Shown here: positions 1-35,735 of the stretch, piece by piece
Numbering within the stretch: position 1 is the first letter of the stretch
Layout of the letters: the number at the start of each line of letters is the position of its first letter
Virus record (IMG/VR): IMGVR_UViG_3300042691_027157
Location: 1 to 35,735 of that record
Origin: a virus
Reading direction: 5' to 3' (one strand)
DNA: 35,735 nt
Made by a program: the position numbers and the translations under genes
Notes under the pieces: model-generated
Told to the model about the DNA's origin: nothing
The model's input: only the letters and a program-made list of their open reading frames with translations
Database searches by the model: none

Positions 1-1
1 A

Positions 2-568
2 GATCATGCCGCTAGTGAGTGGCAGATCAAAATCCAGCCCGACAGTATGTCGCGTGCCGATTACGCGCAAGATAGACAAGACACTGTGGAGATGTTGGGA
101 GTCATCACACCCTTCCTTGAGAAAATGGCTGCTGCGATGCAAGCTGCTCCGGCCATCGCACCGTTCATGGTCACCTTGCTCAAATTCGTGGTGTCTAAGT
201 TCCGTGCGGGCAAGGACGTTGAGAGCAGCATGGACGCCATGCTCAACAACGTGATGAAGGAGATGCAAACGCCGAAACCTCAGCCCCCGAACCCGGAGCT
301 TATCAAAGCTCAAGCTCACGTGGGAGCTTTGAAGGCGAAGACGCAAGGTGGTCTGCAAGCACTGGCCATGAAAACTCAAGCCGACATTGCGATGAAGCAG
401 CAGAAACAAGCTGCCGAGTTGGAAGCAGCGCAGCAAGAGACCAGCAGTGCGTCGCAATCCGCAGCGTTTGAGAAGATGTTGAGTTTGTTCAAAACCGTGA
501 CCGAAGTCGAGCTCAAGAAAGACTTGGCAGAGGCGAAGAAAAAGGAGAGTGAAGATGGCAAGGAGTAG
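2..568 (+). CDS. Portal protein, C-terminal part (partial)
   Basis: The reading frame is open from the first bases of the window, so only the last 188 codons of a larger gene are present; the ATG at 47 is internal. The portal is the dodecameric ring at the head vertex through which DNA is packaged and ejected. The part seen begins with a segment around SRADYAQDRQDTVEMLG typical of portal C-terminal regions in short-tailed phages, then a hydrophobic helix (APFMVTLLKFVVSKF), then a long Gln/Lys/Ala/Glu-rich helical tail that probably forms the coiled barrel. The stop lies 14 bases inside the next gene. Position directly before scaffold and capsid supports the call. The terminase genes expected upstream are outside the window. 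Confidence 0.7.
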   Translation, partial: DHAASEWQIKIQPDSMSRADYAQDRQDTVEMLGVITPFLEKMAAAMQAAPAIAPFMVTLLKFVVSKFRAGKDVESSMDAMLNNVMKEMQTPKPQPPNPELIKAQAHVGALKAKTQGGLQALAMKTQADIAMKQQKQAAELEAAQQETSSASQSAAFEKMLSLFKTVTEVELKKDLAEAKKKESEDGKE

Positions 569-896
569 GTGGGTGTATTCAGGAAGTGAAGTGATCGCTG
601 AGTACCGTAACGACGAGCTCGTCTGGGCCAAAGATATGTCAACTCAGACGAAAGAATCCGCACCGTACATCACACCGGATCTTCCTGACAAGGTCAGTAC
701 GATCGACGGCACTCTAATCTCTGGTCGTGCCGGGTTGCGAGAACATTGTAAGAGATACGATGTCGTACCTACAGAGGACCTCAAAGGTCTACCACCCAAG
801 ACTATGTTCCGCCCTGTAGAGCATTCTAAGCGTGAGAGAGAAGAGATCAAACAGTTCATGTCTCACATCTATGATTCACTTGGAGGTCGTCCGTAA
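555..896 (+). CDS. Conserved structural-module protein of unknown function
   Basis: This is a 113-residue soluble protein with no signal peptide or membrane segment. ATG 555 is chosen over GTG 549 because AAGGAG at 542-547 sits 7 bases before it. It overlaps the portal stop by 14 bases and its own stop overlaps the scaffold start by one base (TAATG), so it is translated with the head genes. The middle holds a compact stretch (SGRAGLREHCKRYDVVPT, then LKGLPPKTM) that I recognise as recurring in small proteins between portal and scaffold genes of podoviruses, without an assigned function. A role in head assembly is inferred from position only. Confidence 0.6.
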   Translation: MARSRWVYSGSEVIAEYRNDELVWAKDMSTQTKESAPYITPDLPDKVSTIDGTLISGRAGLREHCKRYDVVPTEDLKGLPPKTMFRPVEHSKREREEIKQFMSHIYDSLGGRP

Positions 897-2119
897 TGGA
901 TATCCGCGAAGCACTGACGCAAGCTGTAGAAAAAGTGGAGAAAGAACAAGAAATTACTGTGGAGACTACCAATGTCGACGCAAGTGCAGGATCAACTGTT
1001 GATGTTACAACTACAGAAACCGTTCCCAAGACCGAAACCGCTCCAGCCACAGGATCTGGCGATGTTGAGCAGAAACCTGTGGCAACAGGAGACGAGAATC
1101 AAGGAACTGACAAAGGAGATGACAGTAAGCTGGCGTCTGAATCTGCCACTAAAGAAAAGACTGGAGACACTGGAAAGCCAGACGTCGGAACTAAACCAGA
1201 TACAAGTACGAAAGAAGATAATTCTGCAGACGGCAGCTCTGGTCGGTTTAGAGTAGATCGTCCTCCGCAATCGTGGAAAGGTCCTGCGCGTGATGCGTGG
1301 AACGAGCTACCCGTCGCTACTCGTCAAGAGATCGTGCGACGCGAGCGTGCGTTCGACGCCGCCATGCGGGAGTCTGCGGGTGCCCGTGAGTTCGCTATTG
1401 GGTTTCAGAAGCTGATCGAACCCTACCGTGAGCGTTTGATTTCTCAAGGTGGTGGCAACGAGATCAACGCCATCAAGAGTCTACTGGAAGCTGAGCGCAT
1501 TCTTCACTCTGGTTCGCAGCAGCAGAAAGCGAAGGCTATCGCCAATTTCGTGGCGAGCTACGGGGTCAGCATTGAAGAGCTTGACAAAGAACTCTCCGCG
1601 AACCCGAGCGCAACTATCGCAGGTACGCCGCTCGTGGAAACCATTCGTCGAGAGATTGGTCAAAGCCTTGCACCGATCAATCAGTACATCTCACAGCAAC
1701 GAGTTCCGGTGCAGCAGACTCCTGCTCCCGCACAAGGACTTGAAGCCGAACTGATGTCTATGGCGAAGGACTTTGTCAACTTCGAGTTTCTCAATGACGT
1801 ACTCGAAGACATGGCAGACATTATGGAGTCGCATGCGCGCAGGGGGGTTGCAATTACCGCAGCGCAGGCGTACACTAAGGCCGTCAAGATTCATCCAGAC
1901 ATTGGACCGCAGATTGAAGCTCGTGAAGCTGAAGCGAACAGAAGGGCTCTCGCTAAACAGCTTGACGAGCAAGCCAAGAAAGCAAAAGGCGCGTCTGTAT
2001 CCGTGAGTGGAGCTCCTCTAGGAAAGCCCACCACTCAAATCTCTGGAAATCCTGGCGACTTGCGAGGAACACTCCTCGCAGCAATGTCTCAAGTAGAGAA
2101 CGGGCAAGGGAGAATCTGA
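896..2119 (+). CDS. Capsid scaffolding protein
   Basis: A 407-residue, strongly hydrophilic protein directly upstream of the capsid gene, the usual place for the scaffold that shapes the procapsid and leaves before DNA packaging. Residues about 15-115 are low-complexity and acidic (Thr/Glu/Asp/Lys-rich). From about residue 118 there is an ordered helical segment starting RPPQSWKGPARDAWNELP, a signature of podoviral scaffold proteins, followed by amphipathic helices to the C-terminus. No signal peptide or membrane segment is present. The start overlaps the upstream stop and the end overlaps the next ATG. The N-terminal half would be expected to be unstructured. Confidence 0.7.
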   Translation: MDIREALTQAVEKVEKEQEITVETTNVDASAGSTVDVTTTETVPKTETAPATGSGDVEQKPVATGDENQGTDKGDDSKLASESATKEKTGDTGKPDVGTKPDTSTKEDNSADGSSGRFRVDRPPQSWKGPARDAWNELPVATRQEIVRRERAFDAAMRESAGAREFAIGFQKLIEPYRERLISQGGGNEINAIKSLLEAERILHSGSQQQKAKAIANFVASYGVSIEELDKELSANPSATIAGTPLVETIRREIGQSLAPINQYISQQRVPVQQTPAPAQGLEAELMSMAKDFVNFEFLNDVLEDMADIMESHARRGVAITAAQAYTKAVKIHPDIGPQIEAREAEANRRALAKQLDEQAKKAKGASVSVSGAPLGKPTTQISGNPGDLRGTLLAAMSQVENGQGRI

Positions 2120-2304
2120 TGAGGTCAACCTTTCTTGTTCGCAGTGTGACAGGTAGGAACAAGCGGGATCGTCAAGACGCTCCCGACGAGTTTAAGGAAG
2201 AGTCACCCGAGACACCTCTTAGCAGAGTGCCACTCGGCCAGGGTAAATCCAAGACTAAGGATTCCCAACCGGAGAGTAATAATCTCCCACCGGGTCGAAA
2301 TTAG
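2119..2304 (+). CDS. Small charged protein between scaffold and capsid
   Basis: The ATG overlaps the scaffold stop (ATGA), suggesting translational coupling. The product is 61 residues, very rich in Arg, Lys, Glu, Asp, Pro and Ser, with no predicted fold beyond a short hydrophobic start. I do not recognise a family. It could be a small head accessory protein or a non-functional frame filling the gap before the capsid gene. Support is the tight coupling and the lack of any other reading for these bases. Confidence 0.4.
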   Translation: MRSTFLVRSVTGRNKRDRQDAPDEFKEESPETPLSRVPLGQGKSKTKDSQPESNNLPPGRN

Positions 2305-2334
2305 TCAAGAGTCTAACCAACTTTTGGAGATATC

Positions 2335-3315
2335 ATGGCATTCGCCAACTCTGCTATTTCTGACATCATTGCTACGACTATTCAAAGTCGTACGGGTGTC
2401 ATTCAAGACAACGTAACGAAAAACAACGCTCTTCTGTCTCGTATGAAGACGAAGGGTAATCTGAAGCCGTTCTCTGGCGGTAACGAAATTCTTCAAGAGA
2501 TTTCGTTCGCTGAAAACGGCAACGCCGGATGGTACTCGGGCTACGAAACTCTGCCGATCGCTGCGCAGGATGTTATCAGTGCTGCCGCTTACGCGATCAA
2601 ACAGTGTGCGTGTCCCGTCACTATCTCTGGTCTCGAACAACTGCAGAACGCGGGTAAAGAGCAGATTATCGATCTGCTGGAGAACCGTGTGACGGTAGCC
2701 GAGTCTAGCATGGCCAACCTCGTCGCAGCGTCCATCTACTCCGACGGTACTGGCTTCGGCGGTAAAGAAATCGATGGTCTTGCTCGTCAAGTGCCTACGG
2801 CACCCACCACGGGCTCCGTCGGCGGCATTGATCGAGCCACCTGGACGTTCTGGCGATCCAAGATCTTCGACTGCTCGACGGATGGCGGTGCGATCGCTAG
2901 TGCAGCCAACATCGTCGGCTATATGAACCGTCTGTGGGCCTCGCTCGTACGTGGTATGGACCGTCCTGACCTCGTTGTCATGGACAACGTGTACTGGGGC
3001 TTCTACACTGCGGCTGTGCAAGACAAGCAGCGTTTCACGTCTTCTAGCGACGCAACCACGGGTTTCGTGTCTCTGAAGTTTATGGATGCGGACGTGGTGC
3101 TCGACGGTGGTATCGGTGGCTTTATCGCAGCGAACACGATGTTCATGCTGAACAGCAAGTTCCTGCATTTCCGCCCTCACCGTGATCGCAACATGGTGCC
3201 CCTGTCTCCTGGTCAGCGTTGGTCGGTGAATCAGGACGCTGCGGTTCAAATTCTTGCTTGGGCTGGCAATATGACCTCGTCTGGTCTCCAGTTCCAGGGC
3301 AAGATGGTCGACTAA
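2335..3315 (+). CDS. Major capsid protein
   Basis: A 326-residue protein forming the head shell. It starts at an ATG with TTGGAG about 7 bases upstream. The sequence has the features of the HK97-fold capsid family used by podoviruses: an N-terminal segment (AISDIIATTIQSRTGVIQDNV), a region resembling an E-loop around SGGNEILQEISFAENGNAGWYSGYE, then a Gly/Ala-rich central part with ENRVTVAESSMANLVA, and a C-terminal portion containing HFRPHRDRNM. Position between the scaffold and the decoration-like protein agrees. The codons are regular for a highly expressed gene. A 340-codon open frame on the opposite strand is only its shadow. Confidence 0.85.
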   Translation: MAFANSAISDIIATTIQSRTGVIQDNVTKNNALLSRMKTKGNLKPFSGGNEILQEISFAENGNAGWYSGYETLPIAAQDVISAAAYAIKQCACPVTISGLEQLQNAGKEQIIDLLENRVTVAESSMANLVAASIYSDGTGFGGKEIDGLARQVPTAPTTGSVGGIDRATWTFWRSKIFDCSTDGGAIASAANIVGYMNRLWASLVRGMDRPDLVVMDNVYWGFYTAAVQDKQRFTSSSDATTGFVSLKFMDADVVLDGGIGGFIAANTMFMLNSKFLHFRPHRDRNMVPLSPGQRWSVNQDAAVQILAWAGNMTSSGLQFQGKMVD

Positions 3316-3326
3316 GGAGAGCCACA

Positions 3327-3812
3327 ATGTACCTCATTGGAATTGATCCCACTCAGGTGTGGACTAGCACGGAAACTCCTCCGTTCAAGCTTGGCGAGAC
3401 TGCCATGGATGATCTGGGAAACATCTACACGTTTGTTCGTGCGGATGGTGGTGGAGTACCGCAATGGTACGTCGCAGCCATCGAGTCTTCCACGTACACG
3501 GCAGATCAAGTTGAAACCACTACTTCTGCTCCTGGAGACTCTCAAGGGTACCCTGTGGGGGTAGCACCTGCCGCCATCGGTGCGAGTGGATACGGGTGGC
3601 TTCTTCGCAACGGTATTGGCTCTTGCCGAGTCGCTGCCAGTGCTGCGAAGGGAACTATTCTGAACTCTACCGCCACCGCAGGTCAACTTGATGACGACGC
3701 TACTGCTGGCTCCGAAGTTATCGACGGTATTTCTCTTCTCGTCGCTAACGGGGGTGCTGCGGGGGTAGTTTCTGCCATCTTCTCTTGGCCTCGAATCGGT
3801 CGTACTCTGTAA
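3327..3812 (+). CDS. Putative head decoration protein
   Basis: A 161-residue protein rich in Gly, Ala, Ser and Thr. The start is ATG 3327, with AAGGAG at 3314-3319, 12 bases after the capsid stop; longer in-frame starts would run into the capsid gene. No membrane segment or signal is present. The composition and the place immediately after the capsid gene are those of small beta-rich proteins that bind the outside of phage heads. A short helix-like C-terminus follows a beta-strand-rich middle. An intrinsic terminator begins 4 bases after the stop, so head genes end here as a transcription unit. The function is inferred from context. Confidence 0.5.
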   Translation: MYLIGIDPTQVWTSTETPPFKLGETAMDDLGNIYTFVRADGGGVPQWYVAAIESSTYTADQVETTTSAPGDSQGYPVGVAPAAIGASGYGWLLRNGIGSCRVAASAAKGTILNSTATAGQLDDDATAGSEVIDGISLLVANGGAAGVVSAIFSWPRIGRTL

Positions 3813-3816
3813 CTTG

Positions 3817-3841
3817 AAGGGGGCGCAAGCCCCCTTTCTTT
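3817..3841 (+). terminator. Intrinsic terminator after the head genes
   Basis: AAGGGGGC (3817-3824), GCAA loop, GCCCCCTT (3829-3836), then TCTTT. This is an 8-bp perfect stem with a stable GNRA-type tetraloop. It lies between the decoration-like gene and the tailspike and should reduce, not necessarily abolish, transcription into the tail genes. Confidence 0.85.
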
Positions 3842-3852
3842 AGGAGCATTTG

Positions 3853-5697
3853 ATGGCCGATATTGGGCAAGATTTCAGCAGTCCCGAAGCAGGGGACTAC
3901 GGTCTCATTCCAGGTGGCAACCCTAGTAAAACAAGGGCAGCTCTGCAAAGTATCCTGGACGCTGGCGGTGACGTCACATTTACGCGGCCGGGGATCTACG
4001 AGATCGACGACGCCCTGCGTATTGGGGATGACACACATCTGCGCATCGGCAAAGGTGTGACCTTAGTTGCGACGTCTAAGTCTGGTCTTACGGGAAAGCC
4101 ACTTCTGATAACCGAGGCGTATTCGCGCCGGTCGCAAGCCGTCACCGTAACGTGTACGTGGTCGTCCGGCACTTCAATGAACGTTCTGTGGACTGCGCAC
4201 GGTCTCGCGGTGGGTGACTGCATCTGGATTCAGGGCGCGACGCTTTCGGTTTACAACACTATCGCCCGTGTGCTTGCGGTTGTCGACGCCAACAATGTGA
4301 CTGTTGATCTTCAGTACGTGCCATCGGGCGCAGTCTCTGGAACGACGACCGCGCTCAAGTGCAACAAGAACATCCGCGTGCAGATCGACGGCATGCTCGA
4401 CCTCAACTACCCGAATCAAGTGTCTGGCGCCGGGCTGGACGCGGTAGGCGTGCATCTTTGCTTGGTCGATGGTCTTGTCGTCGATTCCCTGAACATCAAG
4501 AACGTCGAGAAGTGGGTCATGCAGACCAGCGCGCTCCGCAATGCGTCGGTGCGGAACGTCTACATCGACGGCACCAACTCGGACGGACCCAAGATCATCG
4601 GACCGGCCATCAATGTGCACTATGACGGCATCGGGGGAACCTGCAACGATGACGTGTTCTCCATGCAGGCGAGGGTGCCGGCCGCGTTCGCATCGCAAAT
4701 CTGGACGAACGGGGACATTGTCAACTGCTCGGTGCAAAACGTAAATGGGCGCACGGGCGGATTCGGTCAGGTGTCTCTGTACCCAACCAATACCGAGCGC
4801 ATGCTCGGAATCAAGGTTGAGAACATCGCCGGCGTTTCGGTCGGCGGGCAGGGCGTCAAAGTACAGGCGGAGCATTCTGCGTCGGATGTCATTGACTCGC
4901 TGTCAATTGACAACGTAACCACCACGTGTGTGCAGGGCGTGCGCGTGGGTCGTACGGCGGCAAACGGCGCAATCGTGCAGTCCTTGGAGGTGCGAAACCT
5001 CAACCCGCAGTGTCAGACAACTTCGGCCGCTCCATTTCTCATCGACGCAGGATGCGCGGTATGGGATGGAAACATCCACTTCGCGCTCGATGACACGAAC
5101 GTTTATGGCACGGCTGTGCAGTACGCGGCCATCTCTAACGGAACGCATCGGCGTCTCAAGTTCTCCGGGATCATCAACGGTGGCGGCTCGGCGCGCGGGA
5201 TTCAGTTCTCGACTACAGCACTCGGCGACTATGCGGAAATCTCGCTAGAGATGCGAACCGGGGATCAGGTATGCAACAACGCGGCAACTGGTGCGATTGG
5301 AACAATCGCGTTCAAGGGCTGCGACACGACGACCGCAACGGTCATGCAACCTGCACAGTCTTGCACGCTCGTGTTCGAGGGCAACCGATTCCACAACGCA
5401 TCGAACGGCCTGATCCGTTGTACTGGAACGCCGACTCTGACGGTGCGAAGCGCGGGTAATAACGTGCTGACGGGTACATCTGCATGGTACGTCGTTCCGT
5501 CCGGCACTCCGGTGACTTCGTTCTACGGGTGGGATGTTGCAATCGATCCAATTGCGGCTGTCGGAATTACGACTACTGCGGGTCAGTATTGTCTAAGCAC
5601 GCAGGCGGGTGTAGAAGGCGGTCCCTCGGTAAGAACCCCTGCAGGATGGGTGGCGCTCGGTACTGGTGCCTCTGGTGTGAATACGGTAATCACTTAA
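3853..5697 (+). CDS. Tailspike, right-handed beta-helix (pectate-lyase-like)
   Basis: A 614-residue protein likely to be the receptor-binding and polysaccharide-degrading spike. ATG 3853 follows TAGGAG; the TTG three bases earlier is less likely. Residues about 35-75 match the cap of pectate-lyase-type beta-helices: GGDVTFTRPGIYEIDDALRI followed by GVTL. The rest is a repetitive run of short strands rich in Asn, Val, Ile and Gly (for example VDGLVVDSLNIKNVEKW and ASVRNVYIDGTNSDG), as in coiled beta-helix domains. No catalytic residues can be assigned by eye. There is no obvious head-binding domain, so it may attach through another protein. Codons favour G or C in the third position more than in neighbouring genes, which suggests acquisition by transfer. 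It sits in the head region, apart from the other tail genes. Confidence 0.75.
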   Translation: MADIGQDFSSPEAGDYGLIPGGNPSKTRAALQSILDAGGDVTFTRPGIYEIDDALRIGDDTHLRIGKGVTLVATSKSGLTGKPLLITEAYSRRSQAVTVTCTWSSGTSMNVLWTAHGLAVGDCIWIQGATLSVYNTIARVLAVVDANNVTVDLQYVPSGAVSGTTTALKCNKNIRVQIDGMLDLNYPNQVSGAGLDAVGVHLCLVDGLVVDSLNIKNVEKWVMQTSALRNASVRNVYIDGTNSDGPKIIGPAINVHYDGIGGTCNDDVFSMQARVPAAFASQIWTNGDIVNCSVQNVNGRTGGFGQVSLYPTNTERMLGIKVENIAGVSVGGQGVKVQAEHSASDVIDSLSIDNVTTTCVQGVRVGRTAANGAIVQSLEVRNLNPQCQTTSAAPFLIDAGCAVWDGNIHFALDDTNVYGTAVQYAAISNGTHRRLKFSGIINGGGSARGIQFSTTALGDYAEISLEMRTGDQVCNNAATGAIGTIAFKGCDTTTATVMQPAQSCTLVFEGNRFHNASNGLIRCTGTPTLTVRSAGNNVLTGTSAWYVVPSGTPVTSFYGWDVAIDPIAAVGITTTAGQYCLSTQAGVEGGPSVRTPAGWVALGTGASGVNTVIT

Positions 5698-5716
5698 ACT
5701 AGAAAGGAGAGTGAAA

Positions 5717-6340
5717 ATGATGTACAGCAATGCCGATGTAGCAGTGATGCAGTCTCAACCTACCATGTTCGACGAACCGTTCAACATGCAGGACGATCCT
5801 CGCCACAAGATGGACGACAAGCTGTATGTCCAGTTCTACAAGCGAGCAGTCATGAATGCGTACAAATCTTCGCAAGAAGGTCGTCCGATTTTCGACGAGT
5901 TGGACTACGTGCGAGTCATCGTTCCTGGCTCCAAAGATGTGCTTGATGTGGAAGTTGAGCAGCAGTACCGTCAACGGTTCAGCAAGCAGTGGGAGAAGTA
6001 TCAGACCAAGCAGACTCAGTCTATGTCTGGTACGCCGCTCTCCACATGGCCTGCGCTTACGGTCGGCATGGTGGCTGAGTTGAACGCTTTGAACGTGTTC
6101 ACGGTTGAGCAGCTTGCCACCCTGAATGACGAGGTGGCTGGTCGTGTCATGGGCTTCAATATGCTCAAGCAGCGAGCTCAGGCGTTCCTTGATGCCGCTA
6201 GTGGTGATGCTGCGAACAGCAAGCTCGCTGCAGAACTCGAGAAGCGCGATCAAGAGATTGAGCTGCTCAAGCAGCAGATGCAAGAGCTCATGAAGCAGAC
6301 CGCAGCCGCCAAAGCTGCTCCTATCGAAAAGGCTAAGTAA
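5717..6340 (+). CDS. Conserved head-tail region protein with C-terminal coiled coil
   Basis: A 207-residue soluble protein. ATG 5717 is preceded by AAAGGAG at 5703-5709 with 7 bases spacing. Residues about 10-90 form a compact acidic/aromatic domain (KLYVQFYKRAVMNAY, DELDYVRVIVPGSKDVLDVEV). Residues about 110-155 resemble a helix-hairpin-helix-like segment (VAELNALNVFTVEQLATLNDEV). The last 45 residues are a clear coiled coil (ELEKRDQEIELLKQQMQELMKQ). Similar proteins occur beside capsid and adaptor genes of podoviruses without a defined role. The location suggests a structural or assembly function. Confidence 0.55.
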   Translation: MMYSNADVAVMQSQPTMFDEPFNMQDDPRHKMDDKLYVQFYKRAVMNAYKSSQEGRPIFDELDYVRVIVPGSKDVLDVEVEQQYRQRFSKQWEKYQTKQTQSMSGTPLSTWPALTVGMVAELNALNVFTVEQLATLNDEVAGRVMGFNMLKQRAQAFLDAASGDAANSKLAAELEKRDQEIELLKQQMQELMKQTAAAKAAPIEKAK

Positions 6341-6342
6341 TC

Positions 6343-7065
6343 ATGCGGGATACCGTTCTCGAAATCATACGTCAAGTATCTGGAGAGGTTGGTATCCCGC
6401 GTCCTTCTGCTGCTGTTTCGGCGCTTGACACTTCCACTCAACAGCTTTTGACTTTGCTGAAATCTGCAGGGTTTGAGCTGACGATCTACTACAACTGGGA
6501 ACAGTTGACTAAAGAGTGGCAGCAGACGACCACTGCTTCGGTGGACAGTTACGCGCTGCCCGCAGATTTCAGCTATTTCACTGATCAAACTCAATGGGAT
6601 CGCACGAATCGGTGGCCGTTGCTCGGTCCCAAATCTGGTCAAGAGTGGCAGTGGTTAAAGGGTGGTCTTCTTGCTTCTGGCCCGCGCATTCGCTATCGTC
6701 TGCGCGGCGGCAAGTTTTTGATTCATCCCGTACCCACTTCCGCACTTGACTTGCGAGCAGAGTACATCTCTTCGTACTGGATTGAGACAGATCCTATCGG
6801 CTCTGAAGTGTACAAGGGAACCATCACGGCTGACTCAGATATTCCTGTACTGGATTTTTGGCTACTCGTCAAGTATCTGAAATACAAGTTCTGGGCTGCG
6901 AAAGGGTTCGACACTACGTCTTACCGTGATGATTTTCTCATGGTGTTCGACTCGTTGACCGGTAAAGATAAAGGAGCGCCGTTACTCTCTTTGTCTCCGA
7001 AGCAAACCCCGATGCTGGTCGGCTATCACAGCGTGCCGGACGGTAGTTGGAACACTGGAGCTTGA
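6343..7065 (+). CDS. Head-to-tail adaptor protein
   Basis: A 240-residue protein starting 2 bases after the previous stop. The pattern at the N-terminus (RDTVLEIIRQVSGEVG, then STQQLLTLLKSAGFEL) and the following WEQLTKEW and YALPADFSYFTD segments match the gene product commonly found just before the tail hub gene in podoviruses, proposed to join the portal ring to the tail (functionally like P22 gp4 or T7 gp11). No signal or membrane segment is present. The stop is followed within two bases by the next start. The call rests on sequence style and gene order. Confidence 0.55.
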   Translation: MRDTVLEIIRQVSGEVGIPRPSAAVSALDTSTQQLLTLLKSAGFELTIYYNWEQLTKEWQQTTTASVDSYALPADFSYFTDQTQWDRTNRWPLLGPKSGQEWQWLKGGLLASGPRIRYRLRGGKFLIHPVPTSALDLRAEYISSYWIETDPIGSEVYKGTITADSDIPVLDFWLLVKYLKYKFWAAKGFDTTSYRDDFLMVFDSLTGKDKGAPLLSLSPKQTPMLVGYHSVPDGSWNTGA

Positions 7066-7066
7066 T

Positions 7067-8662
7067 GTGTGGTTCCCACGCAAGGCTAGCAGAGCGCAGA
7101 AACTAGCGTCTAAAGGCGACACTACACCCGCCCCTATCGGCGGGTTGAATGTTGTCGACAGTATTGTCACTATGCCGGTGACGGACGCACTTATTCTGCG
7201 CAACATGTTCCCGCAGCCGTACGGGGTGCTCGTTCGTAAAGGATTCAAAGAGCACGCCATCAACCTGCCGGACATCGTAGAAACTCTGATGTCTTACAAT
7301 AATCAGACAGGCACGAACGTTCTTCTGGCTGCGTGCAACACCGAGATTTACGACGTTACGACGGCTGGAGACTACGCTGCGGCAACGCCGAAATATACTG
7401 GATTGACGAACGCAAGGTGGCAGCATGTCAATTTCGCTAACTCCGCAGGCTCTCATCTTGTAGCGTTCAACGGCGCAGATGATGGTATCTGGTACAATGG
7501 CACTACGTATGCTCGACTGACGGCGGGTAACGGCACAGATTCTGGCACGTACAACGGCATTGATCCTGCAGATGTGATTCACTGCTGTGTACATCAGCGT
7601 CGACTGTGGGTGGTGCCTGTCGGCTCTACGAGCGCCTATTACCTTCCGGTCGATTCTGTCTTCGGCGTAGTGGCCGAGTTCGACTTCGGTCCATTGATGA
7701 GTGCCGGTGGATACATCATGGCTCTGGCCACATGGTCTATTGACTCTGGTGTGGGGGCTGACGATCATCTCGCAGTTATCACTAGCGAAGGTCAAGTGAT
7801 CGTGTATCGCGGTACGAACCCTGCCACTGCTGCTACCTGGGCGCTTGTGGGTGTGTATACGCAAGGACGCCCCATAGGCCGTCGCTGCGCCGTGAAATAC
7901 GCGGGCGACTTGGCGTTTCTGTCTGAATTCGGGCTACAGTCGCTAACACAGTCTCTCGTATCCACTAAAGTAGAGAACACGCCAGACACTGCGTACACAT
8001 ACAAGATTCAACCACTCATCTCTGACCTCATCACTGTGTATGGGTCCCTCTTTGGGTGGCAAATACTTGTGTTCCCACAGGTAAACATGTTAGTGTTAAA
8101 CATCCCAGTCTCAGAGACTCAGAGTCTTCAGCTTGCGATGAACACTATCACCAGAGCGTGGTGTCAGTTTGACGGTCTGAATGCCATCTGCTGGGAAACG
8201 TTCTACAGCGGGGCGTTCTTTGGCAGTGATACGAAGGTTTACCGCTTCTGGGAAGGTGCTCGTGACGACGCTGACTCTGCCGGTAACGGTGGCGTCAAAG
8301 TTTCTTTCGAAGCACAGACGGCGTTCAACTACTTTAAGACGCCAGGGCGTCAAAAGCATTTCAAGATGGCTCGCCCCACATTTGTCGGTAACGGGGCTCC
8401 AGGACACTACTTCGCAGTTAACACTGATTTCGATCTGAGCACAGTGTTCGGTTCTGCGTTGTCCACTGGTAGTTCAGCTGGAATCTGGAATGTGTCCAAT
8501 TGGGATCAAGGTGTGTGGGCGGGCAGCGACACGACATACAAGCCGTGGGGAAGCGTGGAAGGCATCGGCACCGCAGGGTCACTGCGAGTGAAAGGCGATG
8601 CTTCCGGTGAGGCACTGTGGACCTCTAACGATTGGGTTTACGAGGTCGGGGGAATGATCTAA
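7067..8662 (+). CDS. Tail hub / DNA-stabilisation protein (P22 gp10-like)
   Basis: A 531-residue protein with GTG start at 7067; GGAG at 7057-7060 gives 6 bases spacing. An overlapping ATG at 7065 is in another frame. The opening (KGDTTPAPIGGLNVVDS, then DALILRNMFPQPYGVLVRKGF) is typical of phage stabilisation and tail hub proteins. It is followed by repeats of beta strands with Gly-Asn-Thr turns (ARWQHVNFANSAGSHLVAFNG), consistent with a beta-propeller hub, and the conserved segment DLAFLSEFGLQSLTQ. It should close the portal channel and carry the tail appendages. It overlaps the next gene by one base. Confidence 0.65.
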   Translation: MWFPRKASRAQKLASKGDTTPAPIGGLNVVDSIVTMPVTDALILRNMFPQPYGVLVRKGFKEHAINLPDIVETLMSYNNQTGTNVLLAACNTEIYDVTTAGDYAAATPKYTGLTNARWQHVNFANSAGSHLVAFNGADDGIWYNGTTYARLTAGNGTDSGTYNGIDPADVIHCCVHQRRLWVVPVGSTSAYYLPVDSVFGVVAEFDFGPLMSAGGYIMALATWSIDSGVGADDHLAVITSEGQVIVYRGTNPATAATWALVGVYTQGRPIGRRCAVKYAGDLAFLSEFGLQSLTQSLVSTKVENTPDTAYTYKIQPLISDLITVYGSLFGWQILVFPQVNMLVLNIPVSETQSLQLAMNTITRAWCQFDGLNAICWETFYSGAFFGSDTKVYRFWEGARDDADSAGNGGVKVSFEAQTAFNYFKTPGRQKHFKMARPTFVGNGAPGHYFAVNTDFDLSTVFGSALSTGSSAGIWNVSNWDQGVWAGSDTTYKPWGSVEGIGTAGSLRVKGDASGEALWTSNDWVYEVGGMI

Positions 8663-9714
8663 TGGGTCTGTTGGATAGCGCACTCAGTTTTCTAGTAGGT
8701 GGTCCGCCTGATGTTCCTCCAGCCCCTGATTACGCTGGCGCCGCGAAAGCCACGGCGGAAGCTGATCTGCAGATGGCGCGGGAAGCTCTCAAAGCCAACC
8801 GCCCCAAACAGATCACGCCGTGGGGTACGACCAATTGGACACAGAATCCTGACGGCACCTGGGTGCAACAGGTTGATCTCGATCCGACTGCACAGCAGGC
8901 GCTAGATAATCAGCAACTTATTCAGGGCGGCATGTCTCGTCAAGCCCTGAGTATGTTGCCGCAAGTACAGTCTGCCGTCGGTAACGGGTTCGACATGTCC
9001 AAAATCTCCGAGATGCCTGATCTCGGGTTTGGAGCTGTTGAGGGTATCCAAGACTCTATCATGGAGCGGATGCAACCTCTGCTTGATCGCAGGCGCAACA
9101 ACATGGAGGCACAGCTCGCCACGCAGGGCATCACGCGCGGCTCCGAAGCTTGGAACGAAGGTCAGCAAGATCTTACTTTCGGAGAGAACGATGCGTATGC
9201 TCAGGCCGTTCAGAAAGCCATGGCGGCGTACGACACCATCACGGGACGCCAAGTTCAAGGTCGTCAGCAAAACCTCCAAGAGCAAGCATGGCTCCGCAGC
9301 CTACCAATCAACGAGTTGAATGCTGTGTTGACGGGCAATCAGGTTCAAGCGCCGCAGTTCAGCAACTTCACTAATCAGAGTACGACTCGTGGAGCTGACA
9401 TGTTCGGTGCAGCGAATGCTGCGGGCGGATACGCTACTGACGTCTACAATCAACAGGCGGCAAGTCGCGACAACATGATCAGCGGACTGTTCAGTCTCGG
9501 TAGTTCTGCCGCTAAGGCGTCTGATATCCGGGTTAAAGAGAACATCGCGAAGATTGGCGTTACTCCCGGTGGATTCAACGTCTACAGCTTCAACTACATC
9601 TGGGATGACGAGCCGCAGGTTGGTGTGATGGCTCAAGAGGTTGAGCAGGTGCTGCCAGAAGCAGTGACTACGATCAATGGTGTGAAGCATGTCTACTACG
9701 ACATGATTCACTAA
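8662..9714 (+). CDS. Internal/ejection-type protein with C-terminal S74-like chaperone domain
   Basis: A 350-residue protein whose ATG 8662 overlaps the previous stop. Residues 1-280 are Gln/Ala/Asn-rich and mostly helical, with MERMQPLLDRRRNNMEAQLATQG, a segment typical of DNA-transfer proteins. The last 64 residues, from Ser287, form a compact intramolecular-chaperone domain of the endosialidase/peptidase S74 type: SDIRVKENI, then FNVYSFNYIW, GVMAQEVEQVLPEAV and a final Asp-Met-Ile-His. The Ser-Asp pair and Lys292 match the autocleavage site and dyad of that family, which predicts cleavage between Ala286 and Ser287 after trimer folding. This domain normally ends tail fibres and spikes, so the protein may be a tail component. 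Confidence 0.65.
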   Translation: MGLLDSALSFLVGGPPDVPPAPDYAGAAKATAEADLQMAREALKANRPKQITPWGTTNWTQNPDGTWVQQVDLDPTAQQALDNQQLIQGGMSRQALSMLPQVQSAVGNGFDMSKISEMPDLGFGAVEGIQDSIMERMQPLLDRRRNNMEAQLATQGITRGSEAWNEGQQDLTFGENDAYAQAVQKAMAAYDTITGRQVQGRQQNLQEQAWLRSLPINELNAVLTGNQVQAPQFSNFTNQSTTRGADMFGAANAAGGYATDVYNQQAASRDNMISGLFSLGSSAAKASDIRVKENIAKIGVTPGGFNVYSFNYIWDDEPQVGVMAQEVEQVLPEAVTTINGVKHVYYDMIH

Positions 9715-9723
9715 GGAGTCGAT

Positions 9724-11094
9724 ATGGCGGATCTAGATTATGACGCGCAACAAGTCGACATTGAACGACAACTGCGCATGGCGGAGATGCTCCGCAAGGG
9801 AAACACTCCTGCGCAGGGTCGTATGGTCGGTCGCTTTTACGTTGCTGCTGATCCTATGCAGCATCTCGCCGGACTGGTGAATGAGGTCGTTGCCGGGTAC
9901 AAGGAACGCGGCGCGATGGAGAAGGGCAAAGCTCTTTCTGAGAAACAGAACGAAGAGTTTTCGCGTATTCTCGGCAGTATGCCGCAGAGTCGTTCTGTAA
10001 CGACGTCTACGACTCCGGATGTAGGGGCGAGCGCACCTGCTCCCGGCAGCGTTCCCGGAGCGTGGCCGATGGATGCCGCTACTGCCAGAGCACAAGCCAC
10101 GGCGGTTCAGCCCATTGAAAAGACTCAAACGGTCAACCCCACGCGTCAAGACATGTTGCAGTGGGCGGGTCAACTGTACAAGCTTCCTATGGCACGTAAC
10201 CTCGCCACCAAGCTGATGGAAGACTACACGGGGCAGCCGAAAATTACTCCTATCGGTCATATCGGCACGCTCAATCAAGACACTGGCGAAGCAACTCCGT
10301 TCGCCCCAGGTGTGGCGATTGAACTCGCTAAGCTGGAGCAGCAGCACACTGACTTGCAGCTTCGTCTAGCAGATAAGTCTTTGGATAGAGAGCTTCGCGA
10401 TAAGCTGTCTCAAAGGTTGGCAGACACTCAGAAGCAGATCGCTATCATCAAACTACCTGATGATCGACTCACGAACGCGCGTATCGCTGCGTTGGAGAGT
10501 GAAGTTAGGTTGAAAGATGCGAAAGCGAAGGGTGCTGGTGAAACGTCTACCAAACCGATGCCTCGGTACATTGACGACAAATTCTCAGGCATGCTTGACA
10601 CTGTGGACACTATTGATCGTCAGATCAAGAGTTTCAAAGACGAGTATGCCAACCAAGGTCTGCTCGGGGACACCAAGCGAAAAGCTGCCTCTGTTCTTGG
10701 TTCCGCAGGCTCTAAAGAGATGCAAGAGATGGACGCGTGGTGGCGTACGGCTGAGCGTCAAGACGAACTGCTTGAGCGATACAAGCTGTTCGGCGCTACA
10801 CTCACCAACAACGAGTTGACGTCTTGGAAGAACGCCACTATTCGTCCTGGGCTGTCTGCTGACAAAGTACGCGAGTTTCTCACTATTCGCCAAGATATTC
10901 TCAAGCGTAAGCTGAACGACGAGCTGATGCGTGTGAAGAAAGATGGTAAGTTCGAAACTGAGGGATACGAGTACCTCATGAACGAGCGGGGGCTGTTGAA
11001 CAAAGCTCCCTCCGCTCCAGGTGCTCCTGCTGCTCCCGCGTTGTCGCCTGCTGATCTTGGCGGAGCTAAAGTCAGCGCACCGAGGAAGAAATAA
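9724..11094 (+). CDS. Putative ejection (internal virion) protein
   Basis: A 456-residue hydrophilic, helix-rich protein starting 9 bases after the previous stop. Residues 1-75 are charged helices (IERQLRMAEMLRKG), 85-140 are Pro/Ala/Thr-rich and probably flexible, 200-250 form a coiled coil (LAKLEQQHTDLQLRLADKSLD), and the C-terminus is another Pro/Ala linker. No signal peptide or catalytic motif is seen. Length, composition and place between tail hub and tail fibre genes are those of podoviral internal proteins that leave the head with the DNA. The family is not recognised beyond that. Confidence 0.5.
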   Translation: MADLDYDAQQVDIERQLRMAEMLRKGNTPAQGRMVGRFYVAADPMQHLAGLVNEVVAGYKERGAMEKGKALSEKQNEEFSRILGSMPQSRSVTTSTTPDVGASAPAPGSVPGAWPMDAATARAQATAVQPIEKTQTVNPTRQDMLQWAGQLYKLPMARNLATKLMEDYTGQPKITPIGHIGTLNQDTGEATPFAPGVAIELAKLEQQHTDLQLRLADKSLDRELRDKLSQRLADTQKQIAIIKLPDDRLTNARIAALESEVRLKDAKAKGAGETSTKPMPRYIDDKFSGMLDTVDTIDRQIKSFKDEYANQGLLGDTKRKAASVLGSAGSKEMQEMDAWWRTAERQDELLERYKLFGATLTNNELTSWKNATIRPGLSADKVREFLTIRQDILKRKLNDELMRVKKDGKFETEGYEYLMNERGLLNKAPSAPGAPAAPALSPADLGGAKVSAPRKK

Positions 11095-12692
11095 TGTACG
11101 AATACGACGTCACACTGCCGGATGGCACTTCGTACACCGTAGAGCACGAGCGTGACGACTTGCGCTCTGATCAAGTTCAGCAACTGCTGGCTTTGAAGCT
11201 GCAGAGCTCTACTCCTAGGTCTCAGTTCTCAGACATTGTATCCGAAGCGATGCCTTCTGGGGCTGTTCACAAAGCTTTGACAGGTCTTGGCGCGGGGCAC
11301 GTGGAGGCTTCTACGAAGCTCGGCAGTGCTCTCAGGAAGGCGCTCCCTAAAGCTGTCGCCGACACCATGCGACTGCCCACGCCAGATGACGTAGAAACTG
11401 TCCGTGGAGCTTCCGATGCTTCGGGGTGGGCGTCTGCTGGCGACACGATGACAACTATGGGCGTCACTGCCGTACCGATGAACACTGCGGTACAGGCAGG
11501 ACAGACCGCCATGCAGGCTATCCCCAAGGTTCCAGCCCTTGCGCGTGCCCTTACCGGGGCGGCGGCGGGGGGTGCTGCTGTAGGGGCCGCTACGCACCCG
11601 TCTAGCTTTTCTGAAGGGGCTGTCGAAGGCGGTATTGCAGGCGCGGCGGGTGAGGGCATCGGGCGCGTTTTTCGCCGCTTCGCCAGTGGGCTCGTACGCC
11701 CTTCCGCTGAAGCTAAGGCGTTGATGGACGAGGGTATTCAGCCGTCCATTGGTCAGGCAGCGGACAAGTCTACGATGGTCGGTAAGATGATCAGCAACGC
11801 TGAGAGTCGTCTTGCCAACACTCCTGTCATTGGTGCGTCGCAACAAGCTGGACGTGAGCGTCCATTCAACGAGTTCTACCGTAAGATCGTTGAGAAGGCA
11901 GTCCCCAAGGGCGGCACCGTACCTGACTTCAAAGGTACGCCCGAGCAGACTGTAGATCAGGTTGCGCAGCAGATTTCTGGCGGTTATCGTCAACTTTTCG
12001 ACAAGGTCAAGGTCAAAATTGATGATAAGTTCAGACAGGGCGTAATTCGCGAGCTTTCTGATCTTCGCACCACGCACAATCTTGCGCCTGCTGAAGCACG
12101 CGAAATTCGTCAGGTATTTCGCACGTTCGCACAACGTCCGCGCACTGCTGGTGGCGAAGTGGAGCCGTACGACCTAATCGCCATGAAGGCTGATCTAGAA
12201 GGTATTCGCACGGCGGAAGGCTCCAGCAAATACCTGCGAGACGCTGCTCGTGACATGCAAGATCGCATCACGCAGTGGGTTGGTACTCACGTACCCAAGG
12301 GCTCCAAAGCCGAGTATCTGGAGCTAAACGACAAGTTCGCCACACTGGAGCGTATCAAGAGTGCGGTGAAGAAGGCAAAGGGTGAGTTCACTCCGGAGCA
12401 GATGGCGGATGTTCTTCAGCGTTCGCCTAGCGCCACGCTCAAACCGCTGACGGACACCGCCCGCGAGGTGTTGGATAAGTCGCGCTCCGCCGCACTACTC
12501 GGTCGAGGATCGTTGATGCCTTCTGGCACCAATCTTGTCAGCGCGGCTGCGAGCATGGGCACATCTACTCGCCCCGTGCAGAAACTACTGACCGGCGGGT
12601 ACGATGCGCAACAGAGCGCTTCCGAAGGTATCCGCAAGATGATTCCTGCTATTCAGCAGTATCTCTACCAACAATCAGTTCTAGGAGAGTAG
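11094..12692 (+). CDS. Putative ejection protein with hydrophobic Gly/Ala segment
   Basis: A 532-residue protein, ATG overlapping the previous stop (TAATG). The first 45 residues resemble a small beta module (YEYDVTLPDGTSYTVEHE). Residues about 135-195 are very rich in Ala and Gly with membrane-like character (ALARALTGAAAGGAAVGAAT, then EGGIAGAAGEGIG). The remainder is helical and charged, with LLGRGSLMPSGTNLV near the end. Alanine/glycine hydrophobic stretches are known in ejection proteins that form a conduit through the host envelope, which is the inferred role. No lytic transglycosylase motif is seen. Confidence 0.5.
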   Translation: MYEYDVTLPDGTSYTVEHERDDLRSDQVQQLLALKLQSSTPRSQFSDIVSEAMPSGAVHKALTGLGAGHVEASTKLGSALRKALPKAVADTMRLPTPDDVETVRGASDASGWASAGDTMTTMGVTAVPMNTAVQAGQTAMQAIPKVPALARALTGAAAGGAAVGAATHPSSFSEGAVEGGIAGAAGEGIGRVFRRFASGLVRPSAEAKALMDEGIQPSIGQAADKSTMVGKMISNAESRLANTPVIGASQQAGRERPFNEFYRKIVEKAVPKGGTVPDFKGTPEQTVDQVAQQISGGYRQLFDKVKVKIDDKFRQGVIRELSDLRTTHNLAPAEAREIRQVFRTFAQRPRTAGGEVEPYDLIAMKADLEGIRTAEGSSKYLRDAARDMQDRITQWVGTHVPKGSKAEYLELNDKFATLERIKSAVKKAKGEFTPEQMADVLQRSPSATLKPLTDTAREVLDKSRSAALLGRGSLMPSGTNLVSAAASMGTSTRPVQKLLTGGYDAQQSASEGIRKMIPAIQQYLYQQSVLGE

Positions 12693-12693
12693 C

Positions 12694-13623
12694 GTGCCTC
12701 GTAACAGTGGTGGGATTTACACTCTTCCCGCAGGGAACCCCGTAGCAGCAGATACACTCATCGACGCCGCTTGGGCGAACGACACCCTGAATGATTTGGG
12801 TAACGAGATGAGTAACACTCTCCACAAAGATGGACGTGTATCTATGACGGGGCCGCTTGTACTTTCCACGCGCGGCACTCCGTTGGATACAGACGCTGCT
12901 TCGTGGGAGAACATCAAGACTCGCATTGACGCGCAGGTAGATGTCAATTTTCCCAATCTTGACAACAGCAAAGCTTTTCGAGTACAGAACAAGAGCGGAA
13001 ACTACACTGCTGCGGTCACCGACTATTTGTCTATTCTGAATTTCACTGCTAGTGCGACTCTGACCCTTCCCGCAGCAGCGACGGCAGGTTCCGGTTTCGT
13101 AATGTGGGTGCAAGTAGCGAGCGGAGTAAACCTAGTCATCGATGGGAACTCGTCTGAGTCTATAGATGGTCAAACTACGTTTGACATGTCTTCGCGCGGT
13201 CGTGCTCTACTGGTGTGTGACGGCTCCAACTGGGCTATTCATTTTACGCAGAGCTACGCAGCTACTCAGCTCATTCGATGTCTTCTCAACTCTGCTAGAG
13301 AAGCAGTTGCGTCTACCGCTAGTGTGACTGGAGCGGTAAATCTAGACTTGAACAACCAGAACGTCATCGTCTGGACCCTCACAGGCAACGTCACGATCAG
13401 TTTCAGCAACCCGCCGACTGCCTCACAAGCTTTGTCTATCACGTTCGTGCTCACGCAGGATGGTACGGGTGGACGCACGGTCACATGGCCTGCTGCGGTG
13501 CGGTGGCCCGGAGGAGTGGGACCTACTCTCTCCGGTGCCGGTAAACAAGACGTCATTACGCTCATCACCTGGGACGGCGGTACTTCTTATCTCGGGTTTG
13601 TAGCAGGGCAGAACTACGGATGA
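12694..13623 (+). CDS. Tail fibre protein
   Basis: A 309-residue protein starting at GTG 12694, two bases after the previous stop, with TAGGAGAG upstream. The N-terminal pattern (PRNSGGIYTLPAGNPVAADT, then WANDTLNDL) is a well-known attachment domain of podoviral and siphoviral tail fibres. The rest is Ser/Thr/Ala-rich with short strands, including two similar beta segments (SATLTLPAAATAGSGF; GNVTISFSNPPTASQALS) typical of fibre shafts. Its stop overlaps the start of the glycine-rich protein, which may be its distal partner. Confidence 0.75.
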   Translation: MPRNSGGIYTLPAGNPVAADTLIDAAWANDTLNDLGNEMSNTLHKDGRVSMTGPLVLSTRGTPLDTDAASWENIKTRIDAQVDVNFPNLDNSKAFRVQNKSGNYTAAVTDYLSILNFTASATLTLPAAATAGSGFVMWVQVASGVNLVIDGNSSESIDGQTTFDMSSRGRALLVCDGSNWAIHFTQSYAATQLIRCLLNSAREAVASTASVTGAVNLDLNNQNVIVWTLTGNVTISFSNPPTASQALSITFVLTQDGTGGRTVTWPAAVRWPGGVGPTLSGAGKQDVITLITWDGGTSYLGFVAGQNYG

Positions 13624-14462
13624 TGACTTCTAAGGTTGGCCTCATGGGCGGTGGTGGAACTCGTTCCGTCACCATTTCGAGCAATCAGTCGAAGTATAAT
13701 CTTCGCACTGCCATGGGGAGCCCTAGCGGTCCGCAGCGCATTATCGTCACAATCAACTCCGGTGTTGAGATTACTTCGGACAACGCCGCCACTCCCGCTT
13801 TTGACGAGGGTAGCGGGTGGGCGTCCGGTACGGTGATCACAATCATCAACAACGGTAAGATTTACGGCATGGGCGGTGCTGGCGGCTCCTCAGCTACGTT
13901 CAACTACCCTGGGGGACCCGCCTGGACTGTTGTAGCGGGTGCCAATGGGGGTGCCGGTGGCACTGCCCTTGCGCTACGCGTCCCAACCACTGTCGACAAC
14001 ACTGCTGGCGAGATTTTTGGCGGTGGCGGGGGTGGTGGCGGTGCAGAAGGTCTGTATCTGATCAGCACGGAGCTCTACGCTGCGACTGGCGGCGGCGGGG
14101 GTGGTGGCAGGGGTGCCGCTACCAGTGCGGCGGGAGCGGCCGGAACGTCCAACATGCCGGATGTGTTTCCAGATCAAATTAAACTAGGATCCAACGGCAA
14201 TACTGGATCTAGTGCAGGAGCAGGCTCTGCTGGATCTGGTGGAGTGTTCAGCGGTGGAAGTGATTTCGGTGGAACTGGCGGGGCTGGAGGTGATTGGGGC
14301 ACTTCAGGCTCTAACGGTGGAGCGGCAACAAACGTCTCGTTCTACAGCGTGGCGTCCAGTACTTCAGGCGGTGCTGGCGGTAACGCCGTCGCACTTAACG
14401 GTAACGCTATCACGTGGCTCGGCGGGAATACTATCGCTCGGGTTAAGGGGTCGGTGAGTTAA
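13620..14462 (+). CDS. Glycine-rich distal tail adhesin (poly-glycine type)
   Basis: A 280-residue protein with ATG 13620 overlapping the fibre stop by four bases. Residues 25-85 are a beta-rich attachment part with the pattern INSGVEITSDN, then GTVITIINNGKIYGMGGAGG. From about residue 80 to 265 glycine dominates, in blocks such as GGGGGGGG (two clusters), GGTGGAGG and GGAGG separated by short hypervariable-looking loops. This is the layout of adhesins whose glycine blocks pack as polyglycine-II helices and whose loops contact the receptor (Salmonella phage S16 gp38 is the studied example). It probably caps the fibre encoded just upstream and sets host range. Confidence 0.6.
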   Translation: MMTSKVGLMGGGGTRSVTISSNQSKYNLRTAMGSPSGPQRIIVTINSGVEITSDNAATPAFDEGSGWASGTVITIINNGKIYGMGGAGGSSATFNYPGGPAWTVVAGANGGAGGTALALRVPTTVDNTAGEIFGGGGGGGGAEGLYLISTELYAATGGGGGGGRGAATSAAGAAGTSNMPDVFPDQIKLGSNGNTGSSAGAGSAGSGGVFSGGSDFGGTGGAGGDWGTSGSNGGAATNVSFYSVASSTSGGAGGNAVALNGNAITWLGGNTIARVKGSVS

Positions 14463-14473
14463 ATGGAACCCAG

Positions 14474-14968
14474 ATGGAAAACGAGTTTAAGACTCTGTGG
14501 GAGTCGTCTGTTGTCGGTCTTGCCTTCGTCTCTCCAGACGGTCATTGGCTTGATGTTAACCCTACCTTGTGCCGTTTCTTGGAGTATTCGGTTCCGGAGC
14601 TCAAGAAGCGGACCTTCAAGGATATCACACACCCTGAAGATGTGGAAGCTGATGGCGGTCTGGCTAATTCAGTCCGCACGGGTGATATCGCCGGATACGA
14701 CCTTGTCAAGAGGTATATCACAAAGTCAGGGAGAGTGGTATGGGCGAACCTCCGTGTGGTTGGCATCTTGGACGAACGAGGCACCTTTGTGGCGTTTCTC
14801 AGTCAAGTCAGCCCGCTCGTGCCCGCCGAGGCCGCTGTTAGAACGACGCAAGCTCGCGCGAGATTCCGATGGCAATGGATCAAAGACTATTGGGCGCAAG
14901 TCCTCTTCGGAATTGGTGTTCTTGCGACTTTAATCTCTCAAATCATAGACCATATCAAGGGTAAGTGA
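14474..14968 (+). CDS. PAS-domain protein with C-terminal membrane anchor
   Basis: A 164-residue protein. Residues about 5-112 form a PAS fold with its PAC motif: FKTLWESSVVGLAFVSPDG, then HWLDVNPTLCRFLEYS, the helix THPEDVEAD and the strand pair YITKSGRVVWANLRV. PAS domains bind small ligands, haem or flavin, or mediate protein contacts in sensors. A linker with Arg/Ala follows and then one membrane helix at about 138-157 (WAQVLFGIGVLATLISQI) with a basic tail. There is no kinase, cyclase or DNA-binding domain. The gene lies between the adhesin and the holin, so a role in lysis timing is inferred. The ribosome site is weak (GGAA at 14465). An overlapping frame from 14463 is rejected as a shadow. 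Confidence 0.75.
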   Translation: MENEFKTLWESSVVGLAFVSPDGHWLDVNPTLCRFLEYSVPELKKRTFKDITHPEDVEADGGLANSVRTGDIAGYDLVKRYITKSGRVVWANLRVVGILDERGTFVAFLSQVSPLVPAEAAVRTTQARARFRWQWIKDYWAQVLFGIGVLATLISQIIDHIKGK

Positions 14969-15231
14969 GCACTGCACCTATCAAGCGGTTGATGGTTTTA
15001 ACTCAGGTGGAGCCTGATGGCACCATACCTGAGCATGCGCGTGCTAAAGCTGCGCGAGTTCAACGAACTCTAGATCGCGTAGTAGATACGTGGTTTGATG
15101 AAGAGGCGATAGCTGTAGTCGTGCCGCAGAAAGAGCAGTTCATGAAAGATATGGTGTTCATGATACTGCTGGTCGGCGTACTTACCGACTTGTCTACGTT
15201 CCCTGACTTATTGGAGGTTTGTGATGCTTGA
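14965..15231 (+). CDS. Small lysis-region protein of unknown function
   Basis: An 88-residue protein starting at GTG 14965, which overlaps the PAS gene stop (GTGA), so the two are probably coupled. Residues 1-55 are charged (PDGTIPEHARAKAARVQR). Residues about 62-78 are hydrophobic (DMVFMILLVGVLTDL), borderline in length for a membrane helix. Its end overlaps the holin start by 8 bases. It may be a small membrane-associated lysis accessory or a holin modulator; no family is recognised. Confidence 0.5.
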   Translation: MSTAPIKRLMVLTQVEPDGTIPEHARAKAARVQRTLDRVVDTWFDEEAIAVVVPQKEQFMKDMVFMILLVGVLTDLSTFPDLLEVCDA

Positions 15232-15700
15232 AACGCTACTCGGTACGTTGCTCGGCGGGGTGTTCCGAGTGGTGCCTGAGATCATGTCTTTGAGCGACAA
15301 GAAAAACGAGCGAAAGCACGAGCTTGACATGTTCGACAAGCAGATCTCTGCTGATCAAATTCGTGCACAGATGGCTATCGAGGCTGAGAAAGTCAAAGGT
15401 GACATTGCCCTTGGCGCCAGCGAGTTGCAGGCAATCATCGAGGCTACGAAAGCACAGGGGACTGTCACTGGCGTGAAGTGGGTGGACGCATTGTCTAGTC
15501 TTATGCGGCCGCTGATCACTTTCTGGTGGGTGATCGTGCTATACACCGGAGCGCTCTGGGCGCAGTTCTACCAAATGTGGATCCACAACGTCTCCACAGT
15601 AGATGCTATCCTGAAACTCTGGGGTCCGGATGAGCGCGCCATTGTCGCCAGTATCATCTCGTTCTGGTTCGTTGACCGCAGCATTCGTAAGAGCCGATGA
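15224..15700 (+). CDS. Holin, 3TM gene-transfer-release type
   Basis: A 158-residue protein. ATG 15224 is chosen because GGAGG at 15213-15217 gives 6 bases spacing. The start (LETLLGTLLGGVFRVVPEIM) is a hydrophobic amphipathic helix. It is followed by a charged coiled part (KKNERKHELDMFDKQ) and then two strong membrane segments at about 92-115 (MRPLITFWWVIVLYTGALWA) and 138-155. This arrangement and the MRPLITFWWV motif match the 3TM holin family first described for gene transfer agent release. It would open the inner membrane for the lysozyme encoded next, with whose start it overlaps by 4 bases. Confidence 0.7.
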   Translation: MLETLLGTLLGGVFRVVPEIMSLSDKKNERKHELDMFDKQISADQIRAQMAIEAEKVKGDIALGASELQAIIEATKAQGTVTGVKWVDALSSLMRPLITFWWVIVLYTGALWAQFYQMWIHNVSTVDAILKLWGPDERAIVASIISFWFVDRSIRKSR

Positions 15701-16149
15701 AAGCCTTAGACCTAGCTGCTCAGCTCTGCATAGAGTTTGAAGGATTTCACAGAGTTGTGGCGAGGCGTCCAGTAGTCCTAGCAGCACCTTATCTGTGCCC
15801 GGCAGGCTATTGGACGATAGGTTATGGTCATTTGTGTTCAAAAAATCACCCTGCAATCACGTTAGAGGAAGGGGAGAGGCTTTTAAACCTCGACTTAGCT
15901 ACGGCGTGGGGTGCCGCCCTGCGCCAGTGCCCCAGGCTAGCGGTACAGTCTCCCGAAAGACAAGCTGTCATAGTGGACTTTGTCTTCAATCTAGGAGAAG
16001 GCCGGCTAAGATCATCCACACTCCGAAAACGCATTGCAGCAGATCGGTGGGATCTTGTACCACACGAATTAAGGAAATGGGTGTGGGGAGGAGGCCGAAA
16101 ACTACCAGGACTGATCCGAAGAAGAGAAGCAGAAATCGCATTGTTGTGA
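15697..16149 (+). CDS. Endolysin, GH24 T4-type lysozyme with Asp-to-Cys variant
   Basis: A 150-residue muramidase that cleaves peptidoglycan glycan strands. Glu15 in EFEGF corresponds to T4 lysozyme Glu11 and Thr40 in YWTIGYGH to Thr26. The position of T4 Asp20 is Cys34 (YLCPAGYWT), a substitution known from other phage lysozymes, and the D20C mutant of T4 lysozyme is reported to stay active. There is no signal peptide or SAR helix, so export should depend on the holin. The insert between Glu15 and the PYLCPAG motif (VVARRPVVLA) is longer than usual. A strong terminator follows the stop. No spanin genes were found beside it. Confidence 0.85.
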   Translation: MKALDLAAQLCIEFEGFHRVVARRPVVLAAPYLCPAGYWTIGYGHLCSKNHPAITLEEGERLLNLDLATAWGAALRQCPRLAVQSPERQAVIVDFVFNLGEGRLRSSTLRKRIAADRWDLVPHELRKWVWGGGRKLPGLIRRREAEIALL

Positions 16150-16177
16150 CTCTCCACTCGCGTTAGTTCGCGGGTTT

Positions 16178-16210
16178 AGAGGGCGGGGTAGGCCCCCGCC
16201 CTCTTTTTTT
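16178..16210 (+). terminator. Strong intrinsic terminator ending the late operon
   Basis: AGAGGGCGGGG (16178-16188), 5-base loop, CCCCGCCCTCT (16194-16204), then a run of six T. This is an 11-bp perfect GC-rich stem. It separates converging transcripts. On the minus strand the stem is not followed by a T run, so it is mainly a plus-strand terminator. Confidence 0.92.
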
Positions 16211-16341
16211 CACGGTAGCGTCCGTTCGAACCGCCACTGACCGGGGCATTGATAGCTGATGTATCTGTACGGTTCTCTATTTTTCACGTACTCTTTGGCC
16301 TGCCGCCATTTCTCAGTACCGTACAAGTTCGCTTCGTTCAT
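16210..16341 (-). CDS. Possible 43-residue protein
   Basis: The frame open from 16341 to 16210 encodes a small protein with many aromatic and charged residues (TEKWRQAKEYVKNREPYRY, then a CPGQWRFERTLP end). This is reminiscent of short phage proteins ending in a Cys/Trp motif. No good ribosome site precedes the ATG at 16341, and a longer version from TTG 16485 overlaps other frames. It overlaps the end of the neighbouring small frame by 29 bases. Treated as a likely but unproven gene. Confidence 0.35.
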   Translation of the reverse strand: MNEANLYGTEKWRQAKEYVKNREPYRYISYQCPGQWRFERTLP

Positions 16342-16540
16342 ACAAAGCTTTGTAGAACAGATGTCTCTCTTGTGCTGCGAGTGCGTAAAGTTTGAGCAGA
16401 GTTTCGTGGTCAAATAGATAGACAGGTACTCCGTACGCGAGATGCACCATTGGAGTTTTGAACGCATTTCTGTAGTCCTCTTCAATCTTTAGCTTGATCC
16501 ACGTATCCACGTCCCGTTGGATCCCCGGCACTGCACCCAT
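16313..16540 (-). CDS. Possible 75-residue protein
   Basis: The stretch after about residue 10 looks protein-like (DTWIKLKIEEDYRNAF, then HETLLKLYALAAQERHLFYK), with ordinary codons and helical periodicity. The start is uncertain: ATG 16540, GTG 16510 and ATG 16450 are all in frame and none has a clear ribosome site. The first two overlap the end of the DUF3310 gene. Location suggests it is the last or next-to-last gene of the hypermodification operon. No family recognised. Confidence 0.4.
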   Translation of the reverse strand: MGAVPGIQRDVDTWIKLKIEEDYRNAFKTPMVHLAYGVPVYLFDHETLLKLYALAAQERHLFYKALYERSELVRY

Positions 16541-17036
16541 GAACAGATGCCGGGCTGACTCCTGCGGGCACGATGAAACGTTCCCGGCAGTGTTTGCACC
16601 GCCACCAGTCACCTTCCTGTACAAAGCCTTCAGTTTCGAAGTGATAAGGAACTTCATAGTGCGGCATCTCCCTCGTAGTGAAAGTTTTAAACTCTTCAGA
16701 GTTAGTCGGCTTTACTGACGGAACTTCCACGGCTGCGTTAGTGAATATGACTCCTGACCGTACCGCCTCCAGGTACTTTTCGAGGAAGTGCTGCGCCTTC
16801 TCAAGATCTTGCAAGCCGTTTTTCTTCTTCCAGCGCGTCACATATTTCGTGATCTGAGCTTGGAAATAGTCAAGGTCATTGGCAATCACATAGTCCCAAT
16901 GCTGAATGTTACTGCGGTAGTGCGAGCCTGCGACTTGTTTACTGTTGGCGGTGTTATTCAACGTTCTCTCCTGCATTGCTCTTTCACGTTCATTGGGGGG
17001 TGCGAACACAGAGGGGTGATACTCATTCGCTGCCAT
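16482..17036 (-). CDS. DUF3310 protein with C-terminal zinc ribbon
   Basis: A 184-residue protein. Residues about 30-95 carry the DUF3310 signature: KQVAGSHYRSNIQHWDYV, the segment LDYFQAQITKYVTRWKKKNG and DLEKAQHFLEKYL. This phage family has sometimes been labelled a nucleotide-kinase-like protein, without firm biochemistry. The C-terminal part has DWWRCKHCRERF and a further Cys, a probable zinc ribbon not present in all members. The ATG at 17036 has AGAGG about 7 bases upstream; an internal ATG at residue 21 is possible. It overlaps the end of the HD-nucleotidase gene by 14 bases and lies downstream of the thymidylate-synthase-like gene, in keeping with a nucleotide-metabolism role. Confidence 0.7.
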   Translation of the reverse strand: MAANEYHPSVFAPPNERERAMQERTLNNTANSKQVAGSHYRSNIQHWDYVIANDLDYFQAQITKYVTRWKKKNGLQDLEKAQHFLEKYLEAVRSGVIFTNAAVEVPSVKPTNSEEFKTFTTREMPHYEVPYHFETEGFVQEGDWWRCKHCRERFIVPAGVSPASVHGCSAGDPTGRGYVDQAKD

Positions 17037-17511
17037 TAGATACCTCTCGTAGAAGTTTCACTGCTGATGCCGTTGGTGCTTTGGTACTGAGTGCATGGTA
17101 TAACACTCCGCACATATGACGCAAGTGTTGATTACCTAGGTCTCGCTGATACAAGCAGAACCTATAGAGTTCGAATCCATCGGCCCACTTAAGGATTTCT
17201 TTGTCTTTCTTCGAAAGAGGGATACCGCTAATTTCAAGCTCATCCTCTACCACAGCTTCCAACTTTTCTAGAAGGTTGTTAAGATCTTTCCATCTCCACT
17301 TGGCGGGGGCGGGAACATCTCCCAGTATCCCCTCGGCCACGTCGTGCAGAAGAGCTTTGGCGACCAAATCCAAAGTCAAACACTCTTCCGCGATCTTGTA
17401 CACGGTGACCGCCACCCCCCACGAATGATCGGCTACCGTTTGCTCCCCGATGATGGCCATGGCGTGACATCGTTTCACTCGTCCATATTGCCACACTTGA
17501 TCATACTGCAT
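17023..17511 (-). CDS. HD-domain 5'-deoxynucleotidase (YfbR-like)
   Basis: A 162-residue enzyme expected to remove phosphate from deoxynucleoside 5'-monophosphates in the cytoplasm. The residues of the YfbR family are in place: Arg11, His29 (VADHSWGV), His56-Asp57 (LLHDVAEG), Glu60, Asp65 (GDVPAPAKW) and Asp111 (KWADGFELY). ATG 17511 is chosen because AGGAGAG lies 6 bases upstream; the longer frame from 17586 would run far into the ThyA-like gene. The relative DatZ of Z-genome phages is a dATP triphosphohydrolase, so triphosphatase activity is also possible. Next to a dUMP-modifying enzyme the most economical role is draining dTMP or another normal nucleotide so that the modified one is used. 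Confidence 0.8.
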   Translation of the reverse strand: MQYDQVWQYGRVKRCHAMAIIGEQTVADHSWGVAVTVYKIAEECLTLDLVAKALLHDVAEGILGDVPAPAKWRWKDLNNLLEKLEAVVEDELEISGIPLSKKDKEILKWADGFELYRFCLYQRDLGNQHLRHMCGVLYHALSTKAPTASAVKLLREVSNGSE

Positions 17512-18475
17512 TGTTTTCTCTCCTAAGAATCCACTCAGTGCATGCGCGCTTCCAATCTTCTGCTTTGCACTCCTGTAGCTCTGCAAGACCGTTAGATGTT
17601 TTGGTTTTTCTAGCCTCCCACGCCGTCATAATCGGCACAGCCACTTCACGGAAGAAAGGGTCGCCGTACCCGCTCTTGTTCAGAGGACTGCTCATGAACT
17701 CTGCAAGATCTTCGAACCATTGTCCAAGAGTTACGCGAATCAACGGGTAGGGTTCAACTCCGGCGGTGTACGGGTTTTCCCACCACTCTATCGGGGGCGT
17801 GTACATTTCTCGGTTGGGAATGTTGTCGTAGATGTGCAGGTTGTTTGTGAACTGAAAATACCTGCCACACAGCATGTTCAATCCTCTGGCGATCACTTCT
17901 TGCAGCATGCTGAAATGTACGACATTGCTCCCGCATGCGCCCCAGATAAGATCATTGCTGCGGTTGCACACCGTCATGTCTAGCGCTCCGTTAACGACAC
18001 GGAAATAGACGTGAGTGTTACATGGAAGGTCTTTGCTTGCCACCAAAGAGTCTTCGGACGGGTCCCACATCCCGATGACGGCTCGCCTGGAGTGCGGGTC
18101 CCTCTCGAGTATGTTGCAAACATCCATGATTTGGTCTACGCGAAAATGCCTGCGCCAGCGATGCCCGTAGGCTCCGTGCAGACTAAAGCCGTCATCGCTG
18201 TAGTCTTTGAATTTCTTGTTGAAATACGCCGGCCACGCCACGTCGTTTTGGCCGTTCAGCATCCACAACGCCTCCATCAAATGGAAGAACGGGTTAGCGT
18301 CGCGGGCAGGCCAGAACAGTACCCGCTCTTCTGGTTGGCGGTACTCCAGCAGTACCGGACTGGCGATTGTCATGACGGGACCGTTCCTAGATGGCTCCGT
18401 ACGCGCCCACGTAGGAAACGCTGAAAGTGCTTCAGACAAGACGTTGTTCACGTTTCTACCGCAGAAGTGAATCAT
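17501..18475 (-). CDS. ThyA-family dUMP (hydroxy)methylase
   Basis: A 324-residue member of the thymidylate synthase superfamily. The aligned active site is complete: Glu68 (MEALWMLNG), Arg130-Arg131 (PHSRRAV), nucleophile Cys152 (LPCNTHV), Arg172-Ser173 and Asp175, Asn184 for uracil recognition, and the His and Tyr of LHIYDN. Asn rather than Asp at 184 points to dUMP, not dCMP. The sequence is far from host ThyA (for example GACGSN in place of LPFN, with one inserted residue). Similar phage enzymes make 5-hydroxymethyl-dUMP. The neighbours (5-hmdU-kinase helical-domain protein, glycosyltransferase, HD nucleotidase) favour hydroxymethylation over ordinary dTMP synthesis. ATG 18475 has GGAGAG upstream. 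Confidence 0.8.
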   Translation of the reverse strand: MIHFCGRNVNNVLSEALSAFPTWARTEPSRNGPVMTIASPVLLEYRQPEERVLFWPARDANPFFHLMEALWMLNGQNDVAWPAYFNKKFKDYSDDGFSLHGAYGHRWRRHFRVDQIMDVCNILERDPHSRRAVIGMWDPSEDSLVASKDLPCNTHVYFRVVNGALDMTVCNRSNDLIWGACGSNVVHFSMLQEVIARGLNMLCGRYFQFTNNLHIYDNIPNREMYTPPIEWWENPYTAGVEPYPLIRVTLGQWFEDLAEFMSSPLNKSGYGDPFFREVAVPIMTAWEARKTKTSNGLAELQECKAEDWKRACTEWILRRENNAV

Positions 18476-18487
18476 ACTGCTCTCCAG

Positions 18488-19303
18488 TTAGTATCGTTGA
18501 CGAGGGGTGCCTTCCCCGAGCTTTACCCGCATATATTTGTCGTACTCGCACAAGCAGTTCTGAATGTCTTGGTTGCAGAGTTCAGAGATAACTTCTGTCG
18601 CCAATCCGCGAGCCACGTGAAAGTTCTCCATAAACTCTTTGTCAGACAGCTTGTACGGCGAGGGTTTGCCGAGCAGTCGTGCTAGTCCACGACGGCTTCC
18701 CGGCCCAGGCACCACAAAGGTATACCAGTCTTCGGTCAAATGCCACGGAGAATTTGTGGTGTTCTTAGCGTCCGCAACTATCTGTCCTGCGATAAAACTT
18801 CCCACCCCGTCGAACGCGCGTAGCGCCCCGTACAGTGCGCGTAAGGGGGTAGGCCATGGCCCCTGCGCGCAACGCGTTGCAATGGGGTCTAAAACGGTCC
18901 TAGCCACATAGACTGGCTTGCTTACGGCGTGCCCATTGGTACCTACTATGTACGCGCTAGACCAACTCTTGAGCCCCTTCAAAGTGCGCTGTTGAATGAC
19001 GTTAACGAACCAATCCGGGCGCCACTCGTATGGGAAGTCTAGCACGTTCAGCGTCTCTGGCCAGTTAACTAGGCGGGCGATGGTCATCGCAAGAATGAAG
19101 TTAGGATGACTGGGGTGGGACCAATTCTTGCGAATCCACTGAGTCACTTTGTCATCTTCACGACGTACGTTGCAGAACCGATACGAATTCAAGATTGGAT
19201 CGTCTGTCCACGGTCGAGGCAGACCAGCATTTTTCTCCAGTCGAACGATTTCACGTTCGTTAATCCAGTGTTGAAACAGATTTTCACGCTCTTGCTGATT
19301 CAT
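18488..19303 (-). CDS. DNA base hypermodification protein, 5-hmdU DNA kinase helical-domain type
   Basis: A 271-residue protein. The N-terminal part matches the helical domain found in 5-hydroxymethyl-dU DNA kinases and related alpha-glutamyl/putrescinyl-thymine pyrophosphorylases: an ER..VRLEKNAG start, then PWTDDPILNSYRFCNVRRED, DKVTQWIRKNW and a later GSFIAGQIVAD helix. Comparative genomics by Iyer and co-workers placed these in a DNA-glycosylase-like superfamily that works on modified pyrimidines in DNA. No P-loop kinase domain is fused. The acting chemistry is therefore unknown; base flipping with transfer onto an activated 5-substituent is an inference. It overlaps the glycosyltransferase by 20 bases and precedes the ThyA-like gene by 12. 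ATG 19303 is preferred to GTG 19306. Confidence 0.8.
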   Translation of the reverse strand: MNQQERENLFQHWINEREIVRLEKNAGLPRPWTDDPILNSYRFCNVRREDDKVTQWIRKNWSHPSHPNFILAMTIARLVNWPETLNVLDFPYEWRPDWFVNVIQQRTLKGLKSWSSAYIVGTNGHAVSKPVYVARTVLDPIATRCAQGPWPTPLRALYGALRAFDGVGSFIAGQIVADAKNTTNSPWHLTEDWYTFVVPGPGSRRGLARLLGKPSPYKLSDKEFMENFHVARGLATEVISELCNQDIQNCLCEYDKYMRVKLGEGTPRQRY

Positions 19304-20432
19304 CACACACTCCTAACAAAGTTTTGATGGTGTCTAGTCTGTCGTGCTGTTTCACATACTCTTCATTGTTCTGTTGAATCTCTGTGAACACGGGCTCTTC
19401 AAAGTTCAAAATCGTATCAACTAGAGTTTTCTCCTGCACCGGCACGTAATTCACCCACGCTTTCATTCCAGTTCCCTCTACGAAGGAATGCTTGCAGAGG
19501 GGGACTGCACCTTTCAGCATGGCTTCTATGACGATTCTGTTTATCTGGCCTCCAGTGCTTTTCTCAGACATGTCTACAAGAAATTTACTGTCTTCCAAAC
19601 AGAAATCTCTTTGGGTTTTAGACATGGAAGGATTCCAAACCATACCGGACGCCAGTGCGGTCTCCCAGATGGGAACACCGTCAGAGTTTTTGAACTTGTC
19701 GGGGCACTTGTCTTTACTCGCCATGTACCTGCGCGCGATACCGTCTCCCCCTAACACGATTCGCCACCCCCGCGCCAATCGGGGAACTTGTCTAACGAGT
19801 TCTTCAGCTTTTTTCCACGGCTTGAATGTTTGAATCATACAAATCTGATCTAGCTTGTCAGACCAAGGGACTATGTTTTTCGTGGAAAGATCGTGTCCGC
19901 TAGACACGATCACTTTGGGGTAGTCTGGCGGTATGCTGTCGTAACTGATTTGCTGTACGCACGCCCACAAATCAATGTGGGGAGCTATCTCACGCGCCCA
20001 GGGGTGTCGTTTGAACATGTGATCGTCTCTAACGAACGCCACCTGTTTAGAGGTCAAATAGTCAAACATCTGCTTGATGTACTGAGGATGTTTCTCATAC
20101 GTGCTGTTGTTCAACCCGTACAGTGCGCCCCATACGACTAGATCTGCCGAGTTGCACTCGTCAATGAACTCGCCCACACTGTATGAATTTTCCAGATCTA
20201 TGACGTGAGCCCCTTTCCAGCCTTTGACTGGATGCACCCACATGTCTGTCGCTTCGCTGTACGTATAGTTCTCATCTGGGGCGGGACGTTGCTTTTGCGA
20301 ATTGAATGTGGGGCTCAGGTAGAAGAACGTAACATCTACACCGAGTTCTTTGGCAGCAGCAACGAGGTTTTCTGAACTCGTTATGATTCCACCGAGGTCT
20401 ATGCCTTTCGGCACTACGTAAATCATTTTCAC
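19284..20432 (-). CDS. GT-B glycosyltransferase, probably acting on modified DNA bases
   Basis: A 382-residue protein with the two-domain layout of nucleotide-sugar glycosyltransferases. Residues 1-30 show the glycine-rich acceptor-side loop (DLGGIITSSENLVAAAKELG), the middle contains a strand-turn VLGGDGIARRYM, and the donor-binding end has STGGQINRIVIEAMLKGAVPL, the usual Glu-containing motif of GT4-like enzymes. There is no membrane segment. GTG 20432 has GGAGAG 7 bases upstream, while ATG 20426 is too far from it. The two following genes concern modified thymidine, so the substrate is probably hydroxymethyl-uracil or a derivative in DNA. Capsular or LPS sugar transfer cannot be excluded. 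Confidence 0.7.
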   Translation of the reverse strand: MKMIYVVPKGIDLGGIITSSENLVAAAKELGVDVTFFYLSPTFNSQKQRPAPDENYTYSEATDMWVHPVKGWKGAHVIDLENSYSVGEFIDECNSADLVVWGALYGLNNSTYEKHPQYIKQMFDYLTSKQVAFVRDDHMFKRHPWAREIAPHIDLWACVQQISYDSIPPDYPKVIVSSGHDLSTKNIVPWSDKLDQICMIQTFKPWKKAEELVRQVPRLARGWRIVLGGDGIARRYMASKDKCPDKFKNSDGVPIWETALASGMVWNPSMSKTQRDFCLEDSKFLVDMSEKSTGGQINRIVIEAMLKGAVPLCKHSFVEGTGMKAWVNYVPVQEKTLVDTILNFEEPVFTEIQQNNEEYVKQHDRLDTIKTLLGVCDESARA

Positions 20433-20450
20433 GATTTAACTCTCCAATGG

Positions 20451-20474
20451 ATCTCAGCCCCGTAGGGCTGAGAT
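20451..20474. promoter_or_regulatory. Perfect 10-bp hairpin in the leader of the glycosyltransferase gene
   Basis: ATCTCAGCCC (20451-20460), loop CGTA, GGGCTGAGAT (20465-20474). It lies between the Lys/Ala-rich gene and the glycosyltransferase ribosome site on the minus strand. No T run follows on the minus strand, so it is not a standard terminator. It could be a processing site, a translational control element or a Rho-assisted attenuator. Confidence 0.6.
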
Positions 20475-20490
20475 TTGTAGGAAGAAAAGA

Positions 20491-20952
20491 TTACTCGGCA
20501 GCCGCTTCTGCCACAGCTTCTTTTTCCTTCTTCACAACAGAAACACCTTCAATTTCGATGAACTTACGGAGCACCATGGTGCGGAGGTTGTCCCCGGCAA
20601 TCTTGTACTCTTTGGTTTCACCTTTGACGGTGGCGGTGACAGACTTGCCCAGAACTTCAGAGGTGTTCTCCGCTTCATACACCGCCTTCAGCATGGCTTC
20701 GCGCTTGCTACCGGCACGAAGATTCGCCGCTTCGGCAGAAGCCAGAAGCTTCGTGATTTTCTTGTTGGCGTAAGAATCGGTGCGGGAAACCGTCTCATCA
20801 GACGGGGCCTTCTTCTCGCGCACCTTTTTCTCCGGCGCGCTACCGTCTGCGTTCACAGGGGCGGCGGGCTTCGCGGCACCCTTGCGCACCTTTTTCTCCG
20901 GCTTCACTTCTTGGGATTGCGGTTCTGCGACAACAGCTTCTTGGTCAGACAT
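20491..20952 (-). CDS. Lys/Ala-rich basic protein, first gene of the modification operon
   Basis: A 153-residue protein starting at ATG 20952 with AAGGAGAG upstream. The first 60 residues are low-complexity, with two copies of a PEKKVR(K/E) unit separated by Ala/Pro segments, much like histone-type tails. Residues about 60-140 form a folded domain with DSYANKKITKLLASAEAANLRAGSKR and VTATVKGETKEYKIAG. The C-terminus returns to Lys/Glu/Ala repeats. It may bind DNA or act as a nucleoid-like protein; no family is recognised. Promoter-proximal position suggests high expression, and the strong hairpin after it separates it from the glycosyltransferase. Confidence 0.6.
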   Translation of the reverse strand: MSDQEAVVAEPQSQEVKPEKKVRKGAAKPAAPVNADGSAPEKKVREKKAPSDETVSRTDSYANKKITKLLASAEAANLRAGSKREAMLKAVYEAENTSEVLGKSVTATVKGETKEYKIAGDNLRTMVLRKFIEIEGVSVVKKEKEAVAEAAAE

Positions 20953-21005
20953 GATTCTCTCCTTGAATTGAGGGTTAGGTTATAGAGCAACTCTCCACAG
21001 TTGAA

Positions 21006-21033
21006 AGTATACACCACTCCAGTGGAAACGCAA
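21006..21033 (-). promoter_or_regulatory. Promoter of the hypermodification operon
   Basis: On the minus strand TTGCGT (21033-21028) and TATACT (21011-21006) are separated by exactly 16 bases, 54 bases before the start of the Lys/Ala-rich gene. The spacer contains the palindrome CCACTGGAGTGG, a possible operator. The same -35 type and spacing occur in the divergent control region at 31.1-31.3 kb. Confidence 0.65.
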
Positions 21034-21039
21034 GTGTGA

Positions 21040-21210
21040 CTACTCGATTTTTTGCACGGCGATACAGGTGTAGCTGGCGTTTCCGGATTTAACGCGAACA
21101 CCACCCTTTCGTTCACACTTTTCTATCTCTTTGGACTCTAGGTACACGGCAGTTCCGAAGAGTCCTATTCCCAGAGCAAGAATCCCTATGACTACAAGCC
21201 AATCTTTCAT
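21040..21210 (-). CDS. 56-residue single-span membrane protein
   Basis: A short gene whose ATG overlaps the helicase stop (ATGA), indicating translational coupling. Residues 4-23 form one membrane helix (WLVVIGILALGIGLFGTAVY), followed by a charged segment and two cysteines (KCERKGG and YTCIAV) that could form a disulphide if the tail faces the periplasm. Codons and the coupled start support it despite its size. Small proteins of this design are common in phages and none of their roles is settled. Confidence 0.7.
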   Translation of the reverse strand: MKDWLVVIGILALGIGLFGTAVYLESKEIEKCERKGGVRVKSGNASYTCIAVQKIE

Positions 21211-22601
21211 GCTTTTAACGCCTCCGATAGAGCACGTTGTGTGCGATCTTTACCAAGCAACATCTTGGCTACCTTCACGTCCATGGTGCGTTCCGCTAGG
21301 ATCCTATGGACAATGACAAAGTTATTCTGCTGTCCTTGTCGCCAGATTCGTGCAATAACCTGGTCATAGAGTTCGAGGTCCCAAGTGATACCAAACATGA
21401 TGATATGGTGGCAGGCTCCTTGTAGTCCGTCGATACCGTGCCCCATACTTGCTGGATGTCCGTATAGTACGGGAATGTTCCCACTAGAGAAATTCTGAAC
21501 CGCGTCCACCACGGACTTGCCGGACATTCCCGTAAGATTAGGGGCGGGTAAGACTTTGCTGAGTCTGTCGTAATCATGCTTGTACTCATATGTGATGAGT
21601 ACAGGCTGGCCAGATAACTCCTCCACCAAATCAAGGACGGCTCGTATCTTCTCATCGTGGAATACCTCGTACGCGGGGGGAATCGTGTACATCGCACCGT
21701 TGGCAATCTGCCGGCACTTACCCCCGGCCACCGCAGCGTTCGCGGCAATGTAGGGGTCATCGCCAAGCATCACAAGAAAATCATCTTCCATCTTCTTGTA
21801 GATTGCACGTGCACTCTCTGGCAAGCGCACCATCACATCTTGTGTGATCAGCTCTGGCATGTTCAGGTAGTCTTCTGCCCGCATGCGCAGCGTTTTGCCC
21901 TTAATGCGCTCGACAATCTGTTCAAACGCCCCCGGCCGTGGGATCCAATTGAACCCTGCTAAATCTTCCTCGAAGAATTCTCGCTTGAAATGTGTTATGA
22001 ATCTACCGAGCGAAGTGCCGAGGTCTACGATGAACAACTGCCCGAACAAGTCCAACAATCCGTTGGGGGCGGGGGTGCCTGTAAGAATCCAACGCCGTTT
22101 GAATTTCGCAAGCGCAGGTTTGATGCTTTTGAATCGTTCTGTGTTCGTGTGCTTGAACTTGGTGGACTCATCCACGCACAGCACATCGGCGTTAATGTTG
22201 AGCCACCTGTTCTGATCTTTGTCAAACAGCCACTTCACAGCATCTACGTTGATGATGTAAATGTCGGCGTCGACCAGCGTGGCCTCCTCTTTGTCGCGCC
22301 CATGTACGATCACGTAACGCAGGTGCTGGAACTCTGCCCACTTTTTGATTTCATTAGGCCACGTGACGTAACACGGGCGCAGCGGAGCAATGACAAGCAT
22401 GCGCTTGACTAGCCCCGCTTTCTTGAGTAGTGAGAACGCCGCCAGTGTTACGCTAGTCTTACCCAGCCCTGGGTCTAGGAGCAGACCCACCCCCGGCTCC
22501 TGCAGCATCATCTGTATCGCGCGTTTCTGATAATCCTTCGGACTCCAAGAAGGTTTGGAGGAGTTGGATTCCAAGACTTGGGGTGTCGACGACGAAGACA
22601 T
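21207..22601 (-). CDS. SNF2/DEAD-like DNA helicase
   Basis: A 464-residue superfamily 2 ATPase. Walker A is DPGLGKTSV (about residues 43-51), the DExH-type box is VDESTKFK, motif III is LTGTPAPNG, and motif VI lies in QVIARIWRQGQ, with the Q-rich end typical of SNF2 proteins. The short length means only the two RecA-like domains are present. It starts at ATG 22601 with AAAGGAGAG upstream, and its first 48 codons lie inside the VRR-NUC gene in another frame. In phages this protein is found beside VRR-NUC nucleases and PolA, so fork remodelling, recombination or initiation are likely roles. It is coupled to the small membrane protein downstream. Confidence 0.85.
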   Translation of the reverse strand: MSSSSTPQVLESNSSKPSWSPKDYQKRAIQMMLQEPGVGLLLDPGLGKTSVTLAAFSLLKKAGLVKRMLVIAPLRPCYVTWPNEIKKWAEFQHLRYVIVHGRDKEEATLVDADIYIINVDAVKWLFDKDQNRWLNINADVLCVDESTKFKHTNTERFKSIKPALAKFKRRWILTGTPAPNGLLDLFGQLFIVDLGTSLGRFITHFKREFFEEDLAGFNWIPRPGAFEQIVERIKGKTLRMRAEDYLNMPELITQDVMVRLPESARAIYKKMEDDFLVMLGDDPYIAANAAVAGGKCRQIANGAMYTIPPAYEVFHDEKIRAVLDLVEELSGQPVLITYEYKHDYDRLSKVLPAPNLTGMSGKSVVDAVQNFSSGNIPVLYGHPASMGHGIDGLQGACHHIIMFGITWDLELYDQVIARIWRQGQQNNFVIVHRILAERTMDVKVAKMLLGKDRTQRALSEALKA

Positions 22602-22827
22602 TCTGCCTTCTCTCCTTTAATTGACGATGTCGGTATGTCTGAAGTGGGTGGGGCACCTTCCCAGGTGCTTTGAACTCGACCCACACAACGGCTCCCTTCG
22701 GGGTTACGAAGATAGCGTCTGGCCACCCTGCTTCTCCACGTGGGGTAAACCTGAGTGCAAGTATGCCGTGGTCTTTGGCCCACCGCAACACAGGATTCTG
22801 AACGTGCGTTATCTCTAGTACCGACAT
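22459..22827 (-). CDS. VRR-NUC domain nuclease
   Basis: A 122-residue stand-alone VRR-NUC (PD-(D/E)XK superfamily) protein. The motif set is clear: RFTPRGEAGWPDAIFV with the active-site Asp, VWVEFKAPGK with the Glu-x-Lys pair, and a later Gln (LQTYRHRQL) followed by a hydrophobic strand NVFVVD. Related phage proteins cut branched DNA such as Holliday junctions. ATG 22827 is preferred because it sits at a GGTGGT site and overlaps the upstream gene by 13 bases. The last 40 or so residues are in a frame that also encodes the start of the helicase. Confidence 0.8.
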   Translation of the reverse strand: MSVLEITHVQNPVLRWAKDHGILALRFTPRGEAGWPDAIFVTPKGAVVWVEFKAPGKVPHPLQTYRHRQLKERRQNVFVVDTPSLGIQLLQTFLESEGLSETRDTDDAAGAGGGSAPRPRAG

Positions 22828-23450
22828 AGACCACCCTTCTTTTTGGAGTAGGCGCACCATGCGCAGTGTTTTCCAGGATTGGGCTCGAACGTTTTGTCTT
22901 GCGCCATCACCGCCACCCTGCTCTCATAGTACTCTTTGAGAGACGGCACTTGATCGCGTATCGTGGTTCTGCTTACAGGCATGAGCTGAGGCTGGTCTAG
23001 ATAAATGGCGCCCGACAAAGCTTGCTCCGCTTTCGGGTACAGAATCAAACTTGCCAGTGAGTACAGCATCAGTTGATCATAGTGTGAGTCGTAGAATTTA
23101 CCAGTTTTGAAATCCCACACTTCCACATGGTTGTCACGATCCACCAGTACGTCGATCACTACGGTGGACCAGTACCCCTCTTTCTCACACGGCTCCCACT
23201 TGTCGTTGAAATACAGGGCGCGCTCCGCGTAAGTCTTGGGAGTTTTCAAGCTACTGATGAAGTCGGCGTGGTGTATCGTCTCCGGCAGCACCTGAATCTC
23301 ATTTTTGATAAACGCCTCGCCAATGGCGTGAGTGTCTGTGCCCCTCTGCGCGGCCTTACCGGGCGGATCTGGAATACGAAGATTGTACCGGAAGTTATAC
23401 GACGCAGGGCATTTCTCGTACTTACTGAGTTTGGAGTACGACCAGTTCAT
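22815..23450 (-). CDS. PD-(D/E)XK exonuclease, Cas4/RecB-like with Fe-S cysteines
   Basis: A 211-residue nuclease. The start (WSYSKLSKYEKCPASYNFRY) contains the first cysteine, and the end (HCAWCAYSKKKGGLC) supplies three more, as in Cas4/AddB-type proteins that hold a 4Fe-4S cluster. The nuclease centre is formed by the His near GTDTHAIGEAF, the Asp of VVIDVLVD and EVWDFKTGK. Such phage enzymes process DNA ends during recombination or host DNA breakdown. The start overlaps the polymerase stop by 4 bases and the end overlaps VRR-NUC, so all are made from one message. Confidence 0.85.
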   Translation of the reverse strand: MNWSYSKLSKYEKCPASYNFRYNLRIPDPPGKAAQRGTDTHAIGEAFIKNEIQVLPETIHHADFISSLKTPKTYAERALYFNDKWEPCEKEGYWSTVVIDVLVDRDNHVEVWDFKTGKFYDSHYDQLMLYSLASLILYPKAEQALSGAIYLDQPQLMPVSRTTIRDQVPSLKEYYESRVAVMAQDKTFEPNPGKHCAWCAYSKKKGGLCRY

Positions 23451-25267
23451 ACGTAATCCTCCAGGTCAGCCCAATTGGGACCGATGTAACCATCACTTAG
23501 CATGGGCACATCAAACGCAGGGGAGAGCATAGCCTCCCTGAGCAGTGCCATCTCAGATGCTGCGTGCTCCTTAGGAGCGCAAATGTTGATTTCGTCGTAG
23601 ACCGTAGTCAAGAACGTACCGTGCCGCTTAATCTGGTCATAGTTGATGAGCGCCTCCTTGGTGCAGTCTGCGGCACTGCCCTGAATGAGATAGTTCAGCA
23701 GCTTGTAGTGATACTCACGATACTTGCCAGTCTTGGGATCGATGCCAGAGGGCTCGCTGTAATACATTCGCCCGCCCCAGGTGCGCATGGGCAGGTTATT
23801 CCTGCCACGATAAGTGAGCTCGTTTTGCAGAGTACGAATGCCGGGGAACGTTTTCAAATAGGCGTTGCGCACTTCATGAGCTTCTGCAACGGAGGTTCCC
23901 ATGCGCTCCGCCATGGTGGCGGCACCCGCCCCGTAGATAATGCTGAATGCAGTAATTTTCACGTATTTGCGAGGGAGGTCAATGCCAGCGTTCTGTTTGA
24001 TGAGCTCCCGGGCTAGGTCGTGGAAGTCAGTGTCAGGTGCCTGTTGATACTGCTCCAGCATGGTGCCCTCGGCATAGTGGGCAAGGATGCGCAGTTCTTG
24101 TTGACTGTAGTCACGCTTCAGCCACACACAACCTTTCTCGGGAAGAAGGTACTGCTTCATGTGTGGTAGCTCAGGATACCCTGGGGGGATGTCGAAGTCA
24201 AACTCGTTGGGAACGTTCGTGTAGTTGGGGGAGTCGCAACTCACCCGCCCCGTGCGCGTTCCTGCCGTGTTACCTTTGTCACCGCGTGCCTGCCGCACCT
24301 GATTCCAGTTAGGGTGCATCCGACCATTGTTGGCGGTAGCCATCGCATGCCACGGTCGCATGAACGTGCTAAGACACGTCGACAGCGCGCCACGGTAGCG
24401 CAGCAGGTTGCGCAGGGCAGGGTGTGCAATGCCCTGTTCAAGCGCCCCTTTGGCGGTGCTACGCCGCCCCGTGGGGGTAAGTACCCAGGTGCCGGCCATG
24501 CCAGCACGCTCGACAGCGTCTGCAACCTGAACATCCTTGTCGAAATCTACACTGTCGTCGCCCAACAACCTGCGCATGTCGTTTTCGATGCGAACAAGCA
24601 CCTGCTCGTATTTCTCAAGATCGTGGTGCAGCCGCTCAAGATCTACCCGCACCCCGTTGCGCTCTGCTTTCATGAGCACCGGCAGAAGCAGTTGCTCTCG
24701 TCGGTACGCAGGCTCCATACCGTTCTCTACAATCTTAGGCCACAGAAGATTATGTAGCCCCTCGGTACGGTCTACGTCACCGATAGCGTATTCACCAACC
24801 AACCCTCCAGGGGCTTTGCAGATGTATGCGCCGGCAGTTTTCTTTGTAGCTCCGGGTACGTTGGCGAGAATCCAGCTGTGCAACTCGTCTTGCTCGTCTG
24901 GGGGCATGTTCAACAACCGAGCGGCGGAAGGTTTCAGACTGAGATTGGTGCTGTGTGGGTCGTTGAGGAATAGAAGGTACTGTGTGTCGTGTAGCCTTTT
25001 TGGATCAATATCTGCGCCCATCCACGCTTGTGCGACAGCGTGATCAAATTTAGCGTGGTGACACAGCACGTCTCCAAATGCTCCTGAGTACACATTGGCG
25101 ACCGCCGCCTTGCCCTGCTCTTCAGTACAGTTGTTCCCTGTGGGGTGCCCCCATGCAAGATACTCCCCAGGTTGACCGGGCAGTTTCAAAGCGACTCCTA
25201 CGGGTTTCGGTGGAAATCTGGAAACATTACCTTCAATGGCTTCAGTTTCAAAGTCTGCTGTAATCAT
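23447..25267 (-). CDS. DNA polymerase, family A with 3'-5' exonuclease
   Basis: A 606-residue replicative polymerase of the phage PolA type, without a 5' nuclease domain. The proofreading motifs are ADFETE at the N-terminus, HHAKFD, and YAIGDVD. The polymerase motifs are A (LKRDYSQQELRILAHYA), B (RKYVKITAFSIIYGAGA) and C (TTVYDEI). In motif B the Phe of the O helix is kept but the usual Asn and Gly next to it are Ala and Ser; in motif C the usual His before Asp-Glu is Tyr. These changes could tolerate unusual nucleotides. ATG 25267 overlaps the stop of the small membrane protein. Confidence 0.95.
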   Translation of the reverse strand: MITADFETEAIEGNVSRFPPKPVGVALKLPGQPGEYLAWGHPTGNNCTEEQGKAAVANVYSGAFGDVLCHHAKFDHAVAQAWMGADIDPKRLHDTQYLLFLNDPHSTNLSLKPSAARLLNMPPDEQDELHSWILANVPGATKKTAGAYICKAPGGLVGEYAIGDVDRTEGLHNLLWPKIVENGMEPAYRREQLLLPVLMKAERNGVRVDLERLHHDLEKYEQVLVRIENDMRRLLGDDSVDFDKDVQVADAVERAGMAGTWVLTPTGRRSTAKGALEQGIAHPALRNLLRYRGALSTCLSTFMRPWHAMATANNGRMHPNWNQVRQARGDKGNTAGTRTGRVSCDSPNYTNVPNEFDFDIPPGYPELPHMKQYLLPEKGCVWLKRDYSQQELRILAHYAEGTMLEQYQQAPDTDFHDLARELIKQNAGIDLPRKYVKITAFSIIYGAGAATMAERMGTSVAEAHEVRNAYLKTFPGIRTLQNELTYRGRNNLPMRTWGGRMYYSEPSGIDPKTGKYREYHYKLLNYLIQGSAADCTKEALINYDQIKRHGTFLTTVYDEINICAPKEHAASEMALLREAMLSPAFDVPMLSDGYIGPNWADLEDYV

Positions 25268-25470
25268 TAGTGGCTACCTGTGAAGTGGCAAATTCCCATC
25301 AAAGCTAGAGCTACGAATATTGTGACGAATCCAACCCAAACACCGATTTGCACTCTGTTCCAATACACGACCGTTGTTTTGTTAGCGAGACACCCGTATA
25401 TGAATCCGAAGTATACTCCTACAGTTGTGATAGTCGCCAGTACAACGAACACATTGATTAAAATGTGCAC
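25267..25470 (-). CDS. Two-span small membrane protein
   Basis: A 67-residue protein starting at GTG 25470 with AGGAG upstream. Membrane helices span about residues 3-26 (ILINVFVVLATITTVGVYFGFI) and 41-62 (IGVWVGFVTIFVALALMGI), joined by a short polar loop. It is the first gene before the polymerase and overlaps it by one base (TAATG). No family recognised; small membrane proteins at replication loci could anchor the replisome or alter the host envelope. Confidence 0.65.
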   Translation of the reverse strand: MHILINVFVVLATITTVGVYFGFIYGCLANKTTVVYWNRVQIGVWVGFVTIFVALALMGICHFTGSH

Positions 25471-25515
25471 GATCCTTCTCCTAAGTTAAACCGCACCCCT
25501 AGTGTACCGCAATCC

Positions 25516-25543
25516 ACAAAAAGAAGGCCGCACGAAGCGGCCC
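25516..25543 (-). terminator. Intrinsic terminator on the minus strand
   Basis: On the minus strand a GGCCGC...GCGGCC stem (25542-25537 and 25531-25526, 5-base loop) is followed by TTCTTTTTG. It closes the small-gene operon that runs from 31.1 kb and separates it from the polymerase operon. Confidence 0.85.
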
Positions 25544-25565
25544 AAAACTCTCTAGGAGGGAGAGG

Positions 25566-25787
25566 CTAGTTTCTGTGGTACATTTCCTGAATGACCTTGT
25601 ACGGCACGTCCTTCAGCGGAGTGTCTTTATACTGTGCGTACAGGTTGATGAGATCACTGGCTAGAACTCCTAGTTCGTAGCAGGTGGCGTCGACGACTTC
25701 AGCCATGGGCTTCTCCAGCTTTTGGAGATAAGAGTCTTCGGGTACGGCGATCTCAGCGCCAACACCGACAACAGAAGTTTCATTCAC
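25566..25787 (-). CDS. Small acidic protein of unknown function
   Basis: A 73-residue protein starting at GTG 25787; AAGGAGAG stands about 7 bases upstream. It is helical and acidic in the first half (EDSYLQKLEKPMAEVVDATCYELG), with a Tyr-rich C-terminus (LYAQYKDTPLKDVPYKVIQEMYHRN). It follows the 243-residue gene by 10 bases and is the last gene before the terminator. No family recognised. Confidence 0.6.
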   Translation of the reverse strand: MNETSVVGVGAEIAVPEDSYLQKLEKPMAEVVDATCYELGVLASDLINLYAQYKDTPLKDVPYKVIQEMYHRN

Positions 25788-25797
25788 TATACTCTCC

Positions 25798-26529
25798 TTA
25801 CATTTTCTTTGAAAGTTCCGGGGCAGCAGGTTCCGGAGTGGGGTCGTACGGATTCATCAGCATGTCGATGATCTCACCTCGCCGAGCGTACACGGCTCGC
25901 CCCGCCTCTTCGTTCAGCACAGCTTTCGGACTGAACGAAACTTTGAACTGAGTCTTGGGGTCGGGCGTGACCTTGATGTTGGTGATGATCGCAAACGGGG
26001 GACGCTTAACGGTCGACGCAAGCTGGTTGACGTAGTTGCTCCACGCCTTAACGCTGGTCACGGGAAGTTTCGCCAGTGCGATTTCTGCTTTGGCAATCAT
26101 CTCCGGCGTTTCCAGTTGCGAGGCAGGAATCAGACCGAGCCTACGGATCTCCTTGCACGCCTTACCCCTCGTTCCCTGCTCGCCACTGCCCCACTCAGCT
26201 TTGGGACAGCCAAAGCACGAAGTGCTCTGCTTCTCAGCAGACTTCTCGTGCGGGTCGAGCTCATCATCTGTCTCGCTGAGAGCGAAACACACGGGAGAAC
26301 GGGGATTGTTGGGGTCGAATCTACCCTTGTAGTAGGCGTTCTCGAAGATACTCGCCACCACGACAACATCGAGTGAGTTGTTGGGGATGACGGTGTCTTG
26401 ATACTTCATCACCCCGTTGCGAAACGACAGCACGGGGAGCGACACAGACTCGGACGCGGCAACTTCTTGCGCATACTTCGCCAGTTCGTCTTCCCACTTG
26501 ACGATTTCCGTACCTTCTTTCTCAGCCAT
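25798..26529 (-). CDS. Conserved phage protein, candidate ssDNA-binding protein
   Basis: A 243-residue soluble protein. Residues about 35-60 form a strand-rich start (VLSFRNGVMKYQDTVIPNNSLDVVVVASI). Residues 75-130 contain cysteines likely to bind metal (CFALSETDDELDPHEKS, then SCFGCPKAEWGS and GKACKEIRRL). Residues 160-210 again look like beta strands (PPFAIITNIKVT, FKVSFSPKAVL), and the C-terminus is Pro/Glu-rich. The strand-rich core with a zinc insert, an acidic tail region, and the place near polymerase genes suggest an OB-type ssDNA-binding protein, but this is inference. It overlaps the next upstream gene by one base. Confidence 0.5.
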   Translation of the reverse strand: MAEKEGTEIVKWEDELAKYAQEVAASESVSLPVLSFRNGVMKYQDTVIPNNSLDVVVVASIFENAYYKGRFDPNNPRSPVCFALSETDDELDPHEKSAEKQSTSCFGCPKAEWGSGEQGTRGKACKEIRRLGLIPASQLETPEMIAKAEIALAKLPVTSVKAWSNYVNQLASTVKRPPFAIITNIKVTPDPKTQFKVSFSPKAVLNEEAGRAVYARRGEIIDMLMNPYDPTPEPAAPELSKKM

Positions 26530-26912
26530 TATTTAGCACCTTTCAGTTTGGGTTTAGAGATTGTGAAGTCAAACACATCGAACCCCGATACACCGGGCAC
26601 TACCAGACCTTCTTCCCAGAACTCTTTGACAGCTTCTTCTGTCACCCTGCGGTGCAGAAAATCGAAGCGGTTGTTTTCTCGGATGAAGGTGTACAACTGA
26701 GCCCAGTCTACCACCTGGGGTTTCGTCTTGCAAGTGAGATTAAGCACCCCTTTGGCTCCGCCCAGGGCGGTAAGATGCTTATCTGCGAACATCTGAAGAA
26801 GTTGAGCTTTCAGCTCGGACTCTTCCTCTTTCAGCTTGGCGGCTGCCTTGTCTGCCAGCAGCCGCTCTTCCCGCACTTGCATGAACTCGTCTACCAGTTC
26901 AGAGTCATTCAT
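26529..26912 (-). CDS. Coiled-coil protein of unknown function
   Basis: A 127-residue protein. Residues 1-50 form a charged coiled coil (EFMQVREERLLADKAAAKLKE). Residues 55-125 hold a mixed domain (GVLNLTCKTKPQVVDWAQLYTFIRENNRFDFLHRRVT). Similar proteins of about this length accompany putative ssDNA-binding proteins in phages, so a partnership with the downstream gene is likely; the function is not known. It is the first gene after a candidate promoter at about 27.03 kb. Confidence 0.55.
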   Translation of the reverse strand: MNDSELVDEFMQVREERLLADKAAAKLKEEESELKAQLLQMFADKHLTALGGAKGVLNLTCKTKPQVVDWAQLYTFIRENNRFDFLHRRVTEEAVKEFWEEGLVVPGVSGFDVFDFTISKPKLKGAK

Positions 26913-26975
26913 AGTGTCACCAGTTATGAGTAAGAAAGCCTACCGCTGAACAGGCCGTGAGGGGAGGACTCACAT

Positions 26976-27050
26976 TTGGCACCGTTAGGGCGGTGCTACC
27001 TGGGCAGGGTAGGCCAGTGCTACTGTACGCGCGTCTACGCGCTCGTGCAA
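26976..27050 (-). promoter_or_regulatory. Candidate promoter with leader hairpin
   Basis: On the minus strand TTGCAC (27050-27045) and TACAGT (27027-27022) are spaced by 17 bases. The leader then carries a GCACCG/CGGTGC hairpin (about 26976-26992). Together they would feed the coiled-coil protein and the candidate ssDNA-binding protein. The 144-base gap between genes at 26913-27056 holds nothing else recognisable. Confidence 0.45.
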
Positions 27051-27056
27051 GCAGGA

Positions 27057-27497
27057 TTATACCGGCCACACATAGGGAAGGTCGTCAGGTACGTCAGGCC
27101 ACATGGGGCCGTAATGCTCAGGCAACTTGCGAATGAGGTTACTGCGGTGTGACAACGTCAACTCTTCGCCGTACATCCAGTCAGGATCTAGACTCGGTAC
27201 TACGGTAGTTCTTGCGTCTTGGAATTGCCTCATAAGATTGTCTTGATAACCGCGTTTGATCCACTCATCGCAAATCCAGATGGCGTACTCGCACAGAGTG
27301 TATTCGTGACCGCGCCACATGCGAACGGCAGGGTGATTCGCCCACCCGCTCGGTTTTTCGGGCAGGGGCACGTCACCTACCTGTACACCGAGTGCACGAA
27401 GAATTTGTTTACACTCTACTCGTTGCTTACCGAGGCGTTTGTAGTCAAGACAAGCGGCGACACCGAAGAACGACGCGTAAGGCATGAACGTTTGCAC
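27057..27497 (-). CDS. Pyrimidine-dimer DNA glycosylase (T4 endonuclease V-like)
   Basis: A 146-residue protein of the Pyr_excise family, which includes T4 DenV and MSMEG_6728-like proteins that cut at UV photoproducts. The conserved N-terminus (the Met is followed by QTFMPYASFFGVAACLDYKR, then LGKQRVECKQIL) is present, as are GWANHPAVRMWRGHEY, LCEYAIWICDEW and the C-terminal SHRSNLIRKLPEHYGPMW. GTG 27497 is chosen because AGGAGAG lies 5 bases upstream. It may protect phage DNA from UV damage, or its glycosylase activity may be adapted to unusual pyrimidines; the first is established for relatives, the second is speculation. Confidence 0.8.
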   Translation of the reverse strand: MQTFMPYASFFGVAACLDYKRLGKQRVECKQILRALGVQVGDVPLPEKPSGWANHPAVRMWRGHEYTLCEYAIWICDEWIKRGYQDNLMRQFQDARTTVVPSLDPDWMYGEELTLSHRSNLIRKLPEHYGPMWPDVPDDLPYVWPV

Positions 27498-27511
27498 GTT
27501 TACTCTCCTAG

Positions 27512-27730
27512 TTAGGAACTTCTACGACGGTTTCTCAAGCTCAGCTCTTCTTGAGCTTGAGCGACGAGTACTCTCACTTCATTACTATCCTTCGAATCAA
27601 TGTGGTGTATGAGTGCTGCTATTTGTTCAACAACATCAGTGGGCGCGTCTCTGAGCACGAACCACTTCCCTAGACTGACACGCCACATTGCACGAGCGAT
27701 GTAAAACCAGAATTTTATACGGGTTATCAT
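27512..27730 (-). CDS. Small protein with hydrophobic N-terminus
   Basis: A 72-residue protein. The ATG is 2 bases after the previous stop and lacks a clear ribosome site, so it probably depends on coupling. Residues 1-25 are basic and aromatic (RIKFWFYIARAMWRVSLGKWFVL), compatible with a membrane-associated helix; the rest is a charged helix. No family recognised. Confidence 0.5.
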   Translation of the reverse strand: MITRIKFWFYIARAMWRVSLGKWFVLRDAPTDVVEQIAALIHHIDSKDSNEVRVLVAQAQEELSLRNRRRSS

Positions 27731-27732
27731 GG

Positions 27733-28011
27733 TTAGGAATTCATGTTGTACAGATTGTCTAACGACTTAGACACCCAGACTGCGTGCGGCCCCCACTCGT
27801 TGATTTGCTGCCGGATGGGTCCGTCGGTGGGGTCGACGAACTCTTTAATTATCTCGTCGGTGAACTCAATGTAAGTCACCAACAACATCAAGTTGCTTTG
27901 TATCTTGCCAAACTCAGGATCGCTGTTCTTGATCGTAATCTCGAACACTCGCTCCATCTCCTGCACCATCTTCTCTGCTACTCGGTAAGCCGTTCGGCTG
28001 ACGTTGCTCAT
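27733..28011 (-). CDS. Small helical protein of unknown function
   Basis: A 92-residue soluble protein rich in Glu, Val and aromatic residues (RVAEKMVQEMERVFEI, MLLVTYIEFTDEIIKEF). ATG 28011 has GAGG about 6 bases upstream. The start overlaps the C-terminal part of the membrane protein frame by nearly 100 bases. No family recognised. Confidence 0.55.
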   Translation of the reverse strand: MSNVSRTAYRVAEKMVQEMERVFEITIKNSDPEFGKIQSNLMLLVTYIEFTDEIIKEFVDPTDGPIRQQINEWGPHAVWVSKSLDNLYNMNS

Positions 28012-28126
28012 CAAGATCCTCGATACTGGTTGAGAAGTCTAGCGGGTAAAACACGCGGTACAGAGCCAGTATAGCCGCCCCTGCCAAGAATACAAGTACG
28101 AAATACTCGAGTAGTTCGGTCATCAT
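27914..28126 (-). CDS. Small membrane protein with hydrophilic tail
   Basis: A 70-residue protein whose start (ATG 28126 or 28123) overlaps the stop of the Tat-signal gene. Residues 4-25 are one membrane helix (LLEYFVLVFLAGAAILALYRVF). The remaining 45 residues are polar and low-complexity and share DNA with the next gene in another frame, so the true constraint on the tail is doubtful. Coupling with the Tat-signal protein suggests they act together at the envelope. Confidence 0.5.
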   Translation of the reverse strand: MMTELLEYFVLVFLAGAAILALYRVFYPLDFSTSIEDLDEQRQPNGLPSSREDGAGDGASVRDYDQEQRS

Positions 28127-28476
28127 TCCTCGTAATGTGTGAACGTGTTACCGTCAGTCGTTGCGAAATTCTTCATGTACACGTCGAAAATCTCAGGACC
28201 CTCTAGCAGGAAGATCGGGCCACGCGGGGGACATTTCAGCGTCACTCCACTAGGTATCTCTATGTGAACTGCCCCTCCCCAGTCGAGTTTGATCGTCTGT
28301 TCGATGTCGTACACCCTGGGCGGGAGTAGGTGCATGGTGCCTGACTTAACCGCTTGCATCACGATGTACCAATCGCTGAACGTTCTGGTGTTGATACGCA
28401 TCAGCGATTCGGCTCGAACGATCGCCGGAGCGCAGGAAAGTGCCGCCATCGTACCGAGGAAGCTGCGCCTATTCAT
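28123..28476 (-). CDS. Tat-signal protein with beta-helix cap resembling the tailspike
   Basis: A 117-residue protein with a classical twin-arginine signal: NRRSFLG, a hydrophobic run (TMAALSCAPAIV) and a likely cut after Ala22 (VRA/ES). The mature part is about 95 residues. Residues 44-80 (SGTMHLLPPRVYDIEQTIKL, then the run ending IPSGVTL) follow the same pattern as tailspike residues 37-71 (GGDVTFTRPGIYEIDDALRI, then GKGVTL), the start of a pectate-lyase-type beta-helix. It ends before any coils could form. AGGAGG lies 6 bases before the ATG. Export through the Tat route means it would fold in the cytoplasm and work in the periplasm or outside. Purpose unknown. Confidence 0.65.
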   Translation of the reverse strand: MNRRSFLGTMAALSCAPAIVRAESLMRINTRTFSDWYIVMQAVKSGTMHLLPPRVYDIEQTIKLDWGGAVHIEIPSGVTLKCPPRGPIFLLEGPEIFDVYMKNFATTDGNTFTHYEE

Positions 28477-28903
28477 TTTTTCCTCCTGTCGAATCGCGGC
28501 GGGCGATAAGACGTTTTAAAGAGCTGACTAGTATCACATCACTATCGGACAGACACTCCCTCGCCTTCAACGAGTGTCGAGCAATGTCCTCGTCGCTCAG
28601 CTCACGGCGGGGCGGGTGAAGCTTCCCTGTTGCGTTACATGTTTCGCAGTGAATCCACTCATCACATCCCATGTATCTTTTGCCGAGGCCTTGACACTTG
28701 TGACAGATAGCCGGCTCCGCATCTGCCTGCGCCTCGGCCTTAGCCGATTCGGCCAGCGCGGCGCGGTCGGCATACGCGATTAGTGCCTTGCGCAAGATTT
28801 CGTGCGCGTGTCGCCCCGTATCGCTGCGCGCGAGTTCCGGAGTGACGTTCAGCAACGCTACGGCTTGGCAGATGATGGCGTGCAATTCATCCTCTAGGCT
28901 CAT
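28469..28903 (-). CDS. Protein with DnaJ-like CxxCxGxG zinc motifs
   Basis: A 144-residue protein. ATG 28903 has GGAGG 7 bases upstream and overlaps the previous stop. The first half is helical (LEDELHAIICQAVALLNV). The middle has CHKCQGLGK and, 15 residues on, CETCNATGK, two halves of a zinc site as in the DnaJ cysteine-rich domain. The C-terminus is charged. Short phage proteins with this motif are widespread and undefined. G+C and the gene-junction sequence match the next two genes upstream. Confidence 0.6.
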   Translation of the reverse strand: MSLEDELHAIICQAVALLNVTPELARSDTGRHAHEILRKALIAYADRAALAESAKAEAQADAEPAICHKCQGLGKRYMGCDEWIHCETCNATGKLHPPRRELSDEDIARHSLKARECLSDSDVILVSSLKRLIARRDSTGGKNE

Positions 28904-29208
28904 CGTCCGGCCTCCGTGGCAGTTCCATACGGCCCGCACAGTGCGTACACCATGTTTTGCACCATGGCATCCGGATCGAAGTCTGTAAGTTCACCGCATC
29001 GCGTTGCGCCTCGAATCGCGTAGCGCGCGGCTGCGACTATTTGCTCGCGTAGAGCGTGAGTCAAAATCGGACGCGGGCACTCGGCGTACTCGTCTCGCTC
29101 GTTGTCCCACTCACCACGCGGCGCATACAGCCAGTGGTCGTTCGGCAAAGGCAGCGACCCAACAGAAAACGCACTGCCATCCGGCAAAACAAAGGCATCT
29201 TTGCTCAT
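28900..29208 (-). CDS. Unknown accessory protein
   Basis: A 102-residue soluble protein starting at ATG 29208 after GGAGG. It opens with a short beta hairpin (DAFVLPDGSAFSVG) and ends with a helical Ala-rich part (LREQIVAAARYAIRG). Its last codons (Glu-Ala-Gly-Arg-stop) and junction are identical in sequence to those of the preceding gene. No family recognised. Confidence 0.5.
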   Translation of the reverse strand: MSKDAFVLPDGSAFSVGSLPLPNDHWLYAPRGEWDNERDEYAECPRPILTHALREQIVAAARYAIRGATRCGELTDFDPDAMVQNMVYALCGPYGTATEAGR

Positions 29209-29825
29209 CGTCCGGCCTCCTTCCATTCTTCAATCGCCCTGTCTAGGTTGTCCCACCATTGCTGTTCAGCGCCTCGTCCCAGTCCTTCGTCAAAATCGTA
29301 CTCTTCGCTATTCGCCCACAACTCCTTCGCCTCCTCGACCACCTTCATCGCCCGCTCAAGCTGGGCGCGGAGGCTGTCTCTCTCGTTCTCTGCCGCAGCG
29401 GCTCGCGCGCCGAGTTCGCGATATCCTTCTAGGCGCTGCGCGGCTTCTGGTGACGCAACCCACGCTTCGGCCTTTTTCGCCCATTCGGCAAGCTCCGCGC
29501 GGGCGGCGTCTCGCTCTTTCAACAAGCGTTCTGCATCCGTCCATCCGCCCAGGTTGTAGACGTTTAGCAACTCGCGTAGCTGTCCGGCCTCTGCGCGGGC
29601 GGCGGCGAGCTCGCGTCGTAATTCGCACCCGCACGCTTCTGAGTTGATTTCACATTGCTCGTCGTGCATTTGCTTTTCCTCGCTCACAGGTTTTAGTGGA
29701 TCTCCGGGTTGATATCGTACGTTGACAGTGGTCCCGCATTTCTGGCAAGGGAAAAAGTACGAACGTCCGTACGTCTCTTGATCCTGCCAGTTCGGGTTGC
29801 ACTGCTCGCAGTAGTAGGTGGACAT
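29205..29825 (-). CDS. Zinc-ribbon plus coiled-coil protein
   Basis: A 206-residue protein. Residues 1-60 contain cysteine pairs (YYCEQCNP, FPCQKCGTT), a probable zinc ribbon, plus CEINSEACGC. Residues 65-190 are one long Ala/Glu/Arg-rich coiled coil with heptads (LRRELAAARAEAGQLRELLN and onward). The block 28.5-29.8 kb is visibly richer in G+C and Ala codons than its surroundings and may have been acquired separately. No function can be assigned. Confidence 0.55.
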   Translation of the reverse strand: MSTYYCEQCNPNWQDQETYGRSYFFPCQKCGTTVNVRYQPGDPLKPVSEEKQMHDEQCEINSEACGCELRRELAAARAEAGQLRELLNVYNLGGWTDAERLLKERDAARAELAEWAKKAEAWVASPEAAQRLEGYRELGARAAAAENERDSLRAQLERAMKVVEEAKELWANSEEYDFDEGLGRGAEQQWWDNLDRAIEEWKEAGR

Positions 29826-30094
29826 TATTTCACCTCTAGCTCACTCACATGTACGATCGTGCCCAGTCCGTTAACCTTACCGTAGAGAACTTCATCATCT
29901 GGCGGTATGTCTGCCAAACCAGCACGAAATGCGTATGTGAGACATGCGGGGTTGCCGTCACAATCTCCCCACGATCTACCCATGACACGGTCTACCCAAT
30001 CTTCTACTGTGAAAAACTGACTGTCTAAAGGATTGTTCTTGAAGACAACCCTTACAGTCTTACCTGCGAGTTCGTGCGGTTCATTGTGGATCAT
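29825..30094 (-). CDS. Conserved small phage protein
   Basis: An 89-residue protein with AAGGAG before its ATG. The central WVDRVMGRSWGDCDGNPACLTY segment and the end VLYGKVNGLGTIVHVSELE form a pattern that recurs in small early proteins of beta- and gammaproteobacterial phages. It is a beta-rich domain with no known role. The stop overlaps the next gene by one base. Confidence 0.55.
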   Translation of the reverse strand: MIHNEPHELAGKTVRVVFKNNPLDSQFFTVEDWVDRVMGRSWGDCDGNPACLTYAFRAGLADIPPDDEVLYGKVNGLGTIVHVSELEVK

Positions 30095-30103
30095 GGCGGC
30101 TCC

Positions 30104-30316
30104 TTAGTTGCCGGGGAATACGAGGTATTCTTGCGTGTCTTTACTTGATCTGATGTTGTGCACCCATCCGTCTGGGCGAGGCTTGCAGAGCCGCTTTACT
30201 TTCACATCATCTTTTTCGAGCAGGGCGTGCTCGCTGTATATTGCGTACGCGACAGGCATATTTTTCGGGAACGTTTCCAGTAATGTGATCAACTCCCCTA
30301 CAGTCATCGGAATCAT
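30104..30316 (-). CDS. Small protein of unknown function
   Basis: A 70-residue protein with the opening TVGELITLLETFPKNMPVAY, common in small phage proteins, and a basic C-terminal part. The ATG overlaps the previous stop (ATGA) and GGAGG is 7 bases upstream. No role known. Confidence 0.5.
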   Translation of the reverse strand: MIPMTVGELITLLETFPKNMPVAYAIYSEHALLEKDDVKVKRLCKPRPDGWVHNIRSSKDTQEYLVFPGN

Positions 30317-30582
30317 GCGTTGCCCTCCGTTGGCATGGTTGAGAAAATGTACGTGTTCATCTCAGCTACATCGAGACCTTTCAACATGATTTCTTTGGTG
30401 ACAGAGTTTTCCATCACCACGAAGCCCACATACTTGATCTCGCCAGACAAGTACAGCTCACCGTTTTTCGCTGCTGACAGTGCTCGGAGCAGGAGCATTT
30501 GGAGCAGTTCTGCTTCGTCTGAGTTGCGCGTCACAGCTTTGGATTGCGAAGTAATCAAAGTCAGAATCTCCAAAAATGGCAC
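30313..30582 (-). CDS. Small protein of unknown function
   Basis: An 89-residue protein starting at GTG 30582 with GAGGAA upstream. It has a helical first half (FLEILTLITSQSKAVTRNSDEAELLQMLLLRAL) and a strand-rich second half (GEIKYVGFVVMENSV). The start lies inside the lipoprotein frame by 125 bases. No family recognised. Confidence 0.5.
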   Translation of the reverse strand: MPFLEILTLITSQSKAVTRNSDEAELLQMLLLRALSAAKNGELYLSGEIKYVGFVVMENSVTKEIMLKGLDVAEMNTYIFSTMPTEGNA

Positions 30583-30700
30583 TTCCTCTTGCCCACATAC
30601 AGTCCCCCAGCGACTGCTCCCGCTGCATGGGGGGTGTACCGGGCACTGTACAGCCTACAGCACAGATTACAACTGCGAAGAGTTGGATTCCTTTGTACAC
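30458..30700 (-). CDS. Candidate small lipoprotein
   Basis: An 80-residue frame from GTG 30700 with AGGAG 8 bases upstream. Residues 3-16 are a short signal sequence (KGIQLFAVVICAVG), and Cys17 in AVGC can serve as a lipobox, followed by a Pro/Gly region. About half the frame shares DNA with the next gene. The signal sequence and good ribosome site support it, but the lipobox is weak. It is a possible superinfection-exclusion or envelope protein. It is not next to the lysis genes, so spanin function is unlikely though not excluded. Confidence 0.45.
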   Translation of the reverse strand: MYKGIQLFAVVICAVGCTVPGTPPMQREQSLGDCMWARGSAIFGDSDFDYFAIQSCDAQLRRSRTAPNAPAPSTVSSEKR

Positions 30701-30897
30701 GATCGTTTCTCCTGTTGCTCAAGTTGCCTCCGCACGGATGCGCGAGAAGCTTGCAGACGTTCGATGGAGCGCTCGGCGAGCTCCAGTGCTTCTTTCTCAG
30801 AGTACGTCAAGTCTCTGTATTTAGACATGCACGAGATGCACTTGCGAAGAGACTCTTCCGCTGCGAACATATCTTCAATCACTTTGCCGAGTTTCAT
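30667..30897 (-). CDS. Small coiled-coil protein
   Basis: A 76-residue charged helical protein (MKLGKVIEDMFAAEES start, then EKEALELAERSIERLQASRASVRRQLEQQ). ATG 30897 is chosen because the preceding gene ends 2 bases before it and GAGGG lies upstream; the longer frame from 30990 overlaps that gene fully. Two cysteines (KCISCM) are in the first helix. No family recognised. Confidence 0.5.
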   Translation of the reverse strand: MKLGKVIEDMFAAEESLRKCISCMSKYRDLTYSEKEALELAERSIERLQASRASVRRQLEQQEKRSCTKESNSSQL

Positions 30898-30898
30898 C

Positions 30899-31099
30899 TC
30901 AATTTCCCTCGATGTTGTCTGTGTGCACGAGCCGATATCCGTTGTCAAACAGATAGTAAATTGCGAGACAAGCATTGTTGTGATTCTCAAGCAACGCTTT
31001 CTGAATCGTCAACCACATCTCGTGCTTTTCTGCTCTTTCAAACGTCTCGTACAAACTTCCATCTGACGCTTTGAACGCTGTACTGATCGCAGTAACCAT
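30899..31099 (-). CDS. First gene of the early minus-strand operon
   Basis: A 66-residue protein. ATG 31099 is preferred because GGAG lies 6 bases upstream; ATG 31105 is also in frame. The sequence is helical and aromatic (AFKASDGSLYETFERAEKHEMW, then LENHNNACLAIYYLFDNGYRLV). It is the first gene after the promoter at 31134-31161. No family recognised. Confidence 0.55.
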   Translation of the reverse strand: MVTAISTAFKASDGSLYETFERAEKHEMWLTIQKALLENHNNACLAIYYLFDNGYRLVHTDNIEGN

Positions 31100-31133
31100 T
31101 AACATCTCCACGTTGTTGGGTGCTACAGGTGCC

Positions 31134-31161
31134 ACTATACGCGCTCGGCAAGTGGATGCAA
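31134..31161 (-). promoter_or_regulatory. Leftward early promoter
   Basis: On the minus strand TTGCAT (31161-31156), 16 bases, TATAGT (31139-31134). It lies 35 bases before the first minus-strand gene. The -35 is part of the motif TTGCATCCA, which occurs twice more in the opposite direction just upstream. Confidence 0.65.
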
Positions 31162-31180
31162 TAGGGGGCTATTTCAGCGC

Positions 31181-31236
31181 TTGCATCCATGCTGGAGTGT
31201 GGCAGTATATGTACGTGCGCGCGTGCGCATATGTAC
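31181..31236. promoter_or_regulatory. Second TTGCATCCA copy and CATATGTAC palindromic block
   Basis: TTGCATCCATG at 31181-31191 on the plus strand has only a weak -10 (CAGTAT at 31203). Downstream, 31206-31236 holds TATATGTAC and CATATGTAC around an alternating GC/TG core. GTACATATG recurs at 35620. These are probably binding sites for a phage regulator, placed between the divergent promoters. Confidence 0.45.
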
Positions 31237-31255
31237 ATGGTGAGGCGCTCAGTGC

Positions 31256-31283
31256 TTGCATCCATGTACTGAGGGTGTACACT
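31256..31283 (+). promoter_or_regulatory. Rightward early promoter
   Basis: TTGCAT (31256-31261), 16 bases, TACACT (31278-31283), followed 33 bases later by the GTG start at 31317 with AGGAGG. The same TTGCATCCATG context as the upstream copy suggests either a shared sigma-factor element or a shared operator overlapping the -35 sites. Confidence 0.55.
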
Positions 31284-31316
31284 GGTGGTGCGGTAGTTAA
31301 CCTAGGAGGGTAACAA

Positions 31317-31553
31317 GTGAATACATGGCAACTGACTGTAACGAACACCGACAGCGAAGGTAACGAGCTCGGCGATTGGAACCGCAGCTTGCAATTTCAA
31401 GCTGTCACGTTAGAAGATGCTGTCACCCGAATGAAAGACAAGTATCTGCTCTGGCCGTTCGGGCAAGTGCAGGAAAACGTGGGTGGCGACGAGGGCACCT
31501 TCATCTGGCGTGAAGGTAAGATGCTGGCGTGGCTTTCTTTTTTGGAGGGTTGA
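31317..31553 (+). CDS. Small early protein
   Basis: A 78-residue protein starting at GTG 31317 with AGGAGG 8 bases upstream. It is beta-rich at the start (TWQLTVTNTDSEGNELGDW) with three Trp, Asp/Glu-rich and soluble. It is the first gene of the rightward operon, read from the TTGCAT-type promoter. No family recognised. Confidence 0.6.
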   Translation: MNTWQLTVTNTDSEGNELGDWNRSLQFQAVTLEDAVTRMKDKYLLWPFGQVQENVGGDEGTFIWREGKMLAWLSFLEG

Positions 31554-31556
31554 GTC

Positions 31557-31955
31557 ATGAGTGAAAATGCTGAGAAGTGGATCGCCGCTCTGCGGAGTGG
31601 TACGTATGCGCAGGGGCGCGGGTTGTTGCGTCAAGACGACTGCTACTGTGTCTGGGGCGTGGCTTGTGATGTTTCCGGGCTCGGTACGTGGAAGCCTGTC
31701 CAACCTGGGTTTCACACGCTCGAGTTCAAGTACGACGAATTCACTGGTGCCACGGGCTCTCCTCCTGAAAAGGTTGTTGACTGGGTCGGTAAAGGATTCT
31801 GGTACGACTTTGGTGTCTCCGGTAGGTTGGGTAAGGACTACACCTTGATGGATCTCAACGATGGCGATAGTGTGGAGCCTGTCACCTTCGATCAGCTCGC
31901 CGATTTGATCGAAGCTTTCCTTAACGGTTGGAATCTCAAAGTGGGGGTGTTCTGA
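31557..31955 (+). CDS. Tandem paralogue 1 of a phage domain with YC.WGVAC motif
   Basis: A 132-residue protein. The N-terminal segment (EKWIAALRSGTYAQGRGLLR, then DCYCVWGVACDVSGLG) is a common motif of small phage proteins whose function is not known. The end (EPVTFDQLADLIEAFLNGWNL) is shared closely with the next gene. The stop overlaps the next start (TGATG), so the two are coupled. The two conserved cysteines could bind a metal or form a pair. The C-terminal helices resemble a protein-interaction module. Confidence 0.65.
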   Translation: MSENAEKWIAALRSGTYAQGRGLLRQDDCYCVWGVACDVSGLGTWKPVQPGFHTLEFKYDEFTGATGSPPEKVVDWVGKGFWYDFGVSGRLGKDYTLMDLNDGDSVEPVTFDQLADLIEAFLNGWNLKVGVF

Positions 31956-32410
31956 TGTTGAACGAAACCAATGTTCGTAAATGGATCGAAGCTCTTCGCA
32001 GTGGTAAGTACACGCAGACCCGCGAACGTCTGAAGGACGATGTGGGCTACTGCTGTTGGGGAGTGGCTTGTGAGATCTCCGGGCTGGGAGAGTTCAAATG
32101 GATGTCTCGTGATCACGAGTGGGCGTTTTCCTCAGGTGATGGGTGTAGGTCTCTCGGCAATCCGTCGCTTGGAGTTATCGCCTGGGCGGGCGCGTATGAT
32201 CTGGACCACATTCGCGTGGCCGGCATCAAACACGATCGCGATGGTAGAAATCCTCTTGAGTGTGCATACTCACTAATCGAGTGTAACGATGAAATCGGGT
32301 TGAGTTTCGATCAGATCGCAGACATTCTCGAGGCGCATCTTAACGGGTGGGATCTCAATCCGACGAACGTACCTCACTGGAGTGATGTGGCTGTAGACAA
32401 GGAGGTGTAG
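31955..32410 (+). CDS. Tandem paralogue 2 of a phage domain with YC.WGVAC motif
   Basis: A 151-residue protein starting at ATG 31955 inside the stop of the first copy. It has the same blocks in the same order: RKWIEALRSGKYTQTRERLK, then YCCWGVACEISGLGEFK, and IGLSFDQIADILEAHLNGWDL at the end. The middle is different and contains an extra His/Trp-rich part (RDHEWAFSSGDG). The pair is a clear gene duplication that has diverged. A role as early host-takeover proteins is possible but not shown. Confidence 0.65.
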   Translation: MLNETNVRKWIEALRSGKYTQTRERLKDDVGYCCWGVACEISGLGEFKWMSRDHEWAFSSGDGCRSLGNPSLGVIAWAGAYDLDHIRVAGIKHDRDGRNPLECAYSLIECNDEIGLSFDQIADILEAHLNGWDLNPTNVPHWSDVAVDKEV

Positions 32411-32458
32411 ACCGCGCCCTGGGCGTGCTGGCGTACAGTAGGGGGTAGGTGTAAGCTT

Positions 32459-32552
32459 TGGCCTTGTAGGCGCCTAGCACGCGTCTACAAGGCCATCTCG
32501 CTTAATATCAACGTGCCGCATTGCGCGGGTGCTGCGTCGTACTGAACAGTAC
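32459..32552. promoter_or_regulatory. Inverted repeats upstream of the primase-helicase gene
   Basis: TGGCCTTGTAG (32459-32469) and CTACAAGGCCA (32485-32495) form an 11-bp perfect inverted repeat with a 15-base loop and no T run. Further on, GTACTGAACAGTAC (32539-32552) is a two-fold symmetric site and a related CAGTGTACTG follows. No promoter stands out. The 188-base gap 32411-32598 appears to be a control region for the VapE-type gene. Confidence 0.5.
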
Positions 32553-32598
32553 AGGCACAGTGTACTGCAATTGCCGTGCCAACACAAGGAGTGATCAG

Positions 32599-34578
32599 AT
32601 GATTCGAGAGCATGGAGCGTCGACTCCTCAGGCTCGTGAATCCTTAGAACGAAATAGACGATACGCAACTGCTGACTTGGAAAGAAGCGGGCTAGTGCCC
32701 GAAGATATTCACGCAATATTCCCCGTGTACCCCATAGCGAGCGCCTTCGTGGAAGGTGCTGCGCTAGTGCCCGAGTCGTACATCATACCGTATTTCAATC
32801 TGGATGGCACGCCCATCACGGATGTGAACGGCTACCCCATGATGTACCGCAAGCGGCAGAACAACCCGGAGCAACGATATGTCCAACCCTCCCGAGAACA
32901 AATTGGCGACCTCAGCACCTTCCCATACTTTCACCCTCAACGATTTGTGGGAGGAGCAGGCGACACTTACGCGATTGTCGAAGGGGAAAAGAAGTACGTT
33001 AAGCTCTGGAAAGAAACAAAAATTCCAGGGTGCGCTATCGGTGGTTGCTGGAACTGGAAGTATGGGGAGAGCGACGTACATCCAGCGATTCTTAAGGACA
33101 TTGAGCAATCAGGAGCTACAAGAGTTCTTATCGTGGCTGATGGAGATTGGCGGCGCTACCGAATTCTTACAGCATATGGAGGGCTGGTCTCCGGACTTAA
33201 ACATCGATTCCCTGACCACACTTTTCAAATCGTTGATCTCTCTGGAACTCCACACAAGGGAATTGACGACTTCCTTACAGCAGGCGAGAGCTTTGATTCC
33301 CTTCCTATCGTTGACCTGGGAAGTGAGATTGTCGAACCAGCCCGCGCCCTCATTGCCCGATACGGACTGATCCCCAAGGAAAACAAGACTAGCGTCAAGA
33401 TTTTCCCCTGCGAAGCCAACTACATCTCCCTACTGAAGCAGCACCCTACATTCAGCGGGGAGGACTTGTGGCTAAACGACGACAATCTGTCCATCATGTG
33501 GAACGGCCACGAGCTCACCGATGCTGACGTAGCCTTCATTACCGCACACTTCCAGAAATACTTCAGCATACCCGAGGCAGCGCATGGGGCTATCTGGCGC
33601 AGTCTCACAGCCGTGGCTGAGGAGCGTAGACGTAGCCCGTTGCGCCAGTGGCTTGCTGGACTAGTGTGGGACCGCACCCCGCGGGTCAACCGCATGCTGA
33701 TTGAGCTGTGTGCTGCTGAGGACACACCCTACACAGAGGAAGTAGCTAGGCGATTGATGCTCGGCAGTGTAGCTCGTGCGATGCATCCTGGGTGTAAATT
33801 CGACCAGCTTACCATCTTGCAAGGACCGCAGGGGTGTGGTAAGACACGATTCTGGTGGACACTCTTTGGCGACGGCCACGTGACAGATATCCACGGCATG
33901 GGCACCGACAAAGACTTCATGATGCAAATCAACATGCGCTGGTGTACGAACTTCGAGGAGCTCGATGCGTACGATAGGCGCGACGCTACGCAGTTGAAAG
34001 CTATCATCACATCGCAGGAAGATATCTTCCGGCCGCCGTACGGCCGAGCACTGGTAAAACACAAGCGGAAAACCGTAATGGTCGGCAACACGAACAAAGC
34101 AGAGTTCCTCAAAGAGGACGTCAATCGTCGGGAGTTTCCTGTAATCGTCGGTAACGTGGACATAGAGCAACTGGCGGAGCAGAGAGATCAACTATGGGCG
34201 GAGGCCTATTTCCGTTGGAGTGATGGTGAACGGTTCTGGTCCGACAATGCGTTGGAGTGGGAGGATCAAAAGAATAAGTTCAAGAAAGAGAACCCGTACG
34301 AAGAGGCTCTTGCCGACATTCTCCGCATCATGGATATTCAACACAGGTTGGAGGGCAAACAGGTGCTCAAGGGCTCTAGAGTCATGCGAGCATTGGAGTC
34401 GCAGATTGGTCGGGTAAGCAACGCTATCTTCGGAGATGCTATGCAACGGCTCGGATGGGAGCGAACACAGGCCAAAGGCACCATGCTCGTACCTAGAGTG
34501 AACGAGGTGACTAATAACCCCGACGACTTTACCCCTGGGAACCAGAAGATTTGGATCAATACGAAGGGCTGGCGGTAA
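32599..34578 (+). CDS. Toprim/VapE-type primase-helicase
   Basis: A 659-residue replication protein. ATG 32599 has AAGGAG 7 bases upstream. The N-terminal half contains a toprim-like (DUF3854-type) module: YAIVEGEKKYVKLW with the catalytic Glu, GCAIGGCWNWKYG, and VLIVADGDWRRY with the Asp-x-Asp. The C-terminal half is a VapE/D5-type superfamily 3 ATPase: HAAI-like segments, Walker A GPQGCGKTRFWW, Walker B NFEELDA, then a TSQEDIFRPPYGR sensor region and MVGNTNKAEFL. It probably synthesises primers and unwinds DNA at the origin. The adjacent GGTTACC-repeat region is the likely target. Confidence 0.85.
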   Translation: MIREHGASTPQARESLERNRRYATADLERSGLVPEDIHAIFPVYPIASAFVEGAALVPESYIIPYFNLDGTPITDVNGYPMMYRKRQNNPEQRYVQPSREQIGDLSTFPYFHPQRFVGGAGDTYAIVEGEKKYVKLWKETKIPGCAIGGCWNWKYGESDVHPAILKDIEQSGATRVLIVADGDWRRYRILTAYGGLVSGLKHRFPDHTFQIVDLSGTPHKGIDDFLTAGESFDSLPIVDLGSEIVEPARALIARYGLIPKENKTSVKIFPCEANYISLLKQHPTFSGEDLWLNDDNLSIMWNGHELTDADVAFITAHFQKYFSIPEAAHGAIWRSLTAVAEERRRSPLRQWLAGLVWDRTPRVNRMLIELCAAEDTPYTEEVARRLMLGSVARAMHPGCKFDQLTILQGPQGCGKTRFWWTLFGDGHVTDIHGMGTDKDFMMQINMRWCTNFEELDAYDRRDATQLKAIITSQEDIFRPPYGRALVKHKRKTVMVGNTNKAEFLKEDVNRREFPVIVGNVDIEQLAEQRDQLWAEAYFRWSDGERFWSDNALEWEDQKNKFKKENPYEEALADILRIMDIQHRLEGKQVLKGSRVMRALESQIGRVSNAIFGDAMQRLGWERTQAKGTMLVPRVNEVTNNPDDFTPGNQKIWINTKGWR

Positions 34579-34846
34579 CCTTTGTGCTGCACTGCAACAA
34601 AACTATGGGGGCGACAGGGGTTTTGTGCAGTGCAGCGTAAAGAGCGCGGTAACCGACGGTTTGTGGGTTACCGGGGGTGTGAAGTAACGGGCAAAAGGCG
34701 TTTAAAACCAAGGCGGTAACTGAGTAACCAATAAAAGTAAGTTAAAGGCTCGGGAAATAGTTTTCAATATATGAGATATTGTGTTTTTTATAGCGCCTAT
34801 ATGGGTAACCCGGTTACCGCCGGTTACTGGGTTACCGCCGGTTACC
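34574..34846. repeat. GGTTACC repeats, candidate replication origin
   Basis: The heptamer GGTTACC or its reverse complement GGTAACC occurs perfectly at 34574, 34648, 34666, 34804, 34812, 34830 and 34840. Near matches lie at 34683, 34715, 34723 and 34822. The four in 34804-34846 are tightly packed. An AT-rich stretch at about 34727-34792 lies between the two groups and could be a DNA-unwinding element. Another perfect copy sits at 35516 beside a start codon. Iterons plus an AT-rich element beside the primase-helicase gene are typical of an origin. No gene is seen here. Confidence 0.6.
34586..34636. repeat. Long inverted repeat after the primase-helicase gene
   Basis: GCTGCACTGCA plus CAAAAC on the left (34586-34603) and GTTTTG plus TGCAGTGCAGC on the right (34620-34636) pair over 17 bases with one bulged A, loop of 16. 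No T run follows, so it is not a canonical terminator. It may be a cruciform element of the origin or an RNA hairpin. Confidence 0.6.
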
Positions 34847-34881
34847 GGCCGCGCGTGGCCATGCTGCACCGCAACATGACT

Positions 34882-34983
34882 CCCAGACGTCTAGATTCTA
34901 GAATTTCGGAATCAAATCGTAAATCAATCCAGATCCAAATCGATTTTTGATTTCCGCGTGAATGAGATGTCGGGACGTCTGGG
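34882..34983. repeat. CCCAGACGTC inverted repeats
   Basis: CCCAGACGTC (34882-34891) and GACGTCTGGG (34974-34983) are perfect 10-base reverse complements enclosing 82 bases that include TCTAGATTCTAGA-type palindromes and AT-rich patches. This 34.85-35.03 kb stretch has no plausible gene. It may be a further origin element or the edge of an acquired segment. Confidence 0.5.
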
Positions 34984-34989
34984 GAGAGG

Positions 34990-35025
34990 TCGTAAAGAAG
35001 CCCGATCGCCGACGGCGACCGGGCT
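34990..35025 (-). terminator. Intrinsic terminator on the minus strand
   Basis: On the minus strand AGCCCGGTCGCC (35025-35014), 3-base loop, GGCGATCGGGCT (35010-34999) with one mismatch, then TCTTTACG. It ends the short minus-strand unit 35032-35515. Confidence 0.75.
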
Positions 35026-35031
35026 GACGAG

Positions 35032-35136
35032 TTAGGAGCGGACGAGACGGTCTACGACGTAGCCGACCCCGACCAGGACTGCGACCCCGACCGTGAGGGT
35101 CGGGAGCAGGAGGACACAGAACAGAGCTATGAGCAT
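35032..35136 (-). CDS. Possible 34-residue membrane peptide
   Basis: The frame from ATG 35136 encodes one hydrophobic helix with a basic tail (starts LIALFCVLLLPTLTVGVAV, ends VVDRLVRS). It is directly followed by a terminator. There is no good ribosome site before the ATG, but the sequence is typical of small membrane peptides. Codons with C or G in third position match the neighbouring 113-residue gene. Confidence 0.4.
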   Translation of the reverse strand: MLIALFCVLLLPTLTVGVAVLVGVGYVVDRLVRS

Positions 35137-35149
35137 GATTTTTGTAGCA

Positions 35150-35165
35150 GGGGGCTTGCGCCCCC
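35150..35165. repeat. Second copy of the GGGGGCGCAAGCCCCC hairpin
   Basis: On the minus strand the 16-base hairpin is identical to the core of the terminator at 3819-3834. Here it lies between the 113-residue gene and the membrane peptide and lacks a T run, so it may be an attenuator or RNA-stability element. Confidence 0.55.
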
Positions 35166-35173
35166 CGCCCGAC

Positions 35174-35515
35174 TTAGGACTTGGCGACCAGGGCGCCAGT
35201 GCGGATGCGCTTGGCGACGAAGCTGGCGGGGTAGCCCGGACCGTTGGCGATTAGCGCGCCGTTGTGGGTGGCCACTTGCCGGACAATGGCGACTAGGGTG
35301 CTTTGGTCGGCCGGCAGTGCCGCGCACACTGCGGACCACGCAGATTCCTGCGGGTTGCGCCCCTTGCCCCCGTAGCCGTTATTGGTGCGCGGCTTAAACC
35401 CCTTGCCGACCACATACAGGACGGTGGACTGCGCTGCGGGTGCTGCGGGTGCTGCAACGGCGACCAATTGGTCGGCAATGGTGGGTGCTGCTGCGGACTT
35501 GCGTTGCTTTGCCAT
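35174..35515 (-). CDS. Small basic protein of unknown function
   Basis: A 113-residue protein. The first 30 residues are Ala/Pro/Lys-rich (KQRKSAAAPTIADQLVAVAAPAAPAA). The rest is a compact basic domain with KGFKPRTNNGYGGKGRNPQE, then STLVAIVRQVATHNGALIANG and FVAKRIRTG. The second part has helix-turn-helix-like spacing and might bind DNA, possibly the operator repeats upstream. The start has GGGGG 5 bases before it and overlaps a GGTAACC copy. No family recognised. Base composition is richer in G+C than in the adjacent genes. Confidence 0.55.
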   Translation of the reverse strand: MAKQRKSAAAPTIADQLVAVAAPAAPAAQSTVLYVVGKGFKPRTNNGYGGKGRNPQESAWSAVCAALPADQSTLVAIVRQVATHNGALIANGPGYPASFVAKRIRTGALVAKS

Positions 35516-35606
35516 GGTAACCCCCTAAGGTTGATTGGCGTTGCCCCCGACGGGTGCCGGGGGTGTCTACACATATGCACGAGCCATGCCAGCGCCGAGC
35601 CGCCCC

Positions 35607-35735
35607 TGCGCCCAGGTGCGTACATATGTGCGTGCAGCACCCCTGCTGCGCCCTGTTTAAACCCCCCTGCAAGGGGCGCAGTGCTGCACCTGGGTACTAG
35701 GGTGGCCTGCGCCCAGGTGCGCGCCCAGGTGCGCG
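35607..35735. repeat. CCCAGGTGC operator-like repeats
   Basis: GCGCCCAGGTGCG occurs at 35608-35620, 35709-35721 and 35721-35733, with an inverted GCACCTGGG at 35686-35694. CATATG-containing sites stand at about 35571 and 35620. They lie upstream of the minus-strand gene at 35174-35515 and end at the window edge, so the array may continue. No promoter with confidence is visible. Confidence 0.55.

Follow-up and report, generated by a model that had tools for sequence, protein, structure and literature searches.

A glycosyltransferase in the 5-hmdU DNA kinase slot of a phage operon predicted to hypermodify thymidine

What does a thymidine-hypermodification operon produce when a glycosyltransferase sits where its relatives have a 5-hmdU DNA kinase? 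The question arises from a 35,735-nucleotide stretch of viral DNA (the window; positions 1 to 35,735 of IMG/VR record IMGVR_UViG_3300042691_027157), in which four coupled minus-strand genes are each preceded by their own Shine-Dalgarno sequence. These encode an AGT-like GT-B glycosyltransferase (GT, 19284..20432, preceded by GGAGAG), an HMUDK_hel-family protein with an HhH DNA-glycosylase-like fold (HEL, 18488..19306), a predicted ThyA-family dUMP hydroxymethylase (TS, 17501..18475), and a YfbR-like HD 5'-deoxynucleotidase predicted to remove dTMP or dTTP (HD, 17023..17511). An initial annotation, made from the letters alone, had proposed an operon of the kind found in phage M6, with a glycosyltransferase and without the kinase; all four genes are present as it placed them, with Pfam matches for HD, TS, and HEL. 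A DUF3310 gene (16482..17036, minus strand; PF11753) ends the conserved block and follows HD in most relatives. On the other side, an SNF2-type helicase (21207..22601, minus strand) forms the upstream boundary of the variable slot, a boundary conserved in relatives, and DNA polymerase A (23447..25267, minus strand) lies in the same replication module.

TS matches Pfam Thymidylat_synt (E 1e-21) and PHROG 5131 (E 2e-110), and is 47% identical to gp58 of Pseudomonas phage M6, the nearest studied relative, whose thymidine is modified (PMC6449724). In an alignment of TS from 166 distinct loci, the catalytic Cys152 is invariant and Asn184 is present in all but one sequence, which is gapped there, so the Asn reported initially holds for every ungapped member of the group. 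Both residues are those of phage-clade ThyA-type dUMP hydroxymethylases, and Asn184, a dUMP-type residue, points to a uracil substrate. HD, a homologue of M6 gp59, matches YfbR-like PF12917 at E 2e-12 (47.5 bits; cut-off 25.9). M6 carries HEL (gp55), TS (gp58), HD (gp59), and DUF3310 (gp61) in the same order as the window, and in both cases the block shares its replication module with DNA polymerase A. M6 differs in having a P-loop 5-hmdU kinase (gp54), an amino-acid:DNA transferase (ADDT, gp51), a PLP enzyme, and a radical-SAM enzyme, none of which is found in the window, where the GT fills the kinase slot. We take gp54 and gp51 to be the 5-hmdU DNA kinase and amino-acid:DNA transferase of a route that passes through 5-hydroxymethyl-dU to 5-(2-aminoethyl)-dU.

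The GT returned no Pfam or PHROG match at E 0.1. Its AlphaFold model is a high-confidence GT-B structure (pLDDT 91.8) with two Rossmann-like domains and a GT4-type C-terminal site. Compared with solved structures, the model matched 900 chains at Z of at least 8, with GT-B folds in the top rows and GT-B/GT4 enzymes as the best matches. The closest is T4 DNA alpha-glucosyltransferase (AGT, Z 28.6-29.2; next enzyme, Z 26.6), although its lead over other GT4 enzymes is only 2-3 Z units, and having a fold in common is no proof of function. AGT shares only 13% identity with the window GT, with no sequence-family match, and its substrate is hmC DNA, the hmC deriving from a dCMP hydroxymethylase. Profile comparison matched the GT to GlgA, and a homologue, L106, passes the Pfam glycosyl-transferase group 1 cut-offs. 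A glycosyltransferase fold for 19284-20432, initially called by eye, is supported by homology. As sole query, the window GT found no close relative among phages and viral contigs; its relatives were reached only by a family profile, and its identity to its own family is 21-28%. Residue 135, just before the invariant Asp136, is Arg in the window GT but His in 34 of 35 aligned members, so the activity of this particular enzyme is not certain. GTB homologues from loci L176 and L173, used as queries on phage records, gave no match.

The comparative data tie the GT to the operon far more strongly than a single window could. A GT-only profile search recovered 58 viral loci plus a single MAG contig, amounting to 48 distinct loci, of which 47 encode HEL, 47 encode TS, and none encodes the kinase. 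We also sampled 166 distinct HEL+TS loci, classing each GT as window type, TAGT, or other. Among these, 53 carry the kinase, 111 carry a GT, two carry neither, and none carries both; such counts take relatedness into account only through the HEL tree, which requires at least nine kinase/GT switches, six of them forced by well supported branches. HEL with a GT and no kinase is about twice as common in this sample as HEL with a kinase. ADDT accompanies the kinase in 31 of 53 loci and is absent from all 113 loci without it, including every one of the 111 GT loci. Five relatives have the order ADDT-SNF2-KIN-HEL-TS, versus SNF2-GT-HEL-TS-HD in the window, which places the GT where relatives have the 5-hmdU DNA kinase. 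The nearest relative (L020) is collinear, with identities of 72% for HEL, 72% for the helicase, and 67% for TS, and has TAGT in place of the GT. TAGT (TET-associated glycosyltransferase, PF20691), a family of phage DNA sugar transferases from T-even phages (PMC13216743), occupies this slot in about 50 related loci, L020 included, but the family is a separate one, of the GT-A type, and does not match the window GT in sequence; its profile found nothing in the window. Two cultured phages are of the GT type and lack a recognized 5-hmdU DNA kinase: Brevibacterium phage LuckyBarnes, with TS, two TAGTs, and HEL, and Microbacterium phage Quartz, with TS, one TAGT, and HEL.

The initial report of no P-loop kinase in the window also stands. 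A six-frame search for Walker A motifs found a single plausible one, belonging to the primase-helicase, and profiles for the PF18748-like P-loop 5-hmdU kinase (home-made, with three positive controls recovered) had no match in the fragment; nor did the ADDT profile (PF18724). Of 17 GT-type records searched whole, 16 lack the kinase and the other gave only a 28-residue P-loop match. At the level of sequence, replacement of the kinase by a GT is shown to be general among related loci. Because the two never occur together and use the same slot, the GT loci represent a candidate widespread branch of phage DNA hypermodification.

HEL is a relative of M6 gp55 and matches HMUDK_hel (PF18723) at E 1e-35 (123.9 bits; curated cut-off 25), which places the gene, initially given as 18488-19303, in a hypermodification family. 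The label first attached to it, a 5-hmdU-DNA-kinase helical-domain protein, is a name rather than a function, and in our sample the family is commoner beside kinase-free GTs. HEL has no P-loop and no match among PDB sequences. Its model (pLDDT 96.6) is all-helical and HhH-like, and the top structural rows are PaMx11 PUGT or HhH DNA glycosylases (Z 8-10.5), with Foldseek E values that are not significant. The best solved fold is PUGT (gp46, a 5-PmdU glycinyltransferase; Z 10.5, 220 aligned residues, 6% identity). PUGT targets a modified thymidine in DNA, but its substrate is a phosphorylated base, making it dependent on a kinase, of which the window has none. Asp193 of HEL is invariant, with spacing similar to that of the HhH-GPD aspartate, as are R18, R49, D52, C253, E254, and K257. 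For homology between HEL and ADDT, the motif order ('GfGpf...D', 'xxxLCexxK') is suggestive, but the profile comparison is non-significant at a probability of 3.7%, and we do not claim it. In phage ctUhy936, a TAGT-TS-HD arrangement was found and HEL was not seen in the stretch examined, so HEL may be dispensable.

We favor, with a probability of roughly 0.7, an operon whose product is a sugar-decorated 5-hydroxymethyluracil in phage DNA, with HEL serving as a shared DNA module. The ThyA-type enzyme would hydroxymethylate dUMP, a step supported by homology, and HD would clear away dTMP or dTTP, leaving the polymerase to incorporate 5-hmdU. HEL, with its HhH DNA-glycosylase-like fold, may then bind the DNA and present the extrahelical 5-hmdU base. 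The AGT-like GT-B enzyme would move a sugar from a host nucleotide-sugar onto the hydroxymethyl group, which the M6 kinase would instead phosphorylate. The predicted end product is a restriction-resistant nucleotide resembling base J, the glycosylated 5-hydroxymethyluracil of kinetoplastids, except that base J arises by oxidation of T within DNA (JBP), whereas hydroxymethylation here would occur at the nucleotide level. A broader proposal, which we offer only tentatively, is that HEL acts as a general HhH module that presents 5-hmdU to interchangeable effectors (kinase, TAGT, AGT-like GT-B, and other GTs). Phages could then swap one gene to switch between phosphorylation and glycosylation, and the DNA of the window and of many relatives would contain a glycosyl-hydroxymethyluracil not yet described, sometimes bearing two sugars where GTs occur in tandem.

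HEL might itself be the catalyst, activating 5-hmdU or transferring a group to it before or after the GT acts, so that the final base would be more than glycosyl-hmU. The PUGT match suggests this, and the invariant residues exceed what plain DNA binding needs; yet HEL is unchanged beside two chemically unlike partners, has no accompanying cofactor or donor gene, and shows no significant profile similarity to ADDT, and we consider a catalytic HEL rather unlikely. Much less probable is a GT that modifies a host surface glycan, protein, or RNA as a chance neighbor of the hmdU genes, leaving DNA with 5-hmdU only. Phages do carry GT4-type enzymes for surface glycans, and many such enzymes share this fold, but this family occurs almost exclusively beside HEL and TS in the kinase slot, where a DNA sugar transferase family, TAGT, takes its place.

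An ordinary M6-like pathway, its kinase encoded either by the host or by genome sequence outside the window, gains what plausibility it has from the incompleteness of the window. We regard it as very improbable given the strict exclusion of kinase and GT across the sample, the whole-record searches, and a slot already filled. Least probable, by a little, is a T4-like cytosine system, with hydroxymethyl-dCMP coming from the TS homologue and glycosyl-hmC from the GT. A resemblance to the hmC glycosyltransferases of T-even phages is seen in both candidate GT types, but the dUMP-type Asn184 runs throughout the TS group, and M6 modifies thymidine.

The initial annotation held the product to be not yet described, which is true in part. 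Pelagiphages are reported to combine ThyA, aGPT-PPlase1, a deoxynucleotidase, and a glucosyltransferase (PMC9599517). In the HTVC023P-type pelagiphages of that study, the GT is annotated as the PHROG-842/TAGT kind, in contrast to the AGT-like GT-B of the window, and the passages on them do not mention a replaced kinase. T4 beta-GT is able to add glucose to 5hmU in DNA (PMC4111573), and that paper cites an earlier prediction of hmU glycosylation in phages. The GT-ThyA combination and predicted phage hmU glycosylation are thus already known, and the window is a new variant.

If the favored reading is correct, sugar decoration of thymine is a phage strategy as common as phosphorylation-based hypermodification, with one core for both, and the poorly understood HMUDK_hel protein gains a concrete role independent of the kinase. 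New sugar transferases that act on 5-hydroxymethyluracil in DNA would also be expected, of use as labeling tools, and the reading bears on restriction evasion by phages and on host recognition of modified DNA.

The window begins inside a portal gene and has no terminal repeat, and is therefore a genome fragment. No RNA families or tRNAs were found in it, promoter-like sites are rarer than expected by chance, and no phage record matched the 16.3-28 kb region by megablast. For the HD gene, the ATG at 17511, with AGGAGAG upstream, is a likelier start than 17586, where a longer ORF begins. Between the helicase and the GT lies a small protein (20491..20952, minus strand) for which Pfam and PHROG yielded no family, and relatives have small ORFs at the matching position.

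The window, a 35.7 kb IMG/VR virus record, starts inside a portal gene and carries no terminal repeat, and thus represents an incomplete phage genome. Between an SNF2-type helicase gene (21207-22601, minus strand) and a lysis module on the opposite strand lie five minus-strand genes that are coupled or almost touching, each preceded by a good Shine-Dalgarno sequence. They encode a glycosyltransferase (GT, 19284-20432), an HMUDK_hel protein (HEL, 18488-19303; PF18723), a thymidylate synthase family enzyme (TS, 17501-18475; PHROG 5131), a YfbR-like HD 5'-deoxynucleotidase (HD, 17023-17511 with corrected start; PF12917), and, at the end of the block, a DUF3310 protein (16482-17036). The operon of four adjacent genes proposed in the initial annotation (17023-20432) is present, and a profile search places 18488-19303 in a hypermodification family, as had been suggested. 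We consider the block a real, well-supported hydroxymethyluracil-glycosylation operon, with a probability of about 0.72. The same early module encodes a pyrimidine dimer DNA glycosylase family protein (PF03013) of the T4 DenV kind (27057-27497, minus strand).

HEL, TS, HD, and the DUF3310 protein are homologous to phage M6 gp55, gp58, gp59, and gp61, respectively, whereas M6 gp54, matching kinase family PF18748, and gp51, matching amino-acid:DNA transferase (ADDT) family PF18724, have no counterpart in the window. M6 DNA contains 5-(2-aminoethyl)-dU, for which the presumed route leads from 5-hmdU via a 5-hmdU DNA kinase (PMC6449724). Kinase and ADDT profiles found no match in the window, where the sole credible Walker A motif belongs to the primase-helicase, bearing out the earlier remark that no P-loop kinase is seen. 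M6 gp54 (L012:7414-7977) and PHROG 800, of the 5-hmdU kinase family, are annotated "terminase small subunit," likely a long-lived misannotation.

Family searches returned no match for the GT. Its AlphaFold model (pLDDT 91.8, pTM 0.90) is a GT-B enzyme, in agreement with the initial glycosyltransferase call, and the top five entries upon structural alignment are all T4 DNA alpha-glucosyltransferase (AGT; Z 28.6-29.2, 333-338 residues, rmsd 3.5-3.7), followed by other GT4-type enzymes at Z 26.6. In Foldseek, HepE and AGT share the highest ranks; sequence identity to AGT is 13%. Asp136, Lys204, Lys207, and Asp287 are invariant in the GT alignment. Residue 135, His in 34/35 aligned members, is Arg in the window GT, which makes its activity less certain. 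As no sugar-nucleotide gene was recognized among the window proteins searched, the likely donor is a host nucleotide-sugar.

Cys152 of TS is invariant, and Asn184, previously flagged as a uracil-type residue, is Asn in all aligned TS bar one gap, whether the locus carries the kinase or a GT. Within the ThyA family, Asn marks dUMP and Asp dCMP specificity; judging from these residues, both branches should therefore begin with dUMP.

A search of IMG/VR with HEL retrieved relatives that are collinear with the window. Five (L005, L006, L008, L009, L010) have the order ADDT-SNF2-kinase-HEL-TS, then HD and DUF3310 where the contig extends; the window has SNF2-(small gene)-GT-HEL-TS-HD. In L001, L003, L004, L007, and L011, HEL adjoins a TET-associated glycosyltransferase (TAGT; PF20691 or PHROG 842). 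The nearest relative, L020 (HEL 72% identical, collinear from polymerase through endolysin), has a TAGT at the exact place of the window's GT-B.

Loci were gathered by HEL, TS, and GT profiles, annotated with profiles built here, and cleared of duplicates. Among 166 distinct loci that contain both HEL and TS, 53 carried the kinase, 111 a GT (about a dozen on a weaker call, in families F2, F3, and F4), none both, and two neither. The GT loci comprised 50 with TAGT and 43 with window-type GT-B, the rest having F2, F3, F4, or two GTs. ADDT occurred in 31/53 kinase loci versus 0/113 others. Since Fisher p-values take no account of shared ancestry, switches were counted on a HEL tree (147 rows; a quick tree, LG+G4), giving at least nine kinase/GT changes, six forced by well-supported branches, and 28 changes across all partner types. 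A profile built from six window-type GTs, with no HEL or TS pattern in the search but with all six seeds from HEL/TS loci, retrieved 58 viral loci and one MAG contig; across 48 distinct groups, HEL and TS were each present within about 6 kb in 47/48, and the kinase in 0/48. The shared core with a swappable effector is the part of our reading most worth testing.

F2, F3, and F4 were called GTs from position and appearance. F4 is a TAGT match near threshold; F2 and F3 (L022:6048-7004, L043:6010-7011) had no match in a Pfam search, F3 showing weak similarity to the window GT profile and F2 having distant homologues in large enterobacterial phages. Within the 166 loci, a radical-SAM/SPASM protein was seen with some GT loci and with no others (L037, L039, L043, L045, L057, L082, L147, L153, L185, and L001:3324-5063, where TAGT is the N-terminal domain of the fusion), possibly for further modification of sugar or base. 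A sulfotransferase-like protein (L040:7840-8622; weak Pfam match), between HEL plus an F2-type gene and TS, could add sulfate to the sugar. L217, L223, L226, and L227 contain both window-type GT-B and TAGT with HEL and TS, which suggests, by analogy, two successive sugars on the base; gentiobiosyl-hmC in T2/T6 DNA is a precedent.

The HEL model is all-helical and of very high confidence (pLDDT 96.6). Foldseek gave no significant match, its leading rows being 8-oxoguanine glycosylase and PaMx11 gp46; structural re-alignment put the latter, a 5-PmdU glycinyltransferase, at the head of the list (Z 10.5 over 220 residues), and next came HhH DNA glycosylases and the DUF2419 queuosine salvage enzyme. 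For a helical protein, a Z near 10 is suggestive, not proof, and the consistency of the match list is the stronger argument. Invariant across 68 sequences are R18, R49, D52, F171, D193, G201, G203, G207, C253, E254, and K257. D193 lies 26 residues past the hairpin glycine, a spacing near that of the HhH-GPD catalytic Asp, with endonuclease III as the reference. HEL remains in place where GTs from unrelated families take the kinase's position, and we therefore propose a role for it on the DNA, which it would bind so as to present 5-hmdU. A less likely rival reading, in line with the glycinyltransferase match, is that HEL is itself a transferase. T4 beta-GT acts on 5hmU in duplex DNA only if mispaired with G (PMC4111573); a phage GT can thus have difficulty with a 5hmU:A pair, and a helper such as HEL would have a plausible purpose. 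Phage ctUhy936 has TAGT-TS-HD, with HEL not seen in the stretch read. Solitary HELs occur in 455-463 kb contigs (L028:6998-7831, L065:6992-7825), away from any TS, kinase, or GT, that of L065 adjoining a nucleoside-hydrolase-like gene.

The initial annotation also suggested that the product could be a glycosylated or otherwise decorated 5-hydroxymethyluracil not yet described; that it is undescribed holds only in part. No description of the kinase-for-GT replacement or the window GT family was found in the literature searched, a novelty claim limited by the field's main papers lying outside that search. The general idea has precedents: hmU glycosylation in phages was predicted earlier from genomics, as cited in PMC4111573, and a 2022 report describes pelagiphages with TS, aGPT-PPlase1, deoxynucleotidase, and glucosyltransferase near PolA, remarking that this set may broaden the M6 system (PMC9599517). 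A 2026 paper found solitary TAGTs in 288/753 phage genomes and suggested unknown transferases (PMC13216743).

Two cultured phages make a direct test possible, the 5-hmdU DNA kinase not being found in the complete record of either. In Brevibacterium phage LuckyBarnes, TS, two TAGTs, and HEL lie one after another; Microbacterium phage Quartz carries HEL and a TAGT together with a TS-family gene and a gene whose annotation is thymidylate kinase.

Follow-up and report, generated by a model that had tools for sequence, protein, structure and literature searches.

The window analysed here, 35,735 bases of viral DNA, is laid out in two parts, with a replication block that reads leftwards and a virion block that reads rightwards, and its capsid protein has relatives in phages of Stenotrophomonas, Myxococcus (Mx8) and Bradyrhizobium. 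P0001 is located within the leftward early/replication block, about 23 kb from the gene encoding the tailspike. Its 117 codons, read from 28476 to 28123, translate as MNRRSFLGTMAALSCAPAIVRAESLMRINTRTFSDWYIVMQAVKSGTMHLLPPRVYDIEQTIKLDWGGAVHIEIPSGVTLKCPPRGPIFLLEGPEIFDVYMKNFATTDGNTFTHYEE. The first-pass annotation had placed an ORF here and this is borne out: P0001 is a real and convincing gene, with the ribosome-binding site, the overlaps at both ends (Table 1) and the codon bias all in agreement, the P0001 frame being the only one of the six to score positively (0.121, the other five being negative). The ORF immediately downstream is a less certain call, as 101 nt of it are shared with the gene that follows. 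Also near P0001 is a gene (27057-27497, minus strand) encoding a protein of the pyrimidine-dimer DNA glycosylase family (PF03013, E 1e-19) that has 119 relatives in viral contigs.

Table 1. Features of the P0001 locus and of the tailspike gene with which P0001 was compared
Feature	Coordinates	Strand	Evidence
P0001 gene, Tat-leader mini-protein	28123..28476	minus	117-aa ORF, RBS, overlaps, codon bias
AGGAGG ribosome-binding site, ATG five bases on	28482..28487	minus	sequence
Gene upstream of P0001	28469..28939	minus	stop overlaps P0001 start, 8 nt
70-aa ORF downstream of P0001	27914..28126	minus	single hydrophobic stretch at N-terminus; ATGA overlap with P0001
Tat-type leader, residues 1-22, predicted cut between VRA and E	28411..28476	minus	motif; leaders of Rhodobacterales L,D-transpeptidase, L251 and L266 alike
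P0001 residues 46-81, like tailspike start	28234..28341	minus	alignment, shuffles, own-phage search
Tailspike-like gene, compared partner, non-adjacent	3850..5697	plus	Quill_5.2 relative; beta-helix cap profile
Tailspike residues 40-73, counterpart of the P0001 stretch	3967..4068	plus	alignment

The leader of P0001 and its relatives

Judged by its motifs, the leader of P0001 is of the standard Tat type. The sequence before the predicted cut, MNRRSFLGTMAALSCAPAIVRA, with E following, fits a Tat signal and comprises N-R-R-S-F-L-G, a moderately hydrophobic stretch of about 15 residues and APAIVRA ahead of the E, the c-region Arg lying just before the cut. P0001 (MNRRSFLG...IVRA-E) thus has each element of the Tat pattern: an S/T-R-R-x-F-L-K-like motif, a hydrophobic stretch and an A-x-A type cut. 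The twin-arginine signal noted in the first-pass annotation is borne out by the motif alone, the Pfam TAT_signal model scoring P0001 below its cut-off (E 0.083), as it likewise does a bacterial L,D-transpeptidase with a similar leader (E 0.012). Export by the Tat route and subsequent cleavage are predicted from these features. A Tat product would be delivered to the periplasm and not to the cell surface, barring further export.

Searches of phages, viral contigs, GTDB contigs and 290 genomes from the phylum to which L193 belongs brought up no homologue of the entire protein, a result that means no close relative within these collections and nothing broader. Plasmid sequences likewise yielded matches to the leader only and no whole-protein homologue. 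All of these matches (E 0.9-3) are to the leaders of Rhodobacterales L,D-transpeptidases, which read NRRSLLG...APSVVRAE and have a nearly identical layout; the bodies of these enzymes are different, however, the likeness being confined to the leader and a few residues beyond (E ~1). Relatives of the window phage have replication genes in common with it, but the P0001 gene is missing or the contig ends early; in the nearest, L112, whose DNA polymerase is 68% identical, the contig stops just before the P0001 locus. Two other candidates were rejected: a match to L132 (E 0.009) is put down to chance, being in a different frame and antisense to a gene, and a frameshifted longer beta-helix gene has no downstream continuation, the next frame being a hydrophobic ORF.

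Within 2.2 Mb of related viral loci, the RRxFL leader of P0001 stands alone, the other pattern matches being mostly KR leaders resembling Sec signals or doubtful frames. The first-pass statement that phage-encoded Tat substrates are rare is nevertheless not borne out: across viral contigs, a single codon-restricted DNA pattern for MNRRxFL[GA] matched 51 stretches. These contain 45 ORFs of at least 60 amino acids (39 distinct), and 32 ORFs have a Tat-like hydrophobic stretch and a cleavage motif, some being near-copies of one another. Since IMG/VR contigs may hold misassigned host DNA, individual cases need care; the L244, L236 and L247 ORFs overlap neighbouring genes end to start.

The leader of L251 is closest to that of P0001, with 71% of residues 1-28 identical (E 6e-10), followed by that of L266 (55% over 33 residues, E 7e-5). 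Conservation among the three extends beyond the predicted cut (APAIVRAxSLM), and the alignments place P0001 within the shared-leader pattern MNRRxFLG..APAIVRAxSLM. A second pattern, MDRRxFL, added L279, with the leader APAFVRIGSLMRP. Searches of named phages with the leader alone and with the leader consensus gave no matches, and so no named isolate carrying a leader of the P0001 type was identified. A subgroup comprising L233, L239, L257 and L265 has in common MNRRxFL...(D)xxxLLWxPGxKxISIP after a short hydrophobic stretch, with no clear cleavage site.

Resemblance of the P0001 body to the tailspike start

The tailspike-like ORF has a relative in Caulobacter phage Quill_5.2 (E 8e-34), and its residues 30-77 match a beta-helix cap profile that we built ourselves at 14.5 bits, a score equalled by none of 2000 shuffles. 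It had been proposed that residues 44-80 of P0001 share a strand pattern with tailspike residues 37-71; a weak match does exist, in a slightly different register, with P0001 46-81 aligning to tailspike 40-73 and 11 of 33 aligned pairs identical (33%). When P0001 was compared with tailspike residues 1-120 by Smith-Waterman alignment, none of 2000 shuffles scored equally well (p <0.0005), and with the full tailspike p ranged from 0.0005 to 0.0035 across three matrices. The hhalign score against a four-sequence tailspike profile (20.06) exceeded all of 300 shuffles, and the tailspike was the first or second best partner of P0001 among the window proteins in all schemes. Other results are less favourable: the match is absent from BLASTP, the P0001 regions flanking the matching stretch give no significant alignment to the tailspike on their own, and in one scheme an unrelated window protein scored 58 against 57 for the tailspike. 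These comparisons show a resemblance that is real but weak, repeatable and better than nearly all shuffles, whilst tailspike mimicry, as read from a 35-residue match at 33% identity with some 50 possible partners counted, is borderline.

Whether the likeness is to this tailspike in particular is a separate matter. The tailspike relatives that can be aligned at their start (Quill, Curvibacter and LL11) do not match P0001 (p 0.10-0.39), and a search of viral contigs with the tailspike gave no matches. Generic PF12708 caps, on the other hand, match P0001 above chance in 7 of 28 cases, and the match is thus accounted for equally well by a beta-helix start in general and by mimicry of the tailspike. 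Of the earlier proposal of mimicry, then, the Tat-type leader and the beta-helix-start-like stretch fit the sequence, but the tailspike homologues do not match and generic caps are nearly as plausible. Profile comparison gave p ~0.01-0.02 for generic beta-helix cap profiles, yet P0001 lies below every family threshold, with no beta-helix or pectin-lyase-like family match in Pfam, PHROG or NCBIfam; against our own cap profile it scored 1.3 bits, with 19 of 2000 shuffles equally good. Structure prediction, which had been suggested as a check, yielded no fold, AlphaFold run on the single sequence without an alignment reaching pLDDT values of only 42.3 and 32.4. Set against right-handed beta-helix proteins of the pectin-lyase-like kind, among them PF12708 members and phage tailspikes, P0001 has the strand pattern of a first rung, at about GTMHLLPPRVYDIEQTIKL, but at only ~95 residues has no further rungs.

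Own-virion resemblance among Tat-leader mini-proteins

Several of the other Tat-leader mini-proteins resemble virion proteins. The L251 body matches the capsid family phrog_283 (E 0.003), and all three of its named-phage matches are major capsid proteins (E 0.02-0.07); the top named-phage matches of L266 are two capsid proteins (E ~0.01), and L271 passes the threshold for the capsid family PF20911 (E 4e-7). The head-tail connector family phrog_332 is matched by L244 (E 6e-4) and L243 (E 9e-4), the former weakening to E 0.022 after the body is split.

To each mini-protein body we then applied an own-phage test, comparing it with the proteins of its own contig and taking the expectation from swapped phages. 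Matches at E<0.01 were obtained for 5 of 38 mini-proteins, where swapped phages lead one to expect 0.57: L266 with its own major capsid protein (1e-5), L243 with its own portal (4e-5) and L263, L258 and L231 with the C-terminus of their own tape measure (4e-4 to 5e-3). The identities of these targets as capsid, portal and tape measure are confirmed by PHROGs, for the tape measure via the target of L263. P0001 ranks seventh, with the tailspike at E 0.075. In addition, L279 resembles the N-terminus of its own capsid protein. L277 (L307:13484-13930) is an apparent mosaic, one stretch resembling its own capsid protein and the adjoining one its own head-closure protein (the genes compared with it lie at L307:16487-17257 and L307:11681-13216).

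As a control, other small ORFs of the same phages gave own-phage matches at E<0.01 in 10 of 89 cases (11%), a rate that taken by itself pointed to no enrichment; on inspection these were small paralogue pairs, low-complexity sequences or antisense frames. With targets restricted to those of at least 250 amino acids, 0-1 of the 89 controls remain, against 5 of the 38 Tat mini-proteins (Fisher p 0.002-0.009, or 0.02-0.07 with the tape-measure group collapsed to one). This length cut was chosen after the data were seen, and the leader-plus-virion-segment class is therefore a well-motivated hypothesis and not an established fact. From the comparison across phages, a class defined as a leader plus a piece of the phage's own virion protein is credible, and P0001 with its tailspike-like stretch may be a weak instance, among the weaker members. 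We found no description in the literature of Tat-leader mini-proteins resembling segments of their own virion. A broader proposal is that such mini-proteins form a class that has gone unrecognised although many phages encode it, each consisting of a conserved Tat-type leader followed by one or more pieces of virion proteins from the phage itself (capsid, portal, tape measure or tailspike). The mini-proteins would act at the envelope as decoys, or would compete there for the partners of those parts, P0001 being the tailspike version; this is speculative and in our estimation rather unlikely.

Possible roles for P0001 at the envelope

The explanation that we put forward, as a tentative one, is that P0001 is a mini-protein with a Tat-type leader and a tailspike-like segment that acts at the envelope and hinders incoming or co-infecting phage. 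Produced from the early region, the protein would be directed by its leader to the inner membrane or the periplasm, and a stretch of its 95-residue body would resemble the opening turn of the beta-helix of the phage's tailspike; the protein would probably be one of a recurring kind in which such a leader is coupled to a short virion-protein-like segment. That segment might dock at the envelope either onto the virion part or onto whatever is its natural partner, and docking could then lead to superinfection exclusion. The traits of P0001 that are predicted from sequence and bear on superinfection exclusion are its small size, its leader motif and its early/replication-block position; folding, binding and the superinfection role itself are inferred, and we regard superinfection interference as possible though on the doubtful side. 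Capsid- and portal-like bodies suit such a role poorly, because those parts of the particle remain outside the cell; they would be better suited to a membrane-anchored role in assembly, or to acting as decoys for the host's virion-protein sensors.

A serious competitor, to which we give a substantial if minority share of belief, is that P0001 is an ordinary orphan accessory protein, short, beta-rich and exported via Tat by default in the host, whose match to the tailspike is due to chance or to generic beta-strand character and is unrelated to its function, which might be, for example, envelope modification or protection during infection. That P0001 has no homologue in the collections searched, that an unrelated protein ties the match in one scheme, that BLASTP fails to report the match, and that many Tat mini-proteins lack virion resemblance are all consistent with this. 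It sits less easily with the shuffle tests under three matrices and the hhalign result, both of which favour the tailspike, with the tailspike being first or second partner in every scheme, and with own-virion resemblance being seen again in other mini-proteins.

A further reading, for which the conservation past the predicted cut (SLM) speaks, is that the leader serves as a membrane anchor and not as an export signal. P0001 and its kin would then be held at the inner membrane face, with the virion-like segment binding particles under assembly or the host's sensors of virion proteins. For capsid-, portal- and tape-measure-like bodies this arrangement is more fitting than export, and related leaders such as MNRRGFLGALLGAATFDPE have no cleavage motif; P0001, however, has a good VRA-E motif and a positive c-region, as in exported L,D-transpeptidases, and for P0001 we think anchoring improbable. 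More improbable still is that P0001 is the N-terminal end of a captured bacterial Tat-exported beta-helix protein, shortened and kept as a stub or minimal cap: the order of leader, short linker and cap-like stretch, the above-chance PF12708 and profile matches and the likeness of the leader to alphaproteobacterial ones are as expected, but TIGR03808 (NCBIfam), the model of one known family of such proteins, has no match in the window even at E 10, no bacterial homologue of P0001 was found (GTDB contigs and the 290 genomes), the P0001 stop codon is part of a tight gene overlap and remnants of further rungs are absent downstream in all frames.

With regard to interference at the envelope, early exported phage proteins that exclude superinfection do exist. 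The T4 Spackle protein is a periplasmic inhibitor that binds the gp5 tail lysozyme (PMC7677548), whilst T5 Llp acts from the periplasmic side to block FhuA and so brings about superinfection exclusion (PMC9586334). As P0001 is predicted to be, Spackle is a small early product that carries an export signal (~97 aa, of which 75 form the mature domain), and it acts on a phage tail part in the periplasm (PMC7677548); it differs in that it is alpha-helical with a disulphide, binds a tail enzyme, is not reported to be a copy of a virion segment and has a proven function. Llp and the Cor-type lipoproteins are, as P0001 is predicted to be, very small exported phage proteins, and block the receptor from the periplasmic side (PMC9586334), but they are lipoproteins that bind a host receptor, whereas P0001 has a poor lipobox at best (ALSC) and a Tat-type leader.

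Were the class of leader-plus-virion-segment proteins to prove true, phages would be exporting, or anchoring in the membrane, fragments of their own particles, a new means by which rivals could be excluded, assembly tuned or host sensors for virion proteins misled. It would also provide a function for many anonymous small phage genes and a reason for phages to retain Tat-type leaders.

Elsewhere in the window, a PAS-domain protein with a hydrophobic C-terminal stretch (14474-14968, plus strand; PF13426, E 1e-7), for which no match was found in named phages, is encoded in the lysis cassette, flanked by tail genes on one side and by holin-like and lysozyme-like genes on the other. The region 17501-20432 (minus strand) is likely to be a DNA-base hypermodification block, as it encodes a 5-hmdU DNA kinase helical-domain protein (PF18723, E 1e-35) together with thymidylate-synthase-like and glycosyltransferase-like proteins (both recognised by eye). 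Finally, the ORFs at 31557-31955 and 31928-32410 (plus strand) are overlapping tandem paralogues that are 35% identical.
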